A stretch of DNA of 64,000 bases from positions 260,317,863 to 260,381,862 of the forward strand of contig CP136064.1 in the NCBI GenBank assembly GCA_032622095.1, read 5' to 3'. The translations under genes were made by a program, and so were the position numbers. This document shows, piece after piece, positions 1 through 64,000 of the stretch. The notes beneath the pieces are model-generated. The model was not told the DNA's origin, did no database searches, and saw nothing but the letters and a program-made list of their open reading frames with translations. How positions within the stretch are numbered: the stretch's first letter is position 1; each line of letters begins with the position of its first letter. This stretch comes from Siphonodentalium dalli (lineage: Eukaryota > Mollusca > Scaphopoda > Gadilida > Siphonodentaliidae).

Positions 1-595
1 CAATCGTCTGCTTCTCAGTCGTCTTCGTTCCCTCCTTGACGAGCAGCAGCATATTATCACTGTCGTCTCTTTGTAGTAACATTTTCAAATCTCTTATAGA
101 TAACAGTTTAAGGGTCTCACATTGGACATTATTATCTGTATTAACTGAGTCACTATTACCTCCCTTTGCCACTGCTGCCTTGACAACCCTCTCATCAAAG
201 CTTGGTTGTGTATTATAAGCTAACGCGACCTGAGACGACATATAGTTGCTGCCGGTTTTAATAAGCTTCTCTTGTCTATGTACTATATCGTCTGTATTTT
301 TTCTTTTCTGTGCTTGATTCTGACCCACTGAATCATTTGTCTTCTGGCTTTCATTAAGCTTTTCACATGGTTGAGCTAGCGTAACTGTTCTTATATTTGA
401 AGCAGACGCCGGTTTGACTGTTACATTATTTCCAGCACCTTGACTTGGAGACAGCGTTGATGTTGGAAGATTCCTTTGTTGATATATGTCGGGATCAGAA
501 TAGACAAGTGACGTTGATCCTGGATGTGTAATTGCTGTTGAGGACTTCTCAATATCTCCTTTTTCATTCGGTTTCTGCCTTGCTTTTTCACCTTC
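1..595 (-). CDS. Zinc-finger gene exon 8 (polar tail), runs off the left edge
   Basis: A long open frame with no stop runs from about 595 to the window edge. It includes KARQKPNEKGDIEKSSTA, TLSPSQGAGNNVTVKP, SQKTNDSVGQNQAQKRKN and LLSIRDLKMLLQRDDSDN. It is Ser/Thr/Gln/Lys-rich with a possible nuclear signal (KRKN). The acceptor region is CTGTTTTACAGAG; using ACAGAG gives phase 0, matching exon 7, while ACAG at 598 would be out of phase. Assignment to the same gene rests on strand, phase and position. Confidence 0.6.
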
Positions 596-3500
596 CTCTG
601 TAAAACAGAAAATGGATGGACTTAGATCATTTAGATAAGCAAATGTCATGTGCTATGCAACACAGATAATATAATTATTAATTATACCCCCACTCTCGAA
701 GAGAATGAGGGGTATACTGGATTGACCTCGTCCGTCCATCCGTCTGTCTAGCTATCGTCTGTCCGTCCATCTATCCCTCCGTTTTTTCGTCCATCCATCC
801 GGGCAGATATCTCAAACACCAGTTGTCGGATCTGAATGTAATTTAGTATGGATGATCACTACTATGAGGACATTCAACAGTGTTCAATTGTTTTTTCCAG
901 ATTTTCCATTTTAAAAGTTATTCATCTGGAAATATTGTTATTTTGTCCGTCCGAGGAGATATCTCCACCACCAGTTGACAAATCTCAATGAAATTTGGTA
1001 TGGATGTTCACTACTATGAGGGCAATCAATTGAGTGTTCAATCATTTTATTGAGTGTTCAAACATTTTTTCCCCCGGTTTTTCATTCTAGAGTTATTCAT
1101 CTTTGTAGATTTGGAAGTGTTGGTTTTTTGTCCGTATCCCACCACCGGTTGACGGATATCAATGAAATTTGGTATGGATGTCCACTATTATTACGGCAAT
1201 CAATATTCAATCATTTTGTTCATGTTTTTCCATTCTACAGTTATTTATCTTTTTTTATATGAAAATGTTGGGGGTTTTTCCTGTCCAAGCAGGTATCTCA
1301 CCCATACTTCGTCAGTTCGATTTTGCCAACGTTGGGGTATGCCAGCACCGCCGGTGCAATCTCTTGTTGCTATCTAGGTCACTATCAGTCAATGATATCT
1401 AGTACTCATTTTTAAACACTTGTTGAATCTAGGTTTTTATTAGTCAATGATATTTAGTACTGGTTTTTATATGCCCATTGAATCTAGGTTTTTATCAGTC
1501 AATGATATTTAGTACTGGTTTTTATATGCCCATTGAATCTAGGTGTTTATGCCTGTTGAATCTAGGTTTTTATCAGTCAATGGTATTTCATACTTGTTTT
1601 TATATGCCTGTTGAATCTAGGTTTCTATCAGTCAATGATATTTAGTACTGGTTTTTAAACACCTGTTGAATCTAGGTTTTTATTAGTCAATGATATTTAG
1701 TACTGGTTTTTATATGCCCATTGAATCTAGGTTTTTATCAGTCAATGATATTTAGTACTGGTTTTTATATGCCCATTGAATCTAGGTGTTTATCAGTCAA
1801 TGATATTTAGTACTGGTTGTTATATGCCCATTGAATCTAGGTTTTTATCAGTCAATGATATTTAGTACTGGTTTTTATATGCCCATTGAATCTAGGTTTT
1901 TATCGGTCAATGATATTTAGTACTGGTTTTTATACGCCCATTGAATCTAGGTTTTTATCAGTCAATGATATTGCTGGTTTTTAAACGCCTGTTGAATCTA
2001 GGTTTTTATCAGTTAATGATATTGCTGGTTTTTTAACACCTGTTGAATCTAGGTTTTTATCAGTCAATGGTACTTAGTTCTAGTTTTTATACGCCTGTTG
2101 AATCTAGGTTTTTATCAGTCAATGATATTTAGTACTGGTTTTTATCAGTCAATGATATTGCTGGTTTTTTTAACGCCTGTTGAATCTAGGTTTTTATCAG
2201 TCAATGATATTTAGTACTGATTTGTATACGCCTGTTGAATCTAGATTTTTATCAGTCAATGATATTGCTGGTTTTTAAACGCCTGTTGAATCTCAGTTTT
2301 TATCAGTGAATGATATTTAGTTCTGGTTTTTATCATATATTGTTATAGATCGATATTTTTATACGCCTGTTAAAAAAACAGTTGTATTATGTAACTGCTC
2401 CATCCACCCGTCAACATTTTGGTTTCCGTGTGATAACTTTCGTATTCATTTTTCGATCAACTCAAATCTTGGTATGTGGTTTAACCACAGAAACACACAG
2501 GTTTGAATATGGGGTCAGTCCGACAAATTATGCCTAAGTTATGGCCCTTATTGGACTTAATTGTAATATGCATGGTTGATTTTGAATTCAGTCTGTGGCG
2601 AAACACTTCAGATATGTCAATCATAATATCATATTATCAGACCATACATATACTCAAAATCTGTGAAATATTTGCAAAACATTGTTATGTCATTTTCGGA
2701 AAGCCCTCATTCTATCAAGAAAAGAGATTTGCATTAGAATTCTAGATATGTTAATCTAAAAGATCAGCATTGGCTTTTTAACCCTTTCTTTACTAAATAG
2801 ATTCTCTCATTCAGTTATAATATACACTGGAATGGTCTATTATTAACCTGGAGGGGTGTTCAGGGGAAATCAGCCAACGACAGACAGTCAAAACGATAAT
2901 AATACAGTGCAGTTATATTCTAAAACATTTTTGGGAAATAGGTAGTATGTTGAACTTATTATCTGAACATTTCCTGAGGGACCTACTGGTACTCGTCAAT
3001 GAGTATTTAGTATAGAAAGAGTTAAATAGTGGAGTTTTACTTGTGAGCTCCGTGGTCCGGTGGTTAGCGTGCCGGACTTGTATTCGCTGTAAACACATCG
3101 ATATGGGTTCGCAGCGCGTCACCGGTCATTGAGTCTCCACATAGCAGTGGCTTGGCCGCTTTGATCGATGTGCAATTGTCGGATTGCTCGCTGTTTCAAA
3201 ACCCGTGCCAAGTTGTGACCCTTGAGCAAGGTCACTCGTACTGTGTCGGCTTCGCATCACTCATGCGTTAAAAGCTTGTCATACTGATGAGTATCAGAGC
3301 ATGTTCTGATCAAACTAGAGCAGCACCTACAATGACTACAGCCGGTTCATTGGTTGGCTTGTATAAATGACTGGGGTAATATTGTACCAAGCGTGTTAGA
3401 GCAAGTAATTGGTTAATCGCTATATAAAACTGGTCATTATTATTTATTATTATGTGAATGCAAGACATATTGAGACTATAAATAAACATTCTCACCTGTT

Positions 3501-6500
3501 TCTGTTTCCCCCATCAATTTCTATAAAATAGAAGAAATATTGTGTGTCATTGTATTGTTATTTAGCTTTAACCCTTTCAGTGCCAAGTCCGATTTTTGTA
3601 TCAACCCATATTTCCTTGATCATTTTTAGAGCTCTTTCCATCAATGTATCACATTATAATCAATAAATTTGAAAAATGATCAAGGAAATATGGGTTGATA
3701 CAACACAATAGTCAAAATTCACACATTCTGACACATTTTTGATCACAGAAGCCAATAATATGAGGGAAAAAAACATGTCTCGGTTGGAACAGAATCACAT
3801 CGATCGGTTTTGGTCATTTCTGTTTCAAAACCGAAACCTAGTTGTTTTCTCGGTTAACCGCCCATCATTAATTTATAATCTGCCTGGTTATTTCGCAATA
3901 GCGTTGTCAAATAAAGTATGTTGTTATGGTGCTAACCCAACCTAACTGATCATGTTCATGTAAACTTTTCTGTTTGTCAAAAATAAAAACACATTTAATT
4001 ATGTTCCTTGAATAAATCTACTTATATTACTGTATATGTTCAGAATTTGGGCTTACTTTATAGGCTGATAGACCAATAATAGATACTTGCAATTGATTGC
4101 ATGGACTGAGATCTTCCTCCAGCAGTTATAGGCGTCCATTCACCCAACACCTAGTGGAATCCCTGCTTACTCATTATTATAATCCCTCACCTCAACTATG
4201 TGGGGTGTGAACCCAGTTTCATGGTACAGGATTGAGTGACTTGTCAAAGACCATGTCAGGCCAGTTATTTAATTGAATACCTTTAGTATGAGTGACTGCA
4301 CAGCAGTTATTCCCGAAACTGATCCATAGATGACAGGAAGATTAGATCCACCTGATGGTGATGAAAACACGCAGTCATGTTGTGTTGCTAAATCATGCAG
4401 ACAGCTGTCAAGGTCATCAACTACCGCTCTCAGGGCATGGATAATCTTCTCAGATAATACCGCATTAACCGTTTCAAATACCTGCAATGAAGAAGGTAGC
4501 CTGTTTTTACAGTTACAGATATAGTGTGTCTTACATTCAAATACCTGCAATGAAGAAGGTAGCCAGTTTTTACAGTTACAGATATAGTGTGTCTTACATT
4601 CAAATACCTGCAATGAAGAAGGTAGCCTGTTTTACAGTTACAGATATAGTGTGTCTTACATTCAAATACCTGCAATGAAGAAGGTAGCTTGTTTTTACAG
4701 TTACAGATATAGTGTGTCTTACATTCAAATACCTGCAATGAAGAAGGTAGCCTGTTTTTACAGTTACAGATATAGTGTGTCTTACATTCAAATACCTGCA
4801 ATGAAGAAGGTAGCCCGTTTTTACAGTTACAGATATAGTGTGTCTTACATTCAAATACCTGCAATGAAGAAGGTAGCCCGTTTTTACAGTTACAGATATA
4901 GTGTGTCTTACATTCAAATACCTGCAATAACAGAGCAATGTTCCCAAGTCTGGATATACAGTAATGCCCTAATTCATCGACTGCTTAACCCTTTACCCAA
5001 CAAACCGGCCAAATAAAGCTTCAACAGCCTAAAATATCTTGAGTCTGTCTCAATAAAACCATACAAATATGGATATCATTGGAATCGGCTCATTGACCAC
5101 ATTGTGATAGTTACAGTTATGCCCTGTGCCAATGCATTCTCTTATATATGCGAGTCGACCATAGATCGCCTCGCATATATAAGAGAATGCATTGGCCTAA
5201 AAAAAATTTATAATTTTTTCTTACATTTTTTAACAATTAATATGTGTTAAGCCAATGCATTCTCTTATATATGCGAGGCGACCTATGGTCGACTCGCATA
5301 TATAAGAGAATGCATTGGCACAGGGCCGTTCTGTTGGGTAAAGGGTTAACCACAGCAGAATTATGGGTAACTTTTCAGGATTTAGTCGGAAATATGGCTT
5401 CTTACCATTCATCGGAAAGCTCTCGGGGAGAGCTTTCCGATGAATGGCAAAAAGCCATATTTCCGACTAAATCCTGAAAGGTTACCCATAATTCTGCTGT
5501 GGTTAAGCAGTCGATTAATTAGGGCATTACTGTAGTGCGTCTGACATTCAAATACCTGCAATGAAGAAGGTAGCCCGTTTTTACAGTTCTTGGTGCAATG
5601 AATCAATTCAAGCCTTTAAATAATTGCTATTTGACTGTCTGACATTTTGTGAAGCACCAAACAGACATTGTCTGGCATTTCAAAATGAGGCCTGACATGT
5701 CTTTTTTATCACCCAAAATAATGCCAATTATGTTCCTCTTCTCAAATGTCACTTTTTTACCACAAATAATGAAAATCTTCCCACCTTGGCCACAACATCA
5801 AACATGCTGGCCAATTTCAAGCTCAATTCTAAGATTATAGAAATTGCTCTGATCCCGTAGTACTAGTAGCATGTAAGGGTATGCCTACCATTATGAAAAT
5901 ATGACCGTATGAAATCCAGGACAGTATTATGTTATAACTCGAACAAGAGGAAAAACTTGTTCCATAATTTTCCAATTCCAATATTTTGTAGACATCCAAG
6001 TTCTAATCTGAAAAACCCAGATTTTGGCAAAACAAATAATTAAAAACTACTCTCCAATAGAATAAATTTCATTTAACAGCACACTACGTATATCAATTTA
6101 TTTGGCAAAATATCACATCACCAGTGATATTTTCCTTAATAATATGTCAATATTTCAACCTGTGACGCAATCCCGCACAGCAGGTTAGCAACACCAAATT
6201 TACCCTCTGGGAACCTCAGTCTGCTTAGGCCTCAACTGTTATGGGAGACCTAGGTTCAGATTTACATTTCTCAGTTGAAGTTGGTGATGTTCACCCATTA
6301 GTCACCTTGATTGTGCATTATATCTTCTGCAAATTAGGGGATAAAAAACAGAAGGGGAAAAAATAATCAAAAATAATGTTAATTTGAGATTATAGATACT
6401 TTCCAGAAGATGAGGCCTAAGCAGAATGGGGTACCCAGAGGGTGAATTTGGTAATGCTAGCCCATTGTGTGGGATAATATCACTAAATTCACCCTCTGGG

Positions 6501-9500
6501 GACCTCATTCTGCAAATGTCAGACACACTATATCCAGACATGTCTAATACTTACATCTGTTAGGTCTAATTTACTGTCTCTTATTCTTTTCCTGATTTTC
6601 ATTTGATGTCTCTTTTCAGCTTGTAGCCTCAATTCCGTCATATCCTTCTCCACTGTTTGGCCATCAGAGTCAAAATAGTGAGATTTTTCCCAGCACCGCC
6701 AGAGATGTCCAACGACTGACACGTCAGAATAATGTTCTAATGTTGTCAGACACATAGGGCAGTGGTAGTGTCTGTGGCTTAAGAACTCCACATCACAGTC
6801 ACAGAGTTCAACTGTTATATCTGTTGAAAAAATGACATATAGGTAGTTTTTATAATAACTAAAGCCAATAGCTGGAATCCTCATGCTACAATTATTTTAT
6901 TTAATTTATCACATAATTAACCCACAAAACCAGCTTCATAATTATTGGTTTACAAGACACACGTGTAATATTAACGAGTGTGATGATGTCATTGTTTAAA
7001 TGACTTGCGATTGCTAAAGTTTATGATTGTTGTTTTCAATGAATACTTCGCGTTTATTTGATCATGCGATAATAGGTATTTAAAACTCGTTCTATTTTAT
7101 TGTAATTTATCAACCTCGTCCACCTAGGCTCAAATCGAATTTCGTGAACTCGGTTGATAAATTCCGTATAAAATAGAAACTCATGTGAGATCCTCTATAT
7201 GTGTACCTATATTATAGCCTACGTTAATAATATATGCACCAATATAATAGCCTGCTTTAATAATATATGCACCAATATAGAAGTCTAATTTACAAACATT
7301 CAACCTTGAAATAGTGTGCCAAACATTTGCAGAATGAGGTCCCCAGAGGGTGAATTTAGTGATGCTATCCCGCATAGCAGGCTAGCAACACCAATTTCAC
7401 CCTCTGAGAACCTTATTCTGCTTAGTCTCATCACTTACAAATTATTTTTTCCGACAACGACCTGACTCAGATTGGCTGGTTTTTATTTGATAGCGACTTG
7501 AAAAAAAATGGAAAATTGTTTACTCATTGAAATGGTTAACCAGCGATGGCAAAGGCGATGCCATTGTTTTCATTATATAGCAACCAGGTAACGGAAGTCA
7601 GCTGATGTCAAAACTGATGCCTAGGAATATCGAACATTGGGACTACACTTTGCTACTAGTTTATCAATAACTGACCCCCTCCACAAATCTTTGATGCTTC
7701 AAGCGGTATATTAGCAACTGGTGAAGGTGAATTAGAATAAATAATAAACCACACAAGATTCTCTGAACATCTAAATAATGCATCAATGTCAGAACATCGA
7801 CAGATGTAAATGAGCAAAATTAAATGTGGTTCAAATTGAAATTTGGAGTTTCCATTTGCCCCTCGAGGTTAACAACATTCATTGGATTTATCATTTTAAA
7901 GGTACTCAATCCAATTCGATGGTCACCATATAATCAGATTCCAGCAACAACAACATTTTTTGAAATGCTGCTTCAGTTATCAGAATCGATTAATTGCCGG
8001 TTTGTCAAATATCTGACACAAAAAAGCCACTTGATTTAGAGTAATCCATCTTCATCTGCAATTTGGTCTGAGACCGTCTTCTTGTCAACTTCTACTGGGC
8101 CACTAAAAAATTATTGGTGGTGAAAAATAATAGATTTCAAAAATCGATATCCGATCACTCTGAGCTTTGACTCGAATCAAATATATTTTACCCCCGAAAC
8201 CAAGGAAATAGTAATTTGCGAGCGTTAATTTGGATTATGTATCTTTAACACCTGAAGACTACATGTATATGAGAAGTGACAGACCCTTGATGGCATCATG
8301 AGTTATAATGGTTTCACTGTTTCAGTCTGGCCAATACATCCTGAGTAGTTGAGATAAATATTTGTTTTAAATCTAACCTTTAATTGTGATAGCTGTTGCT
8401 AGTGTTGGTTTGCCAATCAATGTAACTTCATCTTCAGAGTTTCCCTATAAATTGCAAAAACAAAAGAAATATGTTATTAAAGCCACATGGCAGTTTGCAT
8501 TTCCAAAATACACATAATATTATTCGCATTTGAATTTTTCCCGGCATCGAAATAGGTAGAAAAATATCTGAATTATCTTCTACGACCATTCTGTAACCCA
8601 AAAAAATACATTGAAGTAATGAACGGGAGGCCGATCGTGATCGGCAGATGTTTAACCCATACCTTGGTGATATGATTAGCTATTTTCAGCTTGGACACTA
8701 AAATCCATAACATTCAATGTTAATCTTCAAAGATTAAAACAATTTAATTTTGTTTTTCAAAAGGGCCATAACTCCATTAAAAAAATTCGGATCAAACCCA
8801 AAACAATTCGAATTCGAGTTTACTAGCTCGTTGCAATATAAACAAAACAGTGGCTTTGCTTTTGTCGAAATTTGACAGTCAGTACATTCGCCCTGTATAC
8901 ATGTACTTTCAGAAATCACAAAACACCACACCATTATATCCCATCAATATCATTGTCTCGATATCATTTGACCAAATTTCTTGACATGAAACAGTGACAG
9001 ATACGGCTTGAAATACACATCTCAACGAGTAAAACTTTTTCATTGCTAGCCCACTGTGCGGGGTTGCATCACTAAATTCACCCTCTGGGGCCCTAATTTT
9101 GCAAATGACCAGCACCATATTTTGAGGACTCTACATGTATATGCATTGTATTTCATTGGAAAGAGCATTCAAAACAAGTCCATTCCTGACAGAAGAAAAT
9201 CTTGTGGTGAAATTTCATCTGCATATGTTCAACATCAGTTTGACAAAAAAGGATTTAGCTGTATTTTCCAATTGGGAAAGGAGCTAAATTTGACCCGAAG
9301 AAAACTCTGGATTAAATCCTGATGCTGTTTAAGAGAAAACTAGAGATGGGCCTATCCCAGGTGGGACTAAGGTATACCCCCCCCCATATTGAAAATTTTC
9401 TAAGTAAAAAAAGGGGATAACTCCACAACAAAATGTCTGACAGACGCACAGGTTCCCATGGTACTAAATATCTGTGCCAAGTTTAAAAAAAATTGACCAG

Positions 9501-12500
9501 TAAATGTAGGAATAAAAGCTCAGACAAAGGTATACCCTTGTATTGAAAATGTTCTAAGTCGAAAAAGGGGGATAACTCCACACAAAAAAAGTCAAACAGA
9601 ACTCATAATCCCAGTTGAACAGGTTACCATGGTGCTAAATAGCTGTGCCAAGTTTAAACAAAAATGACTATAAATTGTAGGAATAAGAGCTCAGACAAAA
9701 TTGCATCCACGGATGAATGGACAGACGGACAAGCTGATTGTAGTATACCCCCCACAACTCATTGCAGGGGGTATAATTAGGCTTGGAATTATTGGCCTAT
9801 TTGGAATGAAGTCTATAATCCTACCAAACTACACTAATTTCAGGGCACTCTGTTTGGTTCTAAAACTATGGTAATGTGTATACATACTAGTTGCTTGTTG
9901 TGGAATCTGAAGGTGGTAAAGTGTATACATACTAGTCGCTTGTTGTGGAACCTGAGATGTCGTCTCAGCAGATGGCGCTTGAGTATTACCGCTGAACAAT
10001 ACACACAGTGATAGTGACCGTCCTTCTTGAATTTATCAGTGCACAGAAGGTGACATTTAAGAATCAACATATCTGTCAAATAAATAAATAGAAGACTATA
10101 GACAATGAAAGTGAAAATGTTTAAATAAATTTCTCACTACAAGAGTGGTGTTATTTAACCCTTCCATGACTGGAGTTCCTAAAATTTAGTGAAAACCCTG
10201 TGCCAATGCATTCTCTTATATATGCAAGTCTCAATTATTAAATGTGTCGTCTGCTTGGGTCTGTGTCAGGCTCCATACGGGGGTGTTATTTAACCCTTTC
10301 ATGACGGCAGCTGAGCTGGTGCAGCATTAATGATCCTGTGCAGTGCAATCTCTTATATATGCAAGTCTCCCATAGGGAGCCTCGCATATATAAGAGAATA
10401 CATTGTACTAACTATATTTACCTTGACCTTGTATGTAAGCCAGTTCATTCTCTTATATATGTGAGGCTCCTTATGGGAGACTCGCATATATGAGAATGCA
10501 CTGGCACAGGATCTTAATTATTGTGTGCTTATTTCAGTGAAACAAACTGATAAGTGAGAACTGAGAACCCACAGAAATAATGTGGGACTTAACCCTTTCA
10601 TGGTGGGAGCTGCGCTGGTGTAGCATTAAAGATCCTGTGCCAGTGCATTCTCTTATATATACGAGTCTCCCATTGGGAGCCTCACATATATAAGAGAATG
10701 CACAGGCTTACAAGGTCAAGGTAAATATTGTTAGGCCAATGCATTGGCACAGTGGGCTAGCATCACCAAATTCACCATCATTCTGCATAGACCTCATATT
10801 CTGGGAAGTATCTATAGTCTCAAATTAACATTGTTTTTAGTTACTTTTTACCTTCTGTTCAGTTTCTATATCCCCTAATTTGCAGAAGATAAATGCATAA
10901 TCAAGGTGACTAATGGGTGAACATCGCCAACTTCAACGGGGGAACTTTAATCTGATCGTAGTTCTCCCATAGCAGTTGAGGCCTAAGCACAATGAGGTTC
11001 CCAGAGGGTGAATTTGGTGATGCTAGCGCACTGTGCGGGATAGCGTCAATAAATTCACCCTCTGGGGACCTCATTCTGCAGATAACAGACACACTATTTG
11101 CACCATTGTTCTTACCTCCATAGAATACTAAACGCTTGATATGAACACTTTGAATGTGATCCTGTACTTTGGCTGGTCTCTTACACGGCTTGAAATGTTC
11201 GATTGAGCAGAATGGACAGTGGATCTTACGACAGCCACACGCCTCGTCTTCACACCAATCCAGTATGATGTCTTCATCTTTCTTGAGGAATGTTGAGTGT
11301 GACCGCTGCTCAGGTGTCTGTAAGGAATCATATAAATCATATAAGTCATTACAATGAAAAATGTTTAAGGGCCCATTTAATTTTCAAGTCACCAAATATT
11401 TTTTATATATGGTTTTAATAACAATCTATGCCATAAAATATGATTAAAATACTATAATTCATTACTATTTGAAATATCTGTGTCTCAGAAGGTGCCCAAT
11501 GAGTAATAACTGAAATCAAATAACATTTCCCCCATTGTGGCTCCAAGAATGTACCAGAATTCAATGGAAGGGGAATAACTCTCTGTATCTAAATATATAG
11601 CGTTATCCCCCTTCCATTGAAAATAATAGACTGTGCAGAAACTTGAGCACAGAACATACGTCAGTATCTCAACAAACACAACATGTTCACACTTTATTAC
11701 ATCGAATAAGTTGAAAATACAATGTTTTGGAGAGCTCTTCCTCTTTCAAATGGTATATAATATGGCATATATTTTAAATGATATGATCTGGGGGTTCGAA
11801 TATTAAGTGGGCCTTAAAAGGTACCCAATCTGATTCGATGGTCCCCATATAATCAGATCCCACAACAACATTTTTAGAAATGCCGCTTCAGTTATCAGAA
11901 TCTATTAACTGCCAAAAATAATGCTAACCACTGTCAACTATAGTATAAAATTCCCCGAAACGTGTTATTTATCAACATGTTGTTCGACGAAATTTGGCCT
12001 TATTACCAACAGAAAGCCGCTTGATTTTAGAGTTATCCATCTTTTTCCGCAATTTGGTCCGAGACCGTCGACTGTTTACTGGGCCACTAATAATTCTCGA
12101 TGGTGAAAAATAATAGATTTCAAAAATCGATATCTAATAACTCTGAGCTTAGATATGCGGGTTCCTCGACTCAAATCAAATATTGTTTACCCCAGAATCC
12201 AAATAAATAGTAATTGAGGGGCGCTTAATCGGATTATGCATCTTTAACTCTATTTCAAGATTAAATTACTTTACTTTAGTGCTGTGACATATAAAAACAC
12301 GGTGGTAATTCTAAAATCACCCCGGGGTATACCCTATCATTGATTACTGATTATTAATAATCACACCGGGGTATACCTTATCATTGATTACTGATTATTA
12401 ATAATCACACCGGGGTATACCTTATCATTGATTACTGATTATTAATAATCACACCGGGGTATACCTTATCATTGATTACTGATTATTAATAATCACACCG

Positions 12501-15500
12501 GGGTATACCTTATCATTGATTACCGATTATTAATAATCACCCTGGGGTATACCTTATCATTGATTACCGATTATTAATAATCACACCGGGGTATACCTTA
12601 TCATTGATTACCGATTATTAATAATCACACCGGGGTATACCTTATCATTGATTACTGATTATTAATAATCACACCGGGGTATACCTTATCATTGATTACT
12701 GATTATTAATAATCACACCGGGGTATACCTTATCATTGATTACCGATTATTAATAATCACACCGGGGTATACCTTATCATTGATTACTGATTATTAATAA
12801 TCACACCGGAGTATACCTTATCATTGATTACTGATTATTAATAATCACACCGGGGTATACCTTATCATTGATTACCGATTATTAATAATCACACCGGGGT
12901 ATACCTTATCATTGATTACCGATTATTAATAATCACACCGGGGTATACCTTATCATTGATTACCGATTATTAATAATCACACCGGGGTATACCTTATCAT
13001 TGATTACCGATTATTAATAATCACACCGGGGTATACCTTATCATTGATTACCGATTATTAATAATCACACTGGGGTATACCTTATCATTGATTACTGATT
13101 ATTAATAATCACACCGGGGTATACCTTATCATTGATTACTGATTATTAATATTAACACCGGGGTATACCTTATCATTGATTACCGATTATTTCCACATAT
13201 AATCAGTAACTGAAGCTGAAGAGGTCACTCTCACCACAAAATGTGCTGAAGGGTACACAGGTTTTGAAAATATGCTGAAGGGTACACAGGTTTTGAAAAT
13301 GTGCTGAAGGGTACACAGGTTTTGAAATCTCGCTCTAAATGACGTTTAGTTTTTATGTCTGCCCTGATTTCTGTTAGATAATAATTGTTTACGTTCCAAT
13401 GAAAATTAAAATGAACTGAAAACAAATACTGCTGATGGGCACCAGACTTTCCTGTACACAGTTGAAGTAACGGCGTTAGTGCTGATCACAAACCCTGTAC
13501 CCTTCAGCACATTTTCAAAACTTTCAGTACTTTTTTGGATGAGAGTGACCCCTTCAAGATACCTCTAATTTTAATTTGAAATTAATTAATTTAAGTCGCA
13601 AAGCCATTGTCTTGTCATACGCCATGTCAAATTTCCCTCAGAATTTACTACGATGTTTGGGAATGATCATATGGATATGGTCGCGGTAATCTGGGATGAA
13701 GCATGAATGAAAGGAGTTAGTACACGAATCACTGATCATAGTCACTCGTAATCTGAATGTCTAGCAAATCGATGTTGTATGTAAGGCACCAAATACACAG
13801 ACAGAAACGCACTGCGTGTGAATGTGGTAAATAAAAAAATTTCCAGAGGAGATGAGGCCTAAGCAGAATGAGGTCCCCATAGGGTGAATTTAGTGATGCT
13901 AGCCCACTATGCAAGATAGCATCACTAAATTCACCCTCTGGGGACCTCATTCTCCAGATGACAGGCACACTAAACTCAGACTTGCTTGAATCAAAGGATT
14001 TTTACCACACTTATATTCATTATTCACATACTCAAATAAATTACAAATCATTTATTCAACATTGAAATGATGTGCGTGATTGGATTGGAAGTGAATCCAG
14101 TCAATAAGATGATAGTTATATCAGTTTTGATACTAAACCGTTAGGATATTGGCTCCCAGGCACCCGTTTAGTACAAATAGTAAAAGTCTTCGATAATCCC
14201 CAAGCAGAGTAAGAAGATACCATGCCATTAGACTTAATAAGCACAGAAGATGGTAATCTTAATATAACTAAGCTAAGACTGAAACAAAAGAGAAAATGGA
14301 AGAATTTTTGCACTTATTATAAACATGAGGAATGTTTAGTTGGAACCTGAGAGTAAATATAAACAGATGTTTTTAGCCGGCAAATAGTGTGTCTGTCATT
14401 TGCAGAATGAGGTCCCCAGAGGGTGAACTCAGTGCAAAATTCACCATCTGGGGACCTCATTCTGCAAATGACAGACACACTATTTTCAGGCTTGTTTTAG
14501 GTTGACATACCGTTTCCTTGGAGTAGCTCGCAGCCATTTGCCCACTTTTACACACAGTTGCTTTGTGGTAGATGTTATTTGATTTACAGATAGGGCAGAG
14601 ATCGATAAACTTCTCCACCACTGACCTTGGAATACATGCATATTCATTAGCAATCTGAAATGAATAATTAAATTAACATTGGGTTTTATAAACAAATAGA
14701 AAGTGAAGTTTGTGCTTAGCAGCTAAGATGATTGTTTCATGATATACTCGTAATAATGCTTGATTGTTTCATGATATACTCGTCATAATGCTTGTTATAA
14801 AGCAATCACAGTTGAAACAGTCCTCAAAATTGGCTTGACAATAAGCATTGCCCTGGGAAATGCCGTGTCAACATGTGGAATCTGCAATATCCTCCAATCA
14901 AATAGATGCTGGTCATATTGAGAAAGCATGGCTCCCACAGGTCAGATCTATTAAAGATGCACAATCCGATTCGATGGTCCTGTATCATCCAGTTACAACA
15001 AGGTAATTTCACCAAAAGATTATTTAATTATCCAAATTAGTTTATTACCAATAAATACGCACAATACCAAGCACAGTATCATATTTGCCTAAAAAAAAGT
15101 CATACACATGTAATATCATTTTATTCTTGGCAGTTTGGATGGTGAGGGAGTGTGGTTTACAACTTTCATATATGGTGATGCCTAGTTCAAACTGGAATTT
15201 CCCAACGTGTGTCATCACAAAACATCTAATTACATACACGGCATGTGTAGTCAGCATGGTGTTATATAGCATGTGTATTTGCATGAATATCTATGTATCA
15301 TAAGATACCTTAATTTTTGTTGATGGCAATAATATCGTTTTATCGTCTGAAAATAATTACGATCACCATGCAAAGGCACCGCATGACCTTGCATGATATC
15401 TCGTGATGCATCCACGCATGTCCGTATATATTTCTAGAAGTCAGTGGAATTTTTGCTAGGCTGACAACAATTCGAGGTGGAGAAAATTAGCAGACTTTCA

Positions 15501-18500
15501 AATCAAAACATTATAACTTTGAGCTATGAGTGGTGGGTTTAAGGTGTTAAATCGGATTATGCATCTCTAAATGAAATTCTAGGCAATCAAGGCTAATTTC
15601 AAAAATCTAAATTTTCAAGGCCCTGTACTCTGAAATCTCCAGGCAGTTTATTTGAATATTATTGTGTATCAAATGTGTAGAGAGCAGCAAATATTGCTGG
15701 AAATCAATGCATCCATGGCAAGACAAGTAGTTTACAGATCTTGAATAGTTATTTGTGACATTTAAAGATGGATTATCTCTTCCTAAATGCATTTTATATA
15801 GTTTTTGGGGTATAAAATAATAAATATGAGTGGAAGACACCTGTCCGGAAATGCTTCTATCATATAATATTGATTTTATATCAATATTTTCTTTGGTCGG
15901 CAAATTTCAGAATTATTGTATGTGAATAAATTTCCTGAAAGATTTTAGTTTAGGCCGATATAAAAATATTGCTAGATTATCATCCCCTCCTGACCCTATT
16001 TTTGTCCCTTCCCCAAATAATTTTATTCTGATTATTTTTATGTGAAATTTTGTTTCTCATGCTTTACTCTTCTTTGTATACTGAAGTGACCATAATAATC
16101 AGTTTCCTTTTATCAAATTTGGTAATTTGAAACAAGTTGTATTATATAAGGTAGGATATTGTTTGAATTTCTATAATTGACTATGACCATTTATGTTGGC
16201 AAAAATAAAATTAAAAAAATAAAATTCGCCCTCCCGCCCCAATTTTCCAAAAAAGTTGGATGATAATCTAGCAATTTATTTATATTGGCCTTAAGTACTA
16301 AAATTTAATTGGAATATATATAAATTATACAAGAGCATCACTAGGGCATGGCAAAATATGCCCGTGGTAATTTCAACAAAGTCCATAACGAGTAATCCAT
16401 ATTCCAAAATATAAAACAATAAATAAAGCTATCTCCCGGAAACCAAAATAATCGTCAAATTATAAGTCAACAAGGAAGAAAACTCCAGTTAAAATAGGCG
16501 GTCATAACCCATATTCAAACTTAACCTGTATTTTCATATGAGCAATTCATATGCCAAATGAGAAAACAATCTATACCGAAAAAATGGGTGGACCGAATCC
16601 AAATTTGAACTTGACCTGTATATTCATGTGGCTAATCTACATACAAAATTTAAGAACAGTCAGACAACTAAAACTAAAGTTTTCATCCGGAAACCAAAAT
16701 AATTGGCATATTCTAAGTTGACCAAGGACCATAACTCCGGCAACAATTCAGTGGTGGGCGGCAACCCAAATTATAACTTGACCTGTGTTTTCGGCTAGTA
16801 AACTCAGATACCAAATTTCATTTCATTCAGTTCAGATTTACTAAACTTATCATCCAGAAATGAAAAAAAGCGTACTGATGGAAGACGAACAGATGGACAA
16901 ACCAATAACATAATACATTCAATTCTTTTCTAAACCGGTGTATAAAAATCAGATTCACACTTGTGATGTTATATTCTTCAAAATGCACCCTGAAATTTCC
17001 AATGCCCTTATATAATAACTAATTAACAACCAACATGAGGACCTTTTCTATGCACCTAATTGCATTGATCAACTGCGTCGAATAATATGTCAAAATTTAA
17101 TACAATGACCTGGGCGCGAAAAGCTATATATGGTCAGCCTAGACTTCAGTTATCGTGCATAGTAATAATTTCTCAATGCCTTATATAATAACTAACTAAC
17201 TCACTACCGAAATAAGGATCTATGCTATGCACCGGCGTCTAGCGCCAATTCGTTTTGAGATTCGATTCGATATCGACATGAGCCTCCCAATTTATATCAA
17301 ATTTAGAATCTGCGGAGAAGTGCTGGTTCGTAGGGCCTTATAGAGTAAGATATTTACCAGGAGGATTCACTCTAATTCTTGTGTGACAGGCACAAAAGCC
17401 TTGAAATAGTGTATCTGACATTTGCAGAATGAGGTCCCCAGAGGTTAATTTAGTGCAGCAGGCTAGCATCACCAAATTCACGCTCTGGGAACCTCATTCT
17501 GTTGGGGGCTTCAACTGCTATGGGAGTCCCAGGATCATATTGAAGTTCCCAAGCTGAAGTTGGTGATGTTCATCCGTTAGTCACTCGATTATGCATTTTA
17601 TCTTCTGCAGATTAGGGGATATAGAAACTGAACAGAACAGCAAAGTAACTAAAAACAATGTTAATTTGAGACTACAGATACTTCCCAGAAGATGAGGCCT
17701 AAGCAGACTGAGGTCCCCAGAGGAATTTAGTGATACTAGCCCACTGTGTGGGGTAGTTTCAATAAATTCACCCTCTGGGGACCTCATTCTGCAAATGATT
17801 GACACACTATTTCAAGGCTAGTGTTAGTACAACATTAATGTGCTAGTGTTAGTACAACATAATGTTTCAGGAACCATGAATACATCTTTGTTATTTTGCT
17901 TTCAACAATATTTTACCTCTTTGAGCATTCTCTTGGATCCTTTGTGACAATCTGGAAGCAAGTGGCTGGCTTTCAGTATTGGGTAGAAGTCCTCAGCACA
18001 TACAACTTTCTTCAAGTCTTCATCTTTAATCTTTTTAGATTTCTGAAAAGTTGTTACAAGAAACATTTAATTAAATGATGATGATTGTTTATTTGTATAA
18101 TATTTACAAGCTTATGACAATGGTGATAATAAACAAAACAAAAATGATATAATAGAGGAGTGGCATGAAGCATGTTTCACCCATATCGCATCCCATTTTT
18201 TTTCAATGCAGCGCTGTAGCGGCTGCAGCAGTGCTCTGGAGGGTTTTGAATCTATTTTTTTACAGGTAGAAATGAAGCATGTTTCACCCATATCGTGACC
18301 CATTTGTTTTTCAATTCAGCGCTGTAGCGGCTGCAGCAGTGCTCTGGGGGGGGGGGGGGGGGACTTAGAGCTTCAACAGGTAGAAGTGAAGCATGTTTCA
18401 CCCATATCGCGACCCATTTTATTTCGATGTATAGCGCTATGAATTCACATAAATATTTTCCTCATAAGTTTAATGGTGCAATTGTAGCGGCGATAAATTT

Positions 18501-20484
18501 CTGCTTTTTTATGTGTAGCGATGCAGCAGGGGAAAAAATGGATACGTCTAATTTTTCGACCACATTATCTGCCATATATGGATGAACACCAGCCTCCCAT
18601 AATTTACTTCATCTTAGTATGTTACATGTATTGAGTAATGGACCTTTCCACAGATGTCAATCAAATATTTATTAGCAAATACTTTCTACCAATCAGTGAC
18701 TGGGGTCACTGGGCAGGTCGCATGTTGCATTTAAAATTGTTCGTTCACCCTAATTTTGACATCTGCTCATACTAATGATACTTTCAGTGTTAAATTACCT
18801 ATATTCAAACACCTTTTTTTGTCAAATCACAATGTACTGAAATTTCAATTGGAGCAATGATATTGGAAATTCATTTATGACAATTTACACTGCTTTTCAT
18901 TTTACGTGACATATATTATTTCACAACTAAAGGCAAAAAGAATGTATGTTACCGGATGTATTTATACCATTATATACCGTAGCATGACAGCAGTCACTGA
19001 AAACTAATTAACTGTCTATTACTGCAGAGTTTTCTCCCACTAATGAATGTGAGGAAAGCTCCATTTGCACATTTTTTATGTTATTCATCAGTTTGTCAAT
19101 TAAATAATAAATAAATTTGAGCATACAGGTGTGCCGGAAACACTACTAGTACCAGTGTAACACGATATCTCCCCCCCCCCACCCTGGGTATCTTCCCCCC
19201 ACCCTGGGTATCTCCCCCCCCCCCCCCCCCCCCCCCCCCACTCGTACATTTTTTTCCTTCACGGTATGGGCGGCCGGGACACAATTAACTTCCAGAAAAG
19301 GGCTTTTCAGTCAAAGGTACTAGTTAAGTACATTGTATTAAAGGTACTCAATCTTATTTGATGGTCCCCATATCATCAGATTCCAACAACAAACATAAAT
19401 TTTTAAATGCCGCTTTAGTTATCAGAATCGATTAATTGCCCTACAAATAATGCTAACCACAGTCAACTATAGTATAAAATTCCCGAAAACCTGTTATACT
19501 ATAGTATATCAACATTTGTTCAACGAAATTTTGCCAGTTTGTCAGATATCTGACACAAAAAAAGCCACTTGATTTTAGAGTTATCCATCTTCATCTGCAA
19601 TTTGGTCTGAGACCGTCTTCTTGTCGACTGTTTACTGGGCCACTTTGTCAAAAATAAAAATAATAGATTTCAAAAATGGATATCTGATTACTCTGTCAGA
19701 GCTTTGATGTGCGGATTCCTTGACTCGAATAAAATATTTTTTAACTCCCAAAGCGAAGGAAATAGTAATTTGTGAGCATTAATTTGAATACTGTTTCATT
19801 GTATTAACATAATAACAAACGGGCAATATTATGGTAAACATACAGCATTTTAAAACACTACCCAGCACTGGAATTGATACATTCCTTTTCTCTAATATGG
19901 TAGCTAGCCTATATGGTACTATCCAATGCTGTTTCAGGGGTGGCACCATGGTGCCATGATTAATTTCAGGTGTTATGATTACGGGACTATATAATAGGGC
20001 TATAGAATGTCGGAAGCTATTGGACCAACCATTTCAGATTACCCTTGATTGAAGGCAGCCTTGAATTTTGAGACATCGGCTTTCCATACTTGTCCAATGC
20101 AACATTCATATACATTGTAAAGGACATCAAAGAAGCCGACAACTTGGCGATAAGATAGCCTGTTAGAGAGCGTTTTAACAATAAAGAACGACATGGCATT
20201 ATAACTTACATCATCTGATTGTGGGGACATGTGAAGAACATTATTAATAACTTAAAACACTTCTGCTTCACCCAGAATTTGAATTTCGGCGTGACTGTAG
20301 CAGAAGGATTTCTGAGATGCTGAGTAATCTCCTCGCGTCTTTCTCGTGTAATAACTTTACTGGTTGTTTTAGTCAGAATAAATCTCTTTTCGATGTATTT
20401 TTCAAATTCATCTCGAAGTCCAGGTATTTCGTCTACATCGACGGTCAGTTTGCCGGGAACATTGTCCATAACATCTTCATCCAT
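1..20484 (-). CDS. Unnamed multi-exon zinc-finger protein with integrase-type HHCC segment
   Basis: Eight minus-strand segments join with compatible phases: 20484-20210, 18042-17917, 14654-14511, 11317-11116, 10072-9929, 6820-6555, 4481-4281 and 595-1, continuing past the left edge. The start is the ATG at 20484 (MDEDVMDNVPGKLT). Near the N-terminus there is an H-x5-H ... C-x2-C segment like the zinc-binding N-terminus of integrases and KRBA2-like proteins (IPRSVVEKFIDLCPIC). This is followed by three cysteine/histidine-rich finger regions and a polar, Ser/Thr/Gln-rich tail. No integrase catalytic core is seen. A nuclear DNA-binding or domesticated-transposon role is inference only. Exon 1 needs one extra base near 20253 to join in frame. 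Splice sites of exons 5 and 7 are tandemly duplicated, and MITEs sit against the donors of exons 3, 4 and 6. Confidence 0.75.
685..1345. repeat. Degenerate dispersed repeat with ~150-bp sub-units
   Basis: Segments containing CCACCACCAGTTGACAAATC, CAATGAAATTTGGTATGGAT and CACTACTATGAGGGCAATCA recur near 810-920, 955-1070 and 1135-1215 after a pyrimidine-rich CCGTCCATC stretch. The same phrase types occur at 56700-57830, so this is an interspersed family. No coding signal. Confidence 0.75.
1375..2335. repeat. 55-bp minisatellite, ~17 units
   Basis: The unit contains TGAATCTAGGTTTTTATCAG and TCAATGATATTTAGTACTGG, with TTTTTATATGCCCAT to the next unit. Some units are shortened or carry an alternative ATTGCTGGTTTTTAAACGCC end. 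It lies inside the last intron of the zinc-finger gene. Confidence 0.93.
2340..3040. other. Intron sequence, nothing recognised
   Basis: AT-rich sequence between the minisatellite and the SINE. I see no exon with splice sites, RNA gene or clear repeat. Confidence 0.5.
3043..3452 (+). repeat. tRNA-derived SINE
   Basis: It starts GAGCTCCGTGGTCCGGTGG. A-box-like TGGTTAGCGTGCCGGAC and B-box-like GGGTTCGCAGC follow in tRNA spacing, then a shared central part (AGCAGTGGCTTGGCCG; TGACCCTTGAGCAAGGTC). The end is a CGCTATATAAAA-type tail with ATTATTATTTATTATTAT. A second full copy lies at 58150-58597. Confidence 0.85.
3600..3700. repeat. Short inverted repeat (hairpin)
   Basis: TATCAACCCATATTTCCTTG at 3600 is repeated in inverse orientation ending at 3701, with a ~45-bp loop. 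It follows a TTTAACCCTTTCAGTGCC stretch that resembles a terminus of the TTAA-flanked MITEs, so it may be the remnant of one. Confidence 0.6.
4281..4481 (-). CDS. Zinc-finger gene exon 7
   Basis: The exon reads VFETVNAVLSEKIIHALRAV then VDDLDSCLHDLATQHDCVF and ending AVQSLILK. I do not recognise the domain; it looks like an amphipathic helical segment. The acceptor is TTCATTGCAG and the donor GTATTC, phase 0 at both ends, 67 codons. The acceptor and the first nine exon bases are the template of a 63-bp tandem array extending to 4930. Confidence 0.7.
4481..4930 (-). repeat. 63-bp tandem array of the exon 7 acceptor
   Basis: Units start at 4481, 4544, 4607, 4669, 4732, 4795, 4858 and 4921 (partial). 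Read on the minus strand, each holds a pyrimidine-rich acceptor (CTTCTTCATTGCAG), then GTATTTGAAT and a donor-like GTAAGACAC. Only the first nine exon bases are shared with exon 7. The unit length is 21 codons, so frames stay open through the array, but it reads as an amplified splice site rather than a protein repeat. A stray unit lies at 5548-5590 beyond an inserted MITE. Confidence 0.92.
4959..5532. mobile_element. TA-flanked foldback MITE, interrupted by a TTAA MITE
   Basis: It starts CAGTAATGCCCTAATT and ends with the inverse AATTAGGGCATTACTG, with TA on both sides (Tc1/mariner/pogo-like duplication). The arms are long and nearly perfect (GGATTTAGTCGGAAATATGG and its inverse). A second, uninterrupted copy is at 52405-52617. 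It is inserted in the 63-bp splice-site array. Confidence 0.88.
4985..5349. mobile_element. TTAA-flanked MITE (piggyBac-like), copy inside the TA MITE
   Basis: The ends are TTAACCCTTTACCCAACA and TGTTGGGTAAAGGGTTAA. Inside are two palindromes built from CAATGCATTCTCTTATATAT and its inverse. The uninterrupted relative at 52405-52617 has a single TTAA at 52431-52434 at the matching place, so TTAA is the target duplication, as in piggyBac elements. Confidence 0.88.
5641..6160. other. Intron sequence, nothing recognised
   Basis: AT-rich spacer between the MITE complex and the next hAT-like MITE. No exon, RNA gene or repeat is evident. Confidence 0.5.
6165..6542. mobile_element. hAT-like MITE (AATGAGGTCCCCAGAGGG family)
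   Basis: It carries the family's paired arms (CACCCTCTGGGGACCTCATT and its inverse) and the internal segment TCTTCTGCAAATTAGGGG. The left terminus is degenerate. The right end lies about 12 nt from the donor of zinc-finger exon 6. Confidence 0.85.
6555..6820 (-). CDS. Zinc-finger gene exon 6 (HYHCPMC finger, basic helix)
   Basis: The exon encodes ITVELCDCDVEFLSHRHYHC, PMCLTTLEHYSDVSVVGHLW, KDMTELRLQAEKRHQMK and IRKRIRDSKLDLTD. HYHCPMC ... H-x2-RC is a third Cys/His cluster; the rest is a charged, probably helical stretch. The acceptor is TTTCAACAG and the donor GTAAGTATT. It is 266 nt and ends in phase 0. A MITE begins about 12 nt beyond the donor. Confidence 0.72.
7300..7425. mobile_element. 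hAT-like MITE, half element
   Basis: Only one arm pair is present: TTGCAGAATGAGGTCCCCAG ... CTGAGAACCTTATTCTGC. A short ATATAATAGCCTGC direct repeat precedes it at 7205-7280. Confidence 0.8.
7896..8248. mobile_element. TTAA-flanked MITE, second family
   Basis: It is bounded by TTAA (7896-7899, 8245-8248). The family consensus runs AGGTACTCAATCCGATTCGA ... AACCAAGGAAATAGTAATTT, with CCACTTGATTTTAGAG in the middle. Other copies: 11814, 19338, 28651, 49944 and 61708. Confidence 0.8.
9040..9120. mobile_element. hAT-like MITE fragment
   Basis: A 3' arm only: GCTAGCCCACTGTGCGGGG ... CACCCTCTGGGGCCCTAATT. Confidence 0.75.
9340..9775. repeat. Dispersed degenerate repeat
   Basis: Two sub-units share TGAAAAT(T/G)TTCTAAGT, GGGGATAACTCCACA and GTGCCAAGTTTAAA. 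It ends in GACAGACGGACAAGC and GGGGGTATA, like the tails of the repeats at 34.6, 46.8 and 57.4 kb. Confidence 0.7.
9868..9956 (-). repeat. Twofold ~45-bp tandem duplication over the exon 5 donor
   Basis: The segment GTATACATACTAGT-GCTTGTTGTGGAA is present twice, about 45 bp apart, covering the end of exon 5 (FHNKRLV) and its donor. Each copy holds GTATGT and GTATAC candidates. Confidence 0.85.
9929..10072 (-). CDS. Zinc-finger gene exon 5 (CVYC finger)
   Basis: The exon encodes MLILKCHLLCTDKFKK, GHYHCVYCSAVILKRHLLRR and HLRFHNKRLV. CVYC followed by spaced histidines forms a second C2H2-like unit. The acceptor is TTTGACAG. The donor consistent with phase is GTATAC at 9928; a stronger-looking GTATGT at 9932 would put the next exon out of frame. 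The donor region is duplicated (see 9868-9956), so the exact 3' end is uncertain. Confidence 0.62.
10155..10755. mobile_element. Cluster of TTAA MITEs (CCCTTTCATGA type), rearranged
   Basis: TTAACCCTTCCATGAC (10155), TTAACCCTTTCATGACGG (10292) and TTAACCCTTTCATGGTGG (10589) mark at least three overlapping or nested copies. All carry the CATTCTCTTATATATGC palindromes. Only part of each copy remains. Confidence 0.75.
10756..11103. mobile_element. hAT-like MITE, internally inverted
   Basis: The family's central region runs in reverse orientation here (CTTCAACGGGGGAACTT, TTTGCAGAAGATAAATGC), while the terminal arm at 10990-11103 is standard. The end lies about 12 nt from the donor of zinc-finger exon 4. 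Confidence 0.8.
11116..11317 (-). CDS. Zinc-finger gene exon 4 (CPFC finger)
   Basis: The exon encodes TPEQRSHSTFLKKDEDIILD, WCEDEACGCRKIHCPFC, HFKPCKRPAKVQDHIQSVH and IKRLVFYG. CPFC with H-x4-H about 16 residues later forms a C2H2-like finger. The acceptor is TTCCTTACAG and the donor GTAAGAAC. It is 202 nt and leaves one base. A MITE begins about 12 nt into the following intron. Confidence 0.72.
11400..11800. other. Intron sequence, nothing firm
   Basis: AT-rich. A short imperfect inverted repeat (CATTTCCCCCATTGTGGC / CTTCCATTGAAAATAA) is present at 11520-11630. No exon is supported. Confidence 0.4.
11814..12247. mobile_element. TTAA-flanked MITE, second family
   Basis: TTAA occurs at both ends. 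It is homologous along its length to the copies at 7896 and 19338 (AACAACATTTTTAGAAATGC, TCGATGGTGAAAAATAAT, GGCGCTTAATCGGATTATGC-like end). Confidence 0.8.
12324..13190. repeat. 44-bp minisatellite, ~20 units
   Basis: The unit is GGGGTATACCTTATCATTG followed by ATTACTGATTATTAATAATCACACC. Units are very uniform; the main differences are ACTG/ACCG and ACACC/ACCCTG. Each unit contains two small palindromes (GGTATACC and GATTATTAATAATC). It lies in the intron between zinc-finger exons 3 and 4. Confidence 0.96.
13222..13555. mobile_element. Foldback element with GCTGAAGGGTACACAGG arms
   Basis: The left arm has three ~30-bp copies of GTGCTGAAGGGTACACAGG. The right arm carries CCTGTACCCTTCAGCACATT in inverse order and ends GAGAGTGACCCCTTCA. 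A close relative is at 44247-44571. Confidence 0.82.
13845..13985. mobile_element. hAT-like MITE, half element
   Basis: One arm pair (AATGAGGTCCCCATAGGG and inverse) with the element terminus CAGGCACACTAAACTCAGAC. Confidence 0.82.
14384..14494. mobile_element. Minimal hAT-like MITE
   Basis: A compact palindrome: GGCAAATAGTGTGTCTGTC ... GACAGACACACTATTTTCAG with almost no interior. Its right end is about 16 nt from the donor of zinc-finger exon 3. Confidence 0.88.
14511..14654 (-). CDS. Zinc-finger gene exon 3 (IPRSVVEKFIDLCPIC)
   Basis: The exon encodes IANEYACIPRSVVEKFIDLC then PICKSNNIYHKATVCK and SYSKET. IPRSVVE-F--LCPIC is a motif I recognise from KRBA2-like and transposon integrase zinc-binding domains; C-x2-C completes HHCC with exon 2. 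The acceptor is CATTTCAG and the donor GTATGTC. It is 144 nt, phase 0. A short hAT-like MITE ends about 16 nt into the following intron. Confidence 0.75.
14950..15570. mobile_element. Divergent copy of the second TTAA family
   Basis: The left end TTAAAGATGCACAATCCGAT and right end GTGTTAAATCGGATTATGCA match the family; the interior is unrelated or heavily diverged. Confidence 0.5.
15953..16290. mobile_element. Harbinger-like MITE, TTA duplication
   Basis: The inverted ends GGCCGATATAAAAATATTGC and TTTATTTATATTGGCC are flanked by TTA on both sides. Inner arms GCTAGATTATCATCC are also inverted. A shorter copy is at 25775-26072. Confidence 0.8.
16330..16940. repeat. Degenerate dispersed repeat
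   Basis: Sub-units share GGAAACCAAAATAAT(C/T)G, AACTTGACCTGTATTTTC and CATAACTCC. It ends near GAAGACGAACAGATGGAC. Related sequence is at 57000-57540 and 61270-61660. Confidence 0.7.
17395..17825. mobile_element. hAT-like MITE, near full length
   Basis: Both arm pairs and the interior (TTAGGGGATATAGAAACTG, CAATGTTAATTTGAGACTA) are present. The right end is about 92 nt from the donor of zinc-finger exon 2. Confidence 0.88.
17917..18042 (-). CDS. Zinc-finger gene exon 2 (first two zinc ligands of HHCC)
   Basis: The exon encodes KSKKIKDEDLKKVVCAEDFY, PILKASHLLPDCHKG and SKRMLKE. The pair H-x5-H before a basic helix matches the start of an integrase-type HHCC zinc-binding fold. The acceptor is CTTTTCAG and the donor GTAAAA. 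It is 126 nt, phase 0 at both ends. No ATG-initiated frame spans it, so it is easily missed. Confidence 0.72.
18160..18435. repeat. ~107-bp tandem repeat, three units, with poly-G
   Basis: GAAGCATGTTTCACCCATAT recurs at about 18165, 18271 and 18387, with AGCGCTGTAGCGGCTGCAG between. A run of 17 G (18346-18362) interrupts the second unit. Confidence 0.85.
18480..19160. other. Intron sequence, nothing recognised
   Basis: No exon or repeat family is identified. Confidence 0.5.
19170..19240. repeat. Poly-C tracts
   Basis: C runs of about 10-24 are separated by ACCCTGGGTATCT. Length is probably unreliable in the assembly. Confidence 0.9.
19338..19790. mobile_element. TTAA-flanked MITE, second family
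   Basis: Begins TTAAAGGTACTCAATC and follows the family through GCCACTTGATTTTAGAG to AAGGAAATAGTAATTT. The right TTAA is not preserved. Confidence 0.78.
20210..20484 (-). CDS. Zinc-finger gene exon 1 (start codon; apparent frameshift)
   Basis: The ATG at 20484 opens MDEDVMDNVPGKLTVDVDE, then RDEFEKYIEKRFILTKTTSK and KFKFWVKQKCFK. As read, this frame stops at the last codon before the donor GTAAGT (20209). Another frame ending SPQSDD reaches the same donor in phase 0, the phase the next exon needs. One extra base in the AA run at 20252-20253 would link the two frames and make the exon 276 nt. This looks like a single-base deletion or a sequencing error. A downstream open frame at 20039-20200 is probably intronic. 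Confidence 0.7.
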
Positions 20485-20690
20485 TCTCCAATTTGGTAAT
20501 TAAATCGATGGATAATCGAATGTGGTTTGCGCAATTCCCAAACACAACATGGCCGCGACAAGATATAATATCGAGGCCATGAACACGTGACGGCTGCTTT
20601 GAGAGAATGGCGGGAACTCCGATATGCGCCCAAAAACTGTGCAGTTCCGCCCGTTTAAGCGAGATGCCCCATTCGATGACACCACAACAC
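20485..20690 (-). promoter_or_regulatory. Probable promoter/5' UTR of the zinc-finger gene
   Basis: Just upstream of the ATG this stretch has higher GC and CpG than its surroundings. It holds two E2F-like sites (TTCCCGCC at about 20609-20616; TTTTTGGGCGC at about 20626-20636), an E-box CACGTG at 20583-20588 and a YY1-like ACATGGCCGCG near 20547-20557. These motifs are typical of TATA-less promoters of nuclear housekeeping genes. The transcription start is not placed. Confidence 0.45.
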
Positions 20691-20952
20691 TTTTATTTAT
20701 ACTGATTTCTACGTTGAATATGCAAAAAAATAGTGAGATTGAACTTATACGATCCCGTTAATGGGAGGTTTTGGTGGTTATAATTATGTCGAATTTCTCG
20801 GAAGCAATTTTATAAAAAATTTGAATTTCGATCGGGCGCGCAAAACATTCGAACACTGGATCACATACCATAAGGAGCGTTTCCTGTCCGCTAGCGGCCA
20901 ATAATAAAGAGCGTTCCTATTCCCAATCTATAACACATACTTGTTTTTATTC

Positions 20953-21090
20953 TTATTTGTTTTTATCATACTCAGTATCGTTCCGATGTCTGAGTTTCGC
21001 GATGCATGTATAGTTTCCTAAATTATCTGTATCAATGCATGGAACGTTCACAACGTTGTCCAAATTTATCACCACGCGCTCATATTGGAG
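20953..21090 (-). CDS. Possible terminal exon of an Ig-like domain gene
   Basis: After an acceptor (GTGTTTTCAG) a frame reads LQYERVVINLDNVVNVPCID, TDNLGNYTCIAKLRHRND and then TAA, with AATAAA at 20945-20950. The NLGNYTC pattern resembles the D-x-G-x-Y-x-C of an Ig-set strand. If real, it is the last exon of a gene whose other exons lie to the right on the same strand. No partner exon was found, so this is tentative. Confidence 0.35.
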   Translation of the reverse strand, partial: LQYERVVINLDNVVNVPCIDTDNLGNYTCIAKLRHRNDTEYDKNK

Positions 21091-21332
21091 CTGAAAACAC
21101 ACATAATTGAAAAATGGAAGCTTATTGTCACACTTCATCGAGCATTTCGTCACTTTATGGAGCTTTATTCGCGAACTGTTAACATTTGATTGAAGCTGAA
21201 TTCACCATGCACCTCGTGGATCCGGAGTTGCATCATGCATGCATGATTGTGTCCGAAGAAAAACCATTAATACACACATTCCCTCAAAACAAACATACCT
21301 GTACACTTCACTCGTGCCCGTAGTCCCAAGTC

Positions 21333-21474
21333 TTCTCGTACTAAAACCAGCTAAGATATTGGGATGGAGATGCTGGTGTTTAAAAAAACCAGCTAAGATA
21401 TTGGGATGGAGATGCTGGTGTTTAAACACCAGCATCTCCATCCCAATATCTTAGCTGGTTTTAGTACGAGAAGA
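21333..21474. repeat. Near-perfect palindrome with a duplicated arm segment
   Basis: The left arm TTCTCGTACTAAAACCAGCT ... GGAGATGCTGGTGTTTAAA is followed by a second direct copy of GCTAAGATATTGGGATGGAG, then the full inverse ending AGTACGAGAAG. The arms are about 50 bp with no mismatches seen and almost no loop. Confidence 0.92.
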
Positions 21475-22195
21475 ATTGGACTATCGTGACCGTAACGGGG
21501 TTTACTCAATATTTGCCCGCAGCGGGTATTATAGGATGACCAGCGTGGTATGTATAGTAAGGAATGGCGTTAATTGCTGCAATTTAAAGATCACGGCAGA
21601 TTCGTGTGATTTGAGACCACAGCACTACCATCGACCACTTTATATACGTATTCTATATATACCAGAAAATAATTAGATCGTTCCAACCATCGTCTCATAT
21701 AAAGAGCGTCCATGTTGCCCCTCCCAAAAAACAGTAGATAATAAAGAGCGTTCTCAATTATGATCCTTTGTGATCGTTTCAACATAAAACCTGAGGATTC
21801 TTTTATGGATTTTCGCTATACAAATGATGGTGATTGCAAGTAGACTGTAGTTCTCTTTTTGATCTGCCCGGTAGCCGAAAATTACCTCAAGGAAGTTTGA
21901 CTACAAGTTAAGTGTTAAATCGGACAGTGGTAATGTCTATAGTACATGTCATTTTGAATAGTTTGCTTTCAAATCGGATGGTGAATTTCCGATTTGTGGG
22001 TCAATAATATATGTTACCTATCATTATGTTAGTTTAACCCTTAAGTTCATTTACGCATTATACTGAATGGATTCTCACATTCACTTACAGAATGGAATGG
22101 TCTATATTATTCATCTGGAGGGATGTTCAGTTAATAAAATCAGACCACAAACAGACGAAAAGATAATACAAGACATACTGATGGACAGGCCTGCA

Positions 22196-22625
22196 AATAG
22201 CGTGTCTGTCATTTGCAGAATGAGGTCTCCATGCAGAGCGTGAATTTAGTGATGCTATCCCGCATAGCGGCTATAGCATCAATAAATTCACCCTCTGGGG
22301 ATCTCATTCTGCTTAGGCCCTCAACTGATATGGCAGACCTACGATCAGATTGAAGTTCCCCAGTTGAAGTTGGTGATGTTCACCCATTGGGCACCTCAAT
22401 TATGAATTTTATCTTCTGCAAATTAGGGGATATAGGAACTACCTAGAAGGGAAATGTAACTAAAAACAATGTTAATTTAATACTATAGATACTTCCCAGA
22501 AGATGAGGCATAAGCAGAATGAGGTCTCCAGAGGGTGAATTTGGTGATGCTAGCCCGCTGTGCGGGATGGCATCACTAAATTCACCCTAATTCTGCAAAT
22601 GACAGACACGCTAATTGCAGGCTTG
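22196..22625. mobile_element. hAT-like MITE, full length with 8-bp duplication
   Basis: Flanks CTGATGGA / CTGGTGGA differ at one base. The ends are CAGGCCTGCAAATAG and TAATTGCAGGCTTG. Confidence 0.87.
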
Positions 22626-22919
22626 CTGGTGGATTTCTAATAATTGATGGGGAAATGTTTAGATAATAAATTTAATAGATGATATGGTCGTTTGTTGAAC
22701 TTATTATCTGAACATTCTCTAAGGGAACTACTCTTCAATGAGTATTTAGTATAGAAAGAGCTAATTATAAATTTTTATTTAGGAAACAGCATTGTATTAG
22801 CTTGGTTCACAAACACATCCGTATACAACATTTTTCACCCCAAATATTGTGAAAAAAAAAAGAAGAAAAAAAGAAGAAACATGGCGATGTTCACTAGAAT
22901 ATCAAGCATTTGATAAAGA

Positions 22920-23010
22920 AAATAGTTGATAGCGAAGTAATTCCTTGTGTGCCCCCCCCCCCTCTGATAGCAGGTTCATTCCTTGTGTGCCCCCCCCCCC
23001 CCCCCCCCAA
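22920..23010. repeat. Duplicated GTTCATTCCTTGTGTG with poly-C
   Basis: ATTCCTTGTGTGCCCCCC occurs twice, each followed by a C run; preceded by an A/G-rich tract at 22850-22880. Confidence 0.8.
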
Positions 23011-23564
23011 TTAGTTCAACTGTTGTATGAGAAGAAATAACTTAGTATATTTGTATAAATTGACTAAAATATACTGTTTCAAAAATCTTGTAAAATTCAT
23101 GCGCATTTCCAATATTTAGGTGGTGATGAATACTGTTCTTACTTTCCTCCTAACCCAAGTGTTCTTATGTCAGGCTTAATATTGGTGGGTTGCCTCACCA
23201 TCCATAATTGAGGTGTTTAAGCACAAGGGCATATACTGATAGATGTACAGGAGAACATGCGTCTTGTACCGGAATATAAGGACCTGTATTTATTTTGTTG
23301 TACTTACACAGAAATTTTTTATCAAGTCTTACTTCCCAGATAAACATTTCATCATCATAATCATGGAACAAGTCTCTAGACTTTTCATTCCAGTACTAAT
23401 ACTAATTAATATTAATACATATTGTCACAAATCAAGTTTATCAAGTCTTACTTCCCAGAGAAATGTTTACCAAGTCTTACTTCCCAGAGAAAGGTTTATC
23501 AATTCATTGTTATTGGCTATTGACAATTTTCACCAAAAACAGTAAAATATAGAGCATACCTGCA

Positions 23565-23700
23565 GTATTTGTTTGAATACCGAAATATCTCATGAGTATC
23601 TGGAAAGAAATATTAAATTTTCACAAGCAGCTGCAAGAGAGATTTCCTTTCCAGACACGAATGAGATGCTTCAGGTATTCAAACAAAAAACTGTAGGTAT
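23565..23700. repeat. Short inverted-repeat element
   Basis: GTATTTGTTTGAATACCG ... TCAGGTATTCAAACAAAAAA form inverted ends about 110 bp apart. A direct repeat of CAAGTCTTACTTCCCAGAG (three times) precedes it at 23310-23490. Confidence 0.6.
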
Positions 23701-24198
23701 TCTTTTTATTATATGCGCCTTATTAATGCCCAAAGTGGCTAATTTATGCGGCATTTTCATTTTAATAGTACAACAAATTGAACAATACTCTGAAAGAAAC
23801 AACTGCCTGGTTGACCCCAAATTTCTAAAAAGCTAAAGTGAAATAACAAAAGCTACAGTGTAATAATGAAAGATGCCAGAGATATGATGAAATCATATTT
23901 CACTGTGGCCTCTAAGACATCCATAAGACGATCTACGTTTCAGTAAATTTCCGCTATTTTATAGGCAAGCATATAATAAAAGGGGTTATGTTTTCTTTTA
24001 CAAAAAATAGAGCATTTTATACTCCATATGAAATTCAATCCCCTGTTGGCCACAGAAAACACTGGGCCTCTTTTCAAGCCCATGCCATTTACAAAATGCA
24101 AAACATGCCCCCTCCAATTGGGTTGTAATTTTTTCATATGGTCTCTCCGACTCCAAGCCTACCAAGCACTTGCTATCTCTTCAGCGAGGCGAGATATG

Positions 24199-24623
24199 CA
24201 AGCCTGCAAATAGCGTGTCTGTCATTTGCAGAATGAGGTCCCCAGAGGGTGAATTTAGTAACGCTATCCCACACAGCAGGCTTGCATCACTAAATTCACC
24301 CTCTGGGAACCTCATTCTGCTTAGGCCCTCAACTGCTATGATAGACCTATAATCAGATTGAAGTTCCTCAGTTGAAGTTGGTGATATTCACCCATTGGGC
24401 ACCTCGATTATGAATTTTATCTTCTGCAAATTAGGGGATATAGAAACTTCCCAGAAGGGAAAACTAAAAACAATGTTAACTTGATACTGTAGATACTTCC
24501 CAGAAGATGAGGCCTCCAGAGGGTGAATTTAGTGATGCTCGCCCGCTGTGCGGGATAGCATCACTAAATTCACCCTCTGGGGACCTCATTCTGCAAATGG
24601 CATGCACACTATTTGCAGGCTTG
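24199..24623. mobile_element. hAT-like MITE, reference copy with perfect 8-bp duplication
   Basis: CAAGCCTGCAAATAGCG ... CTATTTGCAGGCTTG is flanked by GAGATATG on both sides (24191-24198, 24624-24631). An 8-bp duplication and CA-G ends point to the hAT superfamily. The interior contains the full family segment. Confidence 0.9.
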
Positions 24624-24649
24624 GAGATATGTTTTGAGGGTGTACACTA

Positions 24650-24805
24650 CAGTATGATCCAGTACATAGGATAAATATAAAGGACAATCATTGATGAATC
24701 AAAGGCTTTACTTTAAATATAAAGGACAAACATTGATGAATCAAAGGCTTTACTTTAAATATAAAGGACAAACATTGATGAATCAAAGGCTTTACTTGAA
24801 GAATA
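24650..24805. repeat. 44-bp tandem repeat, three units
   Basis: ATATAAAGGACAAACATTGA followed by TGAATCAAAGGCTTTACTT. Confidence 0.9.
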
Positions 24806-24829
24806 AAATGTGACATGTGACATACACAT

Positions 24830-25770
24830 GTAAAATAAAGTGATCTTTATGAACCAACATCAAAAGATAAAAAGTTCAGCCAGTTATAACAATGAACAAC
24901 CCTGGTTAGCTGCATATCTCACACAGAAATGTAGGGAAGAATAATATATATATATGAACATAATTATATTATCATAATATCTTAGCTCACACTAGTCTCG
25001 ACTTGAGATCATGTCATGAATTTCTAGTCTGGCTTTGCCCACCAAGATCTTATTCACCTGTTCAAAACCTCATAACTGTTTGCAGAAGTTTTGATGGGGA
25101 ACTCTATATCATTGAAAAATAATGCAGGTAATGTCTTTCTTAGTCAATACCTGTTCCCATATGAAGGTCCCAGCTGGAGATTGCACGATTTGGGTGACTT
25201 ATGTGAGCCGATACCATGATAAACATGGAATTTATCACCCAGGCGAAATTTCATGATTGTGGAGATGCAGTTCGCAATAGGCTCATAAAGTCACACATCT
25301 CATGTAATCTCGAGCTGTGACCTTCACATACTGTGAAATATATTATTAAATATGGTCTATCTCTTCCAATAACAAGTTTTATATAGTATCTTGGGTATAA
25401 ATTAATAAATATGAATAAAAGACGCTTATCCAGTAACGCTTCTAACAATTAATATGATAATCAAATGGGACATGTTTTTATTACTATTTTTAGAACAGAC
25501 TGTGATGAACCGTTCAAGCAATCTCGGATAGAAATAAAGTTTTCCCCACTTGCTATGCTCCGCGAGCCTTAATAGTCCCAAATTGACTATGTATTATACC
25601 AGAAAATTCAAAATAAAATCAATATTAATTGATCGAAGCAGTTCTGGGTCTTTGATTCATTTTTATTATTTTATACCCAGGAAACTATAACTTGTTACAG
25701 GAAGAGATAGACCATCTTTAAGGAACAGGTATCAACTAAGATATATATCATCTGTTCTTATTTTTTCAAT
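24830..25770. other. Intergenic sequence, nothing firm
   Basis: AT-rich spacer. A segment around 25320-25440 (TATGGTCTATCTCTTCC, TTTTATATAGTATCTTGGG, TAAATTAATAAATATGA) resembles 15760-15850 and 58080-58150, so a diffuse repeat family may be present. Confidence 0.4.
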
Positions 25771-25774
25771 GTTA

Positions 25775-26072
25775 GGCCATTATAAAAATATTGCTAGATT
25801 ATCATCCCCTCCTTTTTGTCCCTTCCCCAAATAATTTTATTCTGATTATTTTTATGTGAAATTTTGTTTCTCATGCTTTACTCTTCTTTGTATACTGAAG
25901 TGACCATAATATCAGTCTCCTTTTATCAAATTTGGTAATTTGAAACAAGTTGTATTATATAAGGTAGGATATTGTTTGAATTTCTATAATTGACTATAAC
26001 CATTTATGTTGGCAAAAATAAAATATAAAAAATAAAATTCGCACTCCCGCCCCAATTTTATTTATATTGGCC
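25775..26072. mobile_element. Harbinger-like MITE, shortened copy
   Basis: GGCCATTATAAAAATATTGC ... TTTATATTGGCC flanked by TTA at both ends. It is nearly identical to 15953-16290 but lacks the inner right arm. Confidence 0.8.
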
Positions 26073-26539
26073 TTACAAAGTTCCCCATCAGAACATCAAA
26101 CTGTTCCCAATTTTATACTGGTGGAACATGATCTCCATAGCCAGAGTAGAGATTCATGGTATGATTTAACACATATTATGTTTTACTACATTCATAATCT
26201 CTTTTTGAAATGAGGTCAGACTGGTCAGTTTACTTTAATCAAATGGCAAATAAAATACTAATTTACTTTTGAAATTCCATTCATAATTTATGTTAGCAAG
26301 CTTTGTGCATACAGGAGTGAAATTGAAAATTGCAATCAGATTTTGATTTGATTATAAAAAAAATGTACTGATTCCTAAAGATAATGATGAGATGAGATAA
26401 AGGGATTGGAGAAAAAGTAATACAACTTATAGAAGCTCCTCTCCCATATGTGTGTATGGAGATTATTGCTGTTCATTTACATATTACAGATAGAATTTAG
26501 TTTCAAAGTTTGCTGCTCATTTTTCATTGTCAAGCCTGA

Positions 26540-26960
26540 GTTTAGTGTGTCTGTCATTTGCAGAATGAGATCCCCAAAGGGTGAATTTAGTGAATATGTG
26601 GGATAGCATCACCAAATTCACCCTCTGGGGACCTCATTCTGCATGGCCTCATCTGCTATGGGAGACATAGACTCAGATTGAAATTCTCAAATGGTGAATA
26701 TTGTGATGTACACCCATTGGGAACATCGATTATACAATGTGTCCTCTTCCAATTTGGGGATATAGAGAAAGTAAACTAAAAAAGAAATAGAATCTATTTG
26801 AAGAAGCTTCTATAGAAATTTGATAATAAATTTTCCAGAGAAGATGAGGCCTAAGCAGAATGAGGTCCCCAGAGGGTGAATTTAGTGATGCTAGCCTGCT
26901 ATGCAGGATAGCGTCACTAAATTCACCCTCTGTGGACCTCATTCTGCAAATGACAGGCAC
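26540..26960. mobile_element. hAT-like MITE, near full length
   Basis: Both arm pairs are present; the interior is diverged from the usual (GATATAGAGAAAGTAAACTA). Confidence 0.85.
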
Positions 26961-27441
26961 TAAACTCAGACTTGTTATCGTTGAATATTTTTTCATGCCA
27001 TATAATCCTTAATAGAATAGTCTTCAAACCCCATGTCTGAGATCACACATACATGTAACTGCACAAACATCTTCTACAAGTCTTACTGAAATGCGTCTGA
27101 AATCAAGAGAACCAATAATGTGGTCTGTGATAAGGTCTATAACTGTTTTTGTCCCTGAGTGCGACATGAGCCATGAAAAACAATGTTAAACAACAAAACG
27201 GACTGGTCCGGTCAGTTTAAATACACATGTAACACAATTAATATCCTTTTTAAAAAACCTCATCTACCGATAACTTACTCGTCTCTAACTTCTTGTGGAT
27301 GCAAAATTTGCACACAATTTATGTGTACCAATTTAATTAAATTCTGCAAGAAGTTCAAAGCAATTTTGAGAAAACAAGGAGAAAGTTTTCACTGTTGCTC
27401 ACAACCAAAGATGAGAGAGATACATTTGATCCATGTGTTAA

Positions 27442-27682
27442 TAACCCTTTCATGACTGGAGCTTCTTGAAATTTTGAGAAAATCCTGTGCCAATGCATTT
27501 TCGTATAAATGCGAGTCTCCCATAGGGTGATTACATTGACCTAACAATATTTACCTTAACCTTGTAAGCCAGTTCTCTTATATATGCGAGGCTCCCTATG
27601 GGAGACTCGCATATATAAGAGAATGCACTGGCACAGGATCTTTAATACTGCACCAGCACAGCTCTCGTCATGAAAGAGTTAA
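27442..27682. mobile_element. TTAA MITE (CCCTTTCATGA type)
   Basis: TAACCCTTTCATGACTGG ... GTCATGAAAGAGTTAA with the CATTCTCTTATATATGC palindromes and TTTACCTTAACCTTGTAAG in the middle. Confidence 0.85.
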
Positions 27683-27795
27683 AAAGCCATCCACATAAGA
27701 GCAACCTAACAAAAATACCCAATTCATGTGCAAGGGAGATGCAAATGTTCATCATCACATTACTGAATTTTTTTTACCAGTATACCTGTTATATA

Positions 27796-28295
27796 CAGGG
27801 TTCGCGCTGCCACTTGCCAAAGTCAAAAATAATTCACATTTGGCAAAAAATATTTTCATTTGGCAAAAATTTTGGCAAGTCACTTTTGATTTCTCAAGAA
27901 AGTTTATTAATATTTGTCAATCAATGCCATTCATTTCAGAATTCATTTCATTATTAATGGTACTAGTGGTGATTTACACATGCATAAAGTTATGAAAAGT
28001 TAACACATCTATCAATCTGATATCATATCGACGGGTGGAGGGATTGCAAGTATGTCTGGTTGTGGTGTTTACAAAGCTAATCCTCTTTGTTTCGATGTTC
28101 CTTTCTGATGAAGAAACCCTTCTACATTTGCATTGTTATGTTGCTGGTTTGGTTAGATTGTCGAAATAGTTAAATAAAGGAAACAATATTGTAGAGACTG
28201 ATAGCATTTGGCAACTCATAACAGCATTTGGCAAAAATTATTTTCATTTGGCAAAATATTTGGCAAAAGTAAATTTCGGGCCAGCGCAGACCATG
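27796..28295. mobile_element. hAT-like element, CAGGGTTCGCGCTG ends
   Basis: Flanked by a perfect 8-bp duplication GTTATATA (27788-27795, 28296-28303). The interior has repeated TTTGGCAAAAATTATTTTCA blocks in both orientations. No transposase. A relative is at 49776-50390. Confidence 0.85.
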
Positions 28296-28650
28296 GTTAT
28301 ATACCAGGCATAGAAAGATATATGTGACGAGAACCACCAAAAGGTATCGTTGATAGTCTTTATATCTTCATATCAACAATGGAATCTGGAGCATAATACC
28401 CTAAACTTCAAAAAATATTTGTTTAATTGCATAAATGCCAAATGTTCAGATGTGAAAATTCTGCAAAATTTGCACCAACACAAAATTTGAGGAAAGTAAA
28501 ACTAAATATAGACTAAATATTCATGCAGCGACAGAAGAATAATACAATTCCGTATCTGAAAAGTTATAAAAATTTGTAAGCAGTTCTTCCAGAAGATAAC
28601 AATTAGTGCAATCTGGTAATACCTTTACGTTTATTAAATAAAAATAGCTC

Positions 28651-29112
28651 TTAAAGGTACTCAATCCATTCAGACGCTCCTAAATTACAATTTCTTTGGC
28701 TTCGGGGGTAAAAAATATTTGATTCAAGTCGAGGGACCCACCCATCAAACCTCAGATTGATCAGATATTGATTTTTTAAGTTTGTTATTTCTCGAGATGT
28801 GTACTAATAATTGGCCGAGAAACACGTGGTCAAACGGGCAAATTGCAGATGAAGATGGATAAATCTAAAATCAAGTGGTAATAATAACCACTTGATTTTA
28901 GAGTTATCCATCTTCATCCGCAATTTTAACGGAGACCATACTTTTGACGGCGTTTTTCTGGGCCACAAACAATAGAAATAACAAACTTCAAAAATCGATA
29001 TCTCATCACTGAGCGTTGATGGGTAGATTCCTCGACTAGAATCAAATATTTTTTACCCCCGAAGCCAAAGAAATACTAATTTAGGAGCGTCTGATCGGAT
29101 TGAGTACCTTTA
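28651..29112. mobile_element. TTAA-flanked MITE, second family, full foldback
   Basis: Both ends are TTAA. The left half is the inverse of the right half: CCACTTGATTTTAGAGTTAT at the centre pairs with its inverse, so this copy is a long hairpin. Confidence 0.85.
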
Positions 29113-29334
29113 AAAGATACCTGTATAACAGCTACCCGGTATTTACTGATCAAATGTGCACAGCTGTTGGAGTGTAAAGATAAATCGCGCACAAGTATCA
29201 CGATTCTTTCTGAAGAATTATAAAGCAGTATTGACAACAAAAATAATATAAAAAGAATAGATAACAAAAAAAGACTAGAAGTAACAAGACAACAAAATAT
29301 AAGGTGAAATATAAGGTACATAAGTAAGAACTGT

Positions 29335-29470
29335 ACAAGCATGCAAATAGTGTGTCTGTCATTTGCAGAATGAGGTCCCCAGAGGGTGAATTTAGTGACG
29401 CTATCCCGCAGTGGGCTAGTATCACCAAATTCACCCTCTGGGGACCTGATTTTGCATTGGTCATAGTAAA
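29335..29470. mobile_element. hAT-like MITE, half element
   Basis: One arm pair followed by GGTCATAGTAAAAGCAGATC. The MITE and its flank are duplicated at 29815-29990. Confidence 0.8.
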
Positions 29471-29544
29471 AGCAGATCTGGTTGGATAAGACACAAAACA
29501 AAATAATTTTCATACTAGTAGGTGCAGATTAAATTTAGGTCCAA

Positions 29545-29800
29545 GCCTTGAAATAGGGTGTCTGTCATTTGCAGAATGAGGTCCCCAGAGGGTGAATTTA
29601 GTGATGCTACCCCGCATAGTGGGCTAGCATCACCAAATTCATCCTCTGGGGACCTCATTCTGCTTACACCTCAGCAGAATGAGGTTCCCAGAGGGTGAAT
29701 TTGGTGATGCTAGCCCGCTATGTTGGGTAGCATCACTAAATTCACCCTCTGGGGACCTCATTCTGCAAATGACAGACACCCTATTTCAAGGCTTGTACAT
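29545..29800. mobile_element. hAT-like MITE, ~255-bp compact form
   Basis: Ends CAAGCCTTGAAATAGGG and CCCTATTTCAAGGCTTG around two arm pairs. This is the subfamily seen at 41065 and 55745. Confidence 0.85.
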
Positions 29801-29814
29801 AAGTAAGAACTGTA

Positions 29815-30095
29815 CAAGCCTGCAAATAGTGTGTCTGTCATTGCAGAATGAGGTCCCCACAGGGTGAATATAATGACGCTACCCTGCATGGCGGGCTAGT
29901 ATCACCAAATTCACCCTCTGGGGACCTCATTCTGCATTGGTCATAGTAAAAGCAGATCTGGTTGGATGAGACACAAAACGAAATAATTTTTATACTGGTA
30001 GGTGCAGATTAAATTTAGGTCCAAGCCTTGAAAATAGGGTGTCTGTCATTTGCAGAATGAGGTCCCCAGAGGGTGAATTTAGTGATGCTACCCCG
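29815..30095. mobile_element. Duplicated block: half MITE plus start of another
   Basis: Repeats the order of 29335-29610 (half MITE, GGTCATAGTAAAAGCAGATC, GATTAAATTTAGGTCCAAGC, next MITE), so a ~480-bp segmental tandem duplication created it. The second MITE is cut at 30098 by a LINE fragment. Confidence 0.8.
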
Positions 30096-30098
30096 CAT

Positions 30099-30780
30099 AA
30101 TAATAATAGAGAACATTTATATAGCGCTTTTCCCAAAAGGCCCAAAGCGCTCGGCCACAACACAAGTTCACGCACAAATATGCAATATACAAGTGGGTCA
30201 CGTAATAAACATATGCAGAACTAAGAGGCATCACTCTCAGGGACGACGTTTCCATAGTAGAATTTGAAAAGTTCCGATTTAAGTAATGTTTTAAAAGTGT
30301 CCATGGTATCGGCTTTCTTTGTGTCGGCCTGTAGCCCATTCCAGACGGACGGAGCATGATATTCAAATGATCGTCTTCCGTAGTTTTCCGAGTCACGTCT
30401 AGGAACAGCCATCAGATTTAGATCTTCTGATCGCAATTTCGCGCGGCGGAGAGTACATATTGAGAATAGAGTCAATATAAACCGGCAAAGGCTTTGTGAT
30501 GTCATTTGAGAATTTCTTATAACAAAAAGTGGCACATTTATAATCAATTCGAGCTTCAATTGGAAGATAGTGTAGTTTCGTGAGAAGAGGTGTGACGTGG
30601 TCAAATTTATGTTTTTGTAGAGCAATGCGAGCCGAAATGTTAATTATTCTCTGCAGCTTTGCCAATTGATCTTGTGGCAGACCAGCGAATAGAGCATTGC
30701 AATAATCCAGTCGTGAAAATACAAATGAAGAGATCAAAGTCTTCGTGGATTCTACCGACAGATGTGATCGCATATGAGAA
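30099..30780 (-). mobile_element. 3' end of a CR1/L2-like LINE (reverse transcriptase thumb)
   Basis: On the minus strand, one frame reads FVFSRLDYCNALFAGLPQDQ, LAKLQRIINISARIALQKHK and LTKLHYLPIEARIDYK. After a frameshift near 30440 it continues LMAVPRRDSENYGRRSFEYH and APSVWNGLQADTKK ... FKTLLKSELF. These are the conserved end of the non-LTR reverse transcriptase ORF. The 3' end is AAGCGCTATATAAATGTTC with a TTATTATTAT tail. It is 5'-truncated and dead, inserted in a MITE. Confidence 0.88.
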
Positions 30781-30784
30781 ATAC

Positions 30785-30899
30785 ACCTCAGCAGAATGAG
30801 GTTCCCAGAGGGTGAATTTGGTGATGCTAGCCCGCTATGCGGGGTAGCATCACTAAATTCACCCTCTGGGGACCTCATTCTGCAAATGACAGACACAAT
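30785..30899. mobile_element. hAT-like MITE remnant, left of the large insertion
   Basis: CACCTCAGCAGAATGAGGTT ... TTCTGCAAATGACAGACACA stops at 30898. The expected continuation ACACTATTTCAAGGCTTGC is found at 37728-37746. Confidence 0.8.
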
Positions 30900-31225
30900 A
30901 TTTTCCTAAATAAGTAAAATATATATCTCCTAGAAGTATCTTGCCCACTGAACTATATGGTATATTATCCCAAGTAGGAGGGGGTTAACTCTCCGAGTTG
31001 AAAAAACGGTACGAAATTCTATGGTACATATCCTCTGTCATGTTCATGACACGTGTAATCACGTGATTTCTGACACGTAGTGAAGTATTCGCCATATTTT
31101 TTATCCCCAGTAGGACATTCCTCGTGAGCGGGGTGGGTGCGAAACCCTGGGAGGGAGCTCAGCGTTCAGTGGGCAAGATACTTCTAGGAGATATATATTT
31201 GACTTATTTAGGAAAATATTGTATC
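30900..31225. repeat. Foldback at the left end of the large insertion
   Basis: AATATTTTCCTAAATAAGT and ATCTCCTAGAAGTATCTTGC at 30900-30945 recur inverted at about 31160-31220. The interior 30955-31095 (GAGTTGAAAAAACGGTACGA, ATCACGTGATTTCTGACACG) recurs inverted at 37545-37690. Confidence 0.85.
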
Positions 31226-31369
31226 TCCTTCAAAGGTATCTTGCCCACTGAACTATATGGTAAAGAATAGAATTTTCTAACAGGTGTAGGCCACAAGGAA
31301 ACAAAAACACCGCTATGCATCTGAATCAAAGAACTGGATTGACCTGATAACCTACAATATATACATATA

Positions 31370-31440
31370 CATGCACAGACATATAGATAGTATATGTATA
31401 TACATATATATATAGTATATATACACATGCACAATAGGAC
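31370..31440. repeat. TA/TATAC-rich simple repeat
   Basis: TATATACATATACATGC and related dinucleotide-like sequence. Confidence 0.8.
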
Positions 31441-31637
31441 CATAAGCCAATGTAATATTACGTCCTAAAACTAATACCTGTCAGCAAGCTCAAACTAACA
31501 AAAAGTGGCCACTTAAGAGTTTAAGACCCCTGCAAGTAAAGTAAATAGCTTCAGAAGACATGGAGACGGAGACGACATTCGCATCGGAACTTAGGGCTAA
31601 TAATGTATCAGCCGAGTACTTGCCGGGAAAGGTACGG

Positions 31638-31686
31638 GTAACACCCCCCCCCCCCCCGCCCCCCCCCCCCCCCCCCCCCCCCCCCG
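31638..31686. repeat. Long poly-C tract
   Basis: Almost 50 bases of C with a single G. Length is likely inexact. Confidence 0.9.
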
Positions 31687-32749
31687 AAAGGGGAGAAGCA
31701 TCCATGTTCTAAGGAAATGGAAATAGAAAAATACCCGTTGACAAGAAATCCCCAGCCGGGTATTATAAACCCAGGGATGGCTAAATACTAATAACGCACC
31801 TAACAGGCTAACCCAGGCAGCAAAAGCCGCAAGTTATAAAGAAGACCCCCCTTAAAAACAATAGAACCAACCCCCGAACCAAATATTGAGTGGGTTGGGC
31901 CGTGTCCCAGTACACGATGAGAGCCCGATGAAAAACCAGCTGCAAGCTCCCAAAAAAGAGCCCCGACACCAACTAATTGGAAGACATGCCATTGTCGATA
32001 AGGAGGAGGTATCATTGACCAATAGTCTGACCGGGAAGTGAATGGGTATTACACGGACATACGTTGCAAGGCTCAGGCCGTATGAAGAACAGGGCTCAGA
32101 ATTGGAGTTTCACAGCAGAAAACTTAGTTTGAAGCCTGGAGTTCGAGATATGACTGACTAAGATGCAATAAGCCATGGCATTTTCCCCTGATGACGTTCC
32201 CAAATGTGGAAATGCCCACCAACACAGTTAAACCCAACTGACCAATCACAGGCTACTGAATCCATGACAGAAAGGCAGCCAGGAACCGAAATTCCAATGT
32301 CGTTAAGGTGGAAATCCACAAAAACAAAAATTGGACTAACAATGCATCAGGATTGTGGCACAAGCCCAAAACCAGCGGAAACCGACGGCAGGTAGGTAAT
32401 GAAAAGCAGACCAAGGGCCACCGCGCCCCAACTGTTCGAGCTCTGCTGACTGGTCCCCGACGAGTCGATGGCGCAAGGTATCCCTTCTGGTAAGGATGGG
32501 GTGCCCCTCCAATGGGACCCTGTTCCGGAGACAACCATCGCCCGAAGTGCGAATCGAGAGGGCGGATCATATGATCTGGCATCCGACACCCAATGCTAGT
32601 GAATCTCGCACGAGGAGAAGCATCTGGCAAGAATTTTCATCCGGCTTTATGAAGTGTGCCCAACACGATTCATATGCTGCCCCATAGGTGCAACATTATC
32701 CTGCATTGGCAATCGCTGAGGTCAGCAAAGGACCTGGCTTATGTACCGA

Positions 32750-33480
32750 CAACCGAGCCCATAAGAAGAACAAGACAGTCAATGACTGTGGGTCGCTCAC
32801 CAGACTGCAAAGACTGACAAGACTGGGACTCTGGAGACCACAACAGTCAGAACTTTTCATAATCACTTTAAAAGAAATAGCTCTAAACAGGATATGTGCT
32901 AGAGAGACTTCACGTATATATAGATTGGTGAAAATCCACCTTGAAATTACCAAATGTACACTACTGATCACCCCCCCCCCCTCCTCCAGTTCAACAAGTC
33001 CCCTCCCGACCGGGCTACAGACTCCCAAGTCTTAGGTTGGAATTTCACAACTGACACCTCAAACTTTCTCAATTGTTGGAAATTTTCAATCTCACAAGCG
33101 CCTTTTTCTAAAACCATTTAGACATGTCTGAAGCCCAATTATCCATGGACCCAAAACACAATACATGTATGTCAGATTAATCAGTCAGGTGGTTCCAAGG
33201 TAGATGTTTTAATGAATTTGGTATTTCAATGATTTTATTAGACACAAAAGTGTTGACTCCCCATAGCCCCGCCATTTCTTGACAGGTTGACCTCATTTTA
33301 ACAAATCTGAATCTCAGTCACGAAAGGATCCTCCTGATTGCTCCATACATATAGTTATGTCCCTGGTCCCACCCTATTTAACCTGGTGACCCCATCTGAA
33401 TAAATTTGAATCCCAGACACCAAAGAACCCTTCATACATGATAAATATCAGTAAAATAGACCTGATGGTCCTTGTGAAGG
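32750..33480. repeat. Dispersed repeat (CAGTCAATGACTGTGGGTCG family)
   Basis: CAGTCAATGACTGTGGGTCG, CTCACCAGACTG and GACTGGGACTCTG match 44725-44800. The following ACCCCATCTGAATAAATTTG phrases match the 45.0-45.8 kb sub-units. Confidence 0.75.
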
Positions 33481-33509
33481 AAGCCTATTAAGAGGGAAAC
33501 TGTCCTTCG

Positions 33510-33880
33510 TTTGGAGTGGGCTAGCATCACTAAATTCACCCTCTGGGGACCTTATTCTGCTAAGGCCCTCAACTGCTATGGCAGACCTAGGATAAGATTG
33601 AAGTTCCCCAGTGGGAAGTTGATGTTCACCCATTGGGCACCTCAATTATGAATTTTATCTTCTGCAAATTAGGGGATATAGAAACTTCCTAGAAGGGAAA
33701 TGTAACTAAAAACAATGTTAATTTGATACTATAGATACTTCCCAGAAGATGAGGCCTAAGCAAAATGAGGTCTCCAGAGGGTGAATTTGGTGATGCTAGC
33801 CCACTGTGTGGGATAGCATCACTAAATTCACCCCCTGGGAACCTCATTCTGCAAATGTCAGACACACTAAATTCAGGCAG
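33510..33880. mobile_element. hAT-like MITE, 5' end missing
   Basis: Begins inside the first arm (GTGGGCTAGCATCACTAAAT) and runs to AATGTCAGACACACTAAATT. It lies inside the large insertion, so that segment carries its own copy of the family. Confidence 0.85.
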
Positions 33881-34289
33881 TTTGTTTAAATTTGCTAGCA
33901 GTATGTTTATACAAGCTGTCAGTGACATATTATTCTAATCTTGATTAATGACATGTGTTTCTCTCTGTTTATCCACAAAGAGATATCTGCAACTTTAATA
34001 GAACAGGTATTAATGTTGGAAGCTGGAAATGATATACGTTGGACGGGATGTTGGTTGGGTGCAGGCCACTGCAGGGTGGGTCTGGGCCATGTGGGAGGGG
34101 GGATGGGTAATGGAATATTTCTGTAATTTCAGAAGATTAAAGATTAAAGTTTCATAACTCTGCAGATTTTATAATGGTGTAACTTTTTTCAAATTTTATA
34201 AAATGATTAAAAAATTAATTTTTTGTTTGTTAATTTGAGTATGGTGAAAATTTCAAAAATCTGAATTTGACAATTTTTTTTTTTTTTTT

Positions 34290-34670
34290 AGTTATGTCAC
34301 TGGCTCCGCCCACATTCGACCCAGTGACCTCATTTGAACAAATCTGAATAACAGTCCCCCAAGGACCCTTTGTACCAAATATGAACCAATTTTGCCAAAT
34401 GAAATTTGAGAAGAAGTCGTTGTAAGAATTACAGAGTTATGGCCCTGGCTTCGCAACTATTTGACCCACTGTCGTCATTTGAACAAATCTGAATGAGAGT
34501 CACCTAGGGAACATCCACACCAAATATGAACCAATTCGGCATATTGGTTTCAGAGGAGAAGATGTTCAAAGAATTGTTGACGGACAGACGGACGGACGAA
34601 TGGACGGACGGACGACGGACGAGGAGTGGCGACTATAACTCCACCGGAGACTTCGTCTCAGGTGAGCTAA
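34290..34670. repeat. Dispersed repeat with GGACGGACGGAC tail
   Basis: TTATGTCACTGGCTCCGCCC, CATTTGAACAAATCTGAAT and a CGGACGGACG run. Near-identical order occurs at 46530-46880. Confidence 0.8.
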
Positions 34671-34679
34671 TGACGTATT

Positions 34680-34871
34680 AGACGCAAAGGCCGATATCAC
34701 AGAAGCCATTTCGTTCTTCTTTTCCATGCTAATATACGCCGTGTTGCCCATTAAGCCCGAGTGGGGTGCTGAACTAGACCACATGTCAACAGCGTTCTGA
34801 AATTGAGCATATGTCGAACCATGGATAATGGACTCATCTATGTATGACTGGACAACAAAAGTGAAATCCAT
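34680..34871 (-). other. Possible exon fragment, unrecognised
   Basis: A minus-strand frame reads MDFTFVVQSYIDESIIHGST, AQFQNAVDMWSSSAPHSGL and EMASVISAFASNT before running into repeat sequence. It looks more protein-like than its surroundings, but there is no matching neighbour exon or family I can name. It could be a captured gene fragment within the large insertion. Confidence 0.25.
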
Positions 34872-35479
34872 GTTGAGTTAGAACTGAAAGCAACCTGAAG
34901 ACAAAAGATATGTCATTCGTATCTATTACAGAAACACAGCGAGGTCGGAGATAAAGCATGTATGCTTGTTTATCTCTGATTCTTGCGTCCCAAATCGAGA
35001 TGTAAATATTTACCCTTTCGAGCACCCGAACCAGTCCAGAACACGTCTTAAAAGTCAGGAAAATGAAAGAGCGAGAGTCATATACTAATCTAGTGATATG
35101 AATGACTAGACATTCTCCAGCAAAGCCCGTGACCACGAAAGAGCTGGATGGAACATGGAAAGAAGCAACAACTTATAAAGCAAGAAGTGGAACACATCCC
35201 AAACCGAGAACAGTAAAATGGTTGAATACCTCTCAGGATGGTCGAACCCAGGTCGCCAAGTGTGCAGTCCGATGGCATCACCACCCAGCTCTGACGACGT
35301 TAGGCAGGGTATAAATTGACTGGCATCACAGGGCAAGTTGCTACCCAAATGCGAACAAAAGCCATGCAACTTGGATCCTATTTCCTCATTTGACTGTCCC
35401 AGGGTACGCCAACAGTCGTCCCGAGTATCCGACTTGGAGTCCCTGTCGATAGTCCAGAAAGCCCACCAAATGCGGCCAA

Positions 35480-36815
35480 TGGGTTCGATGGGTAGCCCCA
35501 ACCCGCGACCTGTTTGGTGGGACTATCGTCATGAGCACTAATTACGCCAATGAAGGGAACACTATACATCGACAAGTGACAGTGTCCTGGTCGTAAAGGT
35601 TTCTATCTCTTCCAGGGAACCCTCGAAACAAGGGAAAGCACTCTGATGTTCTGTTAAATTGTAAATGATTGCAGAACAATGCTATCAAATCATGTCAATC
35701 TGAGGTTATTTGCTAATCAAAACTCGACATTAATTTTCTTCCTGCGCTTGGCTGCATCAGAGAACACTGAACAACTAACTGAGCTTCCTCGTAAGCGCAT
35801 GTAAAGGTGACCCGAAAGGAATGTCGAAAGCCCTTTCACCTCGTGCTGGAGCGACTGCTCGATCTGATCCCGATCTCCATCCGTCGATGGGGTGTTAACA
35901 GCACAATACACCACGACAAGCTTCATTTCTAATTGCATGTGAGGTCTGGTCATTGGGGACCCCGGAGGAATGTCCAGAGCCTGTACATCTCGGGGATGGA
36001 GCAGCAGCTCGACCTATCCCGATATCCAACCGACCGAACTGGCGATGGGAGGTTAGTAGGTACCAGTTCCCAAGCAAGCTTCCTGCTATAATGGCGTCAG
36101 GGAATAAGATCTTTTGTTTTCATTTAAAATCAAACCCGAAGTTACTGGTAGCTGTTGGCCAGAATGCGGCCAGTAACCTGTCTGCCAAGCCCCCGGAAGT
36201 GGTGGCTTATAATAAGGAGGAAACAAGCCTGTGAACTGTGATCCCATTCCAAGCCCAGCTGGGGCAGAAGGCATGGAGGATAAACTTTCAGGTGCCAAAT
36301 AATAGCGTAAATGTAATATTTTTTTAGAGAAAATGTCTCCTAATTTGAATTGAGACAAAGTAAAATGGCCATTCTACTAGTAATTTTAGCCGAAATTCCC
36401 ACACACTATTATCATAAGGCACCGGAGAGCCTGGTCAGGGAGTATCCCTCAGCCGCGCTGACCCCGAGATGACAACTTGTAGCGATGGACGGCGTGTGTC
36501 GAGTGTTAGTAGAGCTGAATCACAGCCGAGGAAGCAGATTGACGTCCCGTTCGATAGTCCAGGGAGCGCACCAACTGTGACTAATGGGTTCTATGGGTAG
36601 CCCCAACCCGCACCCTGTTTGGTGTGACTATCGCCCTGAGTGCTAATTACGCCAATTAGAGGAACACGATATATCGGCAAGCGTCAGTGTCCTAGGGGAA
36701 GCAACTCGTGGGAGCTACGGGTTCGATGGGTAGCCCCAACCCACGTCCTGTGTGGTGTGACTATCGCTCCAAGTGCTAATTACGCCAATTAGAGGAACCC
36801 TATATATCGACTTTC
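35480..36815. repeat. ~85-bp block present three times (GATGGGTAGCCCCAACCCGC)
   Basis: GGTTCGATGGGTAGCCCCAA, GGTGTGACTATCGCCCTGAG and TAATTACGCCAATTAGAGG occur at about 35487, 36588 and 36717. They are found only within the GC-richer insertion. Function unknown. Confidence 0.85.
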
Positions 36816-37726
36816 GTTCTCTACTCTTGGGACCTCGAAACGAGGGAAGCGACTTCAAGGGGAGCTACAGGGAAGGCGATTCATGAACCTGGTCTTACCT
36901 CGATTAGCAGTCCTGTGAAAGTAATTAATGTGATTGCACAAATACACCTGTTGTGTTATGTTACCATGTGGCAACCAAGGCAGTAACGGCCCCATTGTTA
37001 ATCATCCAGGGTGAAAAAGGTTCAAATTGACATTCGGGATTTACAATCCTATCAGCCTATTTCACACTGCTTTTTCCGTCAGTTGTACCCCAGACGATGA
37101 GTGTCAACGTATAAGGAAAGCCACCTAATTTCGTGATACCTTTAACCACCGTCAACGCACGTGGTAACTTAAATAACACGTCACCTGTATGCCATAGATT
37201 TGTTATAAAGAAAACGATCAGCGTCTTTAGTCATATCCAATGGTGCCTCGAATGTTCTGCCTTTAATAGGCCAGAAATGCTGCATTGTCTGCATAGACAA
37301 CGGATATTAAATCATTGACCGATTAAAATTATGGAAGACAAAGTCGGTTAAAACGAAACGAGTCATCCGATTCCGATATTATATTCGGAACAAACCGTCG
37401 TAATCTTTATGTGAATTGTACATAATTTTCAACTATAAGCAAAGAAATAATGTTGTTTGTATAATACAACAAAACAAAACTGTTTTTGCTATACAAAAAA
37501 CTGCAACTTAGCTTCGTAGGAGTGCCGTCCGTCCATGGCAGGAGGGATAAAAAATATGACGAATACTTCACTACGTGTCAGAAATCACGTGATTACACGT
37601 GTCATGAACATGACAGAGGATATGTACCATAGAATTTCGTACCGTTTTTTCAACTCGGAGAGTTAACCCCTCCTACTTGGGATAATATACCATATAGTTC
37701 AGTGGGCAAGATACCTTTGACGGAGA

Positions 37727-37746
37727 TACACTATTTCAAGGCTTGC
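37727..37746. mobile_element. Orphan hAT-like MITE terminus
   Basis: CACTATTTCAAGGCTTGC is the exact terminal segment missing from the MITE remnant at 30785-30899. Confidence 0.75.
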
Positions 37747-38205
37747 AAAGACAATTTCCCATTTCTAAGGCCAAAAACTGTTGAAAAGCATATGCACATG
37801 CGATCGAAAAAAAATTAATTAATTCTCGACACACGCCATCGAAGCATTACACCTCTGCATTGGTTAGCTCCTGGTCTTGATTTATTTCATCCCAATTCAC
37901 TGAATCAAGTATGAATTTTTTTTACTGAGATTGCAGTCGTGATTATTTCGTACTGATTAAAAGTTTCTCTGATATATTAAACACAAATAAAAGATTTCAC
38001 TCACAGGTTTCGGGACCATGTGTGCTGACCTGTGAAACAGGAAATTGACTGCATGATCTCATGGTCAAATTTGTCAGATTGCAAGAAAATGGTGAGCATT
38101 ATAATGATAAGTACATGATATAAAAGTTTGTGAAACATGAAACAGTACCGTAAAATGGGGTGGATATGGACAAATTTTCGATTAGTGAAAAATCTCTACA
38201 GAAGT
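37747..38205. other. Intergenic sequence, nothing recognised
   Basis: No exon seen. The segment GCCAAAAACTGTTGAAAAGC at 37770 recurs at 40307, and AATTCCACCCCATTTTACAG at 40469 is the inverse of 38150-38165, suggesting an older repeat around the TTAA MITEs. Confidence 0.45.
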
Positions 38206-38210
38206 TTCTT

Positions 38211-38610
38211 TTAACCCTTTACCCAACAAACCGGCCAAAACCGGCCAAATAAAGCTTCAACAGCCTAAAATATCTTCGGTCTGTCTCAATAGAACCATAC
38301 AAATATGGATATCATTGGAACCGGCTCCTTGACCACATTGTGATAGTTACAGTTATGCCCTGTGCCAATGCATTCTCTTATATATGCGAGTCGACCATAG
38401 GTCGCCTCGCATATATAAGAGAATGCATTGGCCTAAAAAAAATCTTTTTTTAACACTTTTTACCATTTTTTCTTACATTCTTTAACAATTTTATAATTTT
38501 TAATGTGTTAAGCCAATGCATTCTCTTATATATGCGAGGCGACCTATGGTCGACTCGCATATATAAGAGAATGCATTGGCACAGGGCCGTTCTGTTGGGT
38601 AAAGGGTTAA
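38211..38610. mobile_element. TTAA MITE (ACCCAACA type), full length
   Basis: TTAACCCTTTACCCAACA ... TGTTGGGTAAAGGGTTAA with two CGAGTCGACCATAGGTCGCC palindromes. Confidence 0.9.
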
Positions 38611-39179
38611 CTGGGTGTAAATTTGATCTAACCACAGTCTCTAAACGAACACAAGTATCAACTGTATTCAACATGATTGATGTTTATATGCGATATACAT
38701 ATATTTTATATAAAAACAATGACCTGTTTAATAGATGGTGATTTATATTTATAGAAATAATGCATCATGAATCGTGTGTGTTGTCAACTTTTACCATGAA
38801 AACCTCCGATGAATAGGGATGGGCAGTATTTATATATTTACTTATTTATGGCAGGTCATATATATGGCATGAGGATCAATTTTTTGGGGATAGTTAATAC
38901 ATAGTGGAGGTGCTTATCATATACAATTGGGACAATGATGGAACTAAGTATAACTAAAATGACAGACAAACATATTGCTCACTCTCTTACAGCTAGTGAA
39001 ATCGGTTGGAATGATGTGCGGTTGCCTTACTATTCTATAGCAGACTTTATGCCCATATCCAGTGGCGGGATCTTCATCAATTTTAATCGACTTTATCATA
39101 CAAATCAGTACAAAATGCTATATTTATTGGAAAGAGTGATCTTACAGTCATAATGATGTATTATAAGCTAACTGTTATG

Positions 39180-39636
39180 TTAACCCTTTACCCAACAAAA
39201 GGCCAAAAACGCCCAAATAAAGCTTCAACAGCCTAAAATATCTTCGGTCTGTCTCAATAACACCATACAAATATGGATATCATTGGAACCGGTTCATTGA
39301 CCACATTGTGATGGTTACAGTTATGCCCTGTGCCAATGCATTCTCTTATATATGCGAGTCGACCATAGGTCGCCTCGCATATATAAGAGAATGCATTGGC
39401 CTAAAAACACTTAACACTTTTTACCATTTTTTCTTACATTCTTTAACAATTTTATAATTTTTCCTTACATTTTTTAACAATTTATATAATAATTTTATAC
39501 ATTCTTTGACAATTTTATCATTTTTAATATGTGTTAAGCCAATGCATTCTCTTATATATGCGAGGCGACCTATGGTCGACTCGCATATATAATAGAATGC
39601 ATTGGCACAGGGCCATTCTGTTGGGTAAAGGGTTAA
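39180..39636. mobile_element. TTAA MITE (ACCCAACA type), full length
   Basis: As above, with an expanded TTTTTCTTACATTCTTTAAC spacer between the palindromes. Confidence 0.9.
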
Positions 39637-40054
39637 ATTATGCACAGAATATGCCATGTAATTAGGAGTAACCTCACATTTGATGTTTGTTTAGGTCTAG
39701 AGAAGACGGCAAATAAGTCTGTATTCTTTTGAAATTGTGTAAACATTGTGATAAAATATATATTTCTCATTAAATTACTACTTTCAGTTGACAAATCTTG
39801 TGGAGTTCAGAACAAATATAATGCTTTCTATAGAATAAACTGGGTTGCTTTCACAATGACTGGAAGGTCATAAATATGCAATAATTGGTTGCTTTCACAA
39901 TGACATATTATTACTGTCAATGGTGATTTTAGATGCGTGGATGATTTACTCTTGAAGTACGCTATAGAAGAGTAAGGCAAATGTACTTTTGATGTAAACC
40001 AGTCTTATCCCTACCGATTTCAATAGTTGTTTTACGTCGAATGAAACTTGGACT

Positions 40055-40262
40055 AACTCCCCTGTGCCAATGCATTCTCTTTAATATATATGCAAGTCGA
40101 CCATAGGTCACCTCGCAAACATAAGAGAATGCATTGGCCTGACAATTTTTATAATTTTTTATCAATTTTTCTTACATTCTTTAACAATTTTTATAATTTT
40201 TTCTTACATTCGATAACAAATTGACTCGCATATATAAGAGAATGCATTGGCACAGGGTTTTT
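40055..40262. mobile_element. TTAA MITE core, degenerate
   Basis: The paired CCTGTGCCAATGCATTCTC / GAATGCATTGGCACAGG palindromes remain, but the terminal TTAACCCTTT is lost. Confidence 0.75.
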
Positions 40263-40535
40263 GCAAAACTTAGTCCACACAAAGAAAGCCCATTTCCCAT
40301 TTCTCAGGCCAAAAACTGTTGAAAAGCATTTGCACAGGTATTATCCCGACCAAATAGGTGGTTTACGTCATTTGAAACTTGGATAATTGTCCTGAAGAAT
40401 TTAATGATTGATTATCATAAAAATCTGAGAAAATGTACCCTTTTCACCTCAGTCACAATTCCACCCCATTTTACAGTAAAAACCTGTGGAAAATAGCACC
40501 AATTAATAATGTCAACATTCTATGTAAGGAATACA

Positions 40536-40685
40536 TCACAGATCCATCAGAGTTGTAATGTCGTGTATGCGGTTCTTCCTGAGCTGTTCATGTGACATCT
40601 TCTTCCCAAATGCGCCTTGCATAAGTTGCCTTTTTCTCTCCTGTAGTTCCATCATTCTCTCTTCAATACTGTTCTCAACGATGAA
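40536..40685 (-). CDS. HLTF: HLTF terminal exon with stop codon
   Basis: The exon encodes FIVENSIEERMMELQERKRQ, LMQGAFGKKMSHEQLR and IHDITTLMDL, then TGA. It corresponds to the HLTF C-terminus (FIV-DSVEENML-IQ-KRELA-GAFG ... I-TLIDL). The acceptor is CATATTACAG. I saw no clear AATAAA signal close downstream, so the 3' UTR end is not placed. Confidence 0.94.
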   Translation of the reverse strand, partial: FIVENSIEERMMELQERKRQLMQGAFGKKMSHEQLRKNRIHDITTLMDL

Positions 40686-43600
40686 CTGTAATATGATTTA
40701 AACATATGTTATTATCCCTCAATAAAATGATAAAAATTGTTAAAGAATGTAAGAAAAATTATAAAAATGATAAATATTATTAAAGAATGTAAGAAAAAAA
40801 TTATAAAATTGTTAAAGAATATAAGAAAAATATCAGTAAATTTTTTTTTGGTACGCACTATTCCATGCCTGATAACGGCAAAAATTCCATTGTTAAGTTT
40901 GTTACCATAGCAAATAAGAACTATATTGATATACAGTATTCAACGATGCCGTAAACACAATTCTGAACTGTCCTCATTGTTATTACCATAATGCAACATC
41001 CGCTGTTTGTTACACCGGTGTAAACTTTTCCATAAACTGGCAGATACCCACTGGTATTCTGCAAGCCTTGAAATAGTGTGTTTGTCATTTGCAGAATGAG
41101 GTCCCCAGAGGGTGAATTTAGTTATGCTACCCCGCATAGCGGGCTAGCATCACTAAATTCACCCTCTGGGGACCTCATTCTGCTTACACCTCAGCAGAAT
41201 GAGGTTCCCAGAGGGTGAATTTAGTGATGCTAGCCTGCTATGCGGGGTAGCATCACTAAATTCACCCTCTGGGGACCTCATTCTGCAAATGACAGACACC
41301 CTATTTCAAGGCTTGCAGGCAGACGAAAAGCTAATACAAGTGATGAAGCATGAAATGTTCAAAAAATAAGTTCAATAAACAACCTTTGTTGCAGGATTTA
41401 GTCATGCAAAGAATAAAATCCAAGATGGCTGATGGTGGCCATGTTTTTTGGCCGAATGACTCCAAAATGACTTGTGCCCATCTGTATGTCAATATTAACA
41501 TAAATGACAAATTTCATGATGATCAGACAAACAGTATGGCCTGTAGTCCATGCTTATGGATTGAATTTTGAAATCCATGATGGCCGCTGGCAAACAAACA
41601 AACACTCCGCCTGCAGTCTGTGCTAATGGATTGAATTTTGAAATACAAGATGGCTGCTGGTGGCCATGTTTTTTTGCCGAATGACCCCAAAATGACTCGT
41701 TCCCATCTAGATATCAATGTCAAATTTCATAATGATCCGACCAAAGGTACGACGTGTAGCCTGTGCCAAAAGATTTAGTCATGCAAAGAGTAAAATCCAA
41801 CATGGCTGCTGGTGGCCATGTTCTTTAGCCGAACGACCCCAAAATGACTCGTTCCCATCTACATGTCAATATTAACTTACACGACAAATTTCATGATGAT
41901 CAGACGAACACTCCGGTCTGTAGCCCGTGCTAGTGGATTGAATTTTGAAATCCAAGATGGCCACTGGCGGCCATGTTTTTTTGCCAAATGACCCCAAAAT
42001 TACTCGTTCCCATCTACATGTCAATGTCAATGCCCATAACAAATTTCATAATGATCCGACCAAATGTACAACCTGTAGCCCGTGCTAAAGGAAATTGTTG
42101 ACTAATCATGCACACACACGCGCACTCACACACGCGCACACGGACGACGGATACCAAGCCATGGCATTAGCTCAAACTTTACAAAGTAAAGTTGAGCTAA
42201 AAAAGGATTTGGTTTTCAGGCCCCGCCGCATTGAAAAAAAATAGCCATTGAGGTTATTTATTATATTCTTGCAGCCCTTGAAATTAGGAAATATTTCCCA
42301 CAGCAAATTTAATACTGTGGCATTATAGGTTCCACATGTTGCCACAGCATTTACCATAGCATTGCTTATTGCCGTAGCCAATTTCAAGGACTGCTTGTTA
42401 CTGAAAAATCTCCCAATTTAAACCCTTGGAATATAAATTGAATACAGAAAAACACGAAACAATGTAAACATAATTGGGTTCACCAACAAACAGGCTCTTT
42501 GAAATAAACGGATATTCAAGACAAAAATATAATAGGAGAAATCTTTGCCATACGATATCAGATGGGTGTGTTATAAACACAAATCCATACAAACATATTA
42601 CTGTGACTAACTGGACTAATAAACACAAAGCCATACAAACATATTACTGTCACTAACTGGACTAATAAACACAAAGCCATACAAACATATTACTGTCACT
42701 AACTGGACTAATAAATACAAAGCCATACAAACATATTACTGTCACTAACTGGACTAATAAATACAACGCACTCCTTCAAATGCCGAAGAAGATTTAATTA
42801 AAGACCAGTGTGCAAGTCAGCAAATAATGTGTCTGTCCTTTGCAGTATGAGGTCCCCAGAGAGTGAAGCAAAGCAGGCTAACATCACCAAATTCACCCTC
42901 TGGGGACCTCATTCTGTTTAGGCCTCATCTTCTGGGAAAGTATCTATAGTCTCAAGTTAACATTGTTTTTAGTTTATTTTTCCCTTCTGGGATGTTTCTA
43001 TATCCCCTAATTTGCAGAAGATAAATTGCATAATCAAGTTGACTAACGGGTGAACATCACCAACTTCAACTGGGGAAATTCAATCTGATTCTGGTCTCCC
43101 ATAGCAGTTGAGGTTGAGGCCTAAGCTGCAGATGATACTTGACTGCTCCAAGCTCAACATACCATCTCAACTGGCATGCCGTATCGAGGTCGCTTCCAGG
43201 TCTCTGCTATAAACTGCATCAACACAGACTCTACCTAATGACTACATCCACTAAGAAGAAGCAGACTTTCCTAAACTCAGAATAGGAACTAAGCCCAGCC
43301 ACTTCCGATGTTTTGTTTATATTCACCATATCATGAATCTCTTCAATTAAGTATGCAGGATGTATATAAGCGGAGCTGACTATTCCCACAGTTAGGCAGA
43401 GTAGGTTCTCCTACCAAAGAAGGTATCTACCAGCTAGGTAAAGGTACCCAGAGGGTGAATTTGATGATCCCAGCCAAACATAAGGATAGCGTCACTAAAT
43501 TCACCCTCTGGGGACCTCATTTTGCAAAGACAGACACACTATTAGCAGGCTTGACAGTGTGTTATCCTCATGCCATCACACTTAAAGTGATGTGAAACAC

Positions 43601-46600
43601 TCTGGTAGGGTGATCAAATATAAATGGATAATAATCTTGTTCAAAGTAGTAATTTGTACAAATATCATATCCAAATTGACAACACACACCGTCATTCTTA
43701 AATATTAATTAAATGCAGTGACTCTCGATGGCGAAATCGTTTTCGTTAGTTTATCGTCGATAGATGTGTCCCGAATCGAGTAGTAAATATTTACATTTGA
43801 GCGTAGTTCAGACGATGTTTTCTATGGAGTGGTACGGTCGATTTGCTTCAGATTTTCGGCGATGTTAGTAGAAAGGTACATTCCTCCAGTTGGTATAGCG
43901 CCTGGATACTAACTGATCAGTGTCACGCACCCGAACAAGTACATAATATGTCAATGACTGCCAGTAACAAGTGTTGTTCTCGGATATATCAAATAAATGA
44001 TTAAAATCAGACATATTTCATGCCTTGCTGATACAAAAGTAATTACACGAAGAGAAGCTGATCTAACCTTAGTGATGGTGACATCTTTGGTTTGACCGAG
44101 TCTGTGGCATCTATCAAAGCACTGGTCTTCAGAAGCTGGGTTCCAAGCCTAAAAATCGGTAAATTGTGTTAATTAATATTATAAGAACAATAAGAGATGG
44201 ACTGTCATCCGTCTCATAACCCCATGTGGCATACCGTCTAGTATGGCTGAAGGGGTCACTCTCACCATAAAAAGTGCTGAAGGGTACACAGGGTTTGAAA
44301 ATGTGCTGAAGGGTACACAGGGTTTGTGATCGGCATAAACACCATTACTTAAATTGTGTTTATGAAAGTCTGGCGCCCATAAGCAGTTTGTTTTCAGTAC
44401 ATTTTAATATTCATTGGAAAGTAAACAATTATTCTCTAACAGAAATCATGGCAGATACGAAAACTGAATGTCCTTTAGAACGACATTTCAAACCCTGTGT
44501 ACCCTTCAGCACATTTTGAAAATCCTGTGTACCCTTCAGCACTTTTTTTGGTGAGAGTGACCCCTTCAGCTCTAGTATGGGCATACATATAATCTATGAC
44601 TGAAATAAAACAAAGATGAATAACTCTAAAATGGAAAACCAGAACAAAACGATTGAACACTCCATTCAATGTCATCATAGTGGTGACAACCGGTGGTGGA
44701 GATATCTGCTCTGTCAAGACAAAAAGACAGTCAATGACTGTGGGTCGCTCACCAGACTGTAAAGACTGAGCAGACTGGGACTCTGAAGACCATATGAGTT
44801 AGTATTTGTCAAAATCACATAAAAACAAGTACATGTAGTTCTAAACAAGAAAATAGCTAGAGGGTCTCCGTTAATTAAGCAGTGGGGTGTCCACATTGAA
44901 ATTTTCAACTGCACACCCCTGATACCTCCCATCCCAGCCTCTCTGTCGCCTAATTTAAGCAAACACACGCCCAAGTTCATAAAAATTCCTTTGCACATGT
45001 TAGAATTTTACAACTGATATCTCAAGCTTTCCCAACTGTTGCAAAGTTCCAACCTGACATTCCCCCATTTTTAATGGCTGACCCCATTCAAACATATTTG
45101 AATCCAAACTATCCATGAACCCTACACACCAAATGCCATTCTAACCTATTTTAAAATGTAACCCAGTCATCTGAGGCCCATCCATACTCTATATAGGCTA
45201 AATAGGCCTAATGACTCTTGAGTAGACGTTTTAAGAATTATGTCCCTGTTCTAACCCCTATTTGACCTGGTGACCCTATTTGAACAAATCTGAATCCCAG
45301 TCACCTAAGGACCCTCCATACAAAATATAAGCTAAATATGCTAAATGATTCTTGAGAAGATGTTTTAAGAATAACTATTGAGGTAAAGAGTTATATACCT
45401 GGCTCTGCCCTTATTTGACCCAGTGATCCACAATTTGAAAAAATCTGAATCATAGTCACCCAAAGACCATCCATACCAAATATGCTGAATAGGGCTGATG
45501 GTTCTTGAGAAGGTGTTTTAAGAAATACTAGAGAGGGAACAAGTTGCGTCCATGGCTCCAACACTATTTTACCTGGTGAACAAATTTAAACAAATCTGAA
45601 TCCCTGTCATCCAAGGACTCTGAATACCAAATATAAGCTGAATAGGTCTGATGGTTCTTGATAAAAAAAATTGAAGAATTACAATTGATGGACAAGTTAT
45701 GTCCCTGGCTGTTCCCTTATTTGACCCGGTGACCCCATTTGAAAACATATGTACCACAGTCACCAAAGGACCCTCCCTACCAAATTTAAGCTGAATAGGT
45801 CTGATGGTTCTTAAGAAGAAGACTATAGCTCCACCAGAGACTTGGTCTCAGATGAGATAAAAAGCCCACCCCTTCCATCCAGTTTCCCATATATATAATT
45901 GTGTCAGAACACAGGTATTTATTTTTAATGTCAGAATCACACTTGGCATAATTTTTCTCCATGAATACAACAAACTTAAGAATGTGGATTGCTAGTTATC
46001 ATAGCCATTCTGGGTCATTTATATACAAACAGCTAACACTGTGACACAAGCATGGCATATGCCAGTTACCAGTATCAGTATGGGATATTCCACACAGAGC
46101 TGTCACAACAATCCGATTTAATTTCAATCACAGCTGCCATAATGACTTTATAATCACCTTTCTGATTTCTATGCTGTTATTAAGTAAACACTCTGTCTCC
46201 TATATCTCATTGTGCTGTGTACATATGTTCTGGATTTTAGAGTGATTTAAAACCAAATTTGCTGTTGGGACTCCAGGTACCTGGGGATGTTATAATGGCA
46301 AGAGTTTTTCATATCTTTTAACAAGTTTTTAAAAAACAAAAAAACAAACAAACAAAAAAACAAATCATTGAGCAAGGAGTTGAATCTAAATTAATCAGTC
46401 TAATTAAACAAAATAAAAATATTTTCTTTTTTGTTTTTAATATTTTTTTTAATTGAGCAATGAGTTCAATTTGATTTATTTTTTTTTATTGAGCAACGAG
46501 TTCAATCTGAATTTTTTTTTTTTTTGGAGTTAGGTCCCTGACTCCGCCCACATTTAACCCAGTGACCTCATTTGAACAAATCTGAACCCCAGTCACCCAA

Positions 46601-49600
46601 GGACCCTTCATACCAAATATGAACCCATTCGGCCTTATGGCACTTGAGAAGAAGTTGTTCTAAGAATTACTATGGAGGGAAAGAGTTATGGCCCTGGTTT
46701 CGCAACTATTAGACCCAGTGAACTCATTTGAACAAATCTGAATGTGAGTCACCTAGGGAACATCCACACCAAATATGAACCGATTCGGTCCTAAGGATTT
46801 AAATAAGATGTTCAAAGAATTGTTGACGGACGGACGGATGGACGGTACGATGGAAGGATGGACGGACGACGAATGAGGAGTGATGACTAAAGCCAACATT
46901 TCCAGATAAACAAAGATGAATAACTCTAGAACGGAACACTGTCAAGACAAAAAGCCAACATTTACAGATAAACAAAGATGAATAACTCTAGAACGGAAAA
47001 CCAGAACAAAACAATTGAAAGCTCCATGACATGTCCTCTCAGTAGTGACAATCTATTCCAAATTTCATTGAAATCCGAGCACTACTGTTATAACCTGAAC
47101 AGACATCAGTTGGATGAACAAACAGAGAGACTGATGAAAAACAGTATATTCCCATCTTTATTTGTTTAAAAGGGGGGTTTAACAATATATAACTCTGAGT
47201 TAATGAAGTACAAACATTCACAGAATAAAACTTAGCCACTTGATTATTAATGCTTGTTAGTAGTGAATATGGGCACTGGTTTTGTGAACTGGGTAGCATG
47301 AATAGGCAGTTTCAGTTGCTTTGACTAAAATCACTGTTATAAAAGGTCGCTGGCCAAAATATCCCCTTGTTAGCAGACGTCAGGTTAAGTCCAACCCCTC
47401 CGAAGTACAGTTTACTTACTGGATCGAGGAGGTAGACTTTATTAGCAGACGTCAGATTAATACCCACCCCTCCAGAGTACAGTTTACTTACTGGATCGAG
47501 GAGGTAGACTTTATTAGCAGACGTCAGATTAATTCCCACCCCTCCAGAGTACAGTTTACTTACTGTATCGAGGAGGTAGACTTTATTAGCAGACGTCAAA
47601 TTAATTCCCACCCCTCCAGAGTACACAGTTTACTTACTGGATCGAGGAGGTAGACTTTATTAGCAGACGTCAGATTAATTCCCACCCCTCCAGCTTTGAG
47701 TGACAGCAGCATGATCGTTGGTGATCCTGGAGTCAGGTCGGAGAATTCATCGACCGACTTCACCCTCTTTACGGCGGTCATTGTTCCATCGAGTCGACTG
47801 AAGCTGAACCCATTTGACCTGATATGCATGAAAAATATTATTAACCCTTTACCCAACAAACCGGCCAAATAAAGCTTCAACAGCCTAAACTATCTTCGGT
47901 CTGTCTCAATAGAACCATACAAATATGGATATCATTGGAACCGGCTCCTTGACCACATTGTGATAGTTACAGTTATGCCCTGTGCCAATGCATTCTCTTA
48001 TATATGCGAGTCGACCATTGGTCGCCTCGCATATATAAGAGAATGCATTGGCCTAAAAAAAATCTTTTTTTAACACTTTTTACCAATTTTTCTTACATTC
48101 TTTAACAATTTTATAATTTTTAATGTGTTAAGCCAATGCATTCTCTTATATATGCGAGGCGACCTATGGTCGACTCGCATATATAAGAGAATGCATTGGC
48201 ACAGGGCCCTTCTGTTGGGTAAAGGGTTAATTAGATATCACATTGTTTTCCTTGAGCGACCTCTTATCGACCTCGGCTGATATCACGCCAAACTTGGCTG
48301 ATAACACATTAAACTCGCGAATAAGCCACCAAACTTGGCTGATATCAGTTGTGATGTCACCAGTCGACATGTAGTGTTTACGTCTAATGTAACAGCCATT
48401 CAAGGGACATAGCCACAATGATAGTCCAATATAATGAGAATTTCTAAATTGATTTGAGGTAATGGAGGTGACAGTTCCGTGCTATTTCAAACTGTTTACT
48501 CCCTAATTTCAATGTAAATTGTGAAAGTATTTAAGTATATTTAGTGATTTTTATTACAATCTACATGCTATCCATTCAATCTTAAGTTTACACCTATGAA
48601 CTGATATCGGAATGGATAGCAATGGTATTGCATATATGTGACCCGCCATATCAAATCCAGTCGTAAGTCGGGATTTTTTTACCCTGTGCCAATGCATTCT
48701 CTTATATATGCGACCATAGGTCGCCTCGCATATATAAGAGAATGCATTGGCCTAACAATTTTTTACAATTTTAATAATTTTTTCTTGTATTCTTTAACAA
48801 TTTTATAATTTCACCCACACAGAGCCCCAGACAAACATGAGCAGACAACACTCTTCTATATGCTTCTATATATGTGTGGGGCTCCCTGCAGGGTAATGGA
48901 TGTTTTTTATTTTATGTCCTAAAAATTGTAAGAAACATTTATTTAAAAAAAATGATAAAAAATTGTTGGGCCAATGCATTCTCTTATATATGCGAGGCGA
49001 CCTATGGTCGACTCGCATATATAAGAGAATGCATTGGCACAGGGTAAAAAAATCCCGACTTCCGACTGGATTTGATATAGTGGGTCATATATTATATCTA
49101 ATTAATAACGAGGTTATAATTTGGTTAGTTGGATATCCACTGAGGTGTGAACACACTCACCTCAAAGGGACTTGGACGAGGTCGAGCAATGATGTGAATT
49201 GTGATACAACGATGGACTTTGTGGATGTATCCTCCAGCCTGTTTCTCAACAGTGCATTCATCAGAGCATCAATCTGTAATGTGTTCATGGAATAATATTG
49301 TGTAAGCAGATTTGTGCAGAGCAATAAATGCCATTCATGAAATTGATTACTGAAGTAAGAGAAAAAAACTTGCAACTACTCAGATTTTCAGACTGAATCT
49401 GTCAAAAAAGAATTTCAAATATCATGCTAATGGCGTTAAAATCGCTAAAACTAGGGGCCATAACTCAGATATAAAAATGTGACAAACATGGATTTCGAAC
49501 TTGATTGAGATATTTTTTAGAGGTGCCACGATTATTGATTTTGATAATCTATAATCGGTCGTCAATAATCGACTATAATTGATTAATCGTACCTATAATA

Positions 49601-52600
49601 ACATCAGTGGAAGTATTCCATAATATGGCCTATTGGCTGGGTGCTGGTTAACTGCACTATCGCTGGTTGTTTGAGGCATCGGCTGATGTAATTTTTACGT
49701 TAATAAAGTGCATGATAAACCACTGTTAATGACCAATGGACACAATGAATTCAATACCAGCACAGTTCTCGGTGACAGGGTCCGCGCTGGACTGAAAATT
49801 ACTTTTGCCAAATGAAAATAATTTTTTGCCCAATTCGTTTAGAAGTTGCCAAATGCTATCTCCGATAGAATTAATTTATGCAACACAGTCTTATATTTTG
49901 GTAATCGTTATTTGAACGACTTACAATATCAATAGGAAAGCAGTTAAAGGTACTCAATCCGATCAGACACTCCTAAATTACTGTTTCTTTGGATTCGGGG
50001 GTAAAAAATATTTGATTCGAGTCGAGGAACCAACCCATCAAAGCACAGAGTGATTAGATATCGATGTTTGAAATGTGCTGTTTCTATTGTTTGTGGCCCA
50101 ATCTTTTCGAGGACCGCGTGCTAAAAACGGACAAATTGCGGTTGTAAGATGGATAACTCTAAAATCAAGTGGTTATTATTATCAATGTTGATAACTTTTC
50201 CAAAACACCATTAATATACAACTATAGTGTAATCCTGAAATTATTGGTTAATTGATTGACCAATTATTTTCAACTATCTTGAGAAATTAATAACAGACTT
50301 GCCAACACTTTTGCCAAATGACCATATTTTTGGCCAAATGTGAATTATTTTTGCCAATGGCAAATTTGGTAAGTAGCAGCGCGAACCCTGCTCGGCGAGT
50401 TTATGGTTATAATATTTGTAAGTTCATTAGAACGAATGTAACGATTAATTTCAGTGTTAGATCCAAACAATATAAAAGTAGGAATGCAAACAATATAAAA
50501 GTAGGAATGCACAATGGATGGCTGGTGGTTCCTAAAACAAGGAAACTGTAAGTTTCATCAAACTTCCAGAGCGTGGATAACAAACACAAAGGTGTGCCCC
50601 CACCCGCAAATTGCAGGACTCAGAACAAGTTAAGTATTTGATAATATCAAGTTTCATTCAGCATTCGCCGCATGAAACGTGTTAGCTTGTACTAGTAACA
50701 TATAAGTATACTTATGCAAACAAAGTATACGTATACTCGCAAGTGACATCGCGGAGAACATCACTGACTAAAATGCCGTAGGTTCCCTGGTTTCCAGAGA
50801 ATGTTAATCAACTCCCCATTGGTCCAATCAGATTCAAGGGTGAGGGCATTCAGTTCATTGAACACAGTGACAGTCGGCACATTTCAAGTATTTCAAGTAT
50901 AAATATACAATGACGTCGCCATAAGTTCAAAGCTGCAGTGCCGCCAATTTGTAGAATACACAACGACCCGAAAAGTAACCATGTCGCATCATCAAATGAA
51001 CTGCCTACTGTTTGCAACATAAGTTAGTACTACTCATGTTTTCAGAATCTCATTGATACGCGATCAAAGGTTGTTAACCCTTCGGTTGTAGATTAAACAG
51101 TGTAAAACAAACACGGTATTCAATAATACCCGGCATTTTCCGACAACGAAATAAATAATGCAGATTAATCGACGATGGAAATGGTAATCGATTATCGGCT
51201 TTATCAACGGTTCATCGATTATACGATTAATCGTGGCACCCCTAATATTTTTGTGGAAGATCAATATACCAAATGTGAATGGAATCGGTTGATGTTTGTT
51301 CAAGTTATCACAAGAAAAGTCTAAACCCTTTCATGACTGGAGCTTTCTGAAATTTTGTGAAAGCCCTGTGCCAATGCATTCTCTTTTATATGGGGGTCTC
51401 GCATATATAGAGAATACATTGGCCTATTACCTCAACATTGTAAGCAAGTGCATTCTCTTATATATGCAAGGCTCCCTATGGGAGACTCGCATATGTAAGA
51501 GAATGCACTGGCATAGTATCATTAATGCTGCACCAGTGCAGCTCCCATTATGAAAGGGTTAACATTGCTGAAAATAGACAAACTAAGGGCCATAATTCAG
51601 GTAAAAAAATCAAGACAAACCTGGTTATCAAAATCCATAAATAAACGACTAAGTTAGGAAGGATTAGCACCGCCCACCCCAACCATCCCTCATCAAATTG
51701 TCAGTCATGTTTTCTTGTTTAAATTGATGTGAAACATTCAGGTAGGGTGATCAAATAAAAATGGGAGATTAATCTTGCTCAAAGTAGTTATTTTAACAAA
51801 TATTATATCCAAATTGACAATACACACCACCATTATTATATATTAATTAAATGCAGTGACTCTCGATGGTGAAATCGTTTTCGTTAGCTTATCGCCGATA
51901 GTTGCATCCCGAATCGAGAAGTAAATATTTCAAATTGAGCGTAGTTCAGACGATGTTTTCTATGGAGTGGAACTGTTGATTTGCTTGAGATTTTCGCCGA
52001 TGTTACATTCCACCAGTTGGCACTGCGCCTGAATACTAAATTATCAGTTCCACGTACCTGAGCAAGTACATATGTATTTAAAACTTGACGGAAAATAAAG
52101 CCTGAGGAACAAATAATTAATTTTGGATGGATTTATGTATTAATTTTATAAATGACCTTTGAACTTGATTGCCAGGAGGCATCATCGACCTTGAAAGTTG
52201 GATTCTCTTTAGCATCATCCTTGGCCTGAGGAGGTGGAGGAACTTCTAATAATTTACTGGTATCTATTTCTCCTCGACACAGCGGGCATCTGGGTTGAGG
52301 CTGAAAGATGGTTTGAAATATTATTCTAAAACTTGCTGCAGGTTTTTTCCCAGTATCTCCAAATCATACATGTATTCCTTCATGTTTTATTTTCTGAGCA
52401 CATACAGTAATGCCCTAATTAATCGACTTCTTAACCACAGCAGAATTTTGGGTAACTTTTCAGGATTTAGTCGGAAATATGGCTTGTTGCCATTCATCGG
52501 AAAGCTCTCCCCGAGAGCTTTCGGATGAATGGCAACAAGCCATATTTCCGACTAAATCCTGAAAAGTTACCCATAATTCTGCTGTGGTTAAGAAGTCGAT

Positions 52601-55600
52601 TAATTAGGGCATTACTGTAAACCATTATATCCTGAAGTTCATGAGTAGCACTAGGGAGTGACTTCATCGACTTACTATTGGCTCCTGCGAATCCTGCATT
52701 TTTCATCAAATCTAACTTTGAATTGAAAATATGGATAATATAAAGACATGATGCACATTTGTCTGACTTAGATTTGTTACACATTCTGCATGATAAATCT
52801 CGCCTTCTCATTTCCGTTGACACTTTCTACACACATTCTACAGAAAACGTGAGCACAGTGCGTTATCACGGCATTCTTTAATGAATTGAGACATACTGCA
52901 CATTCCTCGTCAGAGTCTACTAAGGTTCGTTACACATTCTGCATGATAAATCTCACCATCTCATTTCTGATGACGCATTCTATACACATTCTACAGAAAA
53001 CGTGAGCACAGTGCGTTATCACGGCATTCTTTAATGAATCGAGACATACTGCACATTCCTCGTCAGAGTCTACTAAGGTTCGTTACACATTCTGCATGAT
53101 AAATCTCACCTTCTCGTTTCTGATGACACTTTCTATACACATTCTACAGAAAACGTGAGCACAGTGCGTTATGACGGCATTCTTTAATGAATCGAGACAT
53201 ACTGCACACTCCTCATCAGAGTCTGACTAAGGTTCGTTACACATTCTACATGATAATTCTCACCTTCTCGTTTCTGATGACGCTTTCTATACACATTCTA
53301 CAGAAAACATGAGCACAGTGCGTTATGACGGCATTCTTTAATGAATCGAGACATACTGCACACTCCTCGTCAGAGTCTGACTAAGGTTCGTTACACATTC
53401 TACATGATAATTCTCACCTTCTCGTTTCTGATGACGCTTTCTATACACATTCTACAGAAAACGTGAGCACAGTGTGTTATCACAGCATTCTTTAATGAAT
53501 CGAGACATACTGCACACTCCTCATCAGAGTCTGACTAAGGTTCGTTACACATTCTGCATGATATATCTCACCTTCTCGTTTCTGATGACACTTTCTATAC
53601 ACATTCTGCAGAAAACGTGAGCACAGTGTGTTATCACAGCATTCTTTAATGAATCGAGACATACTGCACACTCCTCATCAGAGTCTGACTAAGGTTTGTT
53701 ACACATTCTGCATGATATATCTCACCTTCTCGTTTCTGATGACACTTTCTATACACATTCTACAGAAAACGTGAGCACAGTGCGTTATCACAGCATTCTT
53801 TAATGAATCGAGACATACTGCACACTCCTCGTCAGAGTCTGACTAAGGTTCGTTACACATTCTACATGATAATTCTCACCTTCTCGTTTCTGATGACGCT
53901 TTCTATACACATTCTACAGAAAACATGAGCACAGTGCGTTATCACGGCATTCTTTAATGAATCGAGACATACTGCACACTCCTCGTCAGAGTCTGACTAA
54001 GGTTCGTTACACATTCTACATGATATATCTCACCTTCTCGTTTCTGATGACACTTTCTATACACATTCTACAGAAAACGTGAGCACAGTGCGTTATGACG
54101 GCATTCTTTAATGAATCGAGACATACTGCACACTCCTCATCAGAGTCTGACTAAGGTTCGTTACACATTCTACATGATAATTCTCACCTTCTCGTTTCTG
54201 ATGACGCTTTCTATACACATTCTACAGAAAACATGAGCACAGTGCGTTATCACGGCATTCTTTAATGAATCGAGACATACTGCACACTCCTCGTCAGAGT
54301 CTGACTAAGGTTCGTTACACATTCTACATGATAATTCTCACCTTCTCGTTTCTGATGACGCTTTCTATACACATTCTACAGAAAACGTGAGCACAGTGTG
54401 TTATCACAGCATTCTTTAATGAATCGAGACATACTGCACACTCATCAGATTCTGAATAAGGTTCGTTACACATTCTACAGAAAACATGAGCACAGTGAGT
54501 TATCACGGCATTCTTTAATGAATCAAGACATACTGCACACTCCTCATCTGAGCCTGACTAAGGTTCGTTACACATTCTGCATGATAAATCTCACCTTCTC
54601 GTTTCTGATAACACTTTCTATACACATTCTGCAGAAAACATGAGCACAGTGTGTTATCACAGCATTCTTTAATGAATCGAGACATACTGCACACTCCTCA
54701 TCAGAGTCTGACTAAGGTTCGTTACACATTCTACATGATAATTCTCACCTTCTCGTTTCTGATGACACTTTCTATACACATTCTGCAGAAAACATGAGCA
54801 CAGTGTGTTATCACAGCATTCTTTAATGAATCGAGACATACTGCACACTCCTCATCTGAGCCTGACTGTAGCACAGTGAGGAGAGTTTCTACCAGCTTCT
54901 TCCTCAAATCCTCATTGATGTTCACGCCACTCTTCGCAACGGTTTCTGAAAATGAAAATGAGATGTGACATCCAGTTTCATAAGAACACCCCTACTCGGA
55001 CTAAGGCAATTAAAATATCTGTGTTCTCAGGCAATTAGATGAGGATGGGAAGCATTTCATTTTAATTTTTTTCTCAAAATCTGGAAAACACACTCAAGAA
55101 ACCAAATTTACTTTCGCTGTTCAAACCAATATTTCTAACAGAAAATATTGAAAAAAATGTTTGCCGAGGCTTTTTAAAAGAAAATTCGGGAGGTGCCCAA
55201 GAATAGATTTTTTAAATTATTGAGCGTAATTGAATAATGGACATATTAAATTCTACTTTATTGCCGGGCAAAGCAGACTAATCTTAAAATACATTATAAT
55301 AATGCATTTATATAGCGCATTCCACAGTAAATTAGTTTCAATGCGTTTTACATTTTATTTATTTATTATTGCCCCAGTTACAGGGCATTGATTACCAATC
55401 CTTGCTTAGGAGGAAGGAGCTAATGAGTGCATCAGGATTACCATACTGACATAACCCAACGACTTCCGACCGGATACTCGGTAAACAGGTGAGTCCCCAC
55501 GACAATTGTAGTATGAGATCGCTAGCCAGAGGGAATTAATGTGGCATTTGACGTTCAATGGCAGAGAGCGGTATTCGAATGCACGACATTTAACCCCATG

Positions 55601-58600
55601 ATGTTACACAAGTCAAAAACGCTAACCACTGGAACACAGTGCCACTATGAGCAAAGGCAAATTTTGAACATTGATTTTGTGAGAATTAGGGTTGAAAAGT
55701 TAGTCAACCAGTCTACACCGAGTCGATTATTAACGAAGTCAACCAAGCCTTGAAATAGGGTGTCTGTCATTTGCAGAATGAGGTCCCCAGAGGGTGAATT
55801 TAGTGATGCTACCCCGCATAGTGGGCTAGCATCACCAAATTCACCCTCTGGGGACCTCATTCTGCTTACACCTCATGTAATATAAACATGACCTGTCCCT
55901 TCTAAAATATAGAACATGTAACATATTACATCAAATTAAATTGTATATTTTTCCAAGGTAAATTTTGGGGAATAGCTTAACGTTTCCATCACTGGAATTT
56001 CCTGAAATTTTGCGATAACCCTGTGCCGATGCATTCTCTTATATATGTGAGTCCATCTTAGGGAGCCTTGCATATATAAGAGAATACATTGGTCTAACAA
56101 TATTTACCTTGACCTTGAATGCCAGTGCATTGTCTTATAAGCGTGGCTCCCTATGGGAGACTTGCACATATAAGAGAATACACTGGCACATGGTCTTTAA
56201 TGCTGCACCAGCACAGCTCCTGTCATGAAAGGGTTAATTTCTTAAGTGAACTGATCGCATAAATGAAACTTATTTATAAATAAATGAACCGAAAATTGTG
56301 AGCTCACCAACTGTTTCTTTGGCAATAGCTGCAGCCTTGGCAACCAGCAGTGGATGACAGCACAGCTGTCTTAACCTCATCATGATCGCCAAAACCTGAC
56401 CGTAGTGGTGAAGCAAAGTACCTTCCTGGAAATATCTGCAAATATATACAAATGTATTACAAGACCGCCTCACGTTACACAAATTTCTGTCACTGAAATA
56501 TCTGCAAATATAATACAAGCTATCCTCACAGAACAAGAAGTTGCACCTTGGATGCTGGAATACCTCCATGTTGCCAAATTAAAACATGGCATGATGGAAA
56601 CCAAAATTAAACAAGAGATTGCACCACGGGTGCTGGGATACCCCCATGGTGAAAATTGAAATATGGACAGGTCAGAAACCAAATTGTGAAGAAAAAATGT
56701 GATGAACAAACGAATTACTTGACAATGCTATCGAAAGACGGACAGAAATCCAACATTTTCAGATAAAGAAAGAGGGGTAACTCTTTAACGGAAAATGTGA
56801 ACAAAGTCAGTGAACCCATTTTTGTAAGCCCTCCTGATGCCAAACCTTCATACCAAATTTCATTGAGATCCGATCAGCCATGGTTGAGATATATGAGTTG
56901 ACAAATGGACGGACGGATGGCTAGATGGACGCATGTGATCCACTATACCCCCATCTTTTGGGATAGGGGGATTAATACACAAAGAACAAGTGCCCCCGAC
57001 TGAACAATCAGAGAGGATTTTTCTTATTTTTGTGCAAATGCTTATTAAATGGCAGTTTGTAAAGTTATGTTATTCATGAGTAAACAATCCAAAATCAAGT
57101 TATCATCTGGAAACCAAAAAAAGTAGCAGAAAACCTGAATTTTCTAAGTCCAAAAAGAGGCGTAACTCTGGAAAAAATGGGCGGACGAAACCACGGCTAT
57201 GGGGAAATCTTGTCCCCCCCGGCTGGTCTATTAGCATACCAAATATCAACTGAATTGAGTTAGCGAAACCAAAGTTATGAGTTGAAACGTTCGTACGGAC
57301 AATTTTCTAAGTCCAAAAAGGGGCGTAACTCTGGAAAAAAAGGGCGGACGAAACCGCAGTTATGGGAAAATCTTGTCCCCCCCCCCCCGGCTGGTCTATT
57401 AGCATACCAAAGATCAACTGAATTGAGTTAGCGAAACCAAAGTTATGAGTTGAAACGTTCGTACGGACGGACGGACGGACAGACGGAGGGCTCCACTATA
57501 TACCCCCAAATCTCCATCGGAGATCGGGAGCATAATAACACTAGAAGAGAAAATACAAACATCATTGGGCACTCTTTTGAAAACAGTCATGATGATGAAT
57601 CTTCATACAAATTCCATTTAGATCCGATAACCCATGGCTGAGATATCTGAGCAGACGGACAAAAACAAAGAATTCAGATAAAAACAGAAGGATAACTCTA
57701 GAAATCGAGAACAATGTTGTTCCTATTTTGAAAGCAGTAGTGATGGCGAACCACGATACTAAAATTCCTTCAGATCTGATAACCGATGGCTGAAATATAT
57801 GTCAGGATATACAGACTGATGGAAAAAGTCAATACATTCTACTGCCCATTTCCTTTGAAAAGTGTGCGATACAGTGAGTAAAAATATCTGCAAGAAATAT
57901 ATGTATAACATGACAATAGAATTCTATAGATAGAACGAACATTGTAGAATTGTATTCTATGAAAATGTCAATGCATCAAGTGATGCATCCATTCATTTTT
58001 TAGAATTCTTTGAATAAGATTTGAAAAAAATAACCTCCCTCCCTCTTCCAACTAACCATATAGCATGAGAACATAGATATTTATTTTTAAAGATGGTCTA
58101 TCTCTTCCTAAACACGTTTTATAGTTTCCGGGGTATAAAATAATAGATGTGGAGCTCCGTGGTCCAGTGGTTAGCGCGTTGGACTTGTCTTCGCTGTCAA
58201 CACAGCGAGGCGAGTTCGCGGCTGGCTGGTGGTCTGTTATGAGTTTCCACACAGCAGTGGCTTGGCCGACTTGAGCGATGTGCAATTGTTGGATTGTACA
58301 CTGTTTGAATCTCGCGCCAAGTTGTGACCCTTGAGCAAGGTCGCTCGTACTGTGTCTGCTTTGCACCACCCATGCATTATAAGGGTACCTGATAATGAGC
58401 AGTGAAAGATCTTGTCAGTATGCTAGCCATATGGTATCCTCGCATACTCCCGGCTGTACCTCCCCCTGTCCCGGGGAGCAGTAGATGGTTACTGAATGTT
58501 CAGGCTCATCAGGGTAATAATTGTAAAACTTTGAGCGCTTTGGGCCTCATGGGAAAGGCGCTTTACAAATGCTATACATTATTATTATTATGTTATAAAT

Positions 58601-61600
58601 GATATCCTCGGAGCGATGGGTGAGTCTTATTACATCTCAAAAACCACTTTTCTAAACATCTACATAGATCATCAAATTAAAATTTGTGTCCTATCAATTC
58701 AACTGGATTCCAAACATTCATTTAAATGAACGACATTATCTAGATCTAATTATTGTATCTTATCAACTGCTATAAACAATCACATTGTAAAACTACAATG
58801 TCCAATTTATCTGTAGGACATTTTATAAATTTGTATTTTTAACATCGCACCTAATAAAATGATCAATCTCTATATCTATCTATATCCTCTAATATTTTAT
58901 CTCACGTGACTATCTAAGCCTTATCCACGATTGTGATTGGTTGATTGACATTCACTATTCACTATCGATATTGTCGTCCACGAAGCCATAGTGGGCCTCC
59001 TAAATTAGCACACCCACTATCGCTTGGAAAATCCAGAAATCTATTTTTAGCATGCCCACTATTCCGGGGAGGTAATTTGAAAGTCATCTCCGTCTCGCTG
59101 CAAAAGTTCAACATATTTTTATCCGAAATGTCTTTGTAATCGACAACTAGAGCACAATAAATTATAAGCAATTTCTTTATGTTATTTGTGATGTTTTACC
59201 CATGTTTGATGTGGCGATTTATCATGTTCCTTTCTCCGCTGATCATAATATCGCTTCTATATTTTTGTCTATTTCCTCAGTTCGCACTACTAAATTTTCT
59301 GAACAAAATATAATAAATTATAGTAATTTTCGGCAAAAAAAAGTATTGTTTTGAACTGATGTCATTGTTTAACAACGACGACGTCTGCTTTCCATTGTTA
59401 ATAATTCTCGAGGAAGAAAATTTTAGATTTGCCCAATTAGAAGCCAGGCAATTTATTGAAGAATATTTGACAAGCAAAAAAAACAAAAAACTTTGCACTG
59501 AAAATATTGAAATCGTTCTGCAATGAAAAGGGAATACATGGGAATATAGATGATTGTGAATTGTGTTGACATTATTCATTAAGACATTATGGGACAGAAT
59601 GAAATTCATTAAGACATTATGGGACAGAATGAAAAATGTTCGATAAAATATAATAAATATTGCACGGTTTGTCGGTGACTATGCCAAATAGTGGTCCTCG
59701 GTGGAGGAATAGTCCCCAAGCCGGAGGCGAGGCAAAATGTCAATTGTTACAAACACGGTCAGACGATTTTACCTGCCCGACTTTTTTCGCTGCCTTGGAG
59801 GCCAAACTTTCCAATTTTCGACCAAGCGCGGGATTTCTCTTCCCGGCTCGGGGACTATTCCTCCCCTATTTTGGCATAGTCACCTCCAAGCCATGCAATA
59901 TTTATATATTATATACCTGCCAATGATGAGTCGACCTTCCTGTTGCATAGACTCATAAACCTTTCTCTCCTCTTCCGATAACTCAACATGCTCGATGAAC
60001 ACGTCGCGACTGGGCAGGTTGACGATTGGCTTCCCATTCACCTTCTGTGTTTTAAGTCGTCTGAGAGCGACATGACCAATTAGGTGCTGGACTCTCCTGG
60101 AAGTATGGAATAAATCTCTGATGAAAAGGAGCAATTATTTAATTATGGAAGTTTGAACAACTACGACTTTATTACAAAACAGAGAAGTGTTTTTAGAACT
60201 ATAGCTGCCAAAAATGACAAATTTAAAACGTCACCAAAACAAACATTTTAAATCAAGTTTGCATCATATGGGACTAATTTTTAAGAATGGATACCATGTT
60301 CGTATATGAGATACGTCACAATGACAGAGAAAGATGGGAAAATAGGACTTAACCCCTTAACCCTTCCATGACTGGAACTTCCTTAAATTTGTGAAAACCC
60401 TGTGCCAATGCATCCTCTTAAATATGTGAGTCTCCCGTAGGAAGCCTTGCATATATAAGAGAACACACTGGCCTAACAATATTTACCTTGACCTTGTAAG
60501 CCAGTGCATTCTCTTATATATGCGAGGCTCTATATAAGAGGATGCACTGGCACAGGATCTTTAATGCTGCACCAGCGCAGCTCCCGTCATGAAAGTGTTA
60601 ACTGGTAATAATTATCATCATAAGGCTACAAGAAAGACATGCAAATGAAATATTTGTTATGCCTTTTTGTGACTTAATAAAATGATCGAAGATGTGATGA
60701 TTGAGGTTGGTCGGGATAACAAAAGTTAAATTAGGATTTGGGAGTAAAGATTTCACTAGACTTCACTCAGATCAAAACCAGACTCATGATTTTATTCAAC
60801 CTAAAATTTTGAATATTCAAGACTCTAAATAATCTCTATTTTTATTGTATCAAACAATGGTTAGATATCGTGCAACCAGTTATTATATGGATTATTTCAG
60901 AATACATGTTGCTAACACCAACTGCGAGGGGTATGATAACATATTCTGCTAATATGATATGCCCATGGTAATGCTCAAAAAATACAATGTGCAACTAAGA
61001 TCTGTCCATGGTACTACAATCAGAATGCATTGGGCAATGATCAATTTCCCAAGGTACGGATCACATTGTCACTCACTTGATTGCACTTTCATTTCCTTGA
61101 GCTAGCGGTCTCTCTATCGTTCTGTGCCACCATTTCTTGTCTGTGAACGGACTGATCTCCAGGAAATTTATAATTGACCACAGATCCTTCATGGAATTCT
61201 GTATGGGTGTTCCTATAACAGATAACAGCCGAGGTATGAACCGACCATTCTTATACTTATATATATTCCAAATACACATGATCCTATAAAACCCAGGTGA
61301 AAATTGGCGGGCGGAATCCAAATTATAATATGACCTGTATTTTGGGCTAGTAAACTCAAATACCAAATTTCATTCCATTCAATTCAGACTTACTAAAGTT
61401 ATCATCCGGAAATGAAAATTAAGTGCAAATTCCAACAAAAAGGGCCCTAACTCTGGTGAAAATTGGCGGGCAGAAACCCAAATTCAAACTTGAACTGTAT
61501 TTTGTGCTAGTAAACCCACATGCCAAATTTCAGTCCATTCAGTTCAGACTTACTAAAGTTATCATCCGGAAATGAAAAAAGCGAATGGATGGATGGACAC

Positions 61601-63988
61601 ACTGTCAGGCAGACGCACTGACAGACGGACGGACCAATAACATAATATGTCGTTTTTTCAAAACAGTCATTTAAAAAATTATTTATTAATCAAACAATAT
61701 TTTACATTTAAAGCTACTCAGTCCGATTAGACGCTCCTAAATTACTATTTCTTTGGCTTTGGGGGTAAAAAATATTTGAATTGAGTCGAGGAACCCACCC
61801 ATCAAAGCTCAGAGTGATTAGATATTGATTTTTGAAATCTATTAATTTTCGGAGATGTGGGCCACAAGTTAACAGAACCACGTGCTCAAAACGGACAAAC
61901 TGCGGGTGTAAGATGGATAACTCTAAAATCAAGTGGTTATTGTTGTTAACAGTACCCACTTGATTTTAGAGTTATCTATCTTACACCCGCTGTTTGTCCG
62001 TTTTAAGCACGTGGTTCTGTCAACTTGTGGCCCACATCTCCGAAAATTAATGGATTTCAAAAATCGATATCTAAGGCCAAAAAAAACAAGTGTTTTTGAG
62101 AATCGATGAGGGAGCGAGGGTTTTATTTTTATTTTTTATTTTTGTTATGGGGATAATGCCCATAGTTAGCATGGGTTATTATACCTTCCCAGGTTAAGAA
62201 AATCTAAGGAGAACATTGTTTTGATATAAACTAATGTATTCCACTATAAAGGATGACCAATTATCACATTATACTACCCGTACATCAAATCTTAAATAAA
62301 GAATGACATAAATATATGAAATTGTACTATCCCTACATCCTATAGGGATATACCAGAATGATATATATATACACTAGTACAATGTATATTTCAATTTCTG
62401 AACCATTGTTGATATATTTGATATATGTATGTACCTTTTTATAGTATATATCTATTTATATCAGACCTGTTTACTTTCATAATTGGAAATAGGGAGATTT
62501 GTCCTCAGAAATAGGAAAATTTAGTTAAAAATAGGAAAATTTAGTTAAAAATAGGGAGATTTTTTTCAATGTCAGTATTAAACATGGAAATCACTTCACA
62601 TTTTTTATTTAACTGTCATAGACTGTTTGTTGCATTTGGTTTGCATCTGCCACACCTCAGTTACCTATTTCTTGATTTGCTGCATTCAAAGGCACACCCT
62701 TTCAGTAGTTTCACAGTTTAGTACAGCTATGATCTATGCACACAATTAACGGCCTTGACACCGACCGAATACCGAGTGTCTCTAAATCTAATTTCTAAAA
62801 TCACTGAATCATTGGGAATAAAATTACGATTTTTCGGTTGGATCACGCTTTATTTCCATCAAGCCAAAATACACGATTAAAAATATATTTGCACACTATA
62901 AAATGGTGCTCTCGGATAATTTTGTCGCCAAATATATTCAGTAACATCGGTGAATTTAAAGAGAATACGCATGGACAGAATTGATTGAGGTCTGTTCGAT
63001 TTGCGGTCTCACGGTTACTGCGTATATAAAACACGGAATACCACAAAGACGGAAACGGAACTAAAACAAACAAAGTTTAAATCAGGATTATAAATTTTAT
63101 ATCTATCTATATACTTTAATATTTATCCATCTATACTATAGTAACTATACATGCTAGCCATAAAAACTTCAAATACTATTATATTAAACCAGCATACACA
63201 TCGCCAATATGCACCATATTTCTTTCCGGTTTGCATTCCCGAAATTGGAAATCTCATAATTGTTTTCCGCACGGTAACACATTTGACTTAATAAACTTGG
63301 GTGTTGGGCAGCTTGTGGTGACAATATACATGGTAGTTATCATTGCCTAGTGTCTACCAACACATACACCATTGTATGTCTATCATATTCGATGTTTGAA
63401 ACATCACTAATTTCTCTTTTCTAGTTTCCTATTTTCGTGTTAACAAATTGAAAATCGTAATAAAATAGTTCCCGCGTTGAACCATTTTATTACGCCTTTT
63501 TTCCAAACGCGGTTATGTCCGAGAATCAAAACCCTTTTTTTTTTTTGGCCTAATCACTCTGAGCTTTGATGGATGGGTTCCTCGACTCGAATCAAATATT
63601 TTCTACCCCAAAAGCCAAAGAAATAGTAATTTAGGAGCGTCTAATCGGACTGAGTACCTTTAAATAACAACATAATATTGTCAAATATAGCTCCATCTAA
63701 TGAACTCTTACCTGTTAGCACCCATTTGCGTTCTGCTTTTAAAGATATGATAGCCTTGGTTTGTTGGGCATTTGGATTTCTGATGATATGACCTTCATCA
63801 AGGACGATTCGCAGCCAATTAACCTTCTGTAAAGTCTTGTTGGTTTTAGCATCAGCCGCAAGCGTGGCATACGTTGTCAGTATTATATCTTGTTCAGCCA
63901 GCAGCTTTGAATTCTTGGAGCGACTTGGGCCATAATATGTATAGACATTCAGGTGAACATTCGGGTGCAAATGAAGTTCCAACTGGTC
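40536..63988 (-). CDS. HLTF: HLTF (RAD5-type SNF2 ATPase / RING E3 ligase), 3' part, ten exons
   Basis: The coding segments join on the minus strand as 63988-63712, 61212-61077, 60117-59917, 56435-56308, 54945-54749, 52300-52157, 49273-49161, 47818-47638, 44148-44068 and 40685-40536. Every junction is GT-AG and every phase matches, giving 1608 nt that end in TGA. In order the product shows DEGH, the LTGTPIQNS block, LRQLCCHP, a RING finger embedded between the two helicase lobes, VVSQFTSLLDLV, LKAGGVGINLTSANKVYLLDP, QCFDRCHRLGQ and a basic tail. A RING inserted between SNF2 lobes is the hallmark of HLTF/Rad5, which polyubiquitinates PCNA and remodels stalled forks in the nucleus; that role is family knowledge. 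The N-terminal HIRAN domain and first ATPase motifs must lie beyond the window. SHPRH is the nearest alternative, but the spacing and sequence fit HLTF much better. Two of its exons are partly amplified in tandem (see the 154-bp and 72-bp arrays). Confidence 0.94.
41065..41325. mobile_element. hAT-like MITE, compact form
   Basis: CAAGCCTTGAAATAGTG ... CTATTTCAAGGCTTG with two arm pairs, nearly identical to 29545-29800. Confidence 0.88.
41390..42110. repeat. ~170-bp tandem repeat, four units
   Basis: Units share AAATCCAAGATGGC, GTGGCCATGTTTTTTTGCCG, AATGACCCCAAAATGACTCG and CAAATTTCATAATGATC at about 41415, 41640, 41795 and 41945. An AC/CG-rich run follows at 42105-42150. Confidence 0.85.
42570..42765. 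repeat. 46-bp tandem repeat, four units
   Basis: CACAAAGCCATACAAACATA and TTACTGTCACTAACTGGACT, spaced 46-47 bp. Confidence 0.92.
42815..43555. mobile_element. hAT-like MITE with internal inversion and insertion
   Basis: The outer arms are standard (GAGGTCCCCAGAGAGTG; CACCCTCTGGGGACCTCATT). The interior segment is reversed, and about 300 bp of unrelated DNA (43125-43435) follows it. Confidence 0.75.
43556..44035. repeat. Dispersed repeat paired with 51715-52075
   Basis: Shares GTAGGGTGATCAAATA, AATTAAATGCAGTGACTCTC, GATGGCGAAATCGTTTTCG and GACGATGTTTTCTATGGAGT with the second copy. Both copies lie in HLTF introns. Family unknown. Confidence 0.85.
44068..44148 (-). CDS. HLTF: HLTF exon: motif VI (QCFDRCHRLGQ)
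   Basis: This 81-nt exon encodes AWNPASEDQCFDRCHRLGQ followed by TKDVTITK. It contains motif VI with the arginine finger that completes the ATPase site between the two lobes. The acceptor is GATTTTTAG and the donor GTTAGAT. It is in phase 0 at both ends. Confidence 0.94.
44247..44571. mobile_element. Foldback element, second copy
   Basis: CTGAAGGGGTCACTCTCACC ... GAGAGTGACCCCTTCAG ends with two GTGCTGAAGGGTACACAGG units in each arm; it matches 13222-13555. Confidence 0.88.
44720..45860. repeat. Degenerate ~130-bp repeat block
   Basis: Successive units share GACCCCATTTGAACAAATCT, CAGTCACCCAAGGACCCTCC, AATATAAGCTGAATAGG and TGATGGTTCTTGAGAAG. Confidence 0.8.
46530..47010. repeat. Dispersed repeat with GGACGGACG tail and small tandem
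   Basis: Same order of phrases as 34290-34670. The end has a twofold direct repeat of AAAGCCAACATTT-CAGATAAACAAAGATG. Confidence 0.8.
47350..47640 (-). repeat. 72-bp tandem array of the HLTF motif V exon end and donor
   Basis: The last part of the motif V exon (GGVGINLTSANKVYLLDP) and its donor GTAAGTAAA recur with donors at 47637, 47563, 47491 and 47419, spaced 74, 72 and 72 bp. A degenerate fifth piece ends near 47350. The 72-bp units are 24 codons, so the stretch stays open across copies. Most differences are silent; one copy has Pro to Thr and the outermost Ile to Leu. Confidence 0.93.
47638..47818 (-). CDS. HLTF: HLTF exon: motif V (LKAGGVGINLTSANKVYLLDP)
   Basis: The exon encodes SNGFSFSRLDGTMTAVKRVK, PGSPTIMLLSLKAGGVG and INLTSANKVYLLDP. 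The acceptor is GCATATCAG and the donor GTAAGTAAA at 47637. It is 181 nt and ends in phase 0. Its last ~60 nt and the donor are repeated in a 72-bp tandem array immediately downstream. A TTAA-flanked MITE starts only about 22 nt upstream of its acceptor. Confidence 0.94.
47841..48230. mobile_element. TTAA MITE next to an HLTF acceptor
   Basis: Full length with TTAA on both ends. Its inner edge is about 22 nt upstream of the acceptor of the motif V exon, so the branch-point region of that intron may lie inside the MITE. Confidence 0.9.
48635..49092. mobile_element. MITE with the CATTCTCTTATATATGC core and different ends
   Basis: The outer inverted repeats are GACCCGCCATATCAAATCC and GGATTTGATATAGTGGGTC. 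The core matches the TTAA MITEs but there is no CCCTTTACCC end. Confidence 0.82.
49161..49273 (-). CDS. HLTF: HLTF exon: helicase C lobe, VVSQFTSLLDLV
   Basis: The exon encodes IDALMNALLRNRLEDTSTK and SIVVSQFTSLLDLVQVPL. This is the SSSKI-ALM-L ... K-LVVSQFT block (motif IV region) of HLTF. The acceptor is CATTACAG and the donor GTGAGTG. It is 113 nt long and leaves two bases, which match the next exon. Confidence 0.93.
49776..50390. mobile_element. hAT-like element, CAGGGTCCGCGCTGG ends, with an inserted MITE half
   Basis: Flanks CTCGGTGA / CTCGGCGA (8 bp, one mismatch). From 49944 (TTAAAGGTACTCAATCCGAT) to about 50180 it contains half of a second-family TTAA MITE. Matches 27796-28295. Confidence 0.83.
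51322..51562. mobile_element. TTAA MITE (CCCTTTCATGA type)
   Basis: AACCCTTTCATGACTGGAGC ... ATTATGAAAGGGTTAA; the left TTAA is mutated. Confidence 0.83.
51715..52075. repeat. Dispersed repeat, second copy of 43556-44035
   Basis: Long collinear similarity with small indels; ends near CCTGAGCAAGTACATA. Confidence 0.85.
52157..52300 (-). CDS. HLTF: HLTF exon: last RING cysteines and linker
   Basis: The exon begins PQPRCPLCRGEIDTSKLLEV, supplying the final C-x2-C of the RING. It continues with a proline-rich linker, VPPPPQAKDDAKE, and ends DDASWQSSSK, which matches the W-SSSKI segment opening the second helicase lobe in HLTF. The acceptor is CTTTCAG and the donor GTCATT, a weaker but acceptable GT site. 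It is 144 nt, phase 0 at both ends. Confidence 0.92.
52405..52617. mobile_element. TA-flanked foldback MITE, intact copy
   Basis: CAGTAATGCCCTAATTAATC ... GATTAATTAGGGCATTACTG, flanked by TA. The arms are ~105 bp with few mismatches and a small loop (CTCCCCGAGAG). It lies in the intron between the RING array and the PRCPLC exon, and keeps an empty TTAA at 52431-52434. Confidence 0.92.
52800..54868 (-). repeat. 154-bp tandem array of the HLTF RING core exon (~14 copies)
   Basis: TAAGG landmarks at 52921, 53074, 53228, 53382, 53536, 53690, 53844, 53998, 54152, 54306, 54457, 54559 and 54713 give spacings of 153-154 bp, except 151 (an in-frame codon loss) and 102 (a truncated copy). Each full unit is a 117-nt segment (S-D-S-D-E-E-C-A-V-C ... 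N-E-K, all six zinc ligands kept) plus a 37-nt spacer. The spacer begins GTGAG and ends CCTTAG, so it looks like a minimal GT-AG intron. The unit is in phase 0 at both ends. Copies from 53074 to 54305, 54559 and 54713 differ in the coding part only at silent sites. The two copies farthest downstream carry replacements and a one-base loss. Confidence 0.95.
54749..54945 (-). CDS. HLTF: HLTF exon: RING finger core (complete parental copy)
   Basis: After ETVAKSGVNINEDLRKKLVE the exon encodes SGSDEECAVCLDSL, ITHCAHVFCRMC and ESVIRNEK. This supplies the first six RING ligands in C3HC4 order, C-x2-C ... C-x-H-x2-C-x2-C. The last C-x2-C is in the next exon. The acceptor is TTTTCAG and the donor GTGAGAAT; the exon ends in phase 0. 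It is the only copy with the full upstream part, so it is taken as the parent of the adjoining 154-bp array (52800-54868). Confidence 0.93.
55300..55650 (-). repeat. tRNA-derived SINE, minus strand
   Basis: Read on the minus strand it has TTCCAGTGGTTAGCGTTTTT (A-box-like), GCATTCGAATACC (B-box-like), and ends GGAATGCGCTATATAAATGC with an ATTATTATAA tail. The body differs from the 3.0 and 58.2 kb SINEs but the tail is shared. Confidence 0.8.
55745..55880. mobile_element. hAT-like MITE, half element
   Basis: CAAGCCTTGAAATAGGGTG ... CTGGGGACCTCATTCTGC; compact subfamily. Confidence 0.85.
55977..56237. mobile_element. TTAA MITE (CCCTTTCATGA type)
   Basis: Both TTAA ends are present, though the left terminus is diverged (TTAACGTTTCCATCACTGG). 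Confidence 0.83.
56308..56435 (-). CDS. HLTF: HLTF exon: YFQEGT ... LRQLCCHP
   Basis: The exon completes the arginine codon and reads YFQEGTLLHHYGQVLAIMMR, then LRQLCCHPLLVAKAAA and IAKETV. LRQ(I/L)CCHP is a conserved SNF2 signature before the RING insertion. The acceptor is TATTTGCAG and the donor GTGAGC. It is 128 nt long and leaves one base. Confidence 0.93.
56700..57830. repeat. Degenerate dispersed repeats with GGACGGACGG runs
   Basis: A direct ~165-bp duplication (AAAGGGGCGTAACTCTGG, TGGGCGGACGAAACC, TTGTCCCCCCCGGCTGG) at 57140-57470 lies among older units carrying TTCATTGAGATCCGATC. Confidence 0.8.
58150..58597 (+). repeat. Full-length tRNA-derived SINE
   Basis: GGAGCTCCGTGGTCCAGTGG with TTAGCGCGTTGGACTTG (A box) and GGCGAGTTCGCGGC (B box). 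The body contains CAGCAGTGGCTTGGCCG and CTTGAGCAAGGTCGCTCG. It ends GAGCGCTTTGGGCCTCATGG and GCGCTTTACAAATGC with an ATTATTATTATTA tail. Confidence 0.9.
58600..59270. other. HLTF intron sequence, nothing recognised
   Basis: No exon, RNA gene or repeat family identified. Confidence 0.5.
59568..59632. repeat. Twofold direct repeat, ~31 bp
   Basis: ATTCATTAAGACATTATGGG followed by ACAGAATGAAA, twice in tandem. Confidence 0.9.
59655..59905. mobile_element. Foldback element abutting an HLTF donor
   Basis: GGTGACTATGCCAAATAGTG and GGAGGAATAGTCCCC recur inverted as GGGGACTATTCCTCCCC and TTTGGCATAGTCACC. The outermost AATATTGCA/TGCAATATT also pairs, placing the edge within ~12 nt of the donor at 59916. 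Confidence 0.85.
59917..60117 (-). CDS. HLTF: HLTF exon: lobe 1 to RING linker
   Basis: The exon encodes HVALRRLKTQKVNGKPIV, LPSRDVFIEHVELSEEE and EGRLIIGR. It matches the HLTF segment LRR-K-GKP-LP-R-VFI-H-LS-EER that follows motif III. The acceptor is TTTCATCAG and the donor GTATAT. The 201-nt exon leaves AG of an arginine codon. A foldback repeat begins within about 10-30 nt of the donor on the intron side. Confidence 0.93.
60357..60601. mobile_element. TTAA MITE (CCCTTTCATGA type)
   Basis: TTAACCCTTCCATGACTGG ... CGTCATGAAAGTGTTAA. Confidence 0.85.
61077..61212 (-). CDS. HLTF: HLTF exon: SNF2 motif III block
   Basis: The exon completes the glycine codon of LTGTPIQNS and continues KDLWSIINFLEISPF and WWHRTIERPLAQGNESAI. 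The acceptor is TGTTATAG and the donor GTGAGT. The 136-nt exon enters with two bases and leaves two bases (AA). The TPIQNS-KDLW block is the standard SNF2 motif III region that couples ATP hydrolysis to DNA translocation. Confidence 0.94.
61270..61660. repeat. Degenerate dispersed repeat, two units
   Basis: GGTGAAAATTGGCGGGC, GGGCTAGTAAACTCA and AAGTTATCATCCGGAAATG twice, with a GACGGACGGACC tail; related to 16330-16940. Confidence 0.78.
61708..63663. mobile_element. Second-family TTAA MITE split by a Harbinger-like insertion
   Basis: The left part 61708-62074 and right part 63551-63663 together make a standard foldback copy with TTAA at both ends. The right end is about 49 nt from the donor of the first HLTF exon. 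Confidence 0.85.
62075..63550. mobile_element. Harbinger-like non-autonomous insertion, 1.48 kb
   Basis: Inverted ends GGCCAAAAAAAACA and TTTTTTTTTTTTTGGCC are flanked by TAA on both sides (62072-62074, 63551-63553). Other copies of the host MITE read straight through this site. The GAGAATC ... AACCC sub-terminal blocks are also paired. No transposase ORF is seen. Confidence 0.8.
63712..63988 (-). CDS. HLTF: HLTF exon: ATPase lobe 1 with DEGH box
   Basis: The acceptor reads AATAACAG before GACCAG and the donor is GTAAGAG at 63711. The 277-nt exon starts in phase 0 and leaves one base. It encodes QDIILTTYATLAAD (motif Ib region), VLDEGHIIRNPNAQQTKA (Walker B; HLTF has DEGH instead of DEAH) and ends at WVLTG. 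This is the first exon seen in the window; earlier exons are off the right edge. Confidence 0.95.
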
Positions 63989-64000
63989 CTGTTATTAAAG

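Follow-up and report, generated by a model that had tools for sequence, protein, structure and literature searches.

Why should copies of an exon end that lie within an intron differ from one another almost only by silent changes? The question is raised by a stretch of 64,000 nucleotides from the scaphopod Siphonodentalium dalli (hereafter the window), located on contig 4 of a 2.23-Gb assembly of nine contigs, in which the end of the RING exon of HLTF is repeated many times.

The HLTF locus

HLTF lies on the minus strand, starts past the right edge of the window and ends at 40536. The ten exons that can be joined from the window give an unbroken reading frame and a 529-residue protein, in which Pfam finds SNF2 (PF00176, residues 11-227, 6e-47), a C3HC4 RING (zf-C3HC4_2, residues 274-315, 8e-11) and Helicase_C (PF00271, residues 355-471, 5e-18), in an order that places the RING between both ATPase lobes. 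The top PDB match of this protein is RAD5 (1e-90). HIRAN-region exons were located upstream by tblastn with an approximate human HLTF query; together with the Walker A exons, they lie within 46 kb beyond the window. Judged by its sequence, the gene is of the HLTF/Rad5 type, an SNF2 ATPase with a RING, and it looks to be present in a single copy. Two of its exons are of main concern here:

54749..54945, minus strand: RING exon of HLTF, 197 nt, with acceptor TTTTCAG, donor GTGAGA and an open frame; matched by the Pfam RING
52156..52300, minus strand: next HLTF exon, starting at 52300 and carrying the last two RING zinc ligands

Fragments of another HLTF exon (63988), each with the end of its intron, are found on contigs 1 and 6 (L036 997-1106, L037 1084-1160 and L038 1040-1116). 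They are embedded in common sequence, with 98.7% between L037 and L038 over 2.1 kb and 83-86% between L036 and either of them over 0.7 kb, as though a mobile or duplicated element had brought them there. The window also contains near-perfect long hairpins (52400-52640, 55790-55870, 29571-29766 and 41091-41286), some of which recur within it and which are probably short inverted-repeat elements.

The RING-exon array

Fourteen recognisable copies of a 154-bp unit run head to tail on the minus strand at 52777-54865, and all the copies announced in the earlier note, about 14 including those of 151 and 102 bp, were found. In a full unit, 117 nt from the end of the RING exon are followed by 37 nt of intron; the copies are as follows:

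54712..54865, minus strand: u1, end of the exon and first 37 nt of the intron
54558..54711, minus strand: u2, intact
54456..54557, minus strand: u3, 102 bp, donor lost through a 52-bp deletion between two AGAATGTGTA motifs
54305..54455, minus strand: u4, 151 bp, GAG lost, Asp>Glu
53073..54304, minus strand: u5 to u12, eight intact copies, whose differences within the 117 nt are all silent
52921..53072, minus strand: u13, replacements; one base deleted at the acceptor-like junction
52777..52920, minus strand: u14, truncated, donor GT>GC and several replacements

Ten copies (u1, u2 and u5 to u12) form the intact set. What had been described as an amplified exon is in fact an exon end: rather than standing as an exon of its own, copy 1 forms the 3' end of the 197-nt exon at 54945-54749, continuous with the upstream 80 nt of that exon, while the other 13 copies are intronic. 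Since the following exon starts only at 52300, u1 is the one copy joined on its 5' side to coding sequence, and no other copy can take its place, as skipping u1 means losing the upstream 80 nt. In the alignment, 12 of the extra copies span the RING-exon donor, making the array one of tandem units that contain the splice junction. Of the eight RING zinc ligands, six are carried by each unit and two are encoded in the exon at 52300-52156, so a single unit falls short of a whole RING. The translations confirm that the zinc ligands had been rightly called intact, as those of the unit are undamaged in every intact copy, with the restriction that only six of eight are held there. A DNA search of the 2.23-Gb assembly gave no match to the unit beyond the array, all 14 matches listed among the best-scoring candidates lying inside it.

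Silent and replacement differences

Among the ten intact copies, 10 coding variants were counted, of which 9 are silent (P = 3e-6 to 2e-4, according to the assumed transition bias). The single replacement is a Gly/Asp difference at codon 2, at the left edge of the unit, with Gly in u1 and u3 and Asp elsewhere; human HLTF presumably has Gly at this position. The mean pairwise difference per site in this set is 0.178 for silent sites, 0.002 for replacement sites and 0.047 for the 37-nt intron part. With u3 masked past its breakpoint, the inner 12 copies show 13 variants (11 silent, 2 replacement), and the count for all 14 copies, which takes in the columns hit by the deletion of u3, is 14 silent and 11 replacement. 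Replacement sites are also less variable than the adjoining intron part (1/94 versus 4/37, P=0.02). The number of replacements does not rise steadily with distance from the exon (Spearman 0.22, P=0.47). The silent excess supports protein-level selection in the past of the inner copies, as the earlier note had proposed. Its statement that every difference between intact copies is silent holds for nine of ten, with codon 2 as the exception, and its restriction of replacements to the two outermost copies fits u13 and u14, which have several replacements and also lack one base at the junction, but overlooks codon 2 and the Asp>Glu of u4.

Part of the silent excess could stem from mutation at CpGs, a factor that the earlier note leaves out. 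All eight CpGs of the unit vary among the 14 copies; seven are coding, six of these lie on codon borders, and in the intact copies CpG-type transitions make up 5 of the 9 silent variants (sites 12, 51, 60, 72 and 99). These features would suit a young array free of selection, with few variants that happen to be silent through codon-border CpG hot spots and chance. However, the 14 possible coding CpG transitions divide equally into 7 silent and 7 replacement, and those seen in the inner copies are six silent and zero replacement, the only CpG replacement being in u14. Moreover, when 13 variants were drawn at random (40,000 draws for each of 15 settings, with CpG rates of 1-40x), at least 11 were silent in at most 1 of 10,000 draws. 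Hence, mutation bias alone is not enough to explain the silent excess and an origin without selection is very unlikely, while the greater variability of silent sites relative to the intron part is explained in part by CpG decay.

Other junction arrays in HLTF and elsewhere

The RING array, the only one described in the earlier note, belongs to a class of junction arrays. Of the 40 junctions tested in 144 kb, 6 have direct copies that cross the splice site, four of them at donors (RING, motif V-VI and HIRAN exons and one neighbouring-gene exon) and two at acceptors (Walker-A exon and another neighbouring-gene exon). Besides the RING array, these are:

47370..47693, minus strand: second HLTF junction array, 72 bp x 4.5, exon end GGVGINLTSANKVYLLDP and donor of the motif V-VI exon
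C4:260423219-260423806, right of the window: HIRAN-exon donor array, 54-bp unit, 11 copies (x 10.9)
C4:260408028-260408340, right of the window: Walker-A exon acceptor array, 47 bp x 6.9
4473-4928 of the window, minus strand: neighbouring-gene acceptor duplication, 63 bp x 7.3
9869-9955 of the window, minus strand: neighbouring-gene donor duplication, 45 bp x 1.9

The peptide of one neighbouring-gene exon gave no match in Pfam. A decayed old copy of the start of the PHQKQALNW exon, just upstream of that HLTF exon (C4 ~260409771-260409836), was left out of the 40-junction count.

The HIRAN array serves as a control within the gene. Compared with its exon copy, and leaving out two edge columns, it holds 3 silent and 10 replacement variants; one copy contains a stop, the donors of four are altered, and the array has decayed like neutral DNA. 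Its silent/replacement counts differ from those of the RING array (Fisher P=0.005 with the inner 12 copies, 0.003 with the ten intact copies), which rules out a general silent bias in all junction arrays. The other two HLTF arrays offer too few changes to judge: the full copies of the 72-bp array contain 2 silent and 1 replacement variants (4 and 2 including the partial copy), and the Walker-A array, read by eye, shows one Ala>Val and one change that is silent on one reading of a split Gly codon.

Elsewhere in the assembly, junction copies are present at no fewer than 3 of 17 SNF2-family loci, all of which were run through Tandem Repeats Finder and four of which were inspected by eye. At one of them (L021 1-999), a 27-bp unit, whose exon end ATCTACCACAG runs into GTATAAAT, occurs at least 37 times after an SNF2-family donor, while units of 64 bp (L020) and 41 bp (L024) occur twice each at acceptors. 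In all nine junction-array cases, the true exon occupies an edge of the array and the extra copies extend into the intron, as expected if only such duplications spare the message. When each array is counted once, the 6/40 junctions compare with 4.4% of control points (P=0.008; 5/39 and P=0.028 without the RING junction), while the unweighted control (71/400, 17.8%) shows no excess at junctions. Arrays can thus not be said with confidence to be strongly enriched at splice junctions. Some of the exon ends used in the junction test are off by one or two bases, and the four neighbouring-gene exons were set by eye.

Splicing signals and the possible use of the copies as exons

If the intact copies were real exons, their 37-nt introns would be spliced out and the protein would gain one 39-residue half-RING module after another, all identical and each subject to selection at the protein level. 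This reading accounts directly for the silent bias. It is also helped by the structure of the full unit, in which a junction AG is followed by 117 nt in phase 0-0 and a GTGAG donor that is intact in 12 of 14 copies, by the presence of both copies that lose the frame at the junction (u13 and u14) among those with replacements, and by the neutral evolution of the HIRAN array, whose units cannot be spliced as exons. The signals upstream of the unit speak against it: the pyrimidine fraction before the array AG is 0.38, compared with 0.56-0.81 in all 12 of the HLTF acceptors checked, and no yUnAy branch point was found in the 37-nt intron. Furthermore, because u1 cannot be skipped, the extra half-RINGs would have to be added to a working RING. 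The proposal that the repeats are used as exons is thus weakly supported, with the silent bias on its side and the pyrimidine-poor acceptor and missing yUnAy match against it, and we regard true exons as unlikely. It is a little less likely again that the nine intact extra copies are translated as a row of 39-residue, six-ligand half-RINGs while at least one other junction array of HLTF is neutral.

The silent bias would equally fit intronic copies that are included in the message by occasional mistake, the in-frame intact copies being near-harmless and the broken ones harmful, so that weak selection cleans the array. Units of 117 nt do preserve the frame and their donors resemble those of real exons, but the acceptor is as weak for mistaken as for regular inclusion, the broken copies u3, u4, u13 and u14 persist, and selection at low inclusion would hardly produce a ratio of 9 to 1; we therefore consider this improbable. 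Tandem arrays are also prone to assembly error, and the true number of copies could be lower, or alleles could have been merged into one array. Such an artefact is extremely unlikely, as most copies are distinct, two are broken in different ways, the nine contigs are nearly chromosome-sized and further arrays occur in the same build.

Proposed exchange between the exon copy and the array

The account that we favour, with slightly better than an even chance of being right, is that the array exchanges sequence with u1, the sole copy under selection. In this account the array is a minisatellite that arose when DNA spanning the RING exon's 5' splice site was duplicated in tandem. With u1 as presumably the only copy that is normally spliced, unequal crossing-over or gene conversion would shuttle sequence between u1 and the other copies, and would do so among the chromosomes of a variable population. 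Selection would then purge the replacements that arrive in u1 and let through silent changes, many of them at codon-border CpGs, such that the array would come to sample the silent variation that a constrained exon carries, whereas copies that have not traded recently, such as u13 and u14, would decay.

Mosaic copies support such exchange. The four-gamete test is failed by 30 of 91 site pairs, seven of which involve only non-CpG sites, and the combination of C at site 81 with A at site 124 is restricted to u1, which looks like a recombinant with array copies. Some of the four-gamete failures, however, could have been produced by recurrent mutation. The exchange account is further supported by the robustness of the silent bias to CpG rates of 1-40x, by the low variability of replacement sites relative to the intron part, and by the confinement of the listed unit matches to the array. 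In addition, it draws on the weak acceptor and the lack of a branch-point match in the 37-nt intron, and on the similar junction arrays with intron parts of 10 to 20 nt, the units of which could hardly be exons.

The notion that the repeats are repeatedly copied from a functional gene survives only if the source is the adjoining exon copy. Another functional gene as the source is rejected: every listed match to the unit lies inside the array, and the protein search off the locus returned weaker SNF2-family or RING matches and the three short HLTF exon fragments. A simple conveyor, in which the copies are snapshots of one exon lineage, was also set aside by reasoning from u1 and u12. Dead copies should gain more replacement than silent changes outside CpGs, and these two copies differ by 1 replacement and 6 silent changes.

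Simulations with selection on u1 alone show that the exchange would have to be very frequent. In these small-population models, which indicate orders of magnitude only, conversion from u1 brought 33 of 60 arrays to a replacement/silent ratio of 2/11 or less at a scale (population size x events per array) of 1600, 11/60 at 480 and 0/60 at both 160 and 40. Symmetric conversion did so for 7/60 arrays at 1600 and for 0/60 at 480 or less, and with symmetric unequal crossing-over the ratio stayed at 2.6-4.5 and 1.7-4.1, compared with a neutral value of 4.15. That the bias appears only with very frequent conversion weighs against exchange, as do the damaged copies u3 and u4 near the exon and the distribution of replacements, which shows no steady rise with distance from it. 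Since the HIRAN-exon array has not been purified, exchange would also have to be much stronger at the RING array.

Significance

If the exchange account is true, selection on one exon copy keeps in check the intronic copies with which it exchanges sequence, and the locus would be a natural test system for the cleaning of a tandem array by one functional member. It would also serve as a warning that a silent-only pattern is no proof of repeat translation. If, on the other hand, the copies are translated, they would represent an unusual route to zinc-binding repeats in a DNA-repair protein. With a nearby copy at 6 of the 40 tested junctions in 144 kb, gene prediction here may face many false extra exon ends.

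Comparison with known systems

Tandem repeats undergo concerted evolution through unequal crossing-over and gene conversion. The RING array is alike in its mosaic copies and in the variants that they have in common, with the difference that only u1, at the edge of the array, is known to be joined to coding sequence, and selection would thus enter at one end. In the open-licence literature, no report was found of an exon array in HLTF or of silent-only divergence among intronic copies of an exon edge.

In human duplicated genes, minisatellites at exon-intron boundaries vary between paralogs and are able to create new introns (De Grassi & Ciccarelli 2009, PMC2812944). The likeness lies in units that extend across a splice boundary; compared with the cases described there, the RING array is made of 154 bp x 14 in a seemingly single-copy gene, and its inner divergence is nearly all silent. 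Tandem exon duplications and mutually exclusive clusters (Ivanov & Pervouchine 2022, PMC9013439) similarly have repeated exon-like units in one intron, which in the RING array come with donors, junction AGs, phase 0-0 and a length of 117 nt. In contrast to those clusters, the RING unit lacks the 5' part of its exon, to which u1 is fused, its weak acceptor was born at the repeat junction, and the peptides of the intact copies are nearly identical. Finally, intron gain through tandem duplication across an intron-exon border has been described (2016, PMC4974935). The RING array resembles that process in the duplication over the border, and differs in that it needs no new intron position, its copies extending an existing intron. 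The kind is already known, and the RING array is a variant of it.
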